Positions 1-64,000 of a stretch of DNA of 64,000 nt are shown in pieces. The DNA lies in NCBI GenBank assembly GCA_913030835.1, contig CAJWDP010000004.1:1-64000 (forward strand), written 5' to 3'. How positions within the stretch are numbered: the first letter of the stretch is position 1; each line of letters begins with the position of its first letter. A program made the position numbers and the translations under genes. The DNA is from an uncultured Flavobacteriales bacterium. Its GTDB lineage: Bacteria > Bacteroidota > Bacteroidia > Flavobacteriales_D > Parvicellaceae. Below the pieces are notes generated by a model. It saw only the letters and a program-made list of their open reading frames with translations, ran no database searches and had not been told where the DNA came from.

Positions 1-3000
1 TGATCTATGAATTTACTAAGGTCGTGCTCCGAAAGATAGTGCAGCACGTCATTAAAAAAGATCTTATCGTATTGGGAATAGTCTACATCCTTAACATTTC
101 CTGAATAAAAATTTAGTCGATCTGTTTTTTCTGTATTGTTCGACGCATATGCGATCTTGGTTTGGTCCATATCCATCGCATCAATTCTTAAAGAAGGAAA
201 TTTGTAATGGAGGAAAAAAGAAAAATAACCATATCCGCAACCGGCATCAATCAGAGAGTCAGTCGGGAGAATAAATCTACTGTATTGGTCAAAATGTGCT
301 TTTTCAAATGACCATTTCACTTTGAAATAGGATTCGACCATCGGCCCTCTGTAATTGTAGTTGGACTTGATACGCTGATAAAAATACGATGCGTTTTCCA
401 ATTGCTCAGAGAGCTTCTTTTGCTCTGCCTTAAAGTGTTTGCTGATCATCTTGGTTCTTTCCTGGTAACTGCTCCCAAAAGTAGGGTCCTCAGGTTGAAT
501 GGGTGGAAGTATTTTGATGGTCAGCCTGCCATTTTTGAGCACGTAATCGTGTTTGGCCATGGTAAAGTGAAATCCATGCAATAGCACAGGAGTGATCGGT
601 AAACTAAGCTCTTGAGCCAACCAAAAAGCACCCTTATGGAACCTTTTTGTTTTTCCATCATTTGATCGGGTACCCTCAGGAAATATCGCTAACGAATAGC
701 CTTCGTCGGTCATTTGTTTGATCGATTCGATATTTAGTTCGCTGCCTTTAGTCGTAGTTACATATCCTGCGTAACGAACGGCCCAGCCAAAAACGAAAGA
801 GTTATAGACCCATTTATTTGTCAATAGTTTGATTTTTGGGTTTAGCATCACAATGGCTAGGATGTCAACAAAAGACTGATGGTTTGCGATGATAATTGAA
901 GGTGGTTTATTCCTAAGATTCTCTTTTCCAATGATGGTCTTTTTGACGTTTATCATTACATAGACCAACGAACGGGCAAAGTAGGAGATGATCCAATTGT
1001 ACCAGGCAACTTTCCGTTGTTTTTTGAATGGAAGGAGAATTAGAATTCCTAAAAGAGCGAGAAGCAAAACACAACCTATCAAGAAATAAGAGAATGCAAA
1101 AATTGAACAGCAAATACTGAACAAAGTAAGTGGAGGTTTATTTCTTTTCGTACGACGAGATAGTAAGGTTTCGAATAACCAAGGCTGAAGGACGAACGAA
1201 GTGACCAGAATAATGACCATCCCTAAAACCGCCATTGGAGCAATTGAATTTAAGGCAGGGTGTTCTGCAAAAAATAATGCTCCGCAACCTATGATTGTGG
1301 AAATCGCAGATAAGAAAATAGCACTTTTAAAAGCGGGCAGCTCTTTTCTGCCTTCCCTAAATTCCTGAAGATGGCCATCGGTAATGAAGATGGCAAAGTC
1401 GTCTCCCAGACCGAAAACAAAAGTGCAAACAACAATATTCACAAAGTTGAATTCGATTCCGAAAATTTGTGCGAAACCTAAGATCCAGATCCAGCTGATT
1501 GCCATAGGAAGAAATGTGATCAGCATGAGTTCGATCCTTCCATAAGCCATCAAAAGAGCAAGTGCTACAATAAAGATGGAAACGAATAGAATGTAATTGA
1601 AGTCGGATTCAAGCACAGTAACAAGATCAATAGCGAGGTCTCTTCGACTGATCACCTGAACATTTTCCATTTGCGATAAAGGAGCTACATACTGATCATA
1701 TTTGTCCAGTGGATATTCGATAAGACTAGCGATTTGATAGTTGCTGTCAGTGTTAAAGGAGAAGTCAACGGGAAAAAGATTGGCCAATGTGTCAATTGAT
1801 CTGTAGTCGGGATCTGCAACGGTCATTTCTTTGAATGCCTGGAATGCATTCTCGCGAAAACCAGATTCGACAGATAAACTGTCGAAGACACTAAATGCTT
1901 CTTTATTTGACTTCCAGAAGTTCTTCCATTTACTGAAGGACTCACCGACCTTTTTGTCTGAGGGGGTCAATATGGAGGTAGAAACATATCTAAAGCTCGT
2001 GTCTATGCTGTGCAAGGAGTCCAGGTAATAGCGAACCAGCTCATTGTTCTCTCTTGCTTCCTCTTCACTTTGGCCCGAGGCAAATGCAAAAACCGAGTGA
2101 TGTTTTCTTGAATCTATGCCAATCACTTGAGCTTCATTATCTCTCAGCTCTCGCGGAAAATAATTGATGGAATTCAGATCACTGTTGAAAGAAATTTGAT
2201 TCGCGAAATAACCCATCACAATAGTTGTGAGTACAATGCCAATGGTTGAGTAGCGCCTCACTTTGTTGTTTAATGGTGGAACTTTCCAATCAAACGATTT
2301 AACCTGCTTTTTGTATTTGATTCGAAATACCTGAATAAAAGTTGGGAGCATGAACAGCGTGAAGAAAGCGGCTCCCATAATTGCAAACGAAGCGAAGAGG
2401 CCGAAGTCCTGCATGGCTTTGGATTTTGTGAAGAACAAGGCTCCAAAAGCGAACATAGTAGTTAACGCACCCAGAACAAGCGGATTACTGATCGACCGGA
2501 CGGTTTTTTCCAAAGAGTTCGAAGATCTGTAATGGGTATAAAAGTGAAAATTGAAGTCCAGAATGATGCCAATAACCACGGCGCCCATACCCACTGAAAT
2601 TGCGGAAATAGGTCGGTCCAGGTAAACAAAACATGCCAGTGCTAATGAAAACGCGAATACCACGGGTAGACCGAACAATAATAGAACGGACAACTTTCGG
2701 TAGAAGTAAAGCAAGATGATCAGAATAAGGACGCCTGCGATACCTATAGTTAGATGAGTATCTGATCGAATTTGTTCAGCATTAGCAAGAGGAATTTGGT
2801 AATAACCGAAATAAACGGGTCGATGTTTGCTCGGACTACTATCCAAAATTTGGTTGATAAATGAATTGAATTTCCGACCTTTTTCAATGTCATTTGCAGA
2901 GAAATTCAAGTGGTACAACTTAATACCTCCATTGTCCATTTTGCCAAAGGAGCGGCCAAAACTACTTCCCGCAAGTTCCGAAAGTATATTTTTAGTGCTG

Positions 3001-3518
3001 CTCTGAAGCGTATTAAAAGGGTCTCTGCATAAAAAGGATGAAGCCATTATGGACTCAGGAGAGTAAAGCCGGTTGATCAAATCTTCAATTGCCTGAGAAC
3101 TACCTTGCGGACTTAATCTAGATCGAATTGAGTCGTAATCTTCTGGTAATAAAAATAGTGGTGTGTTTGATAATAGTGGCTCGAGAGCTGATGTCATATC
3201 CGGTTCTAAGCGAACCGTTGTATCCAAAAACTCACTCACTGAAAGGCACGAATCAACAAAAAGTTCCGCCAAAACGACCTCTTCAGGCGTTCCGGAAAAT
3301 TTTACGCCCAACAATTGATCTGATTTTTGTCTTTCCGATATTTTTTTAAGTAGTTCGAGTTTAATACTTTCGGGGAGTGAAGAGACCATATTCTCTTCGA
3401 ATTTGAGTTGAGTCCTGGCTGAAAAGAGTAAGAACGCTATCAATACAATGAAAACAACAAGAAATACCAATGGAAATTTCTTTGTTATTCTGAGCCATTG
3501 TAGAGTGATCGGTTTCAT
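1..3518 (-). CDS. Trifunctional MMPL exporter / lysophospholipid-type acyltransferase / SAM methyltransferase (partial)
   Basis: The frame is open from an ATG at 3518 to the left edge, so at least 1172 residues are visible and the C-terminus is missing. Residues 1-780 form an RND/MMPL exporter: one N-terminal membrane segment (about 8-27), a periplasmic loop, then two blocks of membrane segments, the second containing FGLGDDFAIF near 704. A PlsC-type acyltransferase follows, with NHQSFVD (HX4D) near 880 and FPEGTRS near 943. A class I methyltransferase comes last, with DAGCGYGYFSF near 1088. This three-part fusion is a known family next to flexirubin/aryl-polyene clusters. It probably exports, acylates and methylates the pigment or its precursor; that role is inferred. 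It is divergent from the operon, only 41 bases from the lyase ATG, with AGGTAA before the start. Confidence 0.9.
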   Translation of the reverse strand, partial: MKPITLQWLRITKKFPLVFLVVFIVLIAFLLFSARTQLKFEENMVSSLPESIKLELLKKISERQKSDQLLGVKFSGTPEEVVLAELFVDSCLSVSEFLDTTVRLEPDMTSALEPLLSNTPLFLLPEDYDSIRSRLSPQGSSQAIEDLINRLYSPESIMASSFLCRDPFNTLQSSTKNILSELAGSSFGRSFGKMDNGGIKLYHLNFSANDIEKGRKFNSFINQILDSSPSKHRPVYFGYYQIPLANAEQIRSDTHLTIGIAGVLILIILLYFYRKLSVLLLFGLPVVFAFSLALACFVYLDRPISAISVGMGAVVIGIILDFNFHFYTHYRSSNSLEKTVRSISNPLVLGALTTMFAFGALFFTKSKAMQDFGLFASFAIMGAAFFTLFMLPTFIQVFRIKYKKQVKSFDWKVPPLNNKVRRYSTIGIVLTTIVMGYFANQISFNSDLNSINYFPRELRDNEAQVIGIDSRKHHSVFAFASGQSEEEARENNELVRYYLDSLHSIDTSFRYVSTSILTPSDKKVGESFSKWKNFWKSNKEAFSVFDSLSVESGFRENAFQAFKEMTVADPDYRSIDTLANLFPVDFSFNTDSNYQIASLIEYPLDKYDQYVAPLSQMENVQVISRRDLAIDLVTVLESDFNYILFVSIFIVALALLMAYGRIELMLITFLPMAISWIWILGFAQIFGIEFNFVNIVVCTFVFGLGDDFAIFITDGHLQEFREGRKELPAFKSAIFLSAISTIIGCGALFFAEHPALNSIAPMAVLGMVIILVTSFVLQPWLFETLLSRRTKRNKPPLTLFSICCSIFAFSYFLIGCVLLLALLGILILLPFKKQRKVAWYNWIISYFARSLVYVMINVKKTIIGKENLRNKPPSIIIANHQSFVDILAIVMLNPKIKLLTNKWVYNSFVFGWAVRYAGYVTTTKGSELNIESIKQMTDEGYSLAIFPEGTRSNDGKTKRFHKGAFWLAQELSLPITPVLLHGFHFTMAKHDYVLKNGRLTIKILPPIQPEDPTFGSSYQERTKMISKHFKAEQKKLSEQLENASYFYQRIKSNYNYRGPMVESYFKVKWSFEKAHFDQYSRFILPTDSLIDAGCGYGYFSFFLHYKFPSLRIDAMDMDQTKIAYASNNTEKTDRLNFYSGNVKDVDYSQYDKIFFNDVLHYLSEHDLSKFID

Positions 3519-3541
3519 TTAATTTACCTGCGACTAAAGGC

Positions 3542-3549
3542 CAAAGTTA
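3542..3549 (-). promoter_or_regulatory. Bacteroidota -7 box for the trifunctional exporter gene
   Basis: The minus strand reads TAACTTTG, an exact match to TAnnTTTG, 23 bases before the exporter ATG. I see no TTG -33 element at the usual spacing. The same 41-base gap must also drive the plus-strand pigment operon, so the two promoters would overlap. Confidence 0.35.
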
Positions 3550-3559
3550 ATTTTTGTTG

Positions 3560-5089
3560 ATGATTGGTAGTTTTAAATTAAAGGAATTTCAAAACATTGT
3601 GCTGAGTGAGGGTTCGGTTAATTTGCCGGATCAGGTAATGGAGACTGTACAAAGGGCAAATGAATTTCTAAGGAAGTTTTCAAAGGATAAGGTTATTTAT
3701 GGTATCAATACAGGATTTGGGCCTATGGCTCAATACCGCATCAATGAATCTGATCAGGTCCAGTTGCAATACAATCTCGTAAGGAGTCATGCGCAGGGCA
3801 TGGGGAACTTCCTCAATGAGCATCAAATCAGAGCTGTATTACTAAGTCGACTAAACACGTTGAGTCTTGGTAAGTCAGGGGTAAATCCTGAGGTAATCAA
3901 GCAGATACAAACATTTTTGAACTGTAAAATTCACCCGGCAATTCAAGAGCATGGTGGAGTTGGCGCTAGTGGAGATCTCGTTCAGCTGGCGCAGCTTGCC
4001 CAGGCACTCATTGGTGAGGGTAAAGTGATTTTTGAAGGTGAAATCAGAGCCACCAAGGAAGTGTTGAATGAGCAGAATATATCACCATTACAACTTACGT
4101 TGAGAGATGGGCTAGCTTTGATCAATGGCACCTCTTCGATGACGGGAATTGCTGCCTTAAATGCCTATTATGCAAGAAGACTTGTCGAATGGTCCGTTTT
4201 AACATCAAGCGTACTTAATGAACTGGTTGAAGCATTCGATGATGCATTTTCCAATGAACTCAATGGTGCTAAAAGACATTCCGGTCAGTTTAAAATTGCC
4301 AGTTCAATGCAGGAGGTGCTTCGAACGTCGACTAGAATAAAGGACAGACACAGTCATCCATTCTTAAATTCAATTCCTGAAGAAGAGAAGTTTAATAGAA
4401 AAGTTCAGGAATACTATTCGCTACGTTGTATACCCCAAATAATTGGGCCTGTGCTGGACACACTAATTCATTGTGAAACCATTATCGAGCAAGAAATAAA
4501 CTCTGTAAATGACAATCCAATAGTGGATCTGGAAAAGGAGTCGGTTTATCATGGAGGGAATTTCCATGGGGATTACGTTTCGCTTGAAATGGACAAGCTT
4601 AAAATAGCCGTGATCCGATTATCCATGTTAATTGATCGTCAGTTTAACTTTTTGTTGAATCATCGATTGAATAAGACATTCCCCCCGTTTCTTAATGATA
4701 AGAAGCTTGGGCTAAACTTTGGATTTCAAGGTGCGCAGTATGCTGTTACATCAACTACAGCTGAAAATCAAACATTGGGTTACCCTATGTATTTGCACAG
4801 TATCCCTTGCAACAATGATAACCAGGACATTGTAAGCATGGGTTCTAATTCTGCTCTAATTACAGCAAAAGTTATTGATAATACCTATGAAGTACTATCA
4901 CTGTATATACAAGCCATTTCTCATGCAATGGATCTGGTAAATGAGGAGGATTCGTTTTCGGAGAAGGGAAAGTCGATTCACAACACAATCAAAGAGCTAA
5001 ATGGTAGTTTCGATTCTGATTTACCGATTAATGAAAAAGGAGCAACCTTAATTGATTATCTTAAAAACAACCAACCTATAGAGATATGA
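3560..5089 (+). CDS. Tyrosine (aromatic amino acid) ammonia-lyase of the pigment cluster
   Basis: MIO-dependent lyase that deaminates tyrosine to 4-coumarate, the likely aromatic starter of the polyene. Counting from the ATG at 3560, the catalytic Tyr lies in YGINTGFG (47-54) and the Ala-Ser-Gly triad that cyclises to MIO lies in GGVGASGDL (136-138). NLVRSH sits in the substrate-selectivity loop. These motifs and the overall sequence closely resemble the tyrosine ammonia-lyase of Flavobacterium johnsoniae as I know it, and differ from housekeeping histidine lyases. In-frame TTG codons lie at 3554 and 3557, but the ATG at 3560 is the natural start. It is the first gene of the operon and overlaps the reductase by ATGA. 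Histidine as substrate cannot be fully excluded by reading alone. Confidence 0.88.
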   Translation: MIGSFKLKEFQNIVLSEGSVNLPDQVMETVQRANEFLRKFSKDKVIYGINTGFGPMAQYRINESDQVQLQYNLVRSHAQGMGNFLNEHQIRAVLLSRLNTLSLGKSGVNPEVIKQIQTFLNCKIHPAIQEHGGVGASGDLVQLAQLAQALIGEGKVIFEGEIRATKEVLNEQNISPLQLTLRDGLALINGTSSMTGIAALNAYYARRLVEWSVLTSSVLNELVEAFDDAFSNELNGAKRHSGQFKIASSMQEVLRTSTRIKDRHSHPFLNSIPEEEKFNRKVQEYYSLRCIPQIIGPVLDTLIHCETIIEQEINSVNDNPIVDLEKESVYHGGNFHGDYVSLEMDKLKIAVIRLSMLIDRQFNFLLNHRLNKTFPPFLNDKKLGLNFGFQGAQYAVTSTTAENQTLGYPMYLHSIPCNNDNQDIVSMGSNSALITAKVIDNTYEVLSLYIQAISHAMDLVNEEDSFSEKGKSIHNTIKELNGSFDSDLPINEKGATLIDYLKNNQPIEI

Positions 5090-5817
5090 AGTTCGCTTTG
5101 ATAACAGGTGCGTCAAGAGGCATAGGAGCAGGAATAGCAGCTCGAATTTCCAAGGATTACGGGTATAAAATTCTCGTCAATTTCCATTCTAACGAAAAAG
5201 CAGCAAAAGATACGCTGAAGGAGATTGAGGAAAGTGGAGGGGCAGGAGAGTTACTCAAGTTCAATGTAGCTGATAAGTGGGATGTGGATCGAGCAATTGA
5301 AGGGTTTTACAAAGACAATCCGGATGCCGTTATAGAAGTGCTTGTGAATAATGCAGGTATAACGAAAGACAATTTGTTTGTTTTTATGGAGCAGTCGGAC
5401 TGGAGCCAGGTTTTGGATGTTTCGCTCAATGGATTTTACAATGTAACATCGGCGATTTTGAAAAAAATGGTCCGGAAAAGGTATGGGCGTATTGTAAACG
5501 TTGTATCTGTTTCGGGAGTTAAAGGAGTTCCTGGGCAGGCCAATTATTCTGCAGCAAAAGGAGGAGTGATTGGTGCAACCCGATCGATTGCTCAGGAGGT
5601 CGCCAAAAGAAACATTACTGTAAATGCTGTTGCTCCCGGCTTTATTGATACGGAAATGACAAGTGAATTACCAAAAGAGGAGCTGGTGAAGTTGATTCCG
5701 GTCAATCGATTTGGAACGGTAGAGGAGGTAGCTCATGCTGTTAGCTTTTTAGTTTCCAAAGAAGCAGGATATATAACGGGAGAAGTACTAAATATCAACG
5801 GTGGAATCCATTCATGA
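5086..5817 (+). CDS. 3-oxoacyl-ACP reductase (FabG-like SDR)
   Basis: NADPH-dependent ketoreductase of 243 residues, the usual FabG length. TGASRGIG (7-14) is the dinucleotide-binding motif and NNAG (88-91) the structural motif. Ser141, Tyr154 and Lys158 have the classic catalytic spacing, and APGFIDTEM follows. In this operon it should reduce the 3-keto intermediate after each ketosynthase cycle, before dehydration to the conjugated double bond. Start and stop overlap the neighbours by ATGA on both sides, so translation is probably coupled. It is a cluster-dedicated copy rather than the primary fatty acid FabG, judging only from its position. Confidence 0.9.
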   Translation: MKFALITGASRGIGAGIAARISKDYGYKILVNFHSNEKAAKDTLKEIEESGGAGELLKFNVADKWDVDRAIEGFYKDNPDAVIEVLVNNAGITKDNLFVFMEQSDWSQVLDVSLNGFYNVTSAILKKMVRKRYGRIVNVVSVSGVKGVPGQANYSAAKGGVIGATRSIAQEVAKRNITVNAVAPGFIDTEMTSELPKEELVKLIPVNRFGTVEEVAHAVSFLVSKEAGYITGEVLNINGGIHS

Positions 5818-7034
5818 TGAGGAGGGTAGTTATAACTGGTATGGGAATTTATTCTTGTTTGGGGACAAGCAAAGATGAGGTTCGTGATTCGCTTTTTGCT
5901 GGGAAAAGCGGAATTATATTTGACGCTCAGCGCAAAGATATTGGCTTCCGATCCGCTTTGACCGGAATGGTGGAAGAACCCAATCTTAAAGGGTTGTTAG
6001 ACAGGAGGCAGAGAAAGAGTATGGCGCAACAATGCAACTATGCTTTTGTGTCTGCGAACGAAGCTCTTGAACAGGCCAAAATAGACGCGGATTTCCTGGC
6101 TAAAAATGAGATGGGAATTATTTTTGGTAATGATAGTTCATCTAAAGCGGTAATTGACAGTGTGGATGGAGTGAGGGCAAAAGGGGATACCACCTTGTTA
6201 GGCTCAGGTTCCATTTTTCAAGCCATGAATTGTACAGTCACAATGAACCTGTCGACTATTTTCAAATTGAAGGGAATAAACATGACGTTGAGTGCAGCTT
6301 GTGCATCCGGTTCTCATTCAGTTGGTATGGGATATGTGCTCATTAAGAATGGCTATCAGGACATGGTCATGTGCGGAGGCGCTCAGGAGGTCAATCCAAA
6401 CGCGATGGCCAGTTTTGACGGCATCAGCGCATTTTCTACAAATGAATCAAATCCGACTAAGGCATGCAGACCTTTTGATAGAGATAGGGATGGCTTGGTT
6501 CCCGGAGGAGGTGCAGCAACCTTGATACTAGAGTCACTAGAATCAGCCAAAAGTAGGGGCGCAGACATCATTGCTGAGGTAATAGGCTATGGCTTTTCTT
6601 CGAATGGTGAACACATTTCAAATCCCAATTTGGATGGGCAGGTGAGATCTTTGGAAATGGCTCTAAAGCAAGCGAATATTTCTCCAGAGGACATAGACTA
6701 CGTAAACGCTCATGCAACCTCGACACCAGTAGGCGATGGTTTTGAAGCACAGGCAATATATAAGGTGTTCGGGAGTAATACGCCGGTATCTTCTACGAAG
6801 TCAATGACAGGTCATGAGTGCTGGATGGCAGGGGCAAGTGAATTGGTTTACTCTTTGCTCATGATGAAGAATGGCTTTATTGCTCCAAATATCAATTTTG
6901 AAAATCCCGATGAATATTCGGAGAAAATAAATATTTTTGCCCAAACGGAACAGAGAACTTTGCGGACCGTCCTTTCCAATTCGTTTGGATTCGGGGGAAC
7001 AAATTCGTCAGTAATTTTAAGAGCATATGACTAG
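5814..7034 (+). CDS. Beta-ketoacyl-ACP synthase, FabF-like, complete triad
   Basis: Condensing enzyme of 406 residues with an intact Cys-His-His triad: Cys163 in AACASGS, His300 in NAHATST and His334 in KSMTGHE. The C-terminal SFGFGGTN loop is present. It is one of three complete ketosynthases in the operon and the one closest in length to FabF. It probably elongates the aryl-polyenoyl-ACP chain with malonyl units. Tandem ATG codons at 5814 and 5817 are possible starts; the first overlaps the reductase stop. The gene ends eight bases inside the ACP gene. Confidence 0.9.
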   Translation: MMRRVVITGMGIYSCLGTSKDEVRDSLFAGKSGIIFDAQRKDIGFRSALTGMVEEPNLKGLLDRRQRKSMAQQCNYAFVSANEALEQAKIDADFLAKNEMGIIFGNDSSSKAVIDSVDGVRAKGDTTLLGSGSIFQAMNCTVTMNLSTIFKLKGINMTLSAACASGSHSVGMGYVLIKNGYQDMVMCGGAQEVNPNAMASFDGISAFSTNESNPTKACRPFDRDRDGLVPGGGAATLILESLESAKSRGADIIAEVIGYGFSSNGEHISNPNLDGQVRSLEMALKQANISPEDIDYVNAHATSTPVGDGFEAQAIYKVFGSNTPVSSTKSMTGHECWMAGASELVYSLLMMKNGFIAPNINFENPDEYSEKINIFAQTEQRTLRTVLSNSFGFGGTNSSVILRAYD

Positions 7035-7269
7035 AGAAGATATCGTATCCAAGACTAAGGAGATCTTATCGGAGGAATTTGAGGTCGCTGAGGATTTAAT
7101 CGTTGATGATGCTGAGTTGCAAGCGACGTTGGAATTAGATAGCTTAGATTACGTCGATTTGGTTGTAATTATTGAAGAGAATTTCGGATTTAAGGTGGAG
7201 CAAGCAGATTTTACAGAAATTAAGACATTCTCCGATTTTTACGACTATGTCCAGACTAAGGTCAATTAA
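7027..7269 (+). CDS. Acyl carrier protein
   Basis: An 80-residue acidic four-helix carrier protein. Ser39 in ELDSLDYVDL is the phosphopantetheine attachment site. It holds the growing polyene for the ketosynthases, ketoreductase and dehydratases. The ATG lies eight bases inside the preceding ketosynthase gene. The following acyltransferase starts at the base after the stop codon. A second, unequal ACP lies at 10625, so two carriers may serve different steps, for example starter loading and elongation (inference). No phosphopantetheinyl transferase gene is visible in the window. Confidence 0.93.
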   Translation: MTREDIVSKTKEILSEEFEVAEDLIVDDAELQATLELDSLDYVDLVVIIEENFGFKVEQADFTEIKTFSDFYDYVQTKVN

Positions 7270-8148
7270 ATGAGCAAATGGACCGGTAAGAGTCGAGGCG
7301 GATTAATAGGTTATTCTTTTTTTGTATACACCCTAAAATGGTTTGGAGTAGGAACCGCGTATGCTTTACTAGAAATTGTATACCCATTTTATTTTTGGTT
7401 TGAGAAGGATAAGAAGGCCAATCTAATTAAGTTTTATCAGGCGGTAGGCCATGATACAGCGACTGCAAAAAAAATTGTTAGAAAGAACTTTAAAGTTTTA
7501 GGCCAGTGTCTCATTGATCGTGTTGCTTTTTTAATTGGCAAGGGGGATGAGTACACATTTTCATTGGATGGGGAAGAAAACTTGCTCGAAATAACCTCAA
7601 TGGGTAAAGGTGGGTTGTTGCTGAGTGCTCATCTGGGAAATTGGGAAATTGCTGGTAATTTGCTAAAAAAAAAGGGCATAAGCAGTAACATAAATGTCTT
7701 GATGTTAGATGCCGAACACAAGAAGATCAAGGACTTTTTAGTCAAACAAACCAATGGGCAGCTATTTAACATTATACCCATAACAGATGATTTTTCTTAT
7801 CTGGTTAATTTGAAAGAAGCGGTAACGAAAAATGAAATGATCTGCTTGCATGGAGATCGTTTTCTCGATGGATCTAAAACGGTTGAAAAAAGTTTCTTTG
7901 GTAAGAGAACCATTTTCCCAACCGGTCCTTTTGAATTAGGCGTAAGACTTAACATACCCGTTTGTATTGTTTACGCAATAAAAACATCAAAACGTCATTA
8001 CGCACTTCAGGCGTCCAAATTAATTGAAAATTCATCCGGTCAAGAGATAAGTGATTTGTATATTTCCAAACTTGAATCGTTAGTTCGACAACATCCCGAG
8101 CAATGGTTTAATTATTATGACTACTTCGAAAAAGATACCGGCAGTTGA
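7270..8148 (+). CDS. Lysophospholipid acyltransferase-family protein (LpxL/HtrB-like)
   Basis: Membrane-associated acyltransferase of 292 residues with one hydrophobic N-terminal segment. SAHLGNWE supplies the HX4E motif (His121, Glu126) typical of the LpxL/LpxM class, and GDRFLDGSK lies near 195. Relatives move an acyl chain from ACP to a lipid acceptor. Here the plausible donor is the polyene-ACP and the acceptor a membrane lipid or resorcinol; both are inference. It starts directly after the ACP stop and overlaps the next gene by 32 bases. Confidence 0.85.
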   Translation: MSKWTGKSRGGLIGYSFFVYTLKWFGVGTAYALLEIVYPFYFWFEKDKKANLIKFYQAVGHDTATAKKIVRKNFKVLGQCLIDRVAFLIGKGDEYTFSLDGEENLLEITSMGKGGLLLSAHLGNWEIAGNLLKKKGISSNINVLMLDAEHKKIKDFLVKQTNGQLFNIIPITDDFSYLVNLKEAVTKNEMICLHGDRFLDGSKTVEKSFFGKRTIFPTGPFELGVRLNIPVCIVYAIKTSKRHYALQASKLIENSSGQEISDLYISKLESLVRQHPEQWFNYYDYFEKDTGS

Positions 8149-8536
8149 TTTGATTCCACAGAAGGAACCATTTGTTTTTGTGGATCACGTGTTTGATTTC
8201 ACAGATAAGATGTTCAAATCAACTTTTGAAGTTCCCGAAAATCATGTATTCGTCGAAGATGGTGAACTTTTAAAGGCAGGGTTTGTGGAAGTAGTTGCGC
8301 AGTCTTTGGCCGCAGGGCTTACATTTTTCAATAAGGACGAATCGCCAAAAATTGGATTTATTGGAGAAGTGAAGGGGTTTAAAATCAATGGAAAAGCCAA
8401 AGTGAAAGATGTGTTGGATGTCGCGGTAGAAGTTCAGAACGAAGTGTTCAATGTGCTCATAATTTCAGGGAAAATTTCAATTCAGGGGAACCTTATTGCG
8501 GAAGGCTTACTTAAATTAGTTATACAAGATCAATAA
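8117..8536 (+). CDS. Hotdog 3-hydroxyacyl-ACP dehydratase, ApeP-like
   Basis: A 139-residue hotdog protein whose N-terminus (LIPQKEPFVFVDHV) follows the FabZ pattern. The second catalytic position is kept as Glu58 in GFVEVVAQ. The GHFP histidine loop of FabZ is missing and replaced by NHVFVEDGE, leaving only an offset His43. The layout is like the ApeP partner of aryl-polyene clusters. It may pair with the other hotdog protein at 14324, which has the opposite defect. The ATG lies 32 bases inside the acyltransferase gene, the longest overlap in the operon. No other in-frame start fits better. Confidence 0.8.
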   Translation: MTTSKKIPAVDLIPQKEPFVFVDHVFDFTDKMFKSTFEVPENHVFVEDGELLKAGFVEVVAQSLAAGLTFFNKDESPKIGFIGEVKGFKINGKAKVKDVLDVAVEVQNEVFNVLIISGKISIQGNLIAEGLLKLVIQDQ

Positions 8537-8948
8537 TTCATATACATTCAGACAGTTCACTAAATTCAGTGAGGCAGACCCAATGGGAGTAGTATGGCAC
8601 GGAACCTACCTGCGTTATTTTGAGGATGGACGGGAAGCATTTGGTCGTGAATACGGAATGGGTTACTTGGAATTTTTTGAAAACGGATTCTTCATCCCAA
8701 TCGTTAAGTCAGAAATTGAACACAAAGGAATGGTGCGGTATGGTGATGAGATTGAAATTACAACAACCATTCTCCCTAATGAAGCTGCGAAAATCATATT
8801 TGAATACCAGATATTTAACGTCACATTGAATACATTGGCTGCAACGGGAAGAACGACGCAAGTATTTATGGACGCGAAAACGAGAGAATTGCACTTGGTT
8901 GTTCCGCAATTTTTCAGTGAATGGCGGGATAAAATCTTTGCGGAGTGA
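8529..8948 (+). CDS. 4-hydroxybenzoyl-CoA-thioesterase-like hotdog protein with probable ATC start
   Basis: The first in-frame ATG, at 8583, falls in the middle of the conserved 4HBT motif. The codons just before it read KFSEADP and run on into MGVVWHG, so the catalytic Asp (8577-8579) would be lost. The frame is open upstream to a TAG at 8517, but contains no ATG, GTG or TTG. The best start is ATC at 8529, which gives 139 residues, the normal family length, and overlaps the upstream stop by eight bases. The enzyme probably hydrolyses or edits acyl thioesters in the polyene pathway, possibly releasing the finished chain. Alternatives are a +1 frameshift from the dehydratase, or a sequence error. 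Confidence 0.8.
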   Translation: MNNSYTFRQFTKFSEADPMGVVWHGTYLRYFEDGREAFGREYGMGYLEFFENGFFIPIVKSEIEHKGMVRYGDEIEITTTILPNEAAKIIFEYQIFNVTLNTLAATGRTTQVFMDAKTRELHLVVPQFFSEWRDKIFAE

Positions 8949-10012
8949 GGGTCTTTATCGGAGCAGAAAATATCATATCCCCCTTGGGCAGCACAGCAGA
9001 AGATTGTTTCACCAATGTGATTGAGGGACGAACAGGGATTAAAGAGTATTGGATTAACAAGGAGAAATACAGCATTTCCAAAATAGATAGAGACAATTAT
9101 TCATTTGATGGTTCATTTTGGCAGTACTTATTAAAGGCTTCAATTGATGAAAGTCTGAAAAAAGTGAATCAGCAGAAAAATCTAATCTATGTAGTCAGCT
9201 CCGCGAAAGGTGAAATCGACAAAATTGATAGATCTATAGAGGAATTTGGATTAAGCTATTCCGTGAAGTCAGTTCTTGGTAATGATGCCAATTTCTATTG
9301 TGTATCAAATGCATGTATTTCGGGTTTGCTTGCAATTAATTTAGCATACGACCTCATCCAATCGGGAAGCGCCAATACGGTTGTTGTTTCAGGAATCGAT
9401 TTGGTCTCAGATTTTGTAATAGCCGGGTTTAAGTCATTATTCGCTTTGGATGAGGATCGATGTAAACCATATGATAAGCAAAGAAAGGGTTTGAACCTGG
9501 GCGAAGCGGTTGGTACTTGTATATTGTCAAATGATATTAGTATTTACAAAGAAGCACCTCTGCAATATTTAGGTGGCTTTTCAAACAACGATGCGAATCA
9601 CATTTCAGGTCCAAGTAGAACGGGAGAGGGGCTCAAGAAGTCGGTGCAACGGGCATTGTCGGTATCTGATCTAAAACCTGATTTCATCAGTGCGCACGGA
9701 ACAGCTACGAACTACAACGATGGAATGGAGGCGCAAGCCTTTCATAGCCTTGGCTTGCATGACATACCAATTAATAGTCTGAAATCGTATTTCGGCCATA
9801 CACTAGGCGCTGCAGGAACGATAGAAACGATCATATCAATGCAGGGGTTGAGGAGAAATATAGCGCCAGGTACATTGGGTTTCCAACGACTCGGAACAGA
9901 GAAGTCAATACGAGTCCATTCTGATTGTATTAAGGGTGATTTCACCTCTTTTTTAAAGACTTGTTCAGGTTTTGGTGGAGGTAATGCAGCCGGAATGATT
10001 AAAAAATTATGA
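8945..10012 (+). CDS. Beta-ketoacyl-ACP synthase, short form, complete triad
   Basis: Ketosynthase of 355 residues, about 50 shorter than FabF mainly in the N-terminal half. The triad is intact: Cys124 in SNACISG, His251 in SAHGTAT and His285 in SYFGHTLGAAG. CSGFGGGN is the C-terminal loop. The GTG start overlaps the thioesterase TGA (GTGA), so coupled translation is likely. It is the second of three complete condensing enzymes and could be specific for starter or early elongation; this cannot be told from sequence. Confidence 0.87.
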   Translation: MRVFIGAENIISPLGSTAEDCFTNVIEGRTGIKEYWINKEKYSISKIDRDNYSFDGSFWQYLLKASIDESLKKVNQQKNLIYVVSSAKGEIDKIDRSIEEFGLSYSVKSVLGNDANFYCVSNACISGLLAINLAYDLIQSGSANTVVVSGIDLVSDFVIAGFKSLFALDEDRCKPYDKQRKGLNLGEAVGTCILSNDISIYKEAPLQYLGGFSNNDANHISGPSRTGEGLKKSVQRALSVSDLKPDFISAHGTATNYNDGMEAQAFHSLGLHDIPINSLKSYFGHTLGAAGTIETIISMQGLRRNIAPGTLGFQRLGTEKSIRVHSDCIKGDFTSFLKTCSGFGGGNAAGMIKKL

Positions 10013-10632
10013 GCCAAGTCGTTATAAATCATGCACTTTACCTTGGGCCCGACCAGCTCTATTGGGACGAAGAGAAGAATCTTGATCTGAGAGGAGCAAC
10101 ACTAACAGAACGCCTGGATTTTATTTATGAAAATCAAATCAAAAGCTATCCAAAATATTACAGGATGGACGGTATGGCAAAGCTGGTTTTTATCCTTGGA
10201 GAACTCATGTGTCAGCGTAGCAATATTTGTAAAGAAACAGAAGGTTCAGAAATTGCATTTGTTATGTTGAATGCGTCGGGCAGTTATCCTTCTGATTCGA
10301 TACACGGTGATTTGATCCGAAAAGGATTTGATCGCTCAAGTCCTGCCAATTTTGTTTATACCTTGCCCAATGTTGGTATGGGTGAGGTATGCATCAAACA
10401 GAAAATTACCGGAGAAGGAATGTTCTTAATCGAGGAAAAATTTTCTGCTACACGTATTTGGGATTTGGCAAATCTATTTTTGACTCAGAGAAAATGCAAG
10501 GCCATACTCATTGGTTGGGCCGAACCTACACAGAATGATGGAAATTGTATATTTTTGATGACCGAACGCGATAGTGGATTAAATCGGTTAAATACTGAAC
10601 AAAACATACTTAAACTTTGTAACAATGAATAG
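10009..10632 (+). CDS. Ketosynthase-fold fragment protein without active-site Cys
   Basis: A 207-residue protein that I recognise only by fold. The segment SPANFVYTLPNVGMGEVC and the following KITGEG resemble the stretch before the nucleophile elbow of the beta-ketoacyl synthase N-terminal (ketoacyl-synt_2) family. Where Cys should follow, it has FLIEEKFS, and no HGTAT or GHTLGA motif is present. It is therefore a non-catalytic half-ketosynthase, perhaps a structural partner or chain-length factor. Its ATGA overlap with the ketosynthase before it and the seven-base overlap with the ACP after it support a role in the same complex. It is not a decaying gene, because the frame is clean and coupled on both sides. 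Confidence 0.7.
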   Translation: MSQVVINHALYLGPDQLYWDEEKNLDLRGATLTERLDFIYENQIKSYPKYYRMDGMAKLVFILGELMCQRSNICKETEGSEIAFVMLNASGSYPSDSIHGDLIRKGFDRSSPANFVYTLPNVGMGEVCIKQKITGEGMFLIEEKFSATRIWDLANLFLTQRKCKAILIGWAEPTQNDGNCIFLMTERDSGLNRLNTEQNILKLCNNE

Positions 10633-10879
10633 CGAACAAAAAGACCTTTTGAAAGGTCATATTATAGAATACTTGAGCTTGGAAGATGTCGAAAAGAATG
10701 AGATTGAAGATGGAGCTCCATTATTTGGGGACGGACTCGGGCTTGATTCTATAGATGCGTTGGAGCTAATCGTAATGATTGAAAGAGAGTACGGGGTTAA
10801 AATTGCGGATCCTTCAAAAGGAAAGGAAATCTTGTATTCGGTTGATACTATTGCTAACTACATTGACTCAAATAAATAG
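10625..10879 (+). CDS. Second acyl carrier protein
   Basis: An 84-residue carrier protein with the phosphopantetheine serine at position 42 in GLDSIDALEL. It differs clearly from the ACP at 7027 (LGLDSID against LELDSLD, and different flanks), so it is not a recent duplicate. Its place between the half-ketosynthase and a complete ketosynthase suggests it is the carrier for that ketosynthase set. The start lies inside the preceding gene, and the next gene's GTG directly follows its TAG stop. Confidence 0.93.
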   Translation: MNSEQKDLLKGHIIEYLSLEDVEKNEIEDGAPLFGDGLGLDSIDALELIVMIEREYGVKIADPSKGKEILYSVDTIANYIDSNK

Positions 10880-12052
10880 GTGGAGATTTTCATTACCGGA
10901 AGGGGTGTAATAAGTGCATTGGGAAGAGATACTGAGGAGAATTTTAAAGCTCTTCGAAATCAAAGCACTGGGATTCGGCTAGGATCATACGCAGACTATC
11001 CGGACAAATATTTAGGTACGGTAAGTCAATCTTCTGAAGAGCTTTCCGATTTTCATTCCTTGAAAAATGGTTATAGCAGAACAGCTTTGCTTGGTCTTAC
11101 GGCAGCGAAAGAAGCCTGGGGAGGGTTAGAAGCGTCGGATTCGTGCAAGACAGGAGTGATAAGTGGAAATAGTGTCGGAGGGATGGATCGAACAGAAAAA
11201 CACATCATTAACCTGATCAATACCGGAGAGAATGGCGACATTCGATCCATCTTGTCGCATCCATGTGGTTATTCTACCAGTTTAATCTCTAGGATTATAC
11301 CTAATTGTAGCTATGCCAATACGATTTCTACAGCGTGCAGCTCTGGAGCAAATGCCATTTTACAAGCAGCTAAACTGATGCAGCATGGGAAATTGGATCG
11401 TGTTCTTGCCGGAGGTACGGACGGCCTGTCAAATTTCACGGTGCAGGGGTTTTCTTCTTTGATGATCTTTGATGCTGTACAATGTAGGCCATTTGATGCC
11501 AATAGAGCAGGTCTTAATTTAGGAGAAGGAGCAGCATACCTGCTATTAGAGAATGAAAAAAGTTTGCGGGAATCGGGGAATACTCCGCTGGCTAAACTTG
11601 CAGGCTTTGGAATAGCCAATGATTCATTTCACCAAACAGCATTAAGCCCTACAGGTAAGGGTGCAGTTCTGGCCATGAGTCAGGCATTGAATAGGTCTCA
11701 ACTCAATGCTGAGGAGATTGACTACATCAATACCCACGGTACGGCTACTGAGAATAATGATGAAGTGGAGCTTACTGCCATACAAACCATTTTTGAAGAG
11801 AATGTGCCTCACTTTTCTTCAACCAAGTCATACACGGGGCATACACTGGGCGCTTCAGGGGCTATTGAGGCGGTGTATTCATTACTAGCGGTAAATAATA
11901 ATTGTGTTTTTCCTTCATTGAATATCAAAGAGGATATGAATCATGATTATCCCGCCTTGAAAGAGGTCATTGATCAGGAGGTTACAAATGTTTTGACAAA
12001 CTCGTTCGGCTTTGGAGGAAATCAAACCACTTTAATTGTTAGCGAGTGTTGA
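10880..12052 (+). CDS. Beta-ketoacyl-ACP synthase, complete triad
   Basis: Third complete condensing enzyme, 390 residues, with Cys153 in STACSSGANA, His286 in NTHGTATENN and His321 in KSYTGHTLGASGA. NSFGFGGN is the C-terminal loop. The GTG start follows the ACP stop with no gap. The gene overlaps the Cys-only ketosynthase-like protein downstream, an arrangement like the KS plus chain-length-factor pairs of type II polyketide and aryl-polyene systems. The likely role is iterative elongation of the polyene in a heterodimer with the next gene product (inference). Confidence 0.88.
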   Translation: MEIFITGRGVISALGRDTEENFKALRNQSTGIRLGSYADYPDKYLGTVSQSSEELSDFHSLKNGYSRTALLGLTAAKEAWGGLEASDSCKTGVISGNSVGGMDRTEKHIINLINTGENGDIRSILSHPCGYSTSLISRIIPNCSYANTISTACSSGANAILQAAKLMQHGKLDRVLAGGTDGLSNFTVQGFSSLMIFDAVQCRPFDANRAGLNLGEGAAYLLLENEKSLRESGNTPLAKLAGFGIANDSFHQTALSPTGKGAVLAMSQALNRSQLNAEEIDYINTHGTATENNDEVELTAIQTIFEENVPHFSSTKSYTGHTLGASGAIEAVYSLLAVNNNCVFPSLNIKEDMNHDYPALKEVIDQEVTNVLTNSFGFGGNQTTLIVSEC

Positions 12053-12972
12053 AGCTGAAGTACATAAATACTTTTTCTGGAATTAATGTTCAGAATTCCG
12101 ATCCTAAGCGCCAAGATTGGTTGGACATATTAAATGATGAAGTTGGGGAAATTACTTTTCCAGATTTCAAAAAGTACATTGAGCCAAGAAAGCTGAGGCG
12201 AATGAGTAAGCTACTGAGAATGACGGTAAGCTGTGCAAATTGTTGTGTCGAGAACATGAAAGGCTTTGAACTGAGAGGTATTATTGTTGCCACAGGTCTT
12301 GGTTGTCTTGACGATACAAGAAAATTTCTCGTTGAATATTCTCAGAACAATTCTGCTTCTCCTACCGCCTTTATTCACTCGACGCACAATACAATAGCCG
12401 GTCAGCTGGGATTACTTTTGCAGAGTCATTCATACAACATTACGCACGCGAATACCGGGGCATGTTTTGAAAATGCTTTAATGGATGCGTCTCTGGAAGA
12501 CCATAACACGAATGAGTGGGTGCTTTTAGGTGGAGTTGATGAGCAAATAGATTGGTTGGATAAACTCAAAATACAATTGGAAGATTTTAGCAGCCTAAAT
12601 TTAGGATCCGGCTGTACTTTTCTTGCATTATCGGCTACTAAGACAAATGGTGCGGTAGCACTTCAGGATGTTGATTCCTTCCTTTTATCCAATGAAATTT
12701 CGGCGAAAAATCGAATACTACAATTCCTAGAACAAAATAACATAACTGCCGGGAGCCTCGACCTTATTCTAACCAACCAGGAGATTGACATTCCGGACTA
12801 TGGAGAGGTGGAGCAGATCAACTATCAATCCTATTGTGGATCTTATTTTACGAACTCTACTTTTGGAATTGAGTTTGCCATTCAGAGAATAAGATCAGGA
12901 GATAAAAATGTTCTGATAATTAATCATCATGAGGAAAAGCAAATAGGGTTAACTTTGCTTGGTGATGCGTGA
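12046..12972 (+). CDS. Ketosynthase-like protein, chain-length-factor type
   Basis: A 308-residue protein of the ketoacyl-synt_2 kind. HSTHNTIAGQ (111-120) and NTGACFENAL match the region around the nucleophile elbow. Cys140 sits where the catalytic residue would be, but neither triad histidine motif (HGT.T, GHTLGA) can be found. It therefore probably cannot decarboxylate malonyl-ACP and is best seen as the partner of the preceding ketosynthase. GTG at 12046 and TTG at 12049 are both possible starts; the TTG would give a TTGA overlap. A cluster CCANCC-type Cys motif lies at 63-67. Confidence 0.75.
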   Translation: MLKLKYINTFSGINVQNSDPKRQDWLDILNDEVGEITFPDFKKYIEPRKLRRMSKLLRMTVSCANCCVENMKGFELRGIIVATGLGCLDDTRKFLVEYSQNNSASPTAFIHSTHNTIAGQLGLLLQSHSYNITHANTGACFENALMDASLEDHNTNEWVLLGGVDEQIDWLDKLKIQLEDFSSLNLGSGCTFLALSATKTNGAVALQDVDSFLLSNEISAKNRILQFLEQNNITAGSLDLILTNQEIDIPDYGEVEQINYQSYCGSYFTNSTFGIEFAIQRIRSGDKNVLIINHHEEKQIGLTLLGDA

Positions 12973-13699
12973 AGCGGTTTACATCATTGTCTTGGCCTTT
13001 TTGATATGTATTGCAATAACCTCTATTCTATTTGAACAATTTTATTTAGGGGTAATTTTAGCTTCAATAACAGCAATATATATTGCTTTTCTAGCATGGG
13101 CAAGCGCAAATATCAGGTCAGGTGTTTTTCTAAAATCAATTTCGTCTGTGCAGAAAGGCGAGCTGGCAATTACCTTTGATGACGGCCCCTGTGAACAAAC
13201 GATTGAATTTTTGGATCTTCTGAAGAAACACAATGTTCGGGCAACGTTTTTTTTGATCGGGAAAAACATAAAAGGGAAGGAAGCAGTGGTGCAGAGAATA
13301 GTTTCTGAGGGACATGAAATTGGAAGCCATTCGTATGAACACAATTATACTTTTGCTGTGAAATCTGTAAGAAAAATAGAAAAGGATTTGTTGAAGTGTT
13401 CCGAAGAGATTGAAAAGATTACCGGCAAAAAGCCCCATCTTTTTAGGCCTCCGTTCGGAGTCACAACGCCAAGATTAGCACGGGCAGTGCGTAATTTAGG
13501 TATGGAATCCATAGGATGGACCATTCGATCTAACGATGGGGTAGAAAAAGATTCTTCGAGAATTGAAAAAAACCTGAATCGTAAAGAAATTGATGGATCG
13601 GTTGTTTTATTTCATGATACAAATAGAAATAGTCTGGAACCATTGAAGAACTTAATTGTCAAATCTCGAGATTTAGGCATAGAACTTGTCACTCTGTAG
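12965..13699 (+). CDS. Membrane-anchored polysaccharide deacetylase-family protein
   Basis: NodB-fold hydrolase preceded by two hydrophobic segments (about 5-22 and 27-47). All carbohydrate esterase 4 motifs are present: ITFDDGP, HEIGSHSYEH with two metal-binding histidines, RPPFG, and LFHDT near the C-terminus. An active deacylase facing the periplasm is therefore likely, though the substrate in a pigment operon is unknown. Relatives occur in flexirubin clusters. TTG (12959) and GTG (12962) lie just upstream in frame; the ATG at 12965 is preferred and overlaps the previous stop by eight bases. Confidence 0.85.
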   Translation: MREAVYIIVLAFLICIAITSILFEQFYLGVILASITAIYIAFLAWASANIRSGVFLKSISSVQKGELAITFDDGPCEQTIEFLDLLKKHNVRATFFLIGKNIKGKEAVVQRIVSEGHEIGSHSYEHNYTFAVKSVRKIEKDLLKCSEEIEKITGKKPHLFRPPFGVTTPRLARAVRNLGMESIGWTIRSNDGVEKDSSRIEKNLNRKEIDGSVVLFHDTNRNSLEPLKNLIVKSRDLGIELVTL

Positions 13700-13709
13700 C
13701 CTACAGGCA

Positions 13710-14327
13710 ATGAATATGTGTAGACTTATAACGCTAATCGTAATCTGCATATCCTTTAATGGATATGGTCAGGTAATGAGTGCGTCTCAGCAAGATTCAG
13801 TAATGAAGCTGATCGACCGAAGAATTCATGCTACGAAAACATTGAGTATGGAATTCAGAATGGTCCGGTCTCTATCGGCAATGACTATGGCTCTTGAGCA
13901 AAATGGAACAATTTATTTTCAGCATTCCGATAAACTTCGTTACGTTTTAGATGGGTCAGACCCATGGATTATGGTAGTAAACGGGTCAAGCGTATTCGTA
14001 AAAGATGGGGACAAACCCATTCAAAAACGTGGGAAAGGAATGAGCAAATTGAAAGACTTTATTGTGAGCAGTCTCAACGGGGATACATTTCGAAATAATG
14101 ATTTTTCGAAATCCTTTTTTGCAACAGGTCAAGCAATTACAATTACCTTAACACCAAAGCCGACTCAGCTCAAAAAATACATGAAGGAAATACGAGTTCA
14201 GCTGGACAATCAGCACAATGTAACCGACTTTGTCCTGGTACAACCTAATGGAGACAGTACGCAATATATATTTAGTAATTTGAAGAGAAATACTAAATTG
14301 GAACCGAAGCTATTTCAATTACAATGA
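13710..14327 (+). CDS. LolA-like outer-membrane lipoprotein carrier protein
   Basis: A secreted protein of about 205 residues with a signal peptide ending at NGYG and Gln at +1. The rest shows the LolA/LolB beta-fold pattern: an N-terminal helix, then strands with YFQHSDKLRYVL and PWIMVVNG. Aryl-polyene and flexirubin clusters usually carry such a gene, thought to ferry the hydrophobic pigment across the periplasm with the MMPL exporter. An in-frame TTG lies 24 bases upstream, but the ATG at 13710 puts the signal peptide at the N-terminus. It overlaps the next gene by ATGA. Confidence 0.82.
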   Translation: MNMCRLITLIVICISFNGYGQVMSASQQDSVMKLIDRRIHATKTLSMEFRMVRSLSAMTMALEQNGTIYFQHSDKLRYVLDGSDPWIMVVNGSSVFVKDGDKPIQKRGKGMSKLKDFIVSSLNGDTFRNNDFSKSFFATGQAITITLTPKPTQLKKYMKEIRVQLDNQHNVTDFVLVQPNGDSTQYIFSNLKRNTKLEPKLFQLQ

Positions 14328-14683
14328 AAAATTCAAGATCATTTTATCAGAGCAGAGGAATAACCAAAACGGAGTCGGGCATAGAAGCGGAATTACTTTT
14401 TGATGCAGGGCATGATCTTTATCGGGGTCATTTCCCGAACAATCCGATCACACCGGGGGTCTGCTTAATTCAATCGTTGAATGACCTCATTGAAGGTGAA
14501 TACCAGGGTAAGCAGATAGCTGAGATACGAAAATGTAAGTTTACTGCCATCCATAATCCAAATGAAGTGCCTGTAGTAACCGCAAAATTGAAAGTCGTGG
14601 AATTAGAGTATGGAATAAGGGTTTCAGGGGATGTTTCTGATTCAAATCAAACGTTTTTGAAATATCAGGCCACTTTTAAATAG
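14324..14683 (+). CDS. Hotdog 3-hydroxyacyl-ACP dehydratase, ApeI-like
   Basis: A 119-residue hotdog protein with the FabZ histidine loop RGHFPNNPITPGV. His36 aligns with the catalytic His. Fourteen residues on, where FabZ has its catalytic Glu, this protein has Gln50 (PGVCLIQSL). By itself it may therefore be weak or inactive. It resembles the ApeI type of aryl-polyene clusters and may work with the ApeP-like protein at 8117, which keeps the Glu but lacks the GHFP loop. It overlaps the LolA-like gene by ATGA and is followed at once by the glycosyltransferase. Confidence 0.82.
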   Translation: MKNSRSFYQSRGITKTESGIEAELLFDAGHDLYRGHFPNNPITPGVCLIQSLNDLIEGEYQGKQIAEIRKCKFTAIHNPNEVPVVTAKLKVVELEYGIRVSGDVSDSNQTFLKYQATFK

Positions 14684-15403
14684 TTGAATGTTTGTGTAAT
14701 TATACCAACCTACAATAATGCTCCAAAACTAAAAGGAGTAATCCAGGGTGTTCTGAAACATTCCTTACCGGTAATAGTTGTGAACGACGGCTCCACGGAT
14801 GGAACGGAGGACATTTTAGCTGAATTTGCAGCAGCATTGGACATTATAGAGTATGAACAGAATCGAGGAAAAGGTTTTGCTTTGTTGAAAGGATTTGAGC
14901 GAGCTAATTCCTTAGGTATTGAAGCTGCTATTACGATTGATTCTGACGGACAGCACGACCCTTGTGATATTAAAGATCTTCTTGAAGTACACAAAAATCA
15001 CCCAAACAAAATTCTTATGGGATCAAGAGACCTGGAGGCGGCAGGGGCCCCGGGAAAAAGTTCTTTTGGAAACAAGTTCAGTAACTTTTGGTTCTGGGTG
15101 GAAACGGGGATCAGGCTACCCGATACACAAACGGGGTTCAGATTATATCCTGTGAAGCCAGTTTGTCGTTTCAAGTACATCACAAACCGATTTGGATTTG
15201 AGATCGAATCAATTGTTAAATTGGCATGGAGTGGGGTAGAATTTATACCGGTGCATATTGGAGTGAGCTATCCAGAGGATCGAATTACCCACTTTAGACC
15301 AATCAAAGACTTTGCAAGGATCAGTGCGTTAAATACTTGGTTGGTTACGTTGGCGGTATTGTACCATATTCCCAAAAGATTGTTTAAAAGGAGATCAGCT
15401 TGA
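14684..15403 (+). CDS. Glycosyltransferase family 2, DPM-synthase-like
   Basis: A 239-residue GT-A enzyme with IPTYNNA at the N-terminus, VVNDGSTDGT (nucleotide binding) and ITIDSDGQHDP supplying the metal-binding Asp pair. It has no obvious multi-span membrane domain; only a mildly hydrophobic stretch lies near the C-terminus. The start is TTG directly after the TAG of the previous gene; no in-frame ATG is near. Related genes are constant members of flexirubin clusters, with unproven function, possibly head-group glycosylation. It ends the plus-strand operon, 17 bases from the converging ligase gene, with no clear terminator between. Confidence 0.85.
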   Translation: MNVCVIIPTYNNAPKLKGVIQGVLKHSLPVIVVNDGSTDGTEDILAEFAAALDIIEYEQNRGKGFALLKGFERANSLGIEAAITIDSDGQHDPCDIKDLLEVHKNHPNKILMGSRDLEAAGAPGKSSFGNKFSNFWFWVETGIRLPDTQTGFRLYPVKPVCRFKYITNRFGFEIESIVKLAWSGVEFIPVHIGVSYPEDRITHFRPIKDFARISALNTWLVTLAVLYHIPKRLFKRRSA

Positions 15404-15419
15404 ACCAGCATAGAATAGA

Positions 15420-16691
15420 TTACAAGTTTGAGATTAGATCCTTTGCTTTTTGATTCGATCTTGCGTCTATGACCAGCTGAGGCTTCCTTAAATTTTTGCC
15501 GTAAATCAAATGGTTAATTTTATCTGAGGAGACTTTTTTTATTTGAGGAGTTACAGAAAAATTTTGCTTAAATGCATCCAGAAGTTTTGTTTGGTCCGTG
15601 TTTAAATCGCAAAGGAGCTCAACGAGGTCATTTCCTTCATGATCAGTAAGTATTGTAATTACATAGGGCCATATATTTTCATGTGTCAGAAAGTTTTGTA
15701 AAGACCTTGGATAGAGCGTGGTTCCTTTGTATTTAATTCGATGATCTTTCCTGCCAATTACCGGGCCCAGTCTCAATGATGTTCTTTTACATGAGCAGGC
15801 CGTCCTGTAAACGTGGCATATATCCCCTGTTTTGTAACGAATCAATGGCATAGCTTCCACACCGAGTGTAGTTACAACCACTTCACCTGATTCTCCTTCC
15901 TGCACTTGGTTGCCTTCTTCATCTACCACTTCTGTATAAATCAATTCCGATTGCTCATGACATCCATTTTGAGCAAAACATTCTGTGTAGGCCGTACTCA
16001 TTTCAGTGCTTGCGTATGTGGAATACAGTTGAACCTCCCAGTTATCGGTAATTCTTTTGTGTAGCGTATTCGGTTGCAATTCTGGAGTTCGAATGGGCTC
16101 ACCGATGCATACAATTGCTTTTACAGAAGTTTGCTGGTAGTTAATATTTAGTTTCTTGGCCTCTGCTATCAATGAAGGTATAAAGGAGGGAATTGCGATT
16201 AAATAGGTTGGTTTATATTTTAAAATAGCCTCCCATTGTGATTTCAGGGATCCCGGTCCGGTGCGAACAATTCCAGCTCCCAACTTTTTTATTCCCTCAT
16301 AATAGGCTAACCCTGCCATGAACTGCCGGTTCATTGTCGTCATCAACTGAAAACGATCTTCATTTGAAGCCCCAGCTAAACTCAATGAACCTGCCTCATT
16401 TGTTGCTAGCCGGTTCACATCGTTGCGGGAAAGGTAAAAAGAAATGGGATCTCCTGTAGTACCCGAAGTTGTGGTGATGTCAAACACGGATGACTCTTCA
16501 ATTGCCAGAAAATCTTGGTTTCTTGCAGTAAGATCGGATTTTTGAGTAAAAGGGATGCGCTCAAAAGAATCAGGAGAAAATGAAGTTAGGTCAATAGAAT
16601 ACTCTTCAAAAAGGTCACGGTAAAACCTAGAGTTTTCTTGCGCGTAATCCAATGCATCTTTTAATTTTTCCAACATAGAATTTATTTGCAT
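15420..16691 (-). CDS. PaaK-like adenylate-forming ligase
   Basis: A 423-residue member of the phenylacetate-CoA ligase class of ANL enzymes. TTTSGTTGDP (73-82) is the P-loop, followed by YASTEMSTAY and, near residue 290, RYKTGDICHV with a CSCK cysteine pair. IGRKDHRIKYKG marks the C-terminal domain hinge. In the pigment pathway it would adenylate 4-coumarate or a related aryl acid and load it on CoA or ACP; this is inferred from position beside the lyase operon. Its ATG lies inside the 3' end of the C45 gene (10-base overlap), so both are one transcription unit. Confidence 0.83.
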   Translation of the reverse strand: MQINSMLEKLKDALDYAQENSRFYRDLFEEYSIDLTSFSPDSFERIPFTQKSDLTARNQDFLAIEESSVFDITTTSGTTGDPISFYLSRNDVNRLATNEAGSLSLAGASNEDRFQLMTTMNRQFMAGLAYYEGIKKLGAGIVRTGPGSLKSQWEAILKYKPTYLIAIPSFIPSLIAEAKKLNINYQQTSVKAIVCIGEPIRTPELQPNTLHKRITDNWEVQLYSTYASTEMSTAYTECFAQNGCHEQSELIYTEVVDEEGNQVQEGESGEVVVTTLGVEAMPLIRYKTGDICHVYRTACSCKRTSLRLGPVIGRKDHRIKYKGTTLYPRSLQNFLTHENIWPYVITILTDHEGNDLVELLCDLNTDQTKLLDAFKQNFSVTPQIKKVSSDKINHLIYGKNLRKPQLVIDARSNQKAKDLISNL

Positions 16692-18277
16692 TTCTTAATC
16701 AAGGCTTTAATTTTTTCTTCTTCCTCTTTAGATGAAACAATACGATCCAAAGATTGATGAAAGTACACTTTAGCCTTCTCGTATTGCTTCAGCTTCTTAA
16801 AATACATTCCAAGAATCATGTATGCTTCGTAGTAGTTCGGATTGGAATTGACAAACGTGATCTCCTCATGTTCGTCGATAGCTGATTTAGAAAAACCATA
16901 AATAAAGTCATTGATCTTAAACTTTAAATTTCTGAACGTGATAAAATCGTGATATTCTTTGGTCTTTATGAAAGGATCGGCAGGTATTAAATATGATGCT
17001 TCATCAATGTCGTTTGTTGGGACTTCCTGCAGATTAAAAACTTTGTTGAGGTCGTAGCACAAATATTCGCCGATCTGCCACGGTTCTGTGGAAATCCACA
17101 TCTTCAATTTTCCGGGTTGAAAAATGATTGAATGGTGTGCGATCAGCTGATTGATTGCCCTTGGATTGCCGTTGCCTAATTCTTCGCCGTTTGTTCCATT
17201 GCGATCGCGAAGTATGTCTGCTGCTCTTAATGAAGAGACTTCCTCTGATTCGTTGAGTAGCTGCTTCATTTTATTGAATCTGTAAATTGAGTCGCTTTGC
17301 TCAATATTCTCTACGTTAAGATCAGAGGATGCGAAACGGTCACTCTGAAAATGATTGGCACAAACAACAACATCTTGCTGAGGAAGAAAGCTGTCCGATT
17401 GTTTAGGTGCTTTTTCGATGAGTACAGTAGCGTTGTCTTTAGCTGAATTCACCATGATCGTTTCTGAAACAAAAACATCTCTTTTATTCGCAAGAGCAAT
17501 TGCTTCTTCAATGTTACTTGCATACTGGAGCAGCTCTCTTCCCAGCAAGGAAATGGGTGTTTTTGACGATCTTGGAAGGGTAGATTTTGCTGCGTTCATG
17601 GTTACGGTTAGGCCCTCTACATTCATACCTGAAACTACCCCGGAAAATCCGGGCCACGACAAGCTGGCAAACTTATGTCCCTGCTCCGGTTCAAAAAATG
17701 AGATCACTTTAGTTTTTGCAAATTCATCACCAGAATAAAAATCAAAATTACGTCCGGAAATGATTTGTCCATCTTTAGTTTTTGAGCCTTTTACCGAGAA
17801 GGAAGTGCACCCCACCAGCTGATAATCGTTCAAAGCATGTCCGATATCGTGTGCCGCATGATAATTAAGAACTCTTAAATATGCGGGGGCGATTGAGTTG
17901 AATTCTCTTGAGTTTGCAAAGGAACCACCGTATATTTCAAGTAAGTATTCTATAGGAATGTGCTTGTCAAGTTTTCGATTAAACAAGCCGATCAAATGCT
18001 TTAAGAAGAATTGTTTCAACTTGTTCGGAACGGCTTTGGAAAAATCATTTACAAAAACGATCTCCTGTTGTTGAATAAGCTCTTTGGCAAGAATTCCGTA
18101 TTTCGCTCCAATCTCAAACGGTTTTCCGGATAGTCGGGCTTCCCACACGCCGAATCGGTTTTTGCGCAGCCAATTGTTTCCGATATAGAAAGAAGATTCC
18201 GAAATGGTCTTTCGCTCAAGCTCTAGAGCACTTTTATCGGCTACTTTTGGGGGAGTTCTATAACTCAGAAAGCTCAT
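16682..18277 (-). CDS. C45-family autoproteolytic acyltransferase/hydrolase with C-terminal TPR
   Basis: A 531-residue Ntn-hydrolase of the acyl-CoA:6-aminopenicillanate acyltransferase type. GCTSFSV places Cys157 as the expected autocleavage site and N-terminal nucleophile, followed by GRNFDFYSGD and a SGMNVEGLTVTMNA stretch typical of the fold. The last 60 residues (NYYEAYMILGMYF, KAKVYFHQSL) look like one to two TPR helices, an uncommon addition. Such a protein belongs to flexirubin loci and is a candidate for the ester-forming step between polyene acid and alcohol, which I infer only from context. Expression may follow nadD, 38 bases upstream on the same strand. Confidence 0.8.
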   Translation of the reverse strand: MSFLSYRTPPKVADKSALELERKTISESSFYIGNNWLRKNRFGVWEARLSGKPFEIGAKYGILAKELIQQQEIVFVNDFSKAVPNKLKQFFLKHLIGLFNRKLDKHIPIEYLLEIYGGSFANSREFNSIAPAYLRVLNYHAAHDIGHALNDYQLVGCTSFSVKGSKTKDGQIISGRNFDFYSGDEFAKTKVISFFEPEQGHKFASLSWPGFSGVVSGMNVEGLTVTMNAAKSTLPRSSKTPISLLGRELLQYASNIEEAIALANKRDVFVSETIMVNSAKDNATVLIEKAPKQSDSFLPQQDVVVCANHFQSDRFASSDLNVENIEQSDSIYRFNKMKQLLNESEEVSSLRAADILRDRNGTNGEELGNGNPRAINQLIAHHSIIFQPGKLKMWISTEPWQIGEYLCYDLNKVFNLQEVPTNDIDEASYLIPADPFIKTKEYHDFITFRNLKFKINDFIYGFSKSAIDEHEEITFVNSNPNYYEAYMILGMYFKKLKQYEKAKVYFHQSLDRIVSSKEEEEKIKALIKKCK

Positions 18278-18315
18278 GCTCGAAATTACTAAAATCTACC
18301 AAAGATGCTGGGCCG

Positions 18316-18918
18316 CTATTTGTAGAAAGACATTTCGTCACAGTATTTCCACACTGGTTCCGTCAGGAGGTAGCGTACATCCTTTTTTGCTTTCATTGCA
18401 TTTCTTATAAAACTAGCGGATACTTTCATCAAGGGAGCGTTGATGATTTCAAAGTGATGACTCTCTATGGATGGAATTGCATCATAATTTTCTTGGATTT
18501 CTTTGTCGGTTAAAACTCGCGGGTAAACGAGCAGCTTATGTTCCTTTAAAATGTCTTCATAGTTTTTCCACTTGTGAAATGACCGCAAATTGTCTGCTCC
18601 CATAATAAGATTAAACTTATAGTCCGGATGTTTTTCCTTTAGATAGGTTAGTGTGTCGATGGTATAGGACGGCTGCGGCATTTTAAATTCAATGTCAGAA
18701 GCTCGCAGTTTATTATTGTCTTCTATAGCAATGTTCACCATGTAAAGCCGATTCAAATCGGGCAGTAGAGATTCTTTCTTTTTGTGCGGATTATGAGGAG
18801 AAATGACCAGCCAGACTTCATCTATGGACTCTAGCTGTGCAACGTGATTGGCAATAATGAGATGGCCGACATGGATCGGATTAAAAGAACCAAAAAATAG
18901 GCCGATATTTTTAATCAT
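18316..18918 (-). CDS. nadD: Nicotinate-nucleotide adenylyltransferase
   Basis: Makes deamido-NAD from nicotinate mononucleotide and ATP. The protein of 200 residues has the nucleotidyltransferase motif FFGSFNPIHVGHL (8-20), the substrate-recognition segment SYTIDTL, and KVSASFIR near the end as the ISxTxxR-type motif. It follows yicC and gmk on the same strand, a common Bacteroidota arrangement, but an exact TAnnTTTG box in the gap suggests a promoter of its own. The pigment-locus C45 and ligase genes follow downstream. Confidence 0.93.
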   Translation of the reverse strand: MIKNIGLFFGSFNPIHVGHLIIANHVAQLESIDEVWLVISPHNPHKKKESLLPDLNRLYMVNIAIEDNNKLRASDIEFKMPQPSYTIDTLTYLKEKHPDYKFNLIMGADNLRSFHKWKNYEDILKEHKLLVYPRVLTDKEIQENYDAIPSIESHHFEIINAPLMKVSASFIRNAMKAKKDVRYLLTEPVWKYCDEMSFYK

Positions 18919-18958
18919 TCTGCTTCTATTAAGAATTCAAAAACGGATGCAATGCAAA

Positions 18959-18966
18959 CAAAGTTA
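18959..18966 (-). promoter_or_regulatory. -7 box upstream of nadD
   Basis: The minus strand reads TAACTTTG, an exact TAnnTTTG match, 40 bases before the nadD start in the 82-base gap after gmk. No clear -33 TTG is found. Confidence 0.35.
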
Positions 18967-19000
18967 AGGGAGTTATCCATTACTTCCTATCTAAATTCAC

Positions 19001-19600
19001 TCATGTAATAAGGAATTCACGTACAATGAGCTCAGCTTTTTGCAGTGTTTTTGTCAGGTCTTTATTTACTAGGGTGCAGTCGTATTGATTGGATTTTGTT
19101 AATTCAGAACCGGCTTTTCGAATCCTGTTTTGTATGCTTCCCTCGCTGTCTGTATTCCGCAATCGCAGTCTTTCTTCAAGAATATCTATGGAGGGTGGTT
19201 CAATGAAGATCGAAAGTGCATCGGATTTAAAATAGCGCTTCAGATTGATACCACCTTCAACGTCTACATCGAAGATGACGTGCCTACCGCTTGACCAGAT
19301 ACGGTCGATCTCTGTTCGCAAGGTTCCATAGAACTGGTTGGCATACACTTCCTGCCACTCTACAAATTCATGGTCCAATATTTTCGATTTAAACTCACTC
19401 AGACCTAAAAAATGGTAATCTTTTCCGTCGATTTCATCACCTCGCTTTTCTCGGGTAGTAGCAGAGATAGAGAATTCCAATCCCAAATCAAGCTGTAGAA
19501 GGTGGTGAACAATCGTAGTTTTCCCCGCACCTGAAGGGGCACTAAATATGAGGGCTTTTCCTCTACGATTCCCTAATTCACTATCGTTACTAGAGTGCAT
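19001..19600 (-). CDS. gmk: Guanylate kinase
   Basis: Phosphorylates GMP to GDP. The 199-residue protein has the P-loop FSAPSGAGKTT (19-29), the GMP-binding region SATTREKRGDE with DGKDYHFL, and FDVDVEGG. Length and motifs are those of a normal bacterial guanylate kinase. The start overlaps the yicC stop by 11 bases, so the two are co-translated. Confidence 0.96.
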   Translation of the reverse strand: MHSSNDSELGNRRGKALIFSAPSGAGKTTIVHHLLQLDLGLEFSISATTREKRGDEIDGKDYHFLGLSEFKSKILDHEFVEWQEVYANQFYGTLRTEIDRIWSSGRHVIFDVDVEGGINLKRYFKSDALSIFIEPPSIDILEERLRLRNTDSEGSIQNRIRKAGSELTKSNQYDCTLVNKDLTKTLQKAELIVREFLIT

Positions 19601-20465
19601 TCAGTACCTGTTCTTTAATTTTTTCTAGTTCGTCCTTCATTTGAACAACCAGTTTTTGTATGGTTGCGTGGTTTGCTTTTGACCCCATTGTGTTGATCTC
19701 TCGTCCCAATTCCTGGCAAATGAAACCCAGCTTCTTTCCTTGGGGCGTATCTGAATCAAGAGTCTCTCTGAAGTATTTAATGTGATTGAAAAGTCTTGAT
19801 CTTTCTTCTGTAATGTCCAGTTTTTCCAGGTAATAGATCATCTCCTGCTCCAACCTGTTATTGTCAACACTCTCCCTTTCTTCATACTCTGAGAAAAGGG
19901 ATTCGATTTTATCTCTGACGCTTTCCGTTCTCTCTTTCTCGTAGGGAATGATCTCGTTGGCGTATTGCTCTATGTTATTAATTCGTACGTTAAATTCATT
20001 TAGAATAGCTTCGCCCTCTTGTTTTCTGAATGAAATAAAATTTTTGATTGCTTGTTCAATCAGCTTCATTACAAGCTCCCACTCTTCTTCATCTACTTCA
20101 AGACGCTCTTGTTTCATTGTATCCGGAAGACGAAGGATGTCGATCAGAGAAGGTGCGGGATTTAGCCCAAGGTCATTTGACAGTGACTCAATTTGTTCAT
20201 AATACTTCTTTACAACGGTATGATTAATTACTGCACTCAAGTGATCAGCTCCGTTAGAATCAAATTGAATGGAAAGGTCTATTTTTCCACGATACAATTC
20301 TTTGGACAGCTTATTCCTGAGTGGAATTTCTTTTTCCTTGTAGATGGCGGGCATCCGCACAGACAGGTCGAATTGTTTGCTGTTGACCGATCTGATTTCA
20401 ACGTTGAATTTATTGTTGCCAATTGTACCTTCAGCTTTGCCGAAGCCTGTCATGGAAAGTATCAT
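19590..20465 (-). CDS. yicC: YicC-family endoribonuclease
   Basis: A 291-residue protein with the family's signature N-terminus MILSMTGFGKAE, followed by VEIRSVNSKQFD, and the conserved C-terminal QELGREINTMGSKA segment. YicC proteins are divalent-cation-dependent ribonucleases reported to act on small RNAs in enteric bacteria. The long acidic helical middle is typical. It heads the yicC-gmk pair. The 76-base gap upstream must hold the promoter, but I find no exact -7 box. Confidence 0.93.
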   Translation of the reverse strand: MILSMTGFGKAEGTIGNNKFNVEIRSVNSKQFDLSVRMPAIYKEKEIPLRNKLSKELYRGKIDLSIQFDSNGADHLSAVINHTVVKKYYEQIESLSNDLGLNPAPSLIDILRLPDTMKQERLEVDEEEWELVMKLIEQAIKNFISFRKQEGEAILNEFNVRINNIEQYANEIIPYEKERTESVRDKIESLFSEYEERESVDNNRLEQEMIYYLEKLDITEERSRLFNHIKYFRETLDSDTPQGKKLGFICQELGREINTMGSKANHATIQKLVVQMKDELEKIKEQVLNAL

Positions 20466-20541
20466 AATTTCTTTCTGTTAACAGGCACAAGGTACAAAAT
20501 GCCCCCTAGATAAAAGAAAACGGGTTCACTATATTATTTGA

Positions 20542-21468
20542 TTAGCCCGCCTTTTTTGTAGCTATACGCCCTGGTTTGCCAACCAAATAGACCCCAGTAA
20601 AAATCAAAAGTGTGTATAAAACTTTTTGGTAGGTCAATCCTCCGATTTTTTCGTCATAACTAATCATTAATGCAAATAATGTTGCCATAACCGGCTGTAA
20701 GTAGATATATGCACTTACTACGGAGGCATTTAGTTTGCTAACTCCATAAATATTAAGTAGATAGGCAAAGAAGGTTGTTCCGATAATTACAAAAAGTATG
20801 CTTCCCACGATGTAAGACGGCATGTCCCAATTGATCTCCTGAACTTGTCCAAATCCGATTGGAATGACAAAACATGCTCCGAATAAAAAAACCCAGGAAA
20901 TAATTACCACGGGGTTGTATCTTTTCATTAATGGTTTGACCAGAACTAAATAAACGGCATACGAAGCACTGTTCCCAAGAATCAGTAGATCACCGACCAA
21001 TGAAGACCCTTCAGCAGAACGATCACCCGAAAGGATGATCATAGCTGCTCCGAACCCGCCGATCAGAATTCCAATTATTTTGGAAACAGTAACTTTTTCA
21101 CCGATCAACAGAGCCGCCAGAATTAGAACTATAAGCGGATTCGATGTCATCATAATGGAAGAGTTGATTTCTGAGGTTCTGAAAAGTCCTTCGAAAAACA
21201 ACATCTGATTCAAACAAACGCCAAAAAAGCCGCACAATGCAAGACGAACATAGTCGGTTTTTGCAATTTTGATAGACTTTAATTTCGAATTGTTTTTGAA
21301 AAATAACCGGACAAGCCAAAACATAGCTAATGCCCCAACTACGCGCAAGAAAATAAAGCCTCTCGGCTGGATGTAATCGGGCATAGGACCTTTTGCGAGC
21401 ACATAGTTCAGACCATAAATTAAATTGGCCCCGAATACGGCGAGATGTGCATAGAACTGCCTAGCCAT
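20542..21468 (-). CDS. EamA/DMT-superfamily transporter
   Basis: A 308-residue inner-membrane protein with about ten hydrophobic segments in two EamA repeats. The first begins at FGANLIYGLNYVLAK, the second at LGNSASYAVYLVLVKP. The C-terminus ends in a short charged tail. Members export metabolites or amino acids; the substrate is not evident. Its start overlaps the ArsC-like gene by eight bases, so both are expressed together. Confidence 0.88.
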   Translation of the reverse strand: MARQFYAHLAVFGANLIYGLNYVLAKGPMPDYIQPRGFIFLRVVGALAMFWLVRLFFKNNSKLKSIKIAKTDYVRLALCGFFGVCLNQMLFFEGLFRTSEINSSIMMTSNPLIVLILAALLIGEKVTVSKIIGILIGGFGAAMIILSGDRSAEGSSLVGDLLILGNSASYAVYLVLVKPLMKRYNPVVIISWVFLFGACFVIPIGFGQVQEINWDMPSYIVGSILFVIIGTTFFAYLLNIYGVSKLNASVVSAYIYLQPVMATLFALMISYDEKIGGLTYQKVLYTLLIFTGVYLVGKPGRIATKKAG

Positions 21469-21814
21469 GAAGGAAAGACTTTGCGGCGGTTACGGTTTTC
21501 TTTGAATTTCCAATAAAAATCTCATCATCTGCTACAAGCACGGGTCTTTTTAGAAAGGTATATTCTTTCAGTAGATAAGATTTGATTTGTGATTCGTCAA
21601 GTTGTTTCTCTTTAAGGTTCCACTCCCGATACTTAATTGCTCTCTTGCTGAAGAGACATTCATACGACCCCGCAAGCTCTCTTAAATAATCCAGCTGTTC
21701 TTCCGAAATAGGTTCTGATTTGATATCCTGTGTTTCAAATTCTGAGGATAAATTGAGCTCCTTAATGATTCTTAAACAAGTAGTGCATGTGCTCAAATAG
21801 AAGATCTTTTTCAT
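21461..21814 (-). CDS. ArsC/Spx-family thioredoxin-fold protein
   Basis: A 117-residue protein starting with a strand and CTTC (Cys9, Cys12), then helices and a strand with FLKRPVLV, the family's usual RP-containing segment. Family members are glutaredoxin-type arsenate reductases or Spx-like regulators. The canonical arsenate reductase arrangement cannot be confirmed, and in Bacteroidota this protein often stands without other arsenic genes. The only partner here is the overlapping EamA transporter. Confidence 0.8.
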   Translation of the reverse strand: MKKIFYLSTCTTCLRIIKELNLSSEFETQDIKSEPISEEQLDYLRELAGSYECLFSKRAIKYREWNLKEKQLDESQIKSYLLKEYTFLKRPVLVADDEIFIGNSKKTVTAAKSFLHG

Positions 21815-21876
21815 GGCTTAAATGTACAAATGGAATGACAAAACCATGTATGATTTGCGTCATATTGCTGTTCGAC

Positions 21877-23172
21877 TTAATAAGAAATCTCTTGTTGTCG
21901 GAGTGTGTGGCTCTGTAAGACCTTTCCAAACTTGTTTTTATAAGTGACCGTTATTGCTCTGTTGTTTTCAATTCCGGAAACCGAAACAACAGCATAATTG
22001 TGTTGCAACAACAATTCTTTGATTCTTAGGTCATTTTCTCCTTCTTTGAACAATTTTCTTAGTGGATAGCGCCAGCTTGTTAAAGCGGAACAAGTAAAAT
22101 CATAGAATGGGTAGATTCCGGTTTCTTGTTTTCGTAATATCTCACTGTGGTGGCGGTCACCTGAGAAAAAAAGTACGCCACTAATTTGGTTGGTTCTTAT
22201 GTGATTGAATAGCTCATCTTTTTCTTTTTTGTACTGCATGAAGCTTTCATGGCCTTCGAATTCATTGAGCATCTGATTGCCGCACACAATAATTTTGAAC
22301 GAGGCTGTGGATGATGTTAGTCCTGCTTTAAGCCAAGCCATCTGATGTTTGCCCAGCAACTCTTTTTCTGATTTGTTATCGTTTCGATTGTAACGGTCAT
22401 CGAGCATAAACAATTCAATATCTGCATATTTCATGCTGAAATAGATTCCATTTTTATGGGGCGCATTGGGGTTTTGCCAGAAAGCGTCAAAGATCTTTTT
22501 AGAATTTTCTTTTTGCGGGAAAGTGCCATCACAATTATTTGGTCCGTAATCGTGGTCGTCCCAGATCGCATAATGGAATTTTGTCTTCAGAAACCGGTTT
22601 AGCTTTTTGTGTTGTCGGACTTTCGCATATCGTTTGATGGACTTGTTCAATGATTTGTAATCTTTACCCATTAGGTACACATTGTCTCCCATCCAAAGCA
22701 TAAAATCACCGTTGTTTTCTGCCGCAAGCGTATTGAAAATTCTAGTGCTGTTCCATAGCTTGTACAATTTGTCTTTACCAGTACCTATGAACGCACAAGA
22801 GCCGATTAGAAAGGAAAAGTCATCTACATCATAGTTCCTTATGGTTTGAATTTCTTGATCAGACAGGACCTTTCCATCTGCTATAATTTGCAGATTGTAT
22901 GTGCCCAATTCTTTCAAATTGCCAAGTTCAAATTTGAACGGACACGAATTTTTGTGACAATAATCGTAATCTGCCGAAATAGAGCCGGTATGAATATCTG
23001 CTGAGTCCATAAGATTGTATGCCTTGTACTGCACAGTGTCCAACCCTTTACCAAGAAACCAAACCTTGGTTGAGTGCGAAGTGGTGTGGCCCTGAAAAGG
23101 CCCAGACACGACTGACTGGGCAACCGAAAGGATGCTTATCAACGACAGGATCAATAGTAAAGGAATTCGCAT
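21877..23172 (-). CDS. Secreted PhoD-like alkaline phosphatase
   Basis: A 431-residue periplasmic or exported metallophosphatase. The signal peptide ends LSVA with Gln at +1. Metal-binding motifs appear in order: IGSCAF, LWMGDNVY, WDDHDYGPNN (about 200) and FSGDRHHSE (about 335). It hydrolyses phosphomono- or diesters in family members. No Por or gliding-type C-terminal domain is present, so it probably stays in the periplasm. It is transcribed divergently from the metB gene. Confidence 0.88.
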   Translation of the reverse strand: MRIPLLLILSLISILSVAQSVVSGPFQGHTTSHSTKVWFLGKGLDTVQYKAYNLMDSADIHTGSISADYDYCHKNSCPFKFELGNLKELGTYNLQIIADGKVLSDQEIQTIRNYDVDDFSFLIGSCAFIGTGKDKLYKLWNSTRIFNTLAAENNGDFMLWMGDNVYLMGKDYKSLNKSIKRYAKVRQHKKLNRFLKTKFHYAIWDDHDYGPNNCDGTFPQKENSKKIFDAFWQNPNAPHKNGIYFSMKYADIELFMLDDRYNRNDNKSEKELLGKHQMAWLKAGLTSSTASFKIIVCGNQMLNEFEGHESFMQYKKEKDELFNHIRTNQISGVLFFSGDRHHSEILRKQETGIYPFYDFTCSALTSWRYPLRKLFKEGENDLRIKELLLQHNYAVVSVSGIENNRAITVTYKNKFGKVLQSHTLRQQEISY

Positions 23173-23186
23173 ATGATTTCTTTCGC

Positions 23187-23194
23187 CAAAAATA
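23187..23194 (-). promoter_or_regulatory. -7 box upstream of the PhoD-like gene
   Basis: The minus strand reads TATTTTTG, an exact TAnnTTTG match, 14 bases before the start codon. The -33 element is not evident. An implied very short leader makes this only moderately convincing. Confidence 0.3.
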
Positions 23195-23219
23195 CAGATT
23201 TAATTCGCTTTAGAATAAG

Positions 23220-23249
23220 TTGAACGACAGCAAGAAAAATGTAATTTCG
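23220..23249 (+). promoter_or_regulatory. Possible metB promoter
   Basis: TTG at 23220-23222 is followed after 19 bases by TAATTTCG (23242-23249), one mismatch from TAnnTTTG. The box ends seven bases before the ATG, so the transcript would be nearly leaderless. Confidence 0.25.
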
Positions 23250-23256
23250 TAGCGCT

Positions 23257-24414
23257 ATGAAAGAATTATCGGAATTAAAATTTGGAACTAAGGCGATTCA
23301 TGCCGGAGTAGAGCCGGACCCGAGTACAGGGGCAATTATGACGCCGATTTATCAAACATCAACGTACGTTCAAGAGGGTGTTGGAAATCACAAAGGGTAC
23401 GAATATTCTCGAACTGGAAACCCAACAAGAAATGCATTGGAAAATGCCATAGCTCAACTCGAAAATGGGAAGTATGGTGCTTGCTTTGGGTCGGGAATGG
23501 CCGCTATTGATTGCCTCATTAAAATGTTAAAACCCGGGGATGAGGTGATATCGACGAACGATCTATATGGAGGATCATATAGAATCTTTACTACCGTATT
23601 TGAACAGTATGGTATTAAATTTCATTTTGTTCCTATGGGGAATCTCGAAAACGTCAGAGAAAAAATTAATTCGAATACACGTTTGATTTGGGCGGAAACA
23701 CCCACTAATCCGATGATGAATATAATTGACATCAAAGGATTGTCAAAACTAGCGAAAGAAGCAGGAGCGTTACTAGGAGTGGATAATACTTTTGCTACAC
23801 CCTATTTGCAAACTCCATTAGACCTTGGGGCAGACATTGTCATGCACTCGGTGACTAAGTACTTAGGAGGGCATTCTGATGTAGTAATGGGCGCGTTGGT
23901 AACCAAAAATGAACAGATTGCTGAGGAAATGTATCGAATTCAAAATTCGTCAGGAGCAGTTTGCGGTCCAATGGATTCCTTTTTGGTCCTAAGAGGGTTG
24001 AAGACATTGCATCTTAGGATTCAACGGCATTGTGAGAATGGTAAGAAGATTGCGAATTTTCTAAATGAGCACCCAAAAGTTGATAAAGTGTATTGGCCTG
24101 GTTTCGCTTTTCACGAAAATCACGAAGTAGCCAAGGAGCAAATGAGAGATTTTGGAGGTATGATCTCTTTTACACTAATTGGGAACAGCATGGATGATGC
24201 ATATGCTGTGGTTAAAAATGTTAAATTGTTCTCTCTTGCAGAATCATTGGGGGGTGTGGAATCGTTGATCGGTCATCCGGCCACTATGACCCACGCATCA
24301 ATTCCCAAAGAAGAACGTGAGAAAAGTGGTGTGGTTGATTCGTTGATACGGTTAAGTGTTGGGGTTGAAGACGCTGATGACCTGGTTGAGGATTTGAAAC
24401 AAGCTTTACGTTAA
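23257..24414 (+). CDS. metB: Cystathionine gamma-synthase (Cys/Met metabolism PLP enzyme)
   Basis: A 385-residue PLP enzyme of the Cys/Met class. YEYSRTGNPTRNALE near the N-terminus binds phosphate from the neighbouring subunit. The PLP lysine is Lys201 in HSVTKYLGGHSD. SLGGVESLIGHPATMTH is the substrate carboxylate region. Family members form cystathionine from an activated homoserine and cysteine or cleave cystathionine; gamma-synthase is the more usual call for this Bacteroidota type, but lyase activity is possible. The potassium-channel regulator gene follows after 16 bases. Confidence 0.88.
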   Translation: MKELSELKFGTKAIHAGVEPDPSTGAIMTPIYQTSTYVQEGVGNHKGYEYSRTGNPTRNALENAIAQLENGKYGACFGSGMAAIDCLIKMLKPGDEVISTNDLYGGSYRIFTTVFEQYGIKFHFVPMGNLENVREKINSNTRLIWAETPTNPMMNIIDIKGLSKLAKEAGALLGVDNTFATPYLQTPLDLGADIVMHSVTKYLGGHSDVVMGALVTKNEQIAEEMYRIQNSSGAVCGPMDSFLVLRGLKTLHLRIQRHCENGKKIANFLNEHPKVDKVYWPGFAFHENHEVAKEQMRDFGGMISFTLIGNSMDDAYAVVKNVKLFSLAESLGGVESLIGHPATMTHASIPKEEREKSGVVDSLIRLSVGVEDADDLVEDLKQALR

Positions 24415-24430
24415 ATTATACTTGTAGAAA

Positions 24431-25126
24431 ATGGAAGGCAATAAGTTTGTAGTAATTGGTGTTGGCAGATACGGGAGGCAAATTGCACTTAAGCTGGCAA
24501 AAAAAGGGGCTGAGGTGTATTGCTTTGATTTTTCAGAAGACAAGATTGAGGGTCTCAAAGACGAAGTTGCCATGGCCGTTACTATGGATTGCACGAAGAA
24601 AAAAAACCTTCTTTCACAAAGCATTGAAGATGTGGATGCTGCGGTTATTGCCATTGGTGAGAATTTTGAAGCGACGATTTTAACCTGTGTACACCTGATG
24701 GATATTGGGATTAAGCGAATAATCGCAAGAGCTAGCGGGGATCAGCAGCGAACCATTCTGGAAAAAATCGGAGTTACCGAAATTATTACTCCTGAGGATG
24801 CTGTAGCTGAAGACGTTGTTGAAACATTAATGAACCCTAGTATAATTTCATTCCTTCAGCTTCCGGATAACTATGAGATTGCTGAAATAAAAACACCAAA
24901 AGGTATTGCAAACAGAACCGTTGAGGATATTGGTCTGAGGGATAAGTATCGCTTAACTCTAGTCACCTTGAAGAGGGAGTTTGAGGAGGAAATCAACGGG
25001 GAAATTGTAAAGGAACATCATACAATCGGAGTACCCGGGTCAGACACAAAAGTGTATGAAACGGATACGCTGGTGGTTTTCGGCACGATTAAGGATATCG
25101 AAAGGTTACTGGAAATCAATTCGTAA
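24431..25126 (+). CDS. TrkA/KtrA-type RCK-domain potassium uptake regulator
   Basis: A 231-residue cytosolic protein with an N-terminal Rossmann RCK domain (VIGVGRYGRQIA at 8-19, acidic CFDFSED end of strand 2) and a smaller RCK_C domain after residue 140. These bind NAD(H) or adenine nucleotides and gate a membrane K+ transporter. No KtrB/TrkH membrane subunit is nearby, so the partner must be encoded elsewhere. The link with metB is probably only co-transcription. Confidence 0.88.
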   Translation: MEGNKFVVIGVGRYGRQIALKLAKKGAEVYCFDFSEDKIEGLKDEVAMAVTMDCTKKKNLLSQSIEDVDAAVIAIGENFEATILTCVHLMDIGIKRIIARASGDQQRTILEKIGVTEIITPEDAVAEDVVETLMNPSIISFLQLPDNYEIAEIKTPKGIANRTVEDIGLRDKYRLTLVTLKREFEEEINGEIVKEHHTIGVPGSDTKVYETDTLVVFGTIKDIERLLEINS

Positions 25127-25159
25127 AGTAACCGAGAACTACCGCTTGCAATAGAATTC

Positions 25160-25167
25160 TACCTTTG
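25160..25167 (+). promoter_or_regulatory. -7 box upstream of the M43 protease gene
   Basis: TACCTTTG is an exact TAnnTTTG match, 109 bases before the ATG in a 150-base gap. The nearest TTG is only 11 bases upstream, too close for a normal -33 element. Confidence 0.25.
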
Positions 25168-25276
25168 GTCAGAAATGAGACTGCTTACGGGAATCCGTTT
25201 GTTATTTTTACATGGCCTCTTACCTCAAGTTACTGAAAATTAGCTTAAGCATTGATTTTTACTTATTAATCGCATT

Positions 25277-27460
25277 ATGAAGAACATTGTTATCGCGCTT
25301 GCTGTATTTATTTTCGCTTTGCCTTACTATTCGCAGGTAAATGGGAATTCTGTGAAAGAGATTCGGGATGCTCAAAGACATTTGGGTATTAGACAGGGGG
25401 AGGAACTGGAGTATTGTGGAACGCATTGGAAAAGAATGGAGCTCATTGAAAAGCATCCGGCCCTTAAGGAGCTTTACCAAAAGCACCACAATTCGTTGGA
25501 GGAGAAATTCAAAAGCTTTCAAGAGGACAGATCGTCCAACGTGGCTGCTGAAAGAGGGGTAGTTTACACAATTCCGGTGGTGTTTCACGTTCTGCACCAA
25601 AATACAGCCGAGAATATTTCTTTTGATCAGATTGAAGACGCTGTATCCATTCTGAACCGGGATTTTAGGCTGAACAATACAGATGCTGGTTCTGTGAATG
25701 CCAATTTCATTGGAATGCCTGCCGATGCGGAAATTGAATTTGCTCTTGCTACGATAGCACCAAACGGTGACTGTTTTAACGGGGTTACGAGAACATTCAC
25801 CTATTATACTTATCTGGGAGATGACGGTGGCGATCAGATTCAAGCCGTTATCGATGGCAACGACGTTTATAATGGAAATTGGCCTGGAGATGAGTATTTG
25901 AATATATATGTAGCTTCTGATATTGGTGGAGCAGCCGGCTATACGACGAATCCGGGTTGGTCTGGCACAGGAATGGGTAATGGGATTTGGATCCAGCATG
26001 GATATGTTGGCTCTATTGGCACCGGAAGTGTGCAGAGAAGCAGATCGCTCACACATGAAGTGGGGCACTGGTTGAATCTTTCCCACAATTGGGGGCCGAA
26101 CAATAATCCGGGCAATGCGTCGAGCTGCAGTGATGATGATGGAGTTGACGATACTCCGGAATGTATTGGCGTGACAACATGTAATCTGTCTTCCAACACT
26201 TGTAGCGGTGATAATGCCTACTGGGGCTTCAACCAAATTGATAACGTCGAAAACTACATGGAATATTCCTATTGCTCCAAAATGTTTACTCAAGGTCAGG
26301 TAGATCGTATGCGCGTGGCCCTAACTTCATCAGCGGGCGGTAGAAATAATATATGGAAAGCGGCAAACCTTGCCGCAGTTGGTGCAGATGCACCAGCGAC
26401 TGATCTGTGCAAAGCTGATTTCAATGCGGACAAATATGAAATTTGTGTTGGCAGTTCTATCGAATTTGAGGACTTATCTTTCAATAATGTATCCGGTTGG
26501 TCCTGGACCTTCCCTGGAGGTACTCCATCGACCTCAACAAATCAAAACCCAACAGTGGTATATAATTCTCCTGGAAATTATGACGTAACCCTTGAAGTTA
26601 CGGATGGCTCCGGAACCGTGACAGCCACGAAGACGGCTTATATTTTAGTCATGCCGAGTACGGGACGAACGGCACCATTCTCAGAAGGGTTTGAATCGAT
26701 ATGGTCGTTACCTGATCCGGAGTGGTTGGTTGACAATCAGTTTGGTCAGCAGTGGGAAGTCGGAAATGTCGCTGCAGCATCAGGGTCGCGCTCCGTTTGG
26801 ATTGACAATAGTGTGCCCAATAGTGCAACGGACGATAGCTTCATTAGCAATACGATCAATCTTGAAAATGCGACAAGTGCTATATTGACCTTCAAGTATG
26901 CATTTGCTCGAAGATCCGCTTCAAATACAGATAAACTTGAAGTATGGGCAAGTGCAAATTGTGGACAGTCATGGGCTTTGCGAAAAAATATTTCGTCGGC
27001 GGTAGTTGGAACGGCACCGGAGCAAAACGGAAATTTTATTCCTACAGCATCTGAATGGCAGGAAGTAACGGTGACCAATATCAATTCGACGTATTGGAAT
27101 TCAAAATTCAGGTTCAAGATTGTATATGTCGGAGGTGGAGGCAACAATATTTACCTTGACGATATCAATCTGGATGCGGTGATAAATGTGCCTGAAGTGG
27201 ATTGGGTGAAAGACGTAAATATATATCCTAATCCTACGCAGGATCTGGCAAACATTGAGTTCAATTTGCTCAAATCAACGGATATACGAGTGGAGCTTTA
27301 TGATATGGTCGGTAAACTGCTGATCTCCGATACCCATCTGGGCAGATCGGAAGGGATGCATCGGCTGAACATTGACGTGAGTGAACTGACCTCGGGGCTG
27401 TACACTATTAAGATAGTAGCAGATGGCGCTCAAATTTCCAGAAAAATAATGGTGAACTGA
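25277..27460 (+). CDS. Secreted M43 (pappalysin-like) metalloprotease with PKD and T9SS sorting domain
   Basis: A 727-residue exported protease. The signal peptide ends PYYS with Gln at +1, followed by a propeptide to about 95. The catalytic domain has HEVGHWLNLSH (His260, Glu261, His264, His270) and the Met-turn YMEYSYC. A PKD domain follows (about 380-460, SWTFPGGT), then a jelly-roll/MAM-like region with the DDSFISNTINL pattern. The last 75 residues form a Por-type T9SS sorting domain beginning VNIYPNPTQD. The protein is therefore likely secreted to the cell surface or medium. It probably degrades environmental protein. Confidence 0.92.
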   Translation: MKNIVIALAVFIFALPYYSQVNGNSVKEIRDAQRHLGIRQGEELEYCGTHWKRMELIEKHPALKELYQKHHNSLEEKFKSFQEDRSSNVAAERGVVYTIPVVFHVLHQNTAENISFDQIEDAVSILNRDFRLNNTDAGSVNANFIGMPADAEIEFALATIAPNGDCFNGVTRTFTYYTYLGDDGGDQIQAVIDGNDVYNGNWPGDEYLNIYVASDIGGAAGYTTNPGWSGTGMGNGIWIQHGYVGSIGTGSVQRSRSLTHEVGHWLNLSHNWGPNNNPGNASSCSDDDGVDDTPECIGVTTCNLSSNTCSGDNAYWGFNQIDNVENYMEYSYCSKMFTQGQVDRMRVALTSSAGGRNNIWKAANLAAVGADAPATDLCKADFNADKYEICVGSSIEFEDLSFNNVSGWSWTFPGGTPSTSTNQNPTVVYNSPGNYDVTLEVTDGSGTVTATKTAYILVMPSTGRTAPFSEGFESIWSLPDPEWLVDNQFGQQWEVGNVAAASGSRSVWIDNSVPNSATDDSFISNTINLENATSAILTFKYAFARRSASNTDKLEVWASANCGQSWALRKNISSAVVGTAPEQNGNFIPTASEWQEVTVTNINSTYWNSKFRFKIVYVGGGGNNIYLDDINLDAVINVPEVDWVKDVNIYPNPTQDLANIEFNLLKSTDIRVELYDMVGKLLISDTHLGRSEGMHRLNIDVSELTSGLYTIKIVADGAQISRKIMVN

Positions 27461-27499
27461 TCAAGTTTATCAGGAATAGCCAACAAGGATCTCTGGATT

Positions 27500-28789
27500 T
27501 TAGTCAGAGCAAATAGAGTTCAAAGAGGCAGCTAAGTAAGTCAACTGTTCCTCATTGTTGTAGCAAGCACACGAAACACGAATGGCGTCCAGCTCATTTT
27601 CGTAAATACCTCGCACTCGGATCTTAAATTTCCGAAACAATGATTTTTGAATTTCTTGGTACGACCTGTTTTTTATTCGAAACGTGAGAATTGATGCGCT
27701 GTAAGGGCCTTCAGATGGAGTCAATATCTCCATGCCTTCTATGTCGATCAGCTTTGCACGGAGAAAAGAAGCCAATTCTACGCCTCGTGAATGTATTCTG
27801 TCAATTCCAATTTCTTCAATAAAATCAATAGCGGTATTTAACCCGCAAAGCAGTGGAGTATTTCTCGTTCCAAATTCGTAGCGGCTAGCCTCATCTTTTA
27901 ATTCAAGTAGGTTGGCATTTTGATCATATTTGGAATCGGAATAAGCTCCGACATGATTCGTTTCTAATTTGTTAAGGTTTCGATCGGCTATATACAGAAT
28001 TCCAGTACCTTTTGGTCCGAGCATCCATTTGTGGCCGCACATAATGTAGAAATCAGGGTCGATATCAGAGACATCAACGGGTATCATGCCCGCTGCCTGG
28101 GCCCCATCGATGCAGCAGTAAACCCCTAGCTCTTTGCATCGGGCAGCAATTTCCTTTGCAGGGAGTACCATGCCGTTGGTGCATGTTACATGGGAGAAGA
28201 CAACCACTTTTGTTTTGTCAGAAATAGCAGATGCAATTCGGTCAAAATTTGTTTTTCCAGTTGGGTCAAGATCGATGGTAGAAATTTTAGCACCTGTTTT
28301 GTTCGCGACTGAAGTCCATGGCATTGCTCCACCAACGTGCTCGTGTTTTGTCAAAATGATTTCATCATCTTTTTTCAGATCTAATCCAAAAGCAACTAAG
28401 TTCATACCTGCAGTAGCGTTAACAGTAAAGGCAATTTCCTTTGGGTCGGCATTGAAAAATTTGGCAACATTGTTACGAATTAAAGTGGTTTTTTTATGTC
28501 CCGTCTTTACCACTTCTTCTAATTCATATGTGGATTCTACAATAGATTCAATTACCCGTTTGGGAGATCTTCCTACAGTAGAAGTGTTGAGATAAGTTAA
28601 TTGTTCATTGACAAGAAATTCATTGCGAACCACGGCCCAAAAATCACTGCGGTCTATATCGGGAATTGATCCATAATCATCATGAAAAGTGTGGGCAAGC
28701 AAATCGGACCATCCCGAAATACTTGATCCAAACTCTGCGGCTATGCCTGTCAGGATTGCTTTTTTTATGAATTCTCTTCGTTTAGGCAT
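27500..28789 (-). CDS. Class V aminotransferase/cysteine desulfurase-like enzyme with Tat-type signal
   Basis: A 429-residue fold-type I PLP enzyme. Asp228 in IDGAQAAG and Lys254 in GHKWMLGPKG are the cofactor residues. It resembles isopenicillin-N epimerase and selenocysteine-lyase-like members of class V. The N-terminus carries a twin-arginine pattern, KRREFIKK, followed by a moderately hydrophobic stretch to about residue 28, suggesting export as a folded, cofactor-loaded protein. The reaction is not predictable. It ends 39 bases from the converging protease gene. Confidence 0.85.
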   Translation of the reverse strand: MPKRREFIKKAILTGIAAEFGSSISGWSDLLAHTFHDDYGSIPDIDRSDFWAVVRNEFLVNEQLTYLNTSTVGRSPKRVIESIVESTYELEEVVKTGHKKTTLIRNNVAKFFNADPKEIAFTVNATAGMNLVAFGLDLKKDDEIILTKHEHVGGAMPWTSVANKTGAKISTIDLDPTGKTNFDRIASAISDKTKVVVFSHVTCTNGMVLPAKEIAARCKELGVYCCIDGAQAAGMIPVDVSDIDPDFYIMCGHKWMLGPKGTGILYIADRNLNKLETNHVGAYSDSKYDQNANLLELKDEASRYEFGTRNTPLLCGLNTAIDFIEEIGIDRIHSRGVELASFLRAKLIDIEGMEILTPSEGPYSASILTFRIKNRSYQEIQKSLFRKFKIRVRGIYENELDAIRVSCACYNNEEQLTYLAASLNSICSD

Positions 28790-28851
28790 TTAATGCGAAC
28801 ATAATATGTTCAAAGTAAACCAGGATGGACCTAATTTCTTTAACCGCGCCA

Positions 28852-29319
28852 CTATTTGTAGCCTTGCAGAACGCAGATACATCCTTCATGGAGAATCCCA
28901 TGTGTTGTTTCTGGTTCAGGAACTGTTATCTCAAGAATCAATTGCTGCGTTGATTCCACTTTAAAATCGAAATAATTAACATCAGAAGACTGACTGTCAA
29001 AAAGCTGTGTTCTGTTTTTATCCATCAATCGGTAGGAAACATCGCCCAAAATGGGTTGAGAACAAACCATTAATCGATTTGTTTTGCCTTCATGAAATGT
29101 GAGTGAGATATCTAATTTATCACCTTCAAGAACCACCGCATTGTTTAGCTGACCACTGAAAGAAAAGCCATTTTCTTCCAATGATGGCAAGCACTTTCTT
29201 TTTGCAAATGATCGGCATTGCCCCTGACTTACAGCCGAATTCAGACACATTATTATCACCATGGTTAGGCATGATAGTAAAAAGCGATGTTTTTGAATAT
29301 GTGTGGTCTTAATTAACAA
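28852..29319 (-). CDS. Small secreted protein of unknown function
   Basis: A 155-residue protein with a long N-terminal hydrophobic stretch and a probable cleavage at AVS before Gln-Gly-Gln. The mature part has Cys in QCRSF and KRKCLPS, and a GCICVLQGY end, suggesting disulfides. The middle is beta-rich (DKLDISLTFHEG, LILEITVPEP). I do not recognise the family. The start overlaps the lipoprotein gene by 11 bases, so the two are one unit. Confidence 0.7.
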   Translation of the reverse strand: MLIKTTHIQKHRFLLSCLTMVIIMCLNSAVSQGQCRSFAKRKCLPSLEENGFSFSGQLNNAVVLEGDKLDISLTFHEGKTNRLMVCSQPILGDVSYRLMDKNRTQLFDSQSSDVNYFDFKVESTQQLILEITVPEPETTHGILHEGCICVLQGYK

Positions 29320-30205
29320 TATCTTCTCTTATGTTGTGGACTTTTACGGTAATTTCCTCAAGTAGTTCTACGGACATCCGTCTTTCAATTTTCATGCCAA
29401 TCGTGGGTATTGAATCGCTGCTATTACTATTGGTTCCGGCAGATTCCACAACTTCGATTTTATCAAATGAAACTTTGAGATCTTCAAGACTTTCCAGTAG
29501 CTCATTGATCACCAAACCTCTTATCTTATAAAATTTTGCAAGCTCAATAACATTATCTAATGCAATTGCTTGTTCGGCAATGCGATCGATCATTTTCTGA
29601 TTATCTATGTTGATTTTTGCCTGTCCGCAAGCAATGTTCAGACCTTCGATCCATCCGCCAATTACAATTAGTGCAGCAAGCTCGGCACGATCGTCCTCTT
29701 CTAGTTTGGATTCGATTTCCCAAAATGTATTTGTTATAATTGACTGAACGGAGTCGGCATTTTCTCGGTTGTCATTTAGTCGGTCAATTACGGTTTGGTC
29801 GAATATGCTCTCTAGCCCTAGTTCCTCTCCCAAACTTCTTGTGCAGGCCAATAACATCATAACATCGGCGGTTTTATTGAATGCCGAGCAATAGTTCACA
29901 TCCGCACCATAAACCCCCATGTTTAGTGCTCGTTCAGCTTTTGACGTATACTTATCCAGGTTTTGTGGGTCATTGGTCAATTGGACGTCGAATACAGCTC
30001 CTGCTTCTTCTATTATGTCGATCGTTACCCTTGGCGATGGTATAGAATAAAAAATGTTTTCAATTGCCGTTACTTTATCTTTAAGCTTTTGATTAGTAAC
30101 TTCTAAACCATTTCCATTCAGGTCGCGATCAATTTCTCCTGGTGTTTCATTTTCTGCACAGCTAAATATGGAAACGGTAGCAAGTAGGAAAACTGTTTTT
30201 TTCAT
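29309..30205 (-). CDS. Lipoprotein of unknown function, helical
   Basis: The start is set at the ATG at 30205, which yields a short signal peptide with the lipobox IFSC. A longer in-frame reading up to 30283 would run into polA and has no signal-like N-terminus. The mature protein of about 280 residues is acidic and largely helical, with a conserved-looking GVYGADVNYCSAF segment and IVIGGWIEGLNIAC. I recognise it only as a Bacteroidota hypothetical lipoprotein. It lies 37 bases downstream of polA on the same strand. Confidence 0.78.
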   Translation of the reverse strand: MKKTVFLLATVSIFSCAENETPGEIDRDLNGNGLEVTNQKLKDKVTAIENIFYSIPSPRVTIDIIEEAGAVFDVQLTNDPQNLDKYTSKAERALNMGVYGADVNYCSAFNKTADVMMLLACTRSLGEELGLESIFDQTVIDRLNDNRENADSVQSIITNTFWEIESKLEEDDRAELAALIVIGGWIEGLNIACGQAKINIDNQKMIDRIAEQAIALDNVIELAKFYKIRGLVINELLESLEDLKVSFDKIEVVESAGTNSNSSDSIPTIGMKIERRMSVELLEEITVKVHNIREDIVN

Positions 30206-30242
30206 TCTTACGGCTTTGTGTCTTTTCAAATATAACATAAAA

Positions 30243-33023
30243 TCAATGTGCTTCAAGCCAATTGGAACCAGTGTCCATTTCAACGGTTAGTGGAACCCCG
30301 ATTTGAACCGCATTTTCCATGTGAAACTTTACTAATTCTGTTACTTGATTCAATTCCGGTTTATATACATCAAATACGAGCTCATCATGAACTTGAAGAA
30401 TCATTGAGGATTTGAGTTTTTCCTGTTCCATTGCTTCGTCGATATTGATCATTGCAATTTTGATGACGTCAGCAGCTGACCCTTGTATGGGAGCATTAAT
30501 GGCGTTCCGTTCTGCAAATCCACGAACAATCGCGTTGGAAGAATTGATGTCTTTTAAGTACCTCTTCCTGTTCTTGATCGTTTTAACATATCCGTTTTTT
30601 CGAGCAAAATCAATCGACTCATCCATGTATTCTTTAATTCTAGAATACTTTTCAAAGTAGCTGTCAATGATAAACTTAGCTTCTTTTCTTGGAATATTTA
30701 ATCTTTGAGAAAGTCCAAAAGCGCTGATGCCGTATATGATTCCAAAATTCACCATTTTAGCTTTTGACCGTTGCTCCCTGGTTACTTGATCCAACTCAAC
30801 ATCAAACACTTTAGATGCAGTCGCTGAGTGAATATCAGTTCCAGAATTAAATGCATTTACCATTCCTTGATCTTTACTTAAAGCAGCAATGATGCGCAAT
30901 TCAATTTGAGAGTAGTCGGCTGCCAGCAAGATGAAATCATCATTTTTTGGTATGAATGCTTTACGAATCTCCCGCCCTTTTTCTGTTCGGATGGGGATGT
31001 TTTGAAGATTGGGATTGTTTGAGCTTAGTCTTCCCGTAGCAGCAACGGTTTGCATATAACTTGTATGGATTCTTCCTGTGGATGGATTAACCATGTTGGG
31101 CAACGCGCTCACATAAGTTGATTTCAATTTTTTTAAAGACCGATAGTCCAGAATGAATTGAATAATGGGGTGTTTGGAAACCAACTTAAGAAGGGTGTCT
31201 TCATTGGTTTGATATTGGCCTGTTTTTGTTTTTTTCGCTTTCTCGTCAATTTTTAGGTGATCGAAAAGTACCTCGCCAAGCTGTTTGGGAGAGTCTAAAT
31301 TAAATTCAATACCTGCGTGGCTTAAAATGGATTCTCTTAATTCCGTCAGTGAACCGTCCAGTTCGTTGGAAAACGACTCCAAGACCTCTTTGTCCAGATT
31401 AACGCCATTCATTTCCATTTTTGCAAGCACTTTGGAAAGAGGTATTTCAATCTGATTAAATAAATCTTCGTTGTTGGTTTCTTTCAGTTTAGCAGCAAAA
31501 ATGTCTTTAAGCTGAAGCGTAATGTCAGCATCTTCGGCTGCGTAATTTAAAACTTCCTTAGGATCAAGATCTCTCATGCTCCTTTGGTTCTTTCCTTTCT
31601 TTCCGATCAGACTTTCAATGGGGATTGTTTTGTAGTTCAAATAATTTTCTGCCAGAAGATCCATACCATGCTTCATGTCCGGTTGAAATAAATAATGGGC
31701 AATCATTGTGTCAAAAAGAGGTCCTTTGACTTCGATTCCATATCGTTTTAGAATGGTTAGGTCATATTTGATGTTCTGAGCTACTTTTTCGATCGATTCA
31801 TCATGAAATACAGGTAAGAATTCAAGTAGCTCTTTTTTCGCTGTTTCTTGTTCTTCGGATATTGGCACATAAAAACCTTCTCCTTTCTTAACGGAAAAAC
31901 ACAGGCCTACTAGCTCTGCCTGGTGTGCATTGATCCCGGTGGTTTCGGTGTCGAAGCAAATGGTCTTTGAGTCTTTTAGAATAGAAATCAATTTTAACCT
32001 TTCCTCTTCGGTGACGATCAACGTATAATTCGCGTTGACATTTTCAATTGATTTCAATTCTTTCCCTGTTTCATTGTTTTCTTCGGAATGCGAATTGAAT
32101 AGATCCATCTGTGTCCCCGCAGTTGGAGCCGGAATTTCAATTTTTGCATTTTCACCGAGCACTCGCTTAGAAAGAGCTCTGAATTCCAATTCGCTGAAAA
32201 GCGAAAGGATTTTCTCTTCGTCCGGAGCCTCCACTTTTAAATCCTGTTCATCCAATTCGACCGGGGCATCTAAAATAATGGTAGCCAGCTTTTTAGACAG
32301 CAATCCCTGTTCAGCAAAGTTGATCACGTTTTCTTGCTGCTTTCCTTTTAGCTCGTGCGCGTTAGCTATTAAATTTTCTACACTGCCGTATTGCTTGATT
32401 AACTTTTTAGAAGTTTTTTCACCGATTCCGGGAATTCCCGGAATGTTGTCTACAGAGTCTCCCCAAAGTCCAAGGATATCGATCACTTTTATGGGGTCAT
32501 CGACTTCAAATCTTTCGCATACCTCATTGACACCCCATTTTTGTGCTGGATTCCCTCCGCGCCCTGGTCTGTACATGAATATGTTTTGCGACACGAGTTG
32601 AGCAAAATCTTTGTCGGGAGTCATCATGTAGGTGGTGAATCCTTTTTTTTCTGCTTTTTTAGCTAATGTTCCGATGAGGTCATCCGCTTCATATCCGTTC
32701 AGCATAATAGACGGTATATTGAAGGCGTCGATCAATTGCTTTACATATGGGATGGCCATTCTGAGGTCCTCCGGCATTTCCTCTCGATTCGCTTTGTATT
32801 CTGAGTACTCCAATTCACGATTGGTTACCGCAGGAGCATCAAATACAACGGCAATATGTGTTGGATTTTCTTTGTTGAGTACCTCTAGCAACGTATTACA
32901 GAATCCAAAAACGGCAGAGGTGTTTAGACCTTTAGAGTTGATTCTAGGATTCTTTATAAATGCGAAATGAGCTCTGTAAATAAGCGCAAAGGCATCCAGA
33001 AGAAATAGTTTTTTTTCGGGCAT
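30243..33023 (-). CDS. polA: DNA polymerase I
   Basis: A 926-residue polymerase with all three domains. The 5' nuclease has NGYEADDLIGT, TPDKDFAQL and a helix-hairpin-helix GIPGIGEKT. The 3'-5' exonuclease appears active: FDTETTG near 359, QNIKYDLTIL, and YAAEDADITL. The polymerase carries motif A DYSQIELR near 697, motif B KMVNFGIIYG near 757 and motif C QVHDELVFD near 879. It fills gaps in repair and removes RNA primers. The MORN-like gene lies 28 bases upstream on the same strand. Confidence 0.97.
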   Translation of the reverse strand: MPEKKLFLLDAFALIYRAHFAFIKNPRINSKGLNTSAVFGFCNTLLEVLNKENPTHIAVVFDAPAVTNRELEYSEYKANREEMPEDLRMAIPYVKQLIDAFNIPSIMLNGYEADDLIGTLAKKAEKKGFTTYMMTPDKDFAQLVSQNIFMYRPGRGGNPAQKWGVNEVCERFEVDDPIKVIDILGLWGDSVDNIPGIPGIGEKTSKKLIKQYGSVENLIANAHELKGKQQENVINFAEQGLLSKKLATIILDAPVELDEQDLKVEAPDEEKILSLFSELEFRALSKRVLGENAKIEIPAPTAGTQMDLFNSHSEENNETGKELKSIENVNANYTLIVTEEERLKLISILKDSKTICFDTETTGINAHQAELVGLCFSVKKGEGFYVPISEEQETAKKELLEFLPVFHDESIEKVAQNIKYDLTILKRYGIEVKGPLFDTMIAHYLFQPDMKHGMDLLAENYLNYKTIPIESLIGKKGKNQRSMRDLDPKEVLNYAAEDADITLQLKDIFAAKLKETNNEDLFNQIEIPLSKVLAKMEMNGVNLDKEVLESFSNELDGSLTELRESILSHAGIEFNLDSPKQLGEVLFDHLKIDEKAKKTKTGQYQTNEDTLLKLVSKHPIIQFILDYRSLKKLKSTYVSALPNMVNPSTGRIHTSYMQTVAATGRLSSNNPNLQNIPIRTEKGREIRKAFIPKNDDFILLAADYSQIELRIIAALSKDQGMVNAFNSGTDIHSATASKVFDVELDQVTREQRSKAKMVNFGIIYGISAFGLSQRLNIPRKEAKFIIDSYFEKYSRIKEYMDESIDFARKNGYVKTIKNRKRYLKDINSSNAIVRGFAERNAINAPIQGSAADVIKIAMINIDEAMEQEKLKSSMILQVHDELVFDVYKPELNQVTELVKFHMENAVQIGVPLTVEMDTGSNWLEAH

Positions 33024-33051
33024 TGAATTTATTTAAACCCGAATTTAAGAA

Positions 33052-33954
33052 TTAAAGGTCTTTAATTACGCCGTTAGCAACAAACCTGAAATTTTTATAG
33101 ACCTCAATGTGATGAATTAGACCGTCTTCGTCGTATACATAGTATTCCCCCTCTTTGAACTTCCCTTCTTCAAAGAAACCATCGTAGAGAATGTCTCCTC
33201 CTTCTTTGAAAACTTTCTGTTTGCCAGGCGGTATGGTAACTGCTGCAATTTTCTTTCCGTTAATCTGAATGTGTGTTCCAGCCGGAATTTTTGGAGCAAG
33301 TTTTTGAGGTTCTTTTGGTTTGGGCTCTTCGAAAGGAGGATTAACACGCTCTTTTTTTGTTGAGTTTACAATTTCTCCCCCTTCGCCATATTCAGTTACT
33401 TCTTTAACATCACCATTTTTGTAATATCGGGTTAACGTTCCGTTGTTCACTCCGTCCTTCTTCGTCCAAACCAATTCGGGTTTTCCATTGTCGTGGTAGT
33501 AAGCTTGAGGTCCGTCCGATTGTCCTTTATCGTTGTAATTTTTTTCCATTATTACCTGGCCGTCGATGTTTGTTCTTACATGACTTCCAACTAAAACCAA
33601 TCCACTTTGATTGCCTTGCTCTTCAACTGCCCCTTCCTTGTCATGATACGTGGTAAACGGGCCATTTGGACGACCACCCTTATATGTTATTTCGCTCATT
33701 AAGTTCCCACTTGGGTAGAATCGTTTCCAAACACTGTCTTTTCTGCCATCTACAAACACACCTACCTCGTAAATGTCCTCAGGTTGATACCCTTTGATGT
33801 TTTTATCTTTTCCATAGAATACCCACAGTCCGGATTTTCTGCCGTTTTCGCCGGGGATGTTAGCCTCCTGACCATTGTAATTTACCTGTCCGTAATTATT
33901 TTGCAGAAAGGTGCAAAGCAACAATATGGATATGATCAATTTTAAAGTACTCAT
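33052..33954 (-). CDS. Secreted MORN/YwqK-like repeat protein, copy 1
   Basis: A 300-residue exported protein. The signal peptide ends NNYG with Gln at +1. Repeats of about 23-25 residues follow the MORN-like pattern G.W..YY.NG..KE...Y..G (for example VWKRFYPSGNLMSE and GTLTRYYKNGDVKE). A Pro/Lys-rich linker follows, then a short tail with GTHIQINGKK and YYVYDEDGLIHH. A paralogue with the same layout lies at 35176, on the other side of the glutaminyl-cyclase gene. Function is unknown; such repeats often bind membranes or proteins. Confidence 0.83.
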   Translation of the reverse strand: MSTLKLIISILLLCTFLQNNYGQVNYNGQEANIPGENGRKSGLWVFYGKDKNIKGYQPEDIYEVGVFVDGRKDSVWKRFYPSGNLMSEITYKGGRPNGPFTTYHDKEGAVEEQGNQSGLVLVGSHVRTNIDGQVIMEKNYNDKGQSDGPQAYYHDNGKPELVWTKKDGVNNGTLTRYYKNGDVKEVTEYGEGGEIVNSTKKERVNPPFEEPKPKEPQKLAPKIPAGTHIQINGKKIAAVTIPPGKQKVFKEGGDILYDGFFEEGKFKEGEYYVYDEDGLIHHIEVYKNFRFVANGVIKDL

Positions 33955-33987
33955 ATTTCAGTAGTTAGCTGAAGTAAATCATTAGGA

Positions 33988-33995
33988 CAAAGCTA
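33988..33995 (-). promoter_or_regulatory. -7 box upstream of MORN-like gene 1
   Basis: The minus strand reads TAGCTTTG, an exact TAnnTTTG match, 33 bases before the start codon, a normal leader length. No TTG -33 element is found at standard spacing. Confidence 0.4.
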
Positions 33996-34085
33996 AATTA
34001 CCTGCAATTTTAACGGGCGTTTTACTGTTCTGTTTTCTATACGTTTAAAAGACGGCAAAAGGTACAAAAATTTCATAAATCCAAT

Positions 34086-35093
34086 TTATAGTCCTTGATA
34101 AATTATTTCCATGCAAACATTGCCCACAACCCGCATCGTTTCTTTGTCAATAATGGAAAGATTGTCGTTATGCGTATGATGAAAAATACCAAAATCACTC
34201 TTTGCAGGATTGTAGTGAATAATGTCTACAACAGGTATGCCAGATATTTCATTGATGTATTTGTGATCATCAGTAATGCCGCCTACAGCTTTGTTGATAA
34301 AATATTTGCCGTAACCTAGACTTTGTGCTTTGGACCAAATAGCCTGAACAACTGGGTTGGCATACTTTAAGGAGAATCCTTCTTTGGGAAACACAGCATT
34401 GCTTGCGCCCACCATATCCAACAGGATCCCAAACTGGGGTTTGTAACCTGAAATAGGCGGGTTTTTAGCCCAGTATTGTGAACCAAGACACCAGGAATTG
34501 TCCATGTCGGAAAGGGCGGACATACCTACTGTTAGCTGGGGGGTTCCATAGTCTTCGGCATCAAAAAATATAATGTCAACGCCGATGTTGGGGTCAGTCT
34601 TCATCAAGTGCCTTCCTATCTCAAGCAAAACGGCTACACCGCTGGCACCGTCATTTGCGCCTTCTATTGGACCGTTGGGATTGATCGGGTCTCGGTCTGC
34701 GATGTGACGACTATCCCAATGAGCACAGAGAAGAATTCTTTTCTTTCGATGCTTGTAAAAACGGCCAATAATGTTTTGAATGGATAGCGCCGAGTTTGTG
34801 TATGCCATTACTGTCCCCTTTTGCACCATGGTTTCGGCTCCAAACTCCCTTAGCTTATTCACCAGGTAAACTGCGCAGCTGTCATGTTCTGGGGTATTCG
34901 GAACTCGAGGGCCGAAATCGACTTGGTCGATTACATATTGAAAAGAGGAGTCTGCATTAAATGTGGGCGTTATAATGGATTTTATATTCATGCCATCCTT
35001 AGGATCAACAGGGGGTTTGTTGGATTCACTTTCGCTCTCTCCACAAGAGAAAGCGATAATGATAATCATGAAAAAAATGAAGGGATTCCTCAT
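34086..35093 (-). CDS. M28-fold lipoprotein, probable type II glutaminyl-peptide cyclotransferase
   Basis: A 335-residue lipoprotein (lipobox Ala-Phe-Ser-Cys at 17). The sequence fits the animal-type glutaminyl cyclase branch of M28: FGPRVPNTPEHD (60-71), CAHWDSR, GANDGASG with Asp148, FFDAEDYG with Asp181, LLDMVGA and TDDHKYIN with His277. Asp148, Asp181 and His277 match the single-zinc ligands of such cyclases. SWCLGSQYWAKN and HTHNDNLSIID agree with Bacteroidota homologues as I recall them. It would convert N-terminal Gln of exported proteins to pyroglutamate in the periplasm. A general aminopeptidase is the alternative. Confidence 0.8.
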   Translation of the reverse strand: MRNPFIFFMIIIIAFSCGESESESNKPPVDPKDGMNIKSIITPTFNADSSFQYVIDQVDFGPRVPNTPEHDSCAVYLVNKLREFGAETMVQKGTVMAYTNSALSIQNIIGRFYKHRKKRILLCAHWDSRHIADRDPINPNGPIEGANDGASGVAVLLEIGRHLMKTDPNIGVDIIFFDAEDYGTPQLTVGMSALSDMDNSWCLGSQYWAKNPPISGYKPQFGILLDMVGASNAVFPKEGFSLKYANPVVQAIWSKAQSLGYGKYFINKAVGGITDDHKYINEISGIPVVDIIHYNPAKSDFGIFHHTHNDNLSIIDKETMRVVGNVCMEIIYQGL

Positions 35094-35115
35094 AGATGTG
35101 ATTATTACGGTACAA

Positions 35116-35153
35116 AGTAAAAAAGAAAAAGGTTGAACCGTAGGTCAACCTTT
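35116..35153 (-). terminator. Rho-independent terminator after MORN-like gene 2
   Basis: Nine-base-pair stem AAAGGTTGA/TCAACCTTT (35128-35136 with 35145-35153) around an eight-base loop, followed on the minus strand by TTTTTCTTTTTT. It lies 23 bases after the stop codon of the MORN-like gene. Confidence 0.85.
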
Positions 35154-35175
35154 CCACATCTACTATTAATTTTTC

Positions 35176-36072
35176 TTAAAATTCGATAATTCCGTCGGCA
35201 GCGTATTTGAAATTTTTGAAAATTTCGACCTTTTCTATGATTCCGTCTTCATCATAGATATACAATTTTCCTTCTTTCAATCTTCCACCTTCAAATGTTC
35301 CGTCCATCCAAATGTCTTTGTTGTCATTGTATACCTTTCGATTTCCATCGGGAATTTCAACGACCTGAACTTCTTTCCCTCCGTCATTGATTGTTCCGCT
35401 AACAATTTTCTCGCTTGTTTTGACTTCCGGCCCCAAGTTAAGATCAACAGGAGGATTGACCCTTTCCATTTGATTTCTTGATTTTACCACACCACCTTCT
35501 CCAAATTCAATGATCTCTTTGATGTCACCGTTTGGATATCGTCTTATGGCTTGTCCTTGTTCAATTCCTGCAGAGGTCGAAAACTCTAGCTCTACAACGC
35601 CGTTCGGATAAATGTACTTTTGTTGACCTTGGGATTGACCTTTTTCGTTGAAATTTTTCACCTGTGCCAACTGCCCGTTTTTGTGATACCTTTTGAATGA
35701 ACCCGTAAGAGTTTTACCTCGTTGAGTTCCTATTTCTTCGATTACACCAGGCTCATCATAATAGGTTTTGAAATTTCCTTTTGCACGGCCATTTACGTAG
35801 TTAACCTCACTTTGTGTATTCCCACTGGCATAATACCTCTTCCACAGCCCAACCTTTCGATTGGTCTTATAACTGCCTTCTTCGTATTTATCTTCAGGTT
35901 TATAATCCGGAAGGTTTCGCATGCTTGCGAAAATGACCCAAGGGCCCTCTTTTTTACCATCAATAGTTTCGTTAACGGTAACTCCTTGATATACCAAAGA
36001 TTGAGCGCTGACAATACTGCTTATCCCTGATACTAACAAGGCTATAAATATCACTTTAATCGTTACTTTCAT
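35176..36072 (-). CDS. Secreted MORN/YwqK-like repeat protein, copy 2
   Basis: The ATG at 36072 is chosen because it gives a clean signal peptide ending IVSA with Gln at +1; the in-frame extension to 36198 encodes nothing signal-like. The mature protein has the same MORN-like units as the gene at 33052 (LWKRYYASGNTQSE, GQAIRRYPNGDIKE), the EYGEGG/EFGEGG hinge, a basic linker and a matching tail (LYIYDEDGIIEK). Repeat units and tail are similar enough for an old tandem duplication. It is monocistronic, ending in a strong terminator. Function is unknown. Confidence 0.83.
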   Translation of the reverse strand: MKVTIKVIFIALLVSGISSIVSAQSLVYQGVTVNETIDGKKEGPWVIFASMRNLPDYKPEDKYEEGSYKTNRKVGLWKRYYASGNTQSEVNYVNGRAKGNFKTYYDEPGVIEEIGTQRGKTLTGSFKRYHKNGQLAQVKNFNEKGQSQGQQKYIYPNGVVELEFSTSAGIEQGQAIRRYPNGDIKEIIEFGEGGVVKSRNQMERVNPPVDLNLGPEVKTSEKIVSGTINDGGKEVQVVEIPDGNRKVYNDNKDIWMDGTFEGGRLKEGKLYIYDEDGIIEKVEIFKNFKYAADGIIEF

Positions 36073-36199
36073 AGCAATTAGCGGGACTCGGATAATGAGG
36101 GTGGCTAAAATAAGTATCCATTCTTGCCCGCTGAGTCTTAAAAATACAACAGGTTTATGGTTTTTGCAAGTAAATTTAACAGTAAAAGTGTTGTGCAAT

Positions 36200-36211
36200 T
36201 AGCTTAAGCTA
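36200..36211. promoter_or_regulatory. Perfect 12-base palindrome in the MORN-2 upstream region
   Basis: TAGCTTAAGCTA reads the same on both strands and lies 128 bases upstream of the MORN-like gene 2 start in a 194-base gap. Eleven of its bases recur at 25240-25250 upstream of the M43 protease. It could be an operator; nothing shows which protein binds. Confidence 0.3.
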
Positions 36212-36266
36212 TTCATAAGATGTTTAAAATCAGAAACATACAGAATTTACAGTTAATTTTATCGAA

Positions 36267-37220
36267 TTAAGACAATTGTAATTTTTCCGACAAATTGTGT
36301 AGCATTACCTCAACAATTTCTTCCAATTCATACTTGTTCTTCCAGTTCCAGTCCTTTTGTGAATCCTGATCGTCGATGCTGTGTGGCCACGATTGAGCGA
36401 TTTCGTCTCTAAAATCAGGTTGGTAGCAGATGCCAAAATCTTTTATCCTTTTGCGAATCGCCCTAGCAATGTCAGTCGGTTTGAAAGAAACACCACCTAA
36501 GTTGTAACTTGATCGCACCGTGATGTTTTCTTTCGGTGCTTCCATCAGTTGTACGGTAGCCCTTACGGCATCATCCATATACATCATAGGTAAAGCTCTG
36601 TCCTCTTTCAAGAAACAAGTATAAATTTCATTTTGAAGCGCAGAGTAAAAAATATCGATGGCGTAATCTGTTGTACCTCCCCCTGGTTTCGTTTTCCAGC
36701 TGATTAATCCAGGGTATCTTATACTTCTCACATCAACACCGTATTTATTATGGTAATACTCACACCATCTTTCTCCGGCTAGCTTTGAAATTCCATACAC
36801 CGTATTGGGATCCATTATGGTGTTTTGCGGAGTTGATTCTTTCGGTGTACTTGGACCAAAAACGGCAATTGAACTTGGCCAAAACACTTTTTTTATCAGA
36901 CCTTCTTTTGCAAGATTCAAAACGTTAAATAGCCCTTTCATATTTAGGTCCCAAGCCACTTGAGGTTTTAATTCCGCCGATGCAGAAAGTAATGCTGCAA
37001 GAAGATAAACCTCAGTCGTATTGTGTTTTTCAATAACGCCGCGTAATGCATCTAAATCCATTACGTCAAGTTGTTCTGTCGGACCGGCTATCTCGAGTTG
37101 CTTTATGTCTGTGGCGACTACATTCTCATTGCCGTACTTACCTCTTAAATATTCTACAAGATCTCCGCCAATCTGGCCGCCGGCACCTATGATTAATCGT
37201 TTATTATTTTCTCCTTTCAC
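36267..37220 (-). CDS. L-threonine 3-dehydrogenase, SDR/epimerase type
   Basis: A 317-residue extended SDR. GAGGQIGG (12-19) binds NAD and Tyr142/Lys146 in VYGISK are catalytic, with the serine in WPSSIAVFG. RYPGLISWKT and PGGGTTDYA are typical of the epimerase-like threonine dehydrogenases known from Flavobacterium, not of the zinc-type enzyme. It oxidises threonine to 2-amino-3-ketobutyrate. The next enzyme, kbl, is also in the window at 42282, although not adjacent. The methyltransferase gene lies 52 bases upstream. Confidence 0.9.
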   Translation of the reverse strand: MKGENNKRLIIGAGGQIGGDLVEYLRGKYGNENVVATDIKQLEIAGPTEQLDVMDLDALRGVIEKHNTTEVYLLAALLSASAELKPQVAWDLNMKGLFNVLNLAKEGLIKKVFWPSSIAVFGPSTPKESTPQNTIMDPNTVYGISKLAGERWCEYYHNKYGVDVRSIRYPGLISWKTKPGGGTTDYAIDIFYSALQNEIYTCFLKEDRALPMMYMDDAVRATVQLMEAPKENITVRSSYNLGGVSFKPTDIARAIRKRIKDFGICYQPDFRDEIAQSWPHSIDDQDSQKDWNWKNKYELEEIVEVMLHNLSEKLQLS

Positions 37221-37264
37221 GGTTTAAAACGCGTATTAATTAGTACGAATCTTTTGCTTTGAAG

Positions 37265-37272
37265 CAAATGTA
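37265..37272 (-). promoter_or_regulatory. -7 box upstream of threonine dehydrogenase
   Basis: The minus strand reads TACATTTG, an exact TAnnTTTG match, 44 bases before the start codon. A second exact box lies at 37274-37281 inside the end of the methyltransferase gene. No -33 TTG fits either. Confidence 0.3.
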
Positions 37273-38109
37273 TCAAATATATGATTCAGGCACATTTGCA
37301 TCTTGACTGGAAATGGTGGCGTTGGGGTAAGATATTAGGTAATATCCGGCAGTAATAAAGAAATTTCTCAGGTACGGTATGGATTTGAAAGGGGGTATTG
37401 ATTTTTTCGGTTTTAATCCAAATTTTATTTCATAATTCGGGTTGATAAAATACCAAACTTCTCGATCAATGGAGTATTCCTCTTTTTTTAAAATTCTTCG
37501 GAAACGTTCGAGGCTAATACCCGTTTCTTTTATTTCTATCAGGTTGTCAACATTTCTTTGAGTTTCACCGAACAAAAGCAACATTTTTTTATATGCCACT
37601 GTTGGCAAGAGATGAAACCAGGGAAGTTTTGAGAGAAAAGTGCTTTTGCAGGTTTGCTGGTGGCCCCCAAATGGCATTTGCCATGGTGGAAATCCAAAAA
37701 AGATATTGCTTGAGGGTTTAAGGAACCTTTTAATGTAAGCCATAAATTTTTCCTGATCATGAATGTGCTCAATCACATCTCTCATGATGATAATGTCGAA
37801 CTTCCAATTTAAGTCTGGATCGACGTCATAGATGTCCTGAACCATAAAATTTGCACGATCCTTTTTTGGGTGGTCAAGAAAGTATTCATTGGCTTTATCA
37901 ATTTTACCTTGTAGAATATCAATGCCTACGATTTTGCAACCTCGTTGTAGAAATGGTAGCAGGTTTCCTCCCTCTCCGCAGCCAATCTCCAAGATTGATG
38001 TTTCAGGGGTAATCGGGTGTGTTTGCTCAATGAAAGGGATAACGTACTTTTCGGTGGTTTGGACCTGCTCGTTAAAGTACTTTTTCTTATTAATATGTCT
38101 TTCCTGCAT
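37273..38109 (-). CDS. Class I SAM-dependent methyltransferase
   Basis: A 278-residue protein. Motif I is ILEIGCGEGGNLLPF (45-59), the acidic end of strand 2 is VGIDILQGK, and motif post-I is IIMRDVIEHI. The C-terminal third, with several basic and aromatic residues, is typical of small-molecule or lipid methyltransferases, but the substrate cannot be named. It starts 13 bases after frr, so it is probably read from the pyrH-frr transcript. Confidence 0.82.
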   Translation of the reverse strand: MQERHINKKKYFNEQVQTTEKYVIPFIEQTHPITPETSILEIGCGEGGNLLPFLQRGCKIVGIDILQGKIDKANEYFLDHPKKDRANFMVQDIYDVDPDLNWKFDIIIMRDVIEHIHDQEKFMAYIKRFLKPSSNIFFGFPPWQMPFGGHQQTCKSTFLSKLPWFHLLPTVAYKKMLLLFGETQRNVDNLIEIKETGISLERFRRILKKEEYSIDREVWYFINPNYEIKFGLKPKKSIPPFKSIPYLRNFFITAGYYLISYPNATISSQDANVPESYI

Positions 38110-38122
38110 TCCGGGATGCGGA

Positions 38123-38686
38123 TTATACCGTCATTATGTCCTTTTCTTTGTTGTCTACCAATACATCCACTCGACTTGTATAATTATCGGTAAGCTCTTG
38201 GACATCAATTTCGGCATTTTTTGCCATATCTTCTGATAGCCCGTCACTTTTCAGGCCTTTTATGAAATCATTCGCCTCTTTCCTTGAATTACGAATACCA
38301 ACTTTGGCGTGCTCCCCGGCTGCTTTTGCTCTTTTACAAAGCTCTTTTCTTCTTTCTTCAGTTAGAACAGGAACATTAATCATGATCAGCTCACCATTGT
38401 TTTGCGGGTTTAGGCCAAGGTTAGCATTAGTTATGCCTTTTGAAATGTCATCAAGAATAGACTTTTCCCAAGGCTGCACAGAAATTGTTCTGGCGTCTAC
38501 TGTGTTCACATTGGCAACTTGATTCAATGGAGTAGGGTTCCCGTAATACTCTACCTGTACAGAATCCAACATGGAAGGTGTTGCCTTTCCAGCGCGAATT
38601 TTGGTTAATTCGCTTGCCAGATGCTCCATGGATTTTTTCATAGATGCTTCTGCCTCTTCCATTGCCATATTTATTTCTTCTGTCAT
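38123..38686 (-). CDS. frr: Ribosome recycling factor
   Basis: A 187-residue protein with the full-length family sequence: LTKIRAGKATPSMLD, YYGNPTPLNQVANV, QPWEKSILDDI and the C-terminal DNYTSRVDVLVDNKEKDIM. It splits the post-termination ribosome together with EF-G. It follows pyrH after 51 bases, the usual order. Confidence 0.97.
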   Translation of the reverse strand: MTEEINMAMEEAEASMKKSMEHLASELTKIRAGKATPSMLDSVQVEYYGNPTPLNQVANVNTVDARTISVQPWEKSILDDISKGITNANLGLNPQNNGELIMINVPVLTEERRKELCKRAKAAGEHAKVGIRNSRKEANDFIKGLKSDGLSEDMAKNAEIDVQELTDNYTSRVDVLVDNKEKDIMTV

Positions 38687-38737
38687 TTCTTTTGTTTTTC
38701 CAAGTGAACTTATGACCTCAAATATAAGATTTTGAAG

Positions 38738-39445
38738 TTATGCATCGACAAGAGTTCCGACCTCTTCTCCCTGCACCAAATTGTACAAATTACCCGGAGT
38801 ATTCATGTCGAAAACAATGATTGGAAGATTGTTTTCTTTGCATAAGGTGAAAGCAGTAAGGTCCATAACATTGAGTCCCATGTCATACACTTCATCAAAA
38901 GAAATTTGATTGAACTTTGTAGCTTCAGGATCTTTTTCCGGGTCAGCAGAATAAATGCCGTCTACCCGAGTTCCTTTTAGAATTACATTGGCTTCAATTT
39001 CAATCGCTCGCAAAGAAGCTGCTGAATCCGTTGTGAAAAAAGGATTTCCGGTCCCCGCACCAAAGATCACGATCCGACCTCTTTCAAGATGCCTGACTGC
39101 TTTTCTTCTGATAAACGGCTCGGCAATTTCTTTCATCTCGATGGCGGACTGAAGTCGTGTTTGCAATCCAATGGATTCCAAAGCTGCTTGAAGTGCCATA
39201 CTATTGATCATAGTGGCGAGCATACCCATATAATCTCCTTGGGTTCTTTCCATGCCACCTTCAGATGCCTGTACACCCCGGAAAATATTTCCCCCACCAA
39301 TTACGATGGCAATCTCAACTCCACTTTCAGAAACGGTTTTTATTTCTTTTGCATATTGCATCAATCGATCGTTGTCGATACCAAAACCTTTGTTTCCCAT
39401 CAGTGCTTCTCCACTGAGTTTGAGTAGAACTCTTTTGTATTTCAT
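38738..39445 (-). CDS. pyrH: Uridylate kinase
   Basis: A 235-residue UMP kinase of the amino-acid kinase fold. [11 protein letters not shown] is at the N-terminus, [11 protein letters not shown] the nucleotide-binding loop, and [13 protein letters not shown] the UMP-binding region. It makes UDP from UMP. It lies just past the tsf terminator, so the pyrH-frr pair should have its own promoter in the 68-base gap, although I found no exact -7 box. Confidence 0.97.
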
Positions 39446-39480
39446 GGTGTGTGTTAAATAGCAGTTCTAAATGTAAGGAT

Positions 39481-39507
39481 AAAAAAAAAGAGAGCTAAGC
39501 TCTCTTT
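39481..39507 (-). terminator. Rho-independent terminator after tsf
   Basis: Ten-base-pair arms AAAGAGAGCT and AGCTCTCTTT (39487-39496 with 39498-39507) are followed on the minus strand by nine T residues. It lies seven bases past the tsf stop and ends the rplM-rpsI-rpsB-tsf unit. Confidence 0.93.
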
Positions 39508-39513
39508 AATAAA

Positions 39514-40341
39514 TTAAATTGAAAGGGATACCCTTTTGAAGTCGGTTACCGTCAGGTCTCCATCGGTTTCCTGAAGAAATTGTTTTACTGACTTTTTATT
39601 GTCTCTTACAAAGGCTTGATTTAACAGAGTGGACTCTTTGTAAAATTTATTCAATCTTCCGTGAGCAATTTTTTCCGCCAGTTCAGCTGGCTTACCCTCT
39701 TGAATGGCCAATTCCTTGCCAATTTCTAACTCTTTGTCAATGATTTCTTTTGGAACCGAATTTTCATCTACTGAAATCGGTGCCATAGCCGCAACTTGCA
39801 TAGCAACTTGTCTTCCGGCTTCCGATGCGTCTTTCGAGAATCCAACTATTGTAGCAATTTGATTGCCTGGGTGATTGTAAGCCACAACGTTGGCTGCTTC
39901 AATTACTTGACAAGCTGAGATGTCTATTTTTTCACCAATTACACCTGTTTGTTCTGTGATTTTATCTGCAACACTTAATCCATTACCGTCGTAGGATTGT
40001 GTTTTAAGTTCATCTATAGAAGAAGCACCTCCAGTGATTGCGATCTCAGCCAGTTTGTTAGCGAAATCTCCAAAGTCTTTGTTTTTTGCAACAAAATCAG
40101 TTTCGCAGTTCAAGCATACCAAAACTCCTTTCGTTCCGTTATCATCGACTTTAGCAATAACCAAACCTTCTGAAGCATCTCGGTCACCTCTCTTAGCAGC
40201 AACTTTTTGACCTTTTTTTCTTAGCAGGTCAATCGCTTCCTCCATGTCCCCGTTTGTTTCGGTCAGTGCTTTTTTGCAGTCCATCATTCCTGCACCTGTC
40301 TTTTTTCTTAGTTCATTTACTTGTGAAGCTGTAACAGACAT
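39514..40341 (-). CDS. tsf: Elongation factor Ts
   Basis: A 275-residue nucleotide-exchange factor for EF-Tu. The N-terminal UBA-like domain reads LRKKTGAGMMDCKKAL, followed by CETDFVAKNKDF. Its length is normal for the longer form. It follows rpsB after 26 bases, the universal gene pair. Confidence 0.97.
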   Translation of the reverse strand: MSVTASQVNELRKKTGAGMMDCKKALTETNGDMEEAIDLLRKKGQKVAAKRGDRDASEGLVIAKVDDNGTKGVLVCLNCETDFVAKNKDFGDFANKLAEIAITGGASSIDELKTQSYDGNGLSVADKITEQTGVIGEKIDISACQVIEAANVVAYNHPGNQIATIVGFSKDASEAGRQVAMQVAAMAPISVDENSVPKEIIDKELEIGKELAIQEGKPAELAEKIAHGRLNKFYKESTLLNQAFVRDNKKSVKQFLQETDGDLTVTDFKRVSLSI

Positions 40342-40367
40342 AATTCTTGTTTTCTTTTTTGTTAAAC

Positions 40368-41117
40368 TTATTTTGCTTCCTCAACGGCTGCTGGTTCTTC
40401 TGATTTTGTATCTACTTTGGATTTTGCAGTTTTCCGCTCAGAAAGACCTTCTTTGATTGACTCTGTCATATGTCCAACAATTGTTGAAATTGACTTCGTT
40501 GCATCATCATTTGCTGGTATTACAAAATCAACCTCTCTTGGGTCTGAATTTGTGTCGACCATAGCAAAAATTGGGATGCCCAACTTTTTCGCTTCTTTTA
40601 CAGCGATGTGCTCCTTTCGGATGTCAACGACAAACAATGCAGCTGGCAATCTTGTCATGTCCGCAATTGAACCCAAGACTTTTTCCATCTTTCCTTTTTG
40701 TCTGGAGAGCATAAGCTGCTCTCTTTTTGACAATGTATCCATCGTTCCATCTTGATTCATTTTGTCAATGGAATGCATTTTTCGGATGGTTTTTCTTGTC
40801 GTTCCAAAATTGGTAAGCATACCACCGGTCCACCTTTCGGTAACATAGGGCATGTTCACTTCTTTCACCAGGTTTTCAACGATTTCTTTTGCTTGCTTTT
40901 TAGTTGCTACGAAAAGAACTTTTTTCCCGGATTTAGCAATTTGTTTTAGGGCCGAAGCAGCCTCTTCTATCTTAACGATAGATTTGTTCAGATCAATGAC
41001 GTGAATTCCTTTTTTCTCGTCAAAAATGTATGGTGCCATATTCGGATTCCACTTTCTTTTTAAGTGCCCGAAATGCACCCCTGCATTCAATAAATCTTCA
41101 AATGTAATTTTTGCCAT
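40368..41117 (-). CDS. rpsB: 30S ribosomal protein S2
   Basis: A 249-residue ribosomal protein. GVHFGHLKRKWNPNM is at the N-terminus, VTERWTGGMLTN and PAALFVVDIRKEHIAV follow, and GIPIFAMVDTNSDP is well conserved. The C-terminal extension is rich in Lys, Glu and Ala. It sits between rpsI and tsf on the minus strand. Confidence 0.97.
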   Translation of the reverse strand: MAKITFEDLLNAGVHFGHLKRKWNPNMAPYIFDEKKGIHVIDLNKSIVKIEEAASALKQIAKSGKKVLFVATKKQAKEIVENLVKEVNMPYVTERWTGGMLTNFGTTRKTIRKMHSIDKMNQDGTMDTLSKREQLMLSRQKGKMEKVLGSIADMTRLPAALFVVDIRKEHIAVKEAKKLGIPIFAMVDTNSDPREVDFVIPANDDATKSISTIVGHMTESIKEGLSERKTAKSKVDTKSEEPAAVEEAK

Positions 41118-41192
41118 TTTATTCTGTTTACATTCCTAGTTTAGGCAGCACTGCTGTAATTCAAGTTGAATAGCAGAGCTTGGATACTAAAC

Positions 41193-41212
41193 AAGAGTCG
41201 GCAAAGACTCTT
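41193..41212 (-). terminator. Hairpin between rpsI and rpsB
   Basis: Seven-base-pair inverted repeat AAGAGTC/GACTCTT around a six-base loop, 20 bases after the rpsI stop and 76 bases before the rpsB start. Only a weak T run (TTGTTT) follows on the minus strand. It may be a partial terminator or an attenuator for rpsB-tsf, not a full stop. Confidence 0.45.
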
Positions 41213-41231
41213 CTTCAGAACAGTTATTAAA

Positions 41232-41618
41232 TTAACGTTTACTAAATTGAAATTTCTTTCTGGCCTTTGGTTGTCCAGGTTTCTTTCTTTCAACCATTCT
41301 TGGGTCTCTTGTCATCAAGCTTTCCCCTTTCAAGACAGGTTTGTTGGCTTCGTCTATCTTAACAAGCGCTCTGCAAATTGCCAAACGGATTGCGTCAACT
41401 TGGCCATTTATACCACCGCCTTTTACGTTTACTTTTACGTCGTATTTTCCTTTGGTTTCAGTAAGCTCGAAGGGTCTGTTGATTTTATATTGATGGATTG
41501 CAATGGGCACATATTCATTTATCTCTCTGCCGTTAATTACAACTTTACCTTTTCCTTCGCTAAGATATACTCTTGCTACTGAGGTTTTTCTTCTTCCTAA
41601 TGCGTTGATCGTTGACAT
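41232..41618 (-). CDS. rpsI: 30S ribosomal protein S9
   Basis: A 128-residue protein. The conserved N-terminus is ALGRRKTSVARVYL, and the C-terminus KKPGQPKARKKFQFSKR ends with the basic tail that reaches the tRNA in the P site. A single base separates it from rplM, the universal partner. Confidence 0.98.
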   Translation of the reverse strand: MSTINALGRRKTSVARVYLSEGKGKVVINGREINEYVPIAIHQYKINRPFELTETKGKYDVKVNVKGGGINGQVDAIRLAICRALVKIDEANKPVLKGESLMTRDPRMVERKKPGQPKARKKFQFSKR

Positions 41619-41619
41619 A

Positions 41620-42075
41620 TTATCGTATTGAACTTAAATCTAAAACTTCAGGTTTTTGAGCCTCTTGATCGTGATCAGGACCCACATACACTTTCATATT
41701 TTTGTAAATCGCTCTACCAAGCTTATTCTTTGGAAGCATGCCTTTAACAGCTTTTTCAACCAAGCGTTCTGGATGCTTAGCAAGTACTTCTTCGGCTGTT
41801 GTAACTCGCTGACCTCCCGGGTAACCCGTATGTCTGATGTATTTTTTTTCAGACCACTTGTTCCCGCTTAGTTTTACTTTGTCAGCATTGATCACTACAA
41901 CATAATCTCCGCAGTCGGCATGAGGCGTATAATTCACCTTATGCTTTCCTCTTAACACCACGGCAATTCTGCTTGCTAATCTGCCTAAAGTTTGACCGTC
42001 TGCATCTACAAGGAACCACTTCTTGTCAGCGTTTGCCTTGTTAACTGATGCTGTTTTATAACTTAATGTATCCAC
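41620..42075 (-). CDS. rplM: 50S ribosomal protein L13
   Basis: A 151-residue protein with WFLVDADGQTLGRLAS, NYTPHADCGDYVVVIN and the KAVKGMLPKNKLGR segment. It is the first gene of the rplM-rpsI-rpsB-tsf block. Confidence 0.98.
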   Translation of the reverse strand: MDTLSYKTASVNKANADKKWFLVDADGQTLGRLASRIAVVLRGKHKVNYTPHADCGDYVVVINADKVKLSGNKWSEKKYIRHTGYPGGQRVTTAEEVLAKHPERLVEKAVKGMLPKNKLGRAIYKNMKVYVGPDHDQEAQKPEVLDLSSIR

Positions 42076-42118
42076 GTTTAGCTTAAATATGTTATTAAAG
42101 TTTCCCTAAAATGGGCTG

Positions 42119-42149
42119 CGAATTTAAAACTATTTTTTTATTACGCCAA
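42119..42149 (-). promoter_or_regulatory. Possible promoter of the rplM operon
   Basis: On the minus strand, TTG (42149-42147) is followed after 20 bases by TAAATTCG (42126-42119), one mismatch from TAnnTTTG, 43 bases before the rplM ATG. This is the only candidate in the 206-base gap after kbl. I see nothing else in that gap. Confidence 0.35.
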
Positions 42150-42281
42150 GTTAATTGCCATTGAAATTTGGCGCTTTCATTAGCTTCCTTGGGGTTGAAA
42201 CACCAATTCATCAAGAACTTCGGACCTCACGAGTTCGTCAAATGCTGCAACGACAGGATAGATTTTACACTTGAATCCGAA

Positions 42282-43469
42282 CTAAATAACATCCAGCTCT
42301 TTCCCCACTTTTATAAATGCATCTATTGCTTTGTCTAGATGCTCTTTGGTGTGTGCAGCTGAGATTTGCGTCCGTATCCGAGCTTCACCTTTGGGTACAA
42401 CGGGATAGAAAAACCCGATAGCGTATACGCCTTCATCGAGTAACTTATTTGCAAATTGTTGAGATAGCGAAGCATCATACAACATGATAGGTACAATGGG
42501 CGAATCGCCTTGTTTTATATCGAATCCTGCTGCTTTAATCTTTGATTTGAAATATTTTGTGTTTTCATCAAGCCGGTCTCTCAATTCCGTGTTTGAACTT
42601 AATAGATCAAAGACCTTATTGGCGGCACCAACGATTGATGGAGCGAGCGAGTTGGAGAATAGATAAGGTCTTGAGCGTTGCCTCAAGATTTCAATAATTT
42701 CTTTCTTTCCGGTAGTATATCCGCCCATTGCACCTCCCAGAGCTTTTCCTAAGGTTCCGGTTATAATATCGACTCTACCCATAACATTGCAGTATTCAGG
42801 CGTTCCTCGTCCAGTGGCACCGATAAAGCCTGCGGAATGGCATTCGTCAATCATAACTAACGCATCGTACTTTTCCGCCAGATCGCAGATTTGATCCAAT
42901 TTTGCAATATCCCCATCCATAGAGAATACACCGTCCGTAACGACCAGTCTGAAACGCTTGTCCTGTGCTTCGATCAGTTTGTTCTCCAGATCATTCATGT
43001 CGCTATGCGCGTAGCGGTATCTTGCAGCTTTACAAAGGCGAACACCATCAATTATGGAGGCGTGGTTCAGCGCATCGGAAATAATCGCGTCTTCTGCATT
43101 GAGAAGAGGTTCAAACAATCCCCCATTCGCGTCAAAAGCAGCAGCATATAGAATGGTGTCTTCAGTACCGTAAAAATTCGCGATTTTTTCTTCCAGCTCT
43201 TTGTGAATATTTTGAGTTCCACAAATAAATCGAACCGAAGACATACCAAATCCGTGACTGTCGAGCGCATCTTTTGCCGCTTGAATGACTTCTGGGTGTG
43301 ATGAAAGTCCGAGGTAATTGTTGGCGCACATGATGATTACGTCATCGCCGCTGTTTACCCTTACATCGGCGCCTTGCGGAGTGGTAATGATTCTTTCGCT
43401 TTTAAAAAGCCCTGAAGATTCGATGGTTTCCAGCTCTTTTTGCAGGTGTTCTTTGATCTTTCCGTACAT
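42282..43469 (-). CDS. kbl: Glycine C-acetyltransferase (2-amino-3-ketobutyrate CoA ligase)
   Basis: A 395-residue alpha-oxoamine synthase. Lys242 in [14 protein letters not shown] forms the internal aldimine, and [10 protein letters not shown] holds the PLP-binding Asp and His. [12 protein letters not shown] is the N-terminal signature. The enzyme splits 2-amino-3-ketobutyrate with CoA into glycine and acetyl-CoA, the step after the threonine dehydrogenase encoded at 36267. Confidence 0.94.
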
Positions 43470-43546
43470 AGTTTTTCACGGGATTAAAATGTGCAGACGA
43501 AGATAACAAAGAGTGGCTAAAAAGAAAGTCCGATTGAGGATAAAGA

Positions 43547-46500
43547 TTATCTATGGATGACCTTAAACACTTCCGTAAATGTATTGTCCGAGACGCTTAC
43601 CAGATAGATTCCTTTGCTTAAGCCAGAAATGTCAAATGTATGCGAGATGGTCTTGCCAGAGACCTGAACTGCAGGGATAGATTCCTGACCAACAATGTTG
43701 AATACTTTCACCTTAAGGGTTTTACTTTCGGGGAACAGTCCACTTAAGGTGACTTGGCCGTCAATGAGCTGGGTGCTTAGGGTGTATTCGTCGTACTCAT
43801 CTGAAATTCCCGTTAATGATTCCTCTAGAACAACAACATCTTTTGTGTACGTATCGGAACACCCGTTTTCATTTTCTGTAGTAAGGCTCACCGTGAAGTG
43901 GCCACTTGTCACGTACGTATGAATGGGATTTTCAGCATTGCTGGTGGTTCCGTCTCCGAAATTCCAAGAAAATTCAGTTGAATTGATGGAAATATTATTC
44001 ATGATTACATCTGCAGCTCCCGAACTTAGCTGCGCCGTATCTGCTGAAGTAAATTGAGACACTACTTCAAGTGGTTCAGAAAGAGTAACCAGAATTGTGT
44101 CTGTACATCCATTATAGTCGGAAATGAACCCTTGATAATTTCCTACAGCAAGGCCACTTAAAAAATCACCTGACATTCCATTTGACCATGTTGCCAAATA
44201 GGGTGCGTTCCCACCAGAAACAGAAAGCTGAATCTCTCCATCGTTTGAGCCAAAGCAGCTTGGAGATAATTCCAATGCATTTGATTCGATTGGCAGTGGT
44301 GACTCAATCCTTATGGAATCCTCAACAATTGATGTGCAAGACCCTCCACTGTTGATGATCTCAACGTAGTAAACCCCTGAGGATAAATTTTCAACTATTT
44401 CTGGAGAATTTAATGAGCTGCTATGAACAAGGTTGTTTCCGGAGTCATAAAAATTATAGGTCCATGGACCGTTTCCATTACCAATTGCTGTTATTTCTCC
44501 ATCACTGGTTTTAGAACAGCTGGTAGCTTCAGCCTGCAGGTTGTGCGGTTTAGACATGTGGATTAGGAACCTTGGTGCGTTTGTTGTGTCTGCCAATGTG
44601 CATTCATAGGAGGAGACAGCAGTTAGATCTATCAAAGAATCCAATTCAAGATCTTCAAAGAATAAGCATGCACTACTTGGAAAATTATCTATCCCAGAAA
44701 ATTCTATCGTATAGCTTCCCGCTGCACCAACCAAAGTTCGAACCGGTATTGAAAAGTCTCGGAGACTGTCTGAAAGCGTGTTAACTCCATAATCGATGCC
44801 AAGGGACACTGTTGCGATTCCTGGCACTGCAGTGTTTCCGCTATACATCTTGGGCGCGTCAAGCTGCACATCGTAATTCTCGGTTCCTCCCGGATAAAAC
44901 CGCAGTACCGATTCATCTTGCCATCCGTTCCCCGTTATTTTAAATCCAATTTGACCCTCGCTAATTGGGTTGGATTTAAATTCCACAATATTAGAAGTTT
45001 TGCACGTTTCACGCACCGTTATTGATGCGCCCGGGGCATTTGCCTTCACCCAGATCGCCTGAGAAGATGCAATTTCCGGAGTTCCGCCATTGGTTCCTAC
45101 CGAGCCAATAGTGGTCCAGGAGGCGAAACTTTGGGTGTCGGTATTCCAAACCCAAAAAGTCCCGTCAATGTTGGTTTTTGTCCAATTTGGAGAATCAAAG
45201 TCAATTGGGGCAGGATAGGGATTTCCGAAAAGATTCCACCCATCGTCAAATGCTCCTCCGCTTGCAGTAAAATTGAGATCTTTCGCTACATCTCCTTTGT
45301 TGATCTCTCCCTTGTTGTCGATGGTGAAGGCCGCAGTGGTAAACAAGCCATTCCCACTCCAAACCCAAAACCCTTCACTTAGGTCTACTGGATCTGAAAT
45401 GTTGTTTGGCACCTCCCAGCTAAGCGGGTGGTCTTTTGATCCGCCCACAGTTTCATCGTATTTTCTTATTGAAACGAACGAGAAGGATGGATAGTCAGAG
45501 CCGGTAAAACCAGCGGTAGTGAAATCATCTGACCAATCGGCAAGCGTTTGATTTTGAACAGCAGATGTTTGCATTCTCCAGCCCGTTAATCCAGCTTCCA
45601 CAAACCGTTGCATTTCTACTTCGCCAATTACATCAGCACCAGGCTGTATTGTCATAATTCGACCTGTTCCGTTCGCATCTGATTTTAGAATTAATGAATT
45701 GTTGGTGTTGAACGTTCCGCTGGTTGGAGTAACTGTTCCTGAAACCGTGTGCGTCCCTGATACTATCGAAACCCCGCTGGAGTTATCAATGGTTAGGTTG
45801 TTGTATTCTGAAGTGCCCTCTATTCTTTGAAGTAAGGACCCTTGAAATACAACTTCACTAGACTCTGGGGTAAAAGTACCTATGTTATTCCAGTTCCCTT
45901 CTGCAATGACATGTGTCCCGTCTCCGGACAAGAGCCCCACGTTATTGTCGTAGCCGGTTCTGAAATTGACAATTCCATCATTATTGAGCGATCCGTCGAT
46001 CTGCTCAATACCAGCGATTGTAATTTCCGAGGTAGCTGGAATATTAGCAATAGCCGATGCAGAAACCGTAAAATCATTAAATGTTTCATTCGCGCTCACA
46101 TCAATTGTCTGGGTTGTAGCACCATTAAAGGTAATGCTGTTAAGACCTGCGGAAAAAGTTCCTCCGTTATTGACCCAGTTTCCTGAAACATTGACTCTGC
46201 CCGCTGTAGATTGATTTAAAATACCACCTGAAGCGATTTCTAAGTTATTGAACTGCCATTGACCGTTGTTCGCTAAATTCGTTGTGCCTTCAAAAATAAC
46301 GGTTCCATCTGTGCAGTTAATCGATCCATCATTGGTTATAGACCCTGTAGACTGAAATCGAATTTCACTGTTACCGGTCTGAGCTAATTCGTCTTGAGGT
46401 TCGAGTGTTAAATTGTCCTGAAAAATAAGGCTTCCGCCGGTTACCCGGATATCGAGTTTTCCTGAACCTGATTTTGCTGCAACAGGCCCTTGGAGTTCCA

Positions 46501-47269
46501 ATGAACCGCTTCTTACGCTAATAATTGTTGCATCGTCTATTTGGTTTTTAAAGCGTGTAGGTCCTTCATTTACGACCGAAGCACCTTCGATGCTAATAAT
46601 AGCATTATGCAATCCTCCGGTTCTGCTACCATCCATGTCAATTGTGAATAAATCTCCTGCGTTGATGAGCATGCTGCCAGCGGCAGCCGTAAATCTGCTG
46701 TCTCTGTCCAACGACTTCACCTTTAGTTTTCCTTTCCCATTTTTCTCAGTATTTAACTCAATCCTACTGGGGCCGGTTGATTCATTCATGACAAAAGTGC
46801 CGTCGTCAATGTCTAGGTCTTTCTCGATCAGCAAAGTTCCTCCTGTAAGACGGCAAATCGCTCCGTCTTTAATCTTTAACTTCTTGTCACTTAGAATGAG
46901 CAGTGTAGCCCCGTTTGAAATGGTTAGGCTTGTTGTAAAATCTGCGCTGAATGCGTTGTTAACTTCGAAATTCCTTCCGTCCACGGTTAGGGAAGCAGCA
47001 GTCCCGTCTATACTGAGTTTGCCACCATTTTCAATAGTTAGTTTGCGAGGGGTGAACGTGCTATTTGCTGTGATTATAGGGTGAGATCTGTTCCCTGTGT
47101 AGTTCGATAGGCTATCTATGAGTAAGACATCATCGTTTGTTGGTAAAGCTCCACCTGACCAATTCGCAGGATTTTCCCAGTCAGAGTTGACGTTTCCTGT
47201 CCAATTCTGGGCAAAACAGCTTAGGCACGTGAATGCCAAAAGAGATGTAATTATACTACGCGTAATCAT
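43547..47269 (-). CDS. Large secreted beta-rich adhesin-like protein with SprB-like repeats, PKD and T9SS tail
   Basis: A 1240-residue exported protein. The signal peptide ends SCFA with Gln at +1 before NWTGNVNSDWENPANW, a start common in Bacteroidota surface proteins. Residues 25-430 show repetitive strand pattern (LTISNGATLLILSDKKLKI), probably a beta-helix. A domain with GWRMQTS and LSEGFWVWSG follows near 560-650. Two SprB-like repeats (SCSKTSDGEITA, SCFGSNDGEIQL) lie at about 960-1100, then a PKD domain FSWNFGDGTT. The end (GLSKGIYLVSVSDNTF) is a Por-type T9SS sorting domain. A surface adhesion role is inferred. Confidence 0.88.
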   Translation of the reverse strand: MITRSIITSLLAFTCLSCFAQNWTGNVNSDWENPANWSGGALPTNDDVLLIDSLSNYTGNRSHPIITANSTFTPRKLTIENGGKLSIDGTAASLTVDGRNFEVNNAFSADFTTSLTISNGATLLILSDKKLKIKDGAICRLTGGTLLIEKDLDIDDGTFVMNESTGPSRIELNTEKNGKGKLKVKSLDRDSRFTAAAGSMLINAGDLFTIDMDGSRTGGLHNAIISIEGASVVNEGPTRFKNQIDDATIISVRSGSLELQGPVAAKSGSGKLDIRVTGGSLIFQDNLTLEPQDELAQTGNSEIRFQSTGSITNDGSINCTDGTVIFEGTTNLANNGQWQFNNLEIASGGILNQSTAGRVNVSGNWVNNGGTFSAGLNSITFNGATTQTIDVSANETFNDFTVSASAIANIPATSEITIAGIEQIDGSLNNDGIVNFRTGYDNNVGLLSGDGTHVIAEGNWNNIGTFTPESSEVVFQGSLLQRIEGTSEYNNLTIDNSSGVSIVSGTHTVSGTVTPTSGTFNTNNSLILKSDANGTGRIMTIQPGADVIGEVEMQRFVEAGLTGWRMQTSAVQNQTLADWSDDFTTAGFTGSDYPSFSFVSIRKYDETVGGSKDHPLSWEVPNNISDPVDLSEGFWVWSGNGLFTTAAFTIDNKGEINKGDVAKDLNFTASGGAFDDGWNLFGNPYPAPIDFDSPNWTKTNIDGTFWVWNTDTQSFASWTTIGSVGTNGGTPEIASSQAIWVKANAPGASITVRETCKTSNIVEFKSNPISEGQIGFKITGNGWQDESVLRFYPGGTENYDVQLDAPKMYSGNTAVPGIATVSLGIDYGVNTLSDSLRDFSIPVRTLVGAAGSYTIEFSGIDNFPSSACLFFEDLELDSLIDLTAVSSYECTLADTTNAPRFLIHMSKPHNLQAEATSCSKTSDGEITAIGNGNGPWTYNFYDSGNNLVHSSSLNSPEIVENLSSGVYYVEIINSGGSCTSIVEDSIRIESPLPIESNALELSPSCFGSNDGEIQLSVSGGNAPYLATWSNGMSGDFLSGLAVGNYQGFISDYNGCTDTILVTLSEPLEVVSQFTSADTAQLSSGAADVIMNNISINSTEFSWNFGDGTTSNAENPIHTYVTSGHFTVSLTTENENGCSDTYTKDVVVLEESLTGISDEYDEYTLSTQLIDGQVTLSGLFPESKTLKVKVFNIVGQESIPAVQVSGKTISHTFDISGLSKGIYLVSVSDNTFTEVFKVIHR

Positions 47270-47382
47270 AGGGCAAAAACTACAAGGGTGGCGCTTAACC
47301 AGGCAAATGTCGGCAAAAAAAGGCGTTTTAACAAGGATTTGGTGTCATTTGTCTAATTTCAGACTATAGGAATTGACTCTGT

Positions 47383-48402
47383 TTATGCCCAGACTTTCGT
47401 TCCTTCAGTACAATTTTTACAAATTTCGATCTGACTTCTGGATTTTAATATTGAGTTTCTGAATTTCATGTATTCATCCGAATACCATATATCTCTGAAC
47501 GAATCTATCTTTAGATCACCGAATTTAAAATCGGCATCTTTATCAAAGCAACAGGGTACAACATGACCATCCCAGGTTATTACACATGAATGCCACATTC
47601 GCCAGCATTGATTCACCAATTCGTTCTTGATTTCATATTCTCCATTTGATTTTAATCGATACCTAGAGTACTTATCCTGTTGAGGGATTAATTCACTTCC
47701 ATTTTCATGATTGTAGATCTGAGCAGTTTTAAACTGTATCTCATCAACGCCCAGATCTTTAGCCAGCGCCTTTGCGTCTTCTATTTGGTGTTCGTTGTGC
47801 CTCACAACCAAATACTGCATAACGATTTTTGGAGTCTTTGATTTTAATCGTCGTTTCCATTTGACTACTTCCCTTATGCCGTCTAGTGCTTTATCTAGGC
47901 TTCCGTTTATTCGATACTTTTCATAAACCTCCTGTGTAGTACCATCCACTGACACAATTAATTTGTCCAAATTGGATTCAATCGTGCGAATTGCGTTTGC
48001 CTCGTTTAAAAAGTGAGCGTTGGTCGATGTTGCGGTGTATATTTTATGCTTGTGTGCATAAGTAACCATGTCGAGAAAATCAGGATTAATAAATGGTTCT
48101 CCCTGAAAGTAGAATGTCAAGTAAATCAGATGATCCTTCATCTGATCAATAATATTGGTAAATAGCTCATGTTTGAGGTTTCCGGTATTCCTGCTAAACT
48201 TTTTTAAACCACTTGGGCATTCCGGACAACCGAGATTGCATGCGGTTGTAGGTTCTATGGAAACGGCATAGGGTAGGGCCTTTACGATGGCCCGCCCTGT
48301 ACTTTTTGATCGATTGTAGCTTCTCCAAAGCTTCCAAGACCCCTTGAGCTTTTTAAGATCCACATACTTGTGCGTGTCTCGAATTACGGAGAAATTATCC
48401 AT
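47383..48402 (-). CDS. Radical SAM/SPASM-domain protein
   Basis: A 339-residue iron-sulfur enzyme. CNLGCPEC gives the CX3CX2C cluster motif (Cys55, 59, 62). The C-terminal SPASM domain contributes cysteines in CWRMWHSC, VPCCFD and ICKNC for extra clusters. Members modify peptides, proteins or small molecules. No small precursor peptide gene is visible next to it, so the substrate is unknown. It has a divergent promoter region with the RND transporter gene. Confidence 0.85.
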   Translation of the reverse strand: MDNFSVIRDTHKYVDLKKLKGSWKLWRSYNRSKSTGRAIVKALPYAVSIEPTTACNLGCPECPSGLKKFSRNTGNLKHELFTNIIDQMKDHLIYLTFYFQGEPFINPDFLDMVTYAHKHKIYTATSTNAHFLNEANAIRTIESNLDKLIVSVDGTTQEVYEKYRINGSLDKALDGIREVVKWKRRLKSKTPKIVMQYLVVRHNEHQIEDAKALAKDLGVDEIQFKTAQIYNHENGSELIPQQDKYSRYRLKSNGEYEIKNELVNQCWRMWHSCVITWDGHVVPCCFDKDADFKFGDLKIDSFRDIWYSDEYMKFRNSILKSRSQIEICKNCTEGTKVWA

Positions 48403-48585
48403 TCAGCTAAATTAGGGATTTTAAAATCTGAGCTGTTGTGCAAATTAGGTTAAGAATACAAATTTTTCCTAATCCCGTTCGGCTTTGCTGGTTTCTTTCT
48501 GACATTGAACGAAATTATTTCTAATCCTGATAGTTTATGTCTAATTTAGCGACCCTCAAAAAGAAGCAGGTAGTTTTCAAACGGT

Positions 48586-51500
48586 ATGTGGTCAGCAATT
48601 TCCAAAATTATACTGAGGTTCCGGTTAGTAATTATCTTATTGCTGTGCGGGATTACTGCTTTGATGGTTCATTATAGCCAGTTTGTTGGCCTGGATTATA
48701 ATTTTGCTAAACTACTCCCCAACAATGATCAAACCAGCATTGATCATGAAGCTTTCAAAAAAGATTTTGGAAAGGACGGAAGTGTTATCGTTATAGGAAC
48801 ACAGGACTCCTTGATGTTTAAGGATACGGCTCATTTTAACAATTGGTGGAGAATGAGTGATCAGATCTCCAAGATAAAAGTGCTGTCCACCGACGATAAA
48901 GGCGATCCGTGTACCTTATCCGTCATTGATTCTGTCTTCTCGACTGCACACCTCTACGACATCGTGAAAAACAAACAGGAGAAGTCGTTTGAGTTCAGGT
49001 CGCTCCTCAGCAGATTGCCAAAGAGTAATGTTGAGCTGGACTCTATTTATCAGGAGATCAATCGCCTGAAATTTTATGAAGACATCGTATACCTAAAGGA
49101 AAAGGACATTCACGTAATGATGGTGTTTGTCAATCCGACATTATTTGATTCTGATGCCAGGGGCACTTTAGTTAGTGATATCTATGAATTGTCGGAATCT
49201 TACAGTAAAATATTTGGCGACCTTCATTACTCGGGCCTTCCTTTTATTCGGGCTTCAAATATGGAAAAGATAAGGGGAGAGCTGAAACTCTTTGTTATGC
49301 TGGCCATGGCCGTTACAGCTCTTCTACTATGGTTGTTCTTCCGATCGTTTAAGGTTGTTCTTGTGTCACTCACGGTGGTTGCATTTGGCGTTGTTTTTTC
49401 CTTCGGAATAATTGGAATGTTTGGTTATAAAATGAGCGTTCTGATGGGGTTAATTCCTCCACTGATCATTGTGATTGGAATTCCCAATTGCATTTACTTA
49501 ATCAACAAATACCAGCAGGAATATCGATCACACGGAAACAAGGCCAGGGCCCTTTCAAGAGTAATTCAAAAGATTGGAAACGCTACATTCATGACCAATG
49601 CAACAACGGCAATGGGATTTGCAACCTTCATTTTTACCCACAGCCAGATTATGCAGCGTTTCGGAGTGATTGCGTCAATTTGTATTTTGACGGTGTTCTT
49701 TTTGGCCATTATTATCGTACCTATAATGTACAGCTTCCTCAAGCCGCCATCGACAAAACATGTAAAGCATCTTGAACGAAAATGGTTGTATGTTGTTGTA
49801 GATAGGTTGGTTATATGGGCTACGAGACACCGACCAAAAGTGTACGTTCTAACTGTAATAGTTCTGATAGCCGGAGGAATAGGCATCTCTATGATGCGTG
49901 TGTCAGGAAACATAGTTGATGATTTGCCTAAGGGGGACGAAGTACGAAAGGATTTGGAATTTTTTGAGAATAATTTTAACGGGGTAATGCCCTTTGAAGT
50001 GGTCATCGAAGCAAAGAATACCAAGAGATTATTTTCTCCGGGTGTTTTAGAGCAGGTGGATGAAGTCCAAGAGCATCTCAAGAAAGAAAGCCGACTTTCA
50101 CGGTCTGTATCGGTTGTGGATGCGATCAAGTTTTTAACACAGGCTTATTTCAAGGGAAGGTCGGATAAATATGAGCTGCCCAACATCAGCATATTGCGGA
50201 GATTGAGAACTCATGTAAGTAATTCGGATGTAGCTACCAACCTGAATAATGGTTTTATTAGTTCGGATAGTACAAAGCTCCGGGTTTCCTTGCAAGTTGC
50301 AGATGTAGGAACCAGAGAGATGGATTCTTTGTTAAAGAAGGTGACCCATGACATTGACTCAATACTGAACCCGAACAAACCATTCTATACTTCCGCAATA
50401 ACAAAGATTGGAATCCTTAAGGGTTCGGAAAAAGAGAACTTTCTGCTGGAATTCTATGATAGATTTCCGGAGGCAAAAAGCGATGTAGAATTGGAAATAA
50501 TTGATGCGGTTAAAAATCAAAGGCGATCCAGTCTGCTCACGGAATCCATAATCATACCTGAGTTGAAAGATCTGGAACAAACAAAATTCAGGAAAGCCAG
50601 AGCGCAAGGGATAAACGTAGATACGAGTAGAAATGTCCGCACGTCGCTTAATGATTACGTCAACTCTTCTTTAGATAGTATCGCTGCTTTGGAAATAGAA
50701 AACCCAAGGTATCACCATCTTGCAGATTCGATACTAAACTATGAGATAGAAGATCGTGAATTTGTATTGCAAAATATCAACGTCTTACAAGGGCTGCGGC
50801 TATCTAACTTTATTGATGAATTTTTGTCCCTTCATCCTGAATCCAGAAATAGCCTTAATGACATTTTAAGTGAGCTAAGTTTGGAGATGGAAAATCAATT
50901 TTTCGAGGATGAAAAATACATTAAGTCGTTTCACAACACTCCGGCGTTTATTTCCATTTTCAAAAAGGCCGTTGAGAAGAACATTTTAGATTTTAGCATA
51001 ACCGGAACGAGTATTGTTTTCACCAAAGGCACAAATTATCTGGTCAACAATCTTTTTATCAGCCTGGCAATTGCGATTGTGATCATTGCCATATTGATGG
51101 CGACTTTATTTAAATCATTGAGGATGGTGTTTGTTTCATTACTTCCAAATCTTATCCCTTTGATTGTAACAGCGGCAATTATGGGATTTTTCGATGTGCC
51201 GATTAAACCTTCAACGATTTTGGTTTTCAGTGTGGCTTTCGGAATTTCTGTAGACGACACGATTCATTTTTTGGCCAAATATAGGCAAGAGCTTAAGAAC
51301 CAAAGCTGGGATATAAAGGGTTCCGTAATCAACGCAATTCGGGAAACAGGAGTGAGTATGATTTACACCTCAATAGTTTTGTTTTTTGGATTTGGGATCT
51401 TCTGTACTTCAAATTTCGGGGGCACGCAAGCGCTAGGGATTTTGGTTTCGGTCACATTGCTTTTTGCAATGCTGGCAAATTTAGTTTTATTACCATCTTT

Positions 51501-51618
51501 ACTTTTATCTTTAGAGAAAAGAATTACGACCAAGGCTTTTAAAGAACCGTTGCTGGAATTGCTTGATGAAGAAGAAGATATTGAATTAGATTGGTTACAA
51601 GTAGAGAAATCTGAATAG
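48586..51618 (+). CDS. RND/MMPL-family exporter
   Basis: A 1010-residue inner-membrane transporter with the two-fold RND layout. One membrane segment lies near residue 11-31, a periplasmic domain follows, and a block of about five segments lies at 215-400. A second single segment at about 412-435 leads to a periplasmic domain with a long helical insert, and a last block follows (825-990) with AFGISVDDTIHFLAKY. The C-terminus is acidic and cytosolic. Without an adaptor or outer-membrane protein beside it, it may act alone on lipids or hopanoid-like substrates, as HpnN-type members do (inference). Confidence 0.87.
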   Translation: MWSAISKIILRFRLVIILLLCGITALMVHYSQFVGLDYNFAKLLPNNDQTSIDHEAFKKDFGKDGSVIVIGTQDSLMFKDTAHFNNWWRMSDQISKIKVLSTDDKGDPCTLSVIDSVFSTAHLYDIVKNKQEKSFEFRSLLSRLPKSNVELDSIYQEINRLKFYEDIVYLKEKDIHVMMVFVNPTLFDSDARGTLVSDIYELSESYSKIFGDLHYSGLPFIRASNMEKIRGELKLFVMLAMAVTALLLWLFFRSFKVVLVSLTVVAFGVVFSFGIIGMFGYKMSVLMGLIPPLIIVIGIPNCIYLINKYQQEYRSHGNKARALSRVIQKIGNATFMTNATTAMGFATFIFTHSQIMQRFGVIASICILTVFFLAIIIVPIMYSFLKPPSTKHVKHLERKWLYVVVDRLVIWATRHRPKVYVLTVIVLIAGGIGISMMRVSGNIVDDLPKGDEVRKDLEFFENNFNGVMPFEVVIEAKNTKRLFSPGVLEQVDEVQEHLKKESRLSRSVSVVDAIKFLTQAYFKGRSDKYELPNISILRRLRTHVSNSDVATNLNNGFISSDSTKLRVSLQVADVGTREMDSLLKKVTHDIDSILNPNKPFYTSAITKIGILKGSEKENFLLEFYDRFPEAKSDVELEIIDAVKNQRRSSLLTESIIIPELKDLEQTKFRKARAQGINVDTSRNVRTSLNDYVNSSLDSIAALEIENPRYHHLADSILNYEIEDREFVLQNINVLQGLRLSNFIDEFLSLHPESRNSLNDILSELSLEMENQFFEDEKYIKSFHNTPAFISIFKKAVEKNILDFSITGTSIVFTKGTNYLVNNLFISLAIAIVIIAILMATLFKSLRMVFVSLLPNLIPLIVTAAIMGFFDVPIKPSTILVFSVAFGISVDDTIHFLAKYRQELKNQSWDIKGSVINAIRETGVSMIYTSIVLFFGFGIFCTSNFGGTQALGILVSVTLLFAMLANLVLLPSLLLSLEKRITTKAFKEPLLELLDEEEDIELDWLQVEKSE

Positions 51619-51625
51619 CTAAGAA

Positions 51626-52489
51626 ATGAAAGGAATTATACTTGCCGGTGGCTCCGGTACTCGATTGCACCCGCTGACTTTAGCTACAAGTAAGCAGCTT
51701 TTGCCGGTCTACAATAAACCGATGATTTACTATCCACTGGCGACGCTCATGAGCGGAGGTATACGGGACATTCTGATCATTACAACACCCCATGAACAAG
51801 AAAATTTCAAACGACTCTTAGGAGATGGTTCTTGGTTGGGTTGCAATTTTAACTACGCGATTCAACAGGAGCCAAATGGTTTGGCGCAAGCCTTTGTAAT
51901 CGGAGAACAATTTATAGGGGAAGACAAAGTTGCATTGGTTTTGGGCGACAATATCTTCTTTGGAAATAGTATGGGAAAATTATTGCGAGGTAATTCAGAT
52001 CCGGAAGGCGGTATAATTTACGCATACCATGTTCATGATCCCGAGCGTTATGGAGTAGTTGATTTCGATGAGAACTTGAAAGTACTTTCAATAGAGGAAA
52101 AGCCCAAACATCCCAAATCCAATTTTGCGGTTCCCGGATTGTATTTTTACGATAATTCGGTGGTTGATATTGCTAAAAGTCTTGAGCCAAGCGGTAGAGG
52201 GGAATATGAAATTACTGACGTAAATAAGGAGTATCTCAGAAGGGGACAACTACAAGTATCAATTCTTGATCGGGGAACAGCCTGGTTGGATACAGGAACA
52301 TTTAAATCTCTAATGCAAGCCTCCCACTTTGTGCAGACTATCGAAGAAAGGCAGGGATTAGGAATTGGGTGTATAGAAGCCGTAGCTCATGCTCGGGGAT
52401 ATATCTCGGATGAAGACTTGCGTAAATTAGCACAACCCCTTATGAAAAGCGGTTATGGGGAGTACTTAATGACGATATTGAATCAATGA
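51626..52489 (+). CDS. rmlA: Glucose-1-phosphate thymidylyltransferase
   Basis: A 287-residue nucleotidyltransferase. [14 protein letters not shown] (5-18) is the nucleotide-binding loop, [12 protein letters not shown] the substrate site, and [11 protein letters not shown] the metal-binding Asp region. It makes dTDP-glucose, the first precursor of dTDP-rhamnose and related sugars. The rmlB, C and D genes are not in the window. It overlaps the polyprenyl synthetase gene by ATGA and starts eight bases after the RND gene. Confidence 0.94.
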
Positions 52490-53460
52490 GGAATGTTATC
52501 GATTATCAGCAAATTATAGCTGATTCTATTGTTGAGTTTAAAAAAGGCAATGGTTCAAATAGGCTCTTTAAGCCCGTAAATTATATTCTGGATTTGGGAG
52601 GCAAGCGACTAAGGCCGGCACTTTTGCTGATGACCAATGATTTGTTCGGAGGAGATATAGATGATGCAATCAATTGCGCCCTTGCTGTTGAGGTGTTTCA
52701 CAATTTCACATTGTTGCATGATGACATTATGGATAGCGCTCCAATTCGAAGGGGTAGTCCGACTGTTCATGAAAAATGGGGGGTGAACGAAGCTATTCTG
52801 TCGGGAGATGTGATGATGGTTCAGGCAGTTCAATTGATGACACAGTGTCCGGATCGTGTTCTTAGGAAAGTGTTGGATATTTTTCACACAACGGCAGTTG
52901 AGGTATGTGTTGGTCAGCAAATGGACATGGATTTCGAGAAAAGAAACGATGTTTCCATCCCGGAGTATATCAAAATGGTCGAGCTTAAAACAGCAGTTTT
53001 GCTTGCAGGGGCAATGAAGATAGGAGCAATAATCGGGGGGGCATCTGATGAAGATGCTGACCGTATTTATGAATTTGGAAGAAATTTGGGAATTTCATTT
53101 CAGATCATGGATGATATTCTGGATGTGTATGGAGATCAGGATAAATTCGGCAAGCAAGTGGGTGGGGACATCATTGAAAACAAAAAAACGTTTCTAATGT
53201 TAAAGGCGCTTGAAATGACGAATGGGTCTGGGGAATGCACCTTGAATGATTGGATGGAAAAAGAAGAATTTGATCCTGTTGTAAAGGTACGGGAGGTAAT
53301 AAAAATTTACGATTCGGTAAACGTGCGATCTTCTTGTGAAATTGAAATGAATCGATACTACGAAACGGCCATGAATAATTTGAATCAACTTTCCCTTAGC
53401 GAAGAGAAAAAAGCTCCATTGTTTTCTTTTTCGGAAGCTTTGTTTAATAGGGAGCAGTGA
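52486..53460 (+). CDS. Polyprenyl diphosphate synthase
   Basis: A 324-residue trans-isoprenyl synthase. The first aspartate-rich motif is LLHDDIMD (Asp79, 80, 83) and the second MDDILD near 205; [12 protein letters not shown] is the N-terminal signature. A bulky Phe74 five residues before the first motif and the plain DDxxD form suggest a medium chain such as C20, instead of a long quinone tail; this is inference. It forms isoprenoid diphosphate for quinones, carotenoids or lipids. It overlaps rmlA by four bases. Confidence 0.9.
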
Positions 53461-53535
53461 ACCTGCAATCATAATCATGGGCCTAGTCCCTGTTCATAGT
53501 ATGCAAATGAGAGATTTCCGTAATTGTAGGAAGTT

Positions 53536-54441
53536 TCATTTCCCGTAAATCTCATTCAAGGCAGTTTCCAGGTTTTCATACTTGAATTGGAATCCTGATG
53601 CTTTAATCTTTTGATTGGAAGCACGAACACCTTGTAATACCACACTTCCCATTTCTCCATATGCGGCAGTAATCATGGCTGCAGGAACTTTAGGTAAAAT
53701 CATCTTTTTGTTCAGCACTTTGGCAATGGTTCGAGTGAATTGCGCATTGTTTACATGTTGGTCTGCAACAGCATTGAACGGACCATTGAGCTCCTGACGA
53801 ATTATGTGAAGAAAAATGCCACAAAGGTCACTGTGATGGATCCAGGGAATCCATTGCTTGCCACTGCCAACGGGTGAACCCAAATGAAGTTTTACCAGAT
53901 CCGCAATCTTTTTCAAGGCCCCCCCATGTTTATCCAGGACAACACTTGTTCTGACCTGCGCGACATTGCAATAATCATTCAATTCAAAGGAGGCCTTTTC
54001 CCAGTGATAAACTAGCTTGGACAAAAATTCTTCTCCAGCCGGAGAAGATTCGTCATGTACAATGTCATTCTGATCTGAATAAAGATTTATGCCTGACGAT
54101 GTGATGTATGTTTTTATGGGGATCTTGTTTTCTTTGATGTATTGACATAAAAAGGCGGAAGAGTCCACTCTAGATTCTATCAGCACCTTCTTTCTTTTAA
54201 ATGTCCACCTTTCTTCCGCAATTCCGGCGCCCGCCAGATGAATCAAATGGTGGCAGTTTTTAAGCGCATCGGATTCAATATGACCTTTTTTATAATCCCA
54301 CAAGTACACCTTAACACGACCCTTGGAATTTTTGTTTCTTGATAGATGAACTACCTCGTACCCTTCGGCTAAAAGAAATTTGGTCAGATGAGAACCTATC
54401 AAACCTGAACCGCCAGTGATGCAAATTTTTTCTTTGCCCAT
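53536..54441 (-). CDS. TIGR01777-family NAD-dependent epimerase/reductase
   Basis: The ATG at 54441 is chosen because ICITGGSGLIGSHLTKF, the Rossmann motif, then lies at residues 5-21; the frame upstream to 54534 has no family sequence. The 301-residue SDR also has LIHLAGAGIAEERW, TSSGINLY and YHWEKASFE, characteristic of the family, in which the usual YxxxK is altered. Enzyme activity is unknown; relatives are linked to cell division (SulA-like in annotation) only by name. It is divergent from sucA. Confidence 0.85.
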   Translation of the reverse strand: MGKEKICITGGSGLIGSHLTKFLLAEGYEVVHLSRNKNSKGRVKVYLWDYKKGHIESDALKNCHHLIHLAGAGIAEERWTFKRKKVLIESRVDSSAFLCQYIKENKIPIKTYITSSGINLYSDQNDIVHDESSPAGEEFLSKLVYHWEKASFELNDYCNVAQVRTSVVLDKHGGALKKIADLVKLHLGSPVGSGKQWIPWIHHSDLCGIFLHIIRQELNGPFNAVADQHVNNAQFTRTIAKVLNKKMILPKVPAAMITAAYGEMGSVVLQGVRASNQKIKASGFQFKYENLETALNEIYGK

Positions 54442-54444
54442 AAT

Positions 54445-54452
54445 CAAAGGTA
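54445..54452 (-). promoter_or_regulatory. -7 box at the epimerase start
   Basis: The minus strand reads TACCTTTG, an exact TAnnTTTG match ending four bases before the ATG at 54441. Transcription from it would give a leaderless or start-less message, so it may instead be chance. Confidence 0.25.
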
Positions 54453-54589
54453 TTGTTGTTGCCTTTTTAATACAGTTGCGCCAAAGCACTTCCCAATATT
54501 GGTAATTCAATCGTTTAAAAACAACGATTAACACTTGTTTTTGTTCTTTTTGAACAGTTAAATAAATCTATTGATGGGATCAGCGGTGT

Positions 54590-54615
54590 TTTTGGACAAG
54601 ATACCTCGTCCAAAA
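54590..54615. repeat. Inverted repeat TTTTGGAC-N10-GTCCAAAA
   Basis: Perfect eight-base arms at 54590-54597 and 54608-54615 with a ten-base spacer, 154 bases upstream of the sucA ATG. Size and symmetry suit a dimeric regulator binding site; the spacer is too long and no T run follows, so a terminator is less likely. Confidence 0.4.
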
Positions 54616-54732
54616 GCAAAGGAAATTACGACTACAACTATAATATGTAGTTACATAATTAGCAAATGACTAAAAAAAGTAGTTGAAAAATCACAAATTA
54701 CTGCATGTCCGGGGTTCGGGTTCAAAAAAAAC

Positions 54733-54740
54733 TAACTTTG
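54733..54740 (+). promoter_or_regulatory. -7 box of the sucA promoter
   Basis: TAACTTTG is an exact TAnnTTTG match, 28 bases before the sucA ATG, a fitting leader length. A TTC, not TTG, lies 15 bases upstream. Confidence 0.45.
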
Positions 54741-54768
54741 CTTCCATACATTTAATTCGGGCCGCAGC

Positions 54769-57495
54769 ATGGACAAGTTTTCTTATTTGAGTAATGCGCA
54801 CGGTTCTTCAATCGAGGAGCTTTATAGTCAATACCTAAGTGATAATAACTCAGTTGAATTTGGTTGGCAGAAATTTTTTGAGGGATTTGAATTTGCCAGA
54901 ATCAATTTTGAGAAAACAGGATCGGTTCCGGAGGATATGCACAAAGAATTCAAAGTAATTCAACTGATCAATGGGTACAGGAACAGGGGACACTTATTTA
55001 CAAAAACCAATCCGGTTCGTGAAAGAAGAAAATATAGCCCTGATTTGTCGCTTCAGAACTTCGGGCTGGAAGAATCCGATCTGTCAGAACGATTCAATGC
55101 AGGTGAAGAAATTGGAATTGGATCGGCTACTCTTCAAGAAATTGTGGATCATCTGGAGGAAACGTACTGCCAAAGTATAGGGGTAGAATTTACCTATGTA
55201 CGCCACCCGAATAGAGTGGATTGGCTCAAGAATAAAATAGAGCTTAAAAATCGCTTACAGCTAAGTGCAGATTCCAAAAAGCACATCCTTCATAAGTTGA
55301 ATCAGGCCAATGGATTTGAACAATTTCTCCAGAAAAAGTTTGTGGGTCAGAAACGATTTTCGCTAGAGGGTGGGGAGGCACTAATTCCTGCTCTTGATGC
55401 GCTAATTGAGAGAGGATCTGAAATTGGTGTAGAGAATTTTGTGATGGCCATGGCCCACCGAGGACGATTGAATGTGCTGGCAAATATTTTCAACAAGACG
55501 TACGACGCCATTTTTTCTGAATTCGAGGGAAAGGAATATGAAAATAGTTTGTTTGATGGTGATGTAAAATACCACCTTGGGTTTTCATGTGAGGCAAAAT
55601 GCGAAAGTGGAAATTCTGTGCACATGACCTTATGCCCCAATCCTTCTCACCTGGAAGCAGTTGATCCTATAGCTGAAGGGTTAACGAGAGCTATAATAGA
55701 CAATAAGCTGGGTGGTGATAGCAAGAAGATTGTTCCCATTCTAGTTCATGGTGATGCAGCAGTTGCTGGTCAGGGAGTTGTTTATGAAGTGGTCCAGATG
55801 GCCCAGCTGGAGGGCTACAAAACCGGGGGAACGATTCACATTGTAGTGAACAATCAGATCGGGTTTACAACAAATTATCTTGACGGTCGCTCGTCAACCT
55901 ACTGTACTGATGTTGCCAAAACAACACTGTGCCCCGTATTTCATGTGAACGGCGATGATGTGGAGGCGGTTATACAGGTCATGCAAATTGCCTTGGAGTA
56001 CCGTCAGGAATTTAATCGTGATGTTTTTGTGGATTTGCTGTGCTACAGAAAATATGGTCACAATGAAGGAGATGAACCAAAGTTTACACAGCCCGCATTA
56101 TATAAAGCTATAGCCAAGCACCCGAATCCTCGGGACATATACATGAATAAACTCATTGAGGACGGTGTCATTACAAAAGAATATGCAGAGCAAACATTGA
56201 AAGAATTTGATGACATGCTCCAGGGTCAGTTCGATGAGGCGAAAAAAATAAAGCGTGCAAAAGTGACTCATTTTCTGGCGGACGACTGGGCCCATTTGAA
56301 AAAAGCGAAATATCCCGGGGAATTAGCCAAACCAAACACTAAAGTAAGCAAGCGCAAATTGCTCGCATTAGGCAAGAGCCTTGCCACCTTACCCGAAGGG
56401 AAAAAATATTTTCGAAAATCAATCAAGCTGGCCAATGACCGTTTGAAAATGCTCGAGGAAGACCGATTGGACTGGGGAATGGTTGAAATGTTGGCTTATG
56501 CCTCATTGCTTGACGAAGGTCATCCGGTAAGGATTTCTGGTCAGGATGTGGAGAGAGGAACCTTTTCCCACAGACATGCCGTTGTTAAAACCGAAGACGC
56601 GGAGGAGGAAGTAGTTACACTCAATTTATTAAACGACAAACAGGCGAAGTTCCAAATCTATAACTCGTTGCTTTCCGAATACGGTGTGCTTGGATTTGAT
56701 TACGGGTATGCATTTGGAACGCCTAACGGCTTAATAATTTGGGAGGCGCAATTCGGAGACTTTAATAACGGTGCGCAAATTATTATTGATCAATTTATCA
56801 GTGCAGCGGAAGACAAGTGGCATACGATGAACGGATTAGTGATGTTGTTGCCCCATGGCTATGAGGGTATGGGATCTGAGCATTCTTCCGGTAGAATGGA
56901 ACGTTATCTCCAGCTATGTGCTGAAAACAATATGATTGTAATCAATTGCACGCTTCCAGGAAATCATTTTCATGCATTGCGTAGGCAGCTCAAATGGAAT
57001 TTCAGAAAGCCTATGATTGCATTTACACCAAAAAAGCTCTTAAGGTATCCTAAAGCTGTATCGTCTATTGCTGATCTGGCCGAAGGACAATTTCAAGAGG
57101 TGATTGATGATGAGCGGGTTGATGCCAAGAATGTGGACATCGTCGCTTATTGCTCAGGTAAAGTGTATTACGACATACTAGAGAAGGTTGAAGACATTGG
57201 TGGCGTGGACAACATTGCGATTGTTCGGGTGGAACAATTGTATCCGTTGCCGAAAAAACAGCTGGATGAGACAGTAAAGAAATATGCAAAAGCAAAACGC
57301 CACATTTGGATTCAGGAAGAGCCCGAGAATATGGGGGCATGGAGCTATATACTCAGAAAGTGGCGCACGGTTAAATTGGAAGTAATAGCCAGACGATCGA
57401 GTGGTTCACCTGCGGCAGGTTCGCCTAAAGTTCATGAAAGAAGGCAGGACGCGCTGATTGGGCAATTGCTGGAAAACGCAAAACAGATTGTATAA
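54769..57495 (+). CDS. sucA: 2-oxoglutarate dehydrogenase E1 component
   Basis: A 908-residue thiamine-diphosphate enzyme that decarboxylates 2-oxoglutarate in the TCA cycle and passes the succinyl group to E2. MAMAHRGRLNVLAN (near 226) is the family's AHRGR motif, GDAAVAGQGVVYE lies near 328, YRKYGHNEGDEP near 425, and GYEGMGSEHSSGR near 705. RRSSGSPAAGS at the C-terminus is conserved in E1o. It is followed by sucB after 27 bases. Confidence 0.97.
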   Translation: MDKFSYLSNAHGSSIEELYSQYLSDNNSVEFGWQKFFEGFEFARINFEKTGSVPEDMHKEFKVIQLINGYRNRGHLFTKTNPVRERRKYSPDLSLQNFGLEESDLSERFNAGEEIGIGSATLQEIVDHLEETYCQSIGVEFTYVRHPNRVDWLKNKIELKNRLQLSADSKKHILHKLNQANGFEQFLQKKFVGQKRFSLEGGEALIPALDALIERGSEIGVENFVMAMAHRGRLNVLANIFNKTYDAIFSEFEGKEYENSLFDGDVKYHLGFSCEAKCESGNSVHMTLCPNPSHLEAVDPIAEGLTRAIIDNKLGGDSKKIVPILVHGDAAVAGQGVVYEVVQMAQLEGYKTGGTIHIVVNNQIGFTTNYLDGRSSTYCTDVAKTTLCPVFHVNGDDVEAVIQVMQIALEYRQEFNRDVFVDLLCYRKYGHNEGDEPKFTQPALYKAIAKHPNPRDIYMNKLIEDGVITKEYAEQTLKEFDDMLQGQFDEAKKIKRAKVTHFLADDWAHLKKAKYPGELAKPNTKVSKRKLLALGKSLATLPEGKKYFRKSIKLANDRLKMLEEDRLDWGMVEMLAYASLLDEGHPVRISGQDVERGTFSHRHAVVKTEDAEEEVVTLNLLNDKQAKFQIYNSLLSEYGVLGFDYGYAFGTPNGLIIWEAQFGDFNNGAQIIIDQFISAAEDKWHTMNGLVMLLPHGYEGMGSEHSSGRMERYLQLCAENNMIVINCTLPGNHFHALRRQLKWNFRKPMIAFTPKKLLRYPKAVSSIADLAEGQFQEVIDDERVDAKNVDIVAYCSGKVYYDILEKVEDIGGVDNIAIVRVEQLYPLPKKQLDETVKKYAKAKRHIWIQEEPENMGAWSYILRKWRTVKLEVIARRSSGSPAAGSPKVHERRQDALIGQLLENAKQIV

Positions 57496-57522
57496 AAGAA
57501 ATTAAATTAAAGATCAAAAGTA

Positions 57523-58794
57523 ATGTCAGTTCTTGAAATGAAAGTACCCAGCCCCGGGGAGTCGATTTCTGAAGTAGAAATTGCCGAATGGCTTGTTGAT
57601 GATGGTGATTATGTTGAAAAAGACCAAGCCATTGCTGAAGTAGATTCCGATAAGGCAACCTTGGAACTTCCTGCGGAAGAATCCGGCGTCATTACATTGA
57701 AAGCTGAGGTCGGAGACGCAGTTGCTGTTGGAGCGGTGGTATGCCACATCGATACATCCGCACCAAAGCCCGAAGGAGCAGCATCAGCTGACCCTGCACC
57801 TGTTCAGGAAACGACTCCGGAAGCGACAACAAAAGCAACCGAAAAACCAAAAGATCCGGTTCCGAATCCTGCACCAGTCAAAGCAAAGGAAAGTTACGCG
57901 GCCGGAACACCTTCGGTTGCAGCCAAAAAGATCATAGAAGAGAATAACATTCCTGTTCAACAAATTCATGGAACAGGAAAAGATGGTAGAATAACAAAGC
58001 AGGATGTTTTAGCTGCAATGGCTGCAGGATTTTCGTCGCAATCTGCCCAAGGTTGGGGAGGAACAAGAGACACGGAAGCAGTGAAGATGAAAATGCTTCG
58101 AAGAAAAATTGCTTCCAGATTGGTTGCGGTCAAAAATGAAACGGCTATGCTTACTACTTTTAATGAAGTAGACATGAAGCCGATCATGGACATCCGTAAA
58201 CGGTACAAAGAAAAATTCAAAGAAACACATGCCGTTGGATTGGGCTTTATGTCTTTCTTTACCAAAGCGGTTACCGAAGCATTAAACCTGTTTCCACAGG
58301 TAAATTCTATGATCGATGGCGACATGATGATTTCTCACAATTATGCTGACATTGGCATAGCTGTAAGCTCTCCCAAAGGCCTAATGGTTCCTGTTGTGAG
58401 GAATGCAGAACAAATGTCTCTTGCCGAAATTGAATCAGAGATTAAGAGATTAGCCGTAAAGGCCCGTGACGGTCAAATTGCTATTGAAGACATGACGGGA
58501 GGAACATTTACGATAACCAACGGAGGTGTGTTCGGATCTATGCTCAGCACCCCGATCATTAACCCGCCGCAATCAGCCATTCTTGGCATGCACAATATTG
58601 TGGAAAGGCCGGTAGCAATCAACGGAAAAGTGGAAATTCGGCCGATCATGTATGTTGCCCTGTCTTACGATCATCGAATTATTGACGGTAAAGAATCGGT
58701 TAGCTTTTTGGTAAAAGTCAAGGAGATGCTCGAAAACCCTGAAAAAATGATTTTTGGCGCCAAGGATCCGGTCGAGGTTCTGTTGGGTTTGTAA
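57523..58794 (+). CDS. sucB: Dihydrolipoyl succinyltransferase (2-oxoglutarate dehydrogenase E2)
   Basis: A 423-residue E2 protein. The lipoyl domain carries Lys44 in [10 protein letters not shown]. An Ala/Pro/Lys linker follows at 75-125, then the E1/E3-binding domain ([14 protein letters not shown] to [10 protein letters not shown], about 128-165) and the catalytic domain with [10 protein letters not shown] near the end. It moves the succinyl group to CoA. E3 (lpd) is not in the window. Confidence 0.97.
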
Positions 58795-58816
58795 TAAGTT
58801 GGTACAGCTGATCGTG

Positions 58817-59296
58817 TCAATAATCAAGTAAGGAACCGATTCGCACTTTTTTCAAAAGGTCCTGATCTTGCTCCATACCGGCAGAATCACCTATGTATTC
58901 GTGTAGTTCAAGCCGCTCCAAAATCAATTCTTCATCTTCGGGATACGTACTGATAAGAAAATTGTAGACCAACAAAGCATCTTCGCAGTTTTCGTCGGAA
59001 AGAATGCACTGCTTTCGGTATGCCCGAGCAATTTCTTGACGGATCTGATCATTCCCTCCACTCATGGCCAAAGCAACCTTGTACTGTGCTATCCCTTCAT
59101 CGTATTTATTTTCTTGAATTAATAATTCTGCTTTTTCCATTGCTAGAATCGCATCGGACTGCAGATAAATGGCTTCTTTTTCAGAATAAATTTGTTGATC
59201 ATTGTGCTCATTCTTCAAGATTAAATAAACTGTAAAAAACAGACCAAATATGGACATAATGGTTACCATTGATTTTATGATTCGAGACTTATCCAT
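58817..59296 (-). CDS. Membrane-anchored TPR-like protein of unknown function
   Basis: A 159-residue protein with one hydrophobic segment (about 9-26) and then an acidic helical domain. The stretch MEKAELLIQENKYDEGI and LLVYNFLISTYPEDEEL have the helix-turn-helix spacing of tetratricopeptide repeats. It converges on sucB, 22 bases apart. No specific family is recognised; protein-protein interaction at the inner membrane is a likely role. Confidence 0.75.
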   Translation of the reverse strand: MDKSRIIKSMVTIMSIFGLFFTVYLILKNEHNDQQIYSEKEAIYLQSDAILAMEKAELLIQENKYDEGIAQYKVALAMSGGNDQIRQEIARAYRKQCILSDENCEDALLVYNFLISTYPEDEELILERLELHEYIGDSAGMEQDQDLLKKVRIGSLLDY

Positions 59297-59412
59297 GGTT
59301 GTAAATGTAAGCTAAAAATGGTGGGTTCAATCATCCTTTTACGAATTCAAAGGTGCAGTAAAACCGAGCGTTTTCTTTGCAATCGATTAATATTGGATGT
59401 ATTTTCAGTTGC

Positions 59413-61161
59413 TTGAAAAGTATATTCATAATACCGCTATTTATCTTGTCATTTCCTAGTTGGGCGCAACAACTTTTTTGGAACCAGGCACAAGTATATA
59501 TAACAGAGGGAGCTCTACTTCATGTAAACGGAAATCTTGAGTCGACCTTTCCGGGGACCTATTTTTCAAACCAAGGCAGAGTAAGGACAGAGAACGGATA
59601 TCAGAATGGGGACTTTGTACTTTCAGATTCTGCTTTGATTCAAGGTGATGGTCGTTATGAATTACAAGGAGATTGGTTGAATAGTGCTAGCTTCATCGCA
59701 GATTCTTCTCTTGTTTTATTAGAAGGAAACAATGAATTTATTGGAGGAGATTCGATCAGCTATTTTTTTGATCTTGAGCTGATGGGATCTGGTATAAAAA
59801 CATTGCTCATTGATGCATTTACTACCAATGAATTAGGAATCAATGACAGAGAGCTGGCAATTGATAGCTTTCATATGACGATAACAAATCCGAGCATTGA
59901 TGCGGTAACCAACGATGATACATTTTTTGCTGAGGGTTTTGCAAGCACGTTGTTGGGAGGTCGTTTGGTCAGACATATTAATCAGGATTCTAGTTATACT
60001 TTTCCGATGGGATCTTCGCAAGGAACGCTGAGGTATCGTCCTGTTGTACTCGCCTTGAACGATACAAGTACAAATATTTTTTCTGTAGGCTTCAATAATT
60101 ACAATGCGACTGCGGATGGTTACACTGTTTCGAATCACGATTCTACGGTTTGTCGAATTAATGATCTTTATTACCATCTGATCGAGCATAGCTTAGGGAC
60201 ATCGAGTTCGAATCTACATCTCTATTATCATGGAACGGATGGTCATTTTGATGAGATTGCTCAATGGGATACTGCTGCTTCCGGTAGGTGGAATGCCATT
60301 GGAAGAGATTCTGCTTTACTAATTGGGTATCATGTGATTGTAGTGGACTCAGTTCATAATTACGATCCGTTTCAATTTGCTTTGGCTACGATGACTCCAC
60401 CGGCTCCTGAAATAGCAGGTGATACCATTGTTTGCGATCCCGATTTGTTATGGACCTACGATGCAATTCCATCGAATATGGGTTCGGTTTATGTTTGGGA
60501 TGTGCCTTCGGATGCCCTAATAGACTTTGGAGCAGGATCCAGCTCAATTGATGTGGACTGGCTTTCCAGTGGGGGTGGTAGCATAACTGTTTATGAAATA
60601 GACAGCAATGGCTGTGAATCATTTCCCGGTGGGTTAAACGTGAATTTATTTCCTGGACTGTTGGCGGAATTTGATACTACGGGAAATCCTTTGTACGGTA
60701 GTTTTGAATTTGCTAATTACAGCACGGACGCCGATGATTACTTTTGGGATTTTGGCGATGGAAATAGCTCCACTCTTGAAAACCCGGTCCACAATTATGA
60801 TTATCCGGGACTGTATCAGGTGGTATTAACCGCCATGAATAGCTTCGGTTGTGAATCAAAGGATACATTGATCTTGGAGGTCGTGGAAGGGATTGACATC
60901 CCCAACGTATTTACGCCAAATGGGGATGGGGAAAACGATGTGTTTTTTGCCAATTCGATCGGGATGACGGACAAGTCAATTTCCGTATTTAATCGGTGGG
61001 GAAAAGAAATCTATTTCAGCTCAAAACTGGATTTTGCCTGGGATGGAAGCAATATCTGGACGGGTCAACCGGTTCCTGAGGGAACGTATTTTTATGTGAT
61101 TAAAGCAAGGTCAGTCACCCGGGAATACGAATACAGTGGAGCACTAATGTTGCATCGCTGA
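59413..61161 (+). CDS. Secreted protein with PKD and gliding-motility-type T9SS C-terminal domain
   Basis: About 582 residues from a TTG at 59413, chosen because it places Lys-Ser and a hydrophobic core at the N-terminus of a signal peptide ending PSWA with Gln-Gln following. A TTG at 59377 is possible but adds twelve residues before the signal; there is no in-frame ATG. A beta-rich region with repeated GDGRYELQGDWLN-like strands comes first, then a PKD domain FWDFGDGNSST near 465. The end, from IPNVFTPNGDGEND on, is the CHU_C/TIGR04131 domain that directs type IX secretion and surface attachment. Function is unknown, probably adhesion. Confidence 0.85.
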   Translation: MKSIFIIPLFILSFPSWAQQLFWNQAQVYITEGALLHVNGNLESTFPGTYFSNQGRVRTENGYQNGDFVLSDSALIQGDGRYELQGDWLNSASFIADSSLVLLEGNNEFIGGDSISYFFDLELMGSGIKTLLIDAFTTNELGINDRELAIDSFHMTITNPSIDAVTNDDTFFAEGFASTLLGGRLVRHINQDSSYTFPMGSSQGTLRYRPVVLALNDTSTNIFSVGFNNYNATADGYTVSNHDSTVCRINDLYYHLIEHSLGTSSSNLHLYYHGTDGHFDEIAQWDTAASGRWNAIGRDSALLIGYHVIVVDSVHNYDPFQFALATMTPPAPEIAGDTIVCDPDLLWTYDAIPSNMGSVYVWDVPSDALIDFGAGSSSIDVDWLSSGGGSITVYEIDSNGCESFPGGLNVNLFPGLLAEFDTTGNPLYGSFEFANYSTDADDYFWDFGDGNSSTLENPVHNYDYPGLYQVVLTAMNSFGCESKDTLILEVVEGIDIPNVFTPNGDGENDVFFANSIGMTDKSISVFNRWGKEIYFSSKLDFAWDGSNIWTGQPVPEGTYFYVIKARSVTREYEYSGALMLHR

Positions 61162-61180
61162 TCCTGATTTCAATTCGGAT

Positions 61181-61813
61181 TTACTTTGCGATTTCCATTT
61201 CCACAGGTTCTCTTTTTTGATAGCCCTCCGGGATCGAAAAATCCGACGAACTCAATTGTCTTTGTTCGATGTTGATTACGGTGGAGGCATAAATCAATTC
61301 TCCATTGTGGTTGGTAAGCAATACCTTTTCAGGGAATCCACTTAATCCAAGTTGTTCCAGAAGAACAAAGGCCGGATCATCCTGAAAAAATGCAGAAAAT
61401 GCACCTAGCTGAATGTCTATTTCTTTTTGCCAGATCGCACAATTGTATTGATTGTTTTTTGCCTGGTATTTTACCACATCTTCAGAGGTGGTTTCAGTTT
61501 TTTGAAAGAAGAGATTGTGAATATTCAGACTACCGCTGATGGTGCTTTTATTTATTTCGGAAAACCCGTTGTAGGCAGCAGAGGTAGTGATCACTGTCAT
61601 GGTTTCTTCTCCTTTCTTTACGATGAATTCAGCTGTTGTCGGACCACTTTCACCTTCGTACCCCATGCTTAGTTTAAGCATGTCTTCTTTGATGAACCAT
61701 TTCACTTCTACACTTTGGCCTTGATTAAAAATGGTTGAAGTGATTACTCCTTCGAATCCTGCCAGCGAGGTCAATGAGTTTACAGTAATTAATAGTATAA
61801 AAATTAGTCTCAT
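61181..61813 (-). CDS. Secreted DUF4412-type protein
   Basis: A 210-residue protein with a signal peptide ending LTSLA, the only one here not followed by Gln. The mature part is beta-rich and matches the DUF4412 pattern: VEVKWFIKEDMLKLSM near 40, an extended strand KGEETMTVIT, and EGYQKRE near the end. Function of the family is unknown. Its ATG follows directly before the stop of the Gly-rich gene, so the two are translationally linked. Confidence 0.8.
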   Translation of the reverse strand: MRLIFILLITVNSLTSLAGFEGVITSTIFNQGQSVEVKWFIKEDMLKLSMGYEGESGPTTAEFIVKKGEETMTVITTSAAYNGFSEINKSTISGSLNIHNLFFQKTETTSEDVVKYQAKNNQYNCAIWQKEIDIQLGAFSAFFQDDPAFVLLEQLGLSGFPEKVLLTNHNGELIYASTVINIEQRQLSSSDFSIPEGYQKREPVEMEIAK

Positions 61814-63235
61814 TTAATTTCCAATTTCTCCTTTTTCATTTGCGGTTTGGTAGTTACCATCAGGTAAACCGATCAAAGTATTACTATTCTTATTGATGCA
61901 ATAGCCGGCTGACCCTCCTGAAGGCAGAGGAACCGTTATGGGTGGAACGGGTAAGGTTATCGTACCAACGATCGGTATGGTAGCCGATGCACTGACGAAT
62001 ATATTTCCAGATGTTCCGTCTATTCCATAATTTCCGCCGTCTCCTCCTTCCACATTCGGTGTAATCGTAATTGTGACCGGACCGACTGGAATTGAAATGG
62101 GTACATTGAGCAGGCCTCCTTCTCCAGGAACAGCTGACAAACCATTTGTTGCATTTTGGCCATCTGCCCAGATGGGCAAAGGAATTGCTCCCGAGGTTCC
62201 ACCGGCGCCGTCTGCACAACCGCCACCACCGCCGGCTCCTATTCCAAGGGTGAATGAACCAATAACCGGTATGCTAAAGGTTGCTCCAAAGCCTACCGAA
62301 GCGCCTCCGCCGCCACCTCCGAAAATATATCCGGTGTTAATGATGGAGGTTTTTGTCGTTAGAAATAGTGCGTCCCCTCCATCTTCACCCGTGTTCCCGA
62401 AGGTTGCAAGTGTTCCTCCGGTTGCCCCGTCTCCTCCTTCCGCTTCAATAAGGCCCACATTTCTAATGCCGACATGTGACAGGCCGTCCAGCGCTCCACT
62501 GGAGAAGGCTGGAATTGTTGGATCATTGCTGCTAATTGTGGTGCCTGGCTCTACATCCGCAACTACACAAATTGGTGTGCCAATGCCGGGTAAACCATTA
62601 ACCGATTGCAAGTCGTAATTGGTGTAAGAGGTGTTTATGGTCACCTGGTAACAGCTATCAATGTTCAAATAAAAGACTTCGACCTGGATGCTGCTGTTGC
62701 AAATTCCTTGTATGGCAATCGGATAGCTGCCGGGAGTATCAAAAATGCTGGTGATAACCGTTGCATCAACAGAACCTGACCCCAAAACAGTGTCTTGAGT
62801 TAAATTAATTGTTGTAAGAGGAGGAAGGCTATGCAACAGGAATAAACTTGTTGTATGTGTCAGCGTGCCGCTTTGATCAATGGTAATTGAAAAGGTCAGA
62901 CTATCAGAGAGAATGCGATCTATTGTTCCGGAGGTTGTATCTAAGGTAATGTTAAAGAAACACTCATCGCAAGATTTTTGGTAGGAGTGCATCCAGCATT
63001 CACCGTTGTAATATTGCAAGGTGCTGTCGGTCACGTTAAAAATGACGAGACCATCGGCAGGTAATGTTATGGCATCTCTTTCCGCAGTTGTCATGCGTGG
63101 AGGAAGGAAACCCATCTCGGTTGACTCCAGATGAAGGATTGCAGAAGAGTCCGGCGTATTGGTATTAATCCCAACATTTTGCGCTGAACAAAAAACTACT
63201 ATTACCGAAAATAGTATCGTCAATAATATCCTCAT
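61814..63235 (-). CDS. Secreted beta-rich protein with glycine-rich core
   Basis: The ATG at 63235 gives a signal peptide ending VFCSA with Gln at +1; the in-frame extension to 63337 lies within the TPR gene and is not signal-like. The first 80 residues (NVGINTNTPDSSAILHL, FLPPRMTTAERDAI) are a common opening of Bacteroidota surface proteins. A central stretch (about 310-400) is very Gly-rich, including GIGAGGGGG and GGGGGASVG. No sorting domain is seen at the C-terminus, which ends NEKGEIGN. I do not recognise a function. It ends at the base before the DUF4412 start codon. Confidence 0.75.
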   Translation of the reverse strand: MRILLTILFSVIVVFCSAQNVGINTNTPDSSAILHLESTEMGFLPPRMTTAERDAITLPADGLVIFNVTDSTLQYYNGECWMHSYQKSCDECFFNITLDTTSGTIDRILSDSLTFSITIDQSGTLTHTTSLFLLHSLPPLTTINLTQDTVLGSGSVDATVITSIFDTPGSYPIAIQGICNSSIQVEVFYLNIDSCYQVTINTSYTNYDLQSVNGLPGIGTPICVVADVEPGTTISSNDPTIPAFSSGALDGLSHVGIRNVGLIEAEGGDGATGGTLATFGNTGEDGGDALFLTTKTSIINTGYIFGGGGGGASVGFGATFSIPVIGSFTLGIGAGGGGGCADGAGGTSGAIPLPIWADGQNATNGLSAVPGEGGLLNVPISIPVGPVTITITPNVEGGDGGNYGIDGTSGNIFVSASATIPIVGTITLPVPPITVPLPSGGSAGYCINKNSNTLIGLPDGNYQTANEKGEIGN

Positions 63236-63248
63236 ATCAAGGTGTAAA

Positions 63249-64000
63249 TTACAGATTATCCAACAATTCTTTTGCCTGTTGGGCGTAGAATCCCCCTTCC
63301 TCGCTAATTTGAAGCAGCAGACCGTTACCTTGACCATGCTTGTTCATGGCAATTAGACTCATTGCTTTATAGAATTGACCTTCCTGACGAAAGGTATTTA
63401 CGGCATTGTGTATCAAGTTGTCGAAGTATTGCAATGCGCGCTCTGGCTTATCTAAATTGTAATAGCAAAGGCCACCATAGAACAAGGCGTTGACATCTTG
63501 AGGATACTGTTTTAAAACCTGATGATAGTCTTTGAGTGCTTTCTTGTATTGATTTCTTTTGAATTTAAACTGAACGTCGTCCATGAATTTCAAATAATCT
63601 ACTTTAACTATTTGTACAATTGGCTCGGTGTGTATGTCATGTGCAGAGTCTCTCCTGTTCTCTAACCAAACGGGTGTTCCATTGTGCAAATCGTGTTGAA
63701 TCACTTGTTTTTGAATTCCATCGCTATACAGTTCGGTATAGTCCACTAGCAGAAAATTATGGGCGTAAACGACCTTAATATTGGATCGTACTACCTTACT
63801 TGATTCTATCGTATTAATTTCTTCGGTGTTTATTGGGGACAACGGGGCTGGAACGGCTATTTGCTGTACCAGGGAATCCAATTCATCATCGGATACGTCA
63901 TCTTCAGCTTCAACTGTAATAGGCTGATGCGTTTCGATAAAATCTGCTGTTAGCTGCCGGTTTTCGGGAAGCAGATTTGCTTCTTCTACCTCTTTTTCTA
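63249..64000 (-). CDS. TPR-containing protein (partial, runs off right edge)
   Basis: The frame is open to the right edge, so the N-terminus is missing; an internal TTG at 63881 is not the true start. The visible C-terminal 250 residues begin with an acidic linker (VEAEDDVSDDE), then a compact region (VYAHNFLLVDYTEL) and TPR helices (FKFKRNQYKKALKDYHQ, ALFYGGLCYYNLDKPERAL). A missing N-terminal part with a membrane segment, as in anti-sigma-factor-type proteins, is possible but not shown. The Gly-rich secreted gene starts 14 bases downstream. Confidence 0.75.
   Translation of the reverse strand, partial: EKEVEEANLLPENRQLTADFIETHQPITVEAEDDVSDDELDSLVQQIAVPAPLSPINTEEINTIESSKVVRSNIKVVYAHNFLLVDYTELYSDGIQKQVIQHDLHNGTPVWLENRRDSAHDIHTEPIVQIVKVDYLKFMDDVQFKFKRNQYKKALKDYHQVLKQYPQDVNALFYGGLCYYNLDKPERALQYFDNLIHNAVNTFRQEGQFYKAMSLIAMNKHGQGNGLLLQISEEGGFYAQQAKELLDNL

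Follow-up and report, generated by a model that had tools for sequence, protein, structure and literature searches.

We found a thioesterase gene with no ATG, GTG or TTG compatible with its conserved protein in a 64,000-nucleotide stretch of DNA (contig CAJWDP010000004.1, referred to below as the window) from an uncultured Flavobacteriales bacterium. The gene lies on the forward strand within a pigment cluster, and its initiation site is very probably position 8529, where the codon is ATC. That the frame is a real gene with a functional start at this ATC we hold to be about equally likely to be right or wrong.

A thioesterase frame without a canonical start

The thioesterase frame spans positions 8520 to 8945 (142 open codons) and stops at a TGA (8946-8948). 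Upstream, it is bounded by an in-frame TAG (8517-8519) and, as the first-pass annotation had stated, no ATG, GTG or TTG is found from there to the ATG at 8583. The extension of the frame above this ATG was also confirmed, although its length is 21 codons and not the "15 or more" given originally. The frame opens with the codons TTA TAC AAG ATC AAT AAT TCA TAT ACA TTC AGA CAG TTC ACT AAA TTC and continues with AGT GAG GCA GAC CCA ATG, the last one being the ATG at 8583. AAG at 8526 and ATC at 8529 are the sole codons in frame within 8520-8582 that differ from ATG by a single base. The remaining canonical triplets in 8456-8582 are a TTG at 8496 (in frame, but above the TAG at 8517) and a GTG at 8569 (out of frame). 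The gene as proposed would start at the ATC (8529-8531) and end at 8948, coding for 139 amino acids followed by the TGA. The ATC stands 16 codons before the GAC (8577-8579) of an invariant Asp (residue 17 counted from the ATC) and, in agreement with the earlier description, overlaps the upstream open reading frame (ORF) by eight bases, the stop of the latter being the TAA at 8534-8536.

The protein is a predicted hotdog thioesterase of the 4HBT/YbgC type. In the profile search, it matched PF13279 (4HBT_2) with 72.1 bits (cut-off 25.5, E 7e-20), PF03061 (4HBT) with 32.9 bits (cut-off 20.6), and an acyl-ACP thioesterase profile. The subfamily model TIGR00051 was slightly under its cut-off (64 versus 68.7), and MenI, YbgC/FadM and related models gave matches below their respective cut-offs. 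The structure predicted from the ATC at 8529 with 45 sequences had a mean pLDDT of 94.8 and showed a hotdog fold with a long central helix when compared with 6fdg, 5kl9 and 1s5u (TM-scores of 0.77-0.90). The top matches among solved structures were 6fdg (a DHNA-CoA thioesterase) and 5kl9 (YbgC), with 1lo9, an entry whose title names the D17N mutant of 4-hydroxybenzoyl-CoA thioesterase, at rank 38. A sequence search of the PDB returned distant thioesterases only, 6fdg being the best (E 1.7e-13).

Conservation extends into the part of the frame that precedes the first ATG. F13, E15 and D17 are identical in 100%, 95.3% and 100%, respectively, of the 129 other aligned sequences, and the invariant Asp is the residue that we take to be catalytic. 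In the same alignment of 130 sequences, 36 columns reach at least 90% identity among the others, and the protein retains 35 of them; the single exception is an N-terminal Leu column, at which it is gapped. Since the ATG at 8583-8585 is residue 19, a start there would delete the conserved Asp, as had been claimed before, together with strand 1 (residues 3-10), which is confidently predicted. The sequence above this ATG, which carries F13, E15, D17 and the predicted first strand, is thus coding. Gene finders presume ATG, GTG or TTG as start codons; here they would produce a truncated enzyme without the invariant Asp or miss the gene.

The locus is a putative flexirubin-type cluster that opens with an aromatic lyase scoring above the FlxA cut-off, a FlxA-type tyrosine ammonia-lyase at 3554-5089 (NF053541, 739 bits versus a cut-off of 700). 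One ketosynthase-like ORF was recognised by profile, and the reductase, ACP and other ketosynthase ORFs were identified from their sequences alone. The ORFs immediately upstream of the thioesterase are an LpxL-type acyltransferase (7270-8148; PF03279, E 7.7e-19) and a dehydratase-like ORF (8117-8536, ending with the TAA at 8534-8536), both on the forward strand. The latter has no Pfam match and only weak, sub-cut-off matches to FabZ; a comparison of C-terminal ends showed that it terminates roughly where the ORFs of relatives do. Among the four FlxA matches that pass the cut-off, that of this genome scores lowest, so divergence may extend to the entire cluster. Two other features of these clusters were recorded: a 207-amino-acid ORF within the pigment cluster (10009-10632) that matched no Pfam or NCBIfam profile at E 0.001, and an in-frame TAA within the FlxA lyase match of a genome of the same family (L188, G016:C29:12722-14209).

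Start codons among related thioesterases

We read 162 thioesterase loci, in three sets of 89, 44 and 29. The first comprises nine first matches and 80 among the matches listed from 570 relatives. The second was taken from 53 matches in the order (399 genomes), 43 of them read by script and one (L184) by eye, the other nine being already among the 89. The third consists of 29 of the 32 matches, besides our own, in a sample of the phylum (392 genomes; G514, G634 and G769 were left out). The collections share some genomes, and there are 158 distinct sequences when cut near the Asp, excluding L044 and L184. The parser was keyed on the Asp motif and failed only on L184, which also has the Asp. L044, whose thioesterase is truncated by the contig end, was excluded from the alignments; only a GTG is found there, eight codons ahead of the Asp, and the locus is uninformative because the contig end cuts the gene.

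Canonical starts are the rule among these loci. A canonical codon is present at least 13 codons above the Asp in 159 of the 162. In the 158 scripted loci that have one at 13-32 codons ahead of the Asp, the codon nearest to a distance of 17 is ATG (117 loci), TTG (25) or GTG (16). A canonical codon stands at precisely the distance of our ATC, 16 codons from the Asp, in seven loci; three of these, L002, L004 and L007, which are the genomes of the same family with a flexirubin-type match, have ATG there. There are only two loci without any ATG, GTG or TTG ahead of the Asp, the gene described here and L032 (from a metagenome-assembled genome, MAG), and no ATC was found in L032 at the position of our start. 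Hence, the ATC is not conserved, and the alignment did not bear out a near-cognate start common to the homologues, since the relatives carry canonical ones.

The phase between the upstream frame and the thioesterase is common to our gene, L002 and L004, while 33 of the 43 scripted loci of the order have a four-base overlap in another phase. However, L002, L004 and L007 are not close orthologues, because in the thioesterase tree (69 rows) our gene is placed apart from L002/L004 and from L007, and identities are about 50%. With a length of 0.65 (median 0.14), the end branch of our gene belongs to the four long ones in this tree. No flexirubin-type thioesterase match was found in G001 and G002, the genomes of the same genus, and therefore no close comparison exists.

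Two loci deserve separate mention. In L032 (5953-6016; a Flavobacteriales MAG with a flexirubin-type thioesterase), an out-of-frame ATG adjoins a short repeat of the TTAA type, which makes an indel or an assembly slip possible there. In L003 (G053:C16), ATAA stands where many relatives have ATGA or GTGA over the upstream stop, leaving ATA at the usual position; this locus still has available an ATG 25 codons before the Asp, plus others 10 and 8 codons before it.

The initiation site and its possible explanations

The sequence context of starts was modeled with a matrix covering positions -21 to +14, leaving out the start codon itself, from 60 confident ATG starts located in the window and in five more stretches of this genome; a limit of 150 codons kept the thioesterase and the dehydratase-like ORF out of the training set. 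Of all 22 codons in this frame from 8520 up to and including 8583, the ATC at 8529 scored highest (3.95), exceeding 98% of internal codons and 85% of the true starts evaluated by leave-one-out, versus -2.36 for the ATG at 8583, which exceeds 13% of true starts. Near 8529, the predicted unpaired probability is 0.660, which exceeds the values of 93% of the true starts (60 sites) and of 98% of the internal sites (214); near 8583 the value is 0.384, and 8% of true starts lie below it. The codons at 8526 and 8532 are almost as open as 8529, and the TTC codons at 8547 and 8556 also have good contexts (2.79 and 3.06, respectively). In Flavobacterium johnsoniae, an A at the first base of the start codon and at -3, -6, -12 and -13 favours initiation (PMC6847099); site 8529 has an A at the first base and at -3, and a T at -6, -12 and -13. 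ATA, ATC, ATT and CTG make up about 9% of codons here, and hence a near-cognate codon at the best place may be due to chance.

Context and folding place a start region, in which a working ATC and a lost ATG look alike. The earlier proposal that translation starts at the ATC is supported as to the site, by its distance to the Asp, its context and its openness. Real use of the codon, which is unshared with relatives and looks the same under a base error or the recent loss of a start, is about as likely as not.

If the ATC is used, the initiator tRNA would pair with it at two of the three codon positions, and the unstructured context would expose the site. Initiation in Bacteroidota proceeds without Shine-Dalgarno pairing. 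Ribosomes terminating at the TAA (8534-8536) of the dehydratase-like frame would expose 8529, so that initiation would be a coupled reinitiation, and the likely consequence would be a low thioesterase output, dependent on upstream translation and sensitive to IF3. We infer all three elements of this scheme, the use of the ATC, the coupling to the dehydratase-like frame and the sensitivity to IF3. Real use of the ATC would represent a near-cognate start outside infC in a phylum without Shine-Dalgarno pairing, and a case for asking whether termination-coupled reinitiation loosens the stringency of start codon selection. A stronger version, in which the AUC is kept by selection and the enzyme is made mainly by ribosomes ending the upstream gene, throttled by IF3, seems to us quite unlikely; if true, it would be an IF3-gated enzyme gene other than infC in Bacteroidota, initiated without Shine-Dalgarno pairing.

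Two explanations account for the same site without a working ATC. In one, rather unlikely but to be kept seriously in view, an ancestral start at 8529 was recently lost by mutation, and the gene, now expressed little or not at all, is turning into a pseudogene in a pathway that can do without it. Relatives possess canonical starts, as this would predict, and an ATG-to-ATC change has been described in a disrupted copy of a Neisseria PAAR gene whose function is unclear (PMC10210955). Gene decay is also conceivable because deletion of the aryl-polyene thioesterase of Escherichia coli is reported to lower pigmentation only partly (PMC8253772) and because the end branch of our gene is long. However, the frame is intact and its conserved columns are retained, and the low score of the FlxA lyase suggests that divergence could affect the whole cluster and not the thioesterase alone. 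In the other explanation, which we consider unlikely, the contig is wrong at one base and the true start is canonical. A single substitution separates ATC from the ATG that L002, L004 and L007 have at this place, and the draft assembly, in 86 contigs, was the only one available for the species. On the other hand, estimated completeness is 99.95% and contamination 0.98%, and besides infC no other ORF known to need a non-canonical start was seen among 123 ORFs in 147 kb of the genome (of the 15 flagged ORFs, homology covered the thioesterase and infC).

The readings that do not involve 8529 as a start fare worse. A shorter thioesterase beginning at the ATG at 8583 has in its favour that this is the first canonical codon in frame, and it is nevertheless very improbable: strand 1 and the invariant Asp would be lost, the context is poor and the flank structured, and nearly all relatives have a canonical codon well above the Asp. 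We rejected it on conserved residues, structure model, context and folding. The main alternative of the first-pass annotation, a +1 shift of ribosomes from the dehydratase-like frame to give a dehydratase-thioesterase fusion, appears exceedingly improbable and was rejected as well. The thioesterase frame is indeed the +1 frame of the upstream one and both overlap, but the shift would be needed after the TAG at 8517, where GTT, ATA, CAA, GAT and CAA would have to re-pair with TTA, TAC, AAG, ATC and AAT, none of them plausibly, leaving no +1 slippery site. Neither survey yielded a fused relative, given that open frames are 141-189 amino acids long in the 53 matches of the order and 138-175 in the 33 of the phylum. 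Two further derivations of the start were discarded. The AAGA at 8526 could be seen as a mutated form of the ATGA overlap found in many relatives, but the phase of the upstream frame does not allow this (the offset is 2 in our gene and 1 in L003 and L006), and an indel shifting an existing ATG into frame fails because there is no ATG in any frame within 8452-8582.

Probable near-cognate starts in this genome and known ones in other systems

We looked at infC in the same order, reading 30 of its 39 matches (our own and 29 others). In 25 of the 30, the open frame contains no ATG, GTG or TTG as far as 10 codons beyond the start of the profile match. Our own infC (L156, G000:C3:10525-11082) has no canonical start and has ATA at its likely start; in the loci of the order (L137-L166) that lack a canonical start, ATA, ATT or ATC is seen at this position. 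As the own copy and 24 of the 29 others lack a canonical start, near-cognate initiation probably exists in this genome and lineage. Within 147 kb of the genome, the first canonical start lies at least 14 codons into the ORF in 15 of the 123 ORFs of at least 100 codons; among these 15, homology covered the thioesterase and infC, in both of which the upstream part is known to be coding.

Thioesterases accompany a tyrosine ammonia-lyase, ketosynthases, a dehydratase and an acyltransferase in described flexirubin and aryl-polyene clusters (PMC3992019, PMC8253772), as they do here. Our gene differs from the thioesterases of such clusters in its start, since 160 of the 162 loci have ATG, GTG or TTG before the Asp. 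No report of this gene starting at ATC was found among the open-licence papers listed, those on AUC/ATC start codons dealing mostly with mitochondria and eukaryotes.

The closest parallel in form is infC, which starts at ATT in E. coli and at ATC in Streptomyces (PMC5472188). Both infC and our thioesterase have a coding frame without ATG, GTG or TTG and an ATH codon at the start; however, the near-cognate start of infC is widespread and serves the autoregulation of IF3, whereas the ATC of the thioesterase is confined to one lineage. The sigR gene of Streptomyces, which starts at GTC and is described as repressed by IF3, is likewise a gene other than infC with a non-canonical start, whose translation is tuned upstream or downstream (PMC5472188). 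In contrast to our ATC, which is not conserved and was identified from sequence, the GTC of sigR is conserved in 32 of 34 Streptomyces and was tested by experiment (PMC5472188). In Bacillus subtilis, expression of a rny-lacZ fusion mutated to AUC is reported to persist at a much lower level (PMC10303841), showing that AUC can initiate weakly in a bacterium. The gene for ribosomal protein L12ae of Staphylothermus marinus also had no valid start, and an ATC was proposed by comparing relatives (PMC2678158); that protein is archaeal and likely essential, and its ATC start is inferred, like ours. Near-cognate starts are thus already known from infC and sigR, and the thioesterase would be at most one more member of this group, outside infC.
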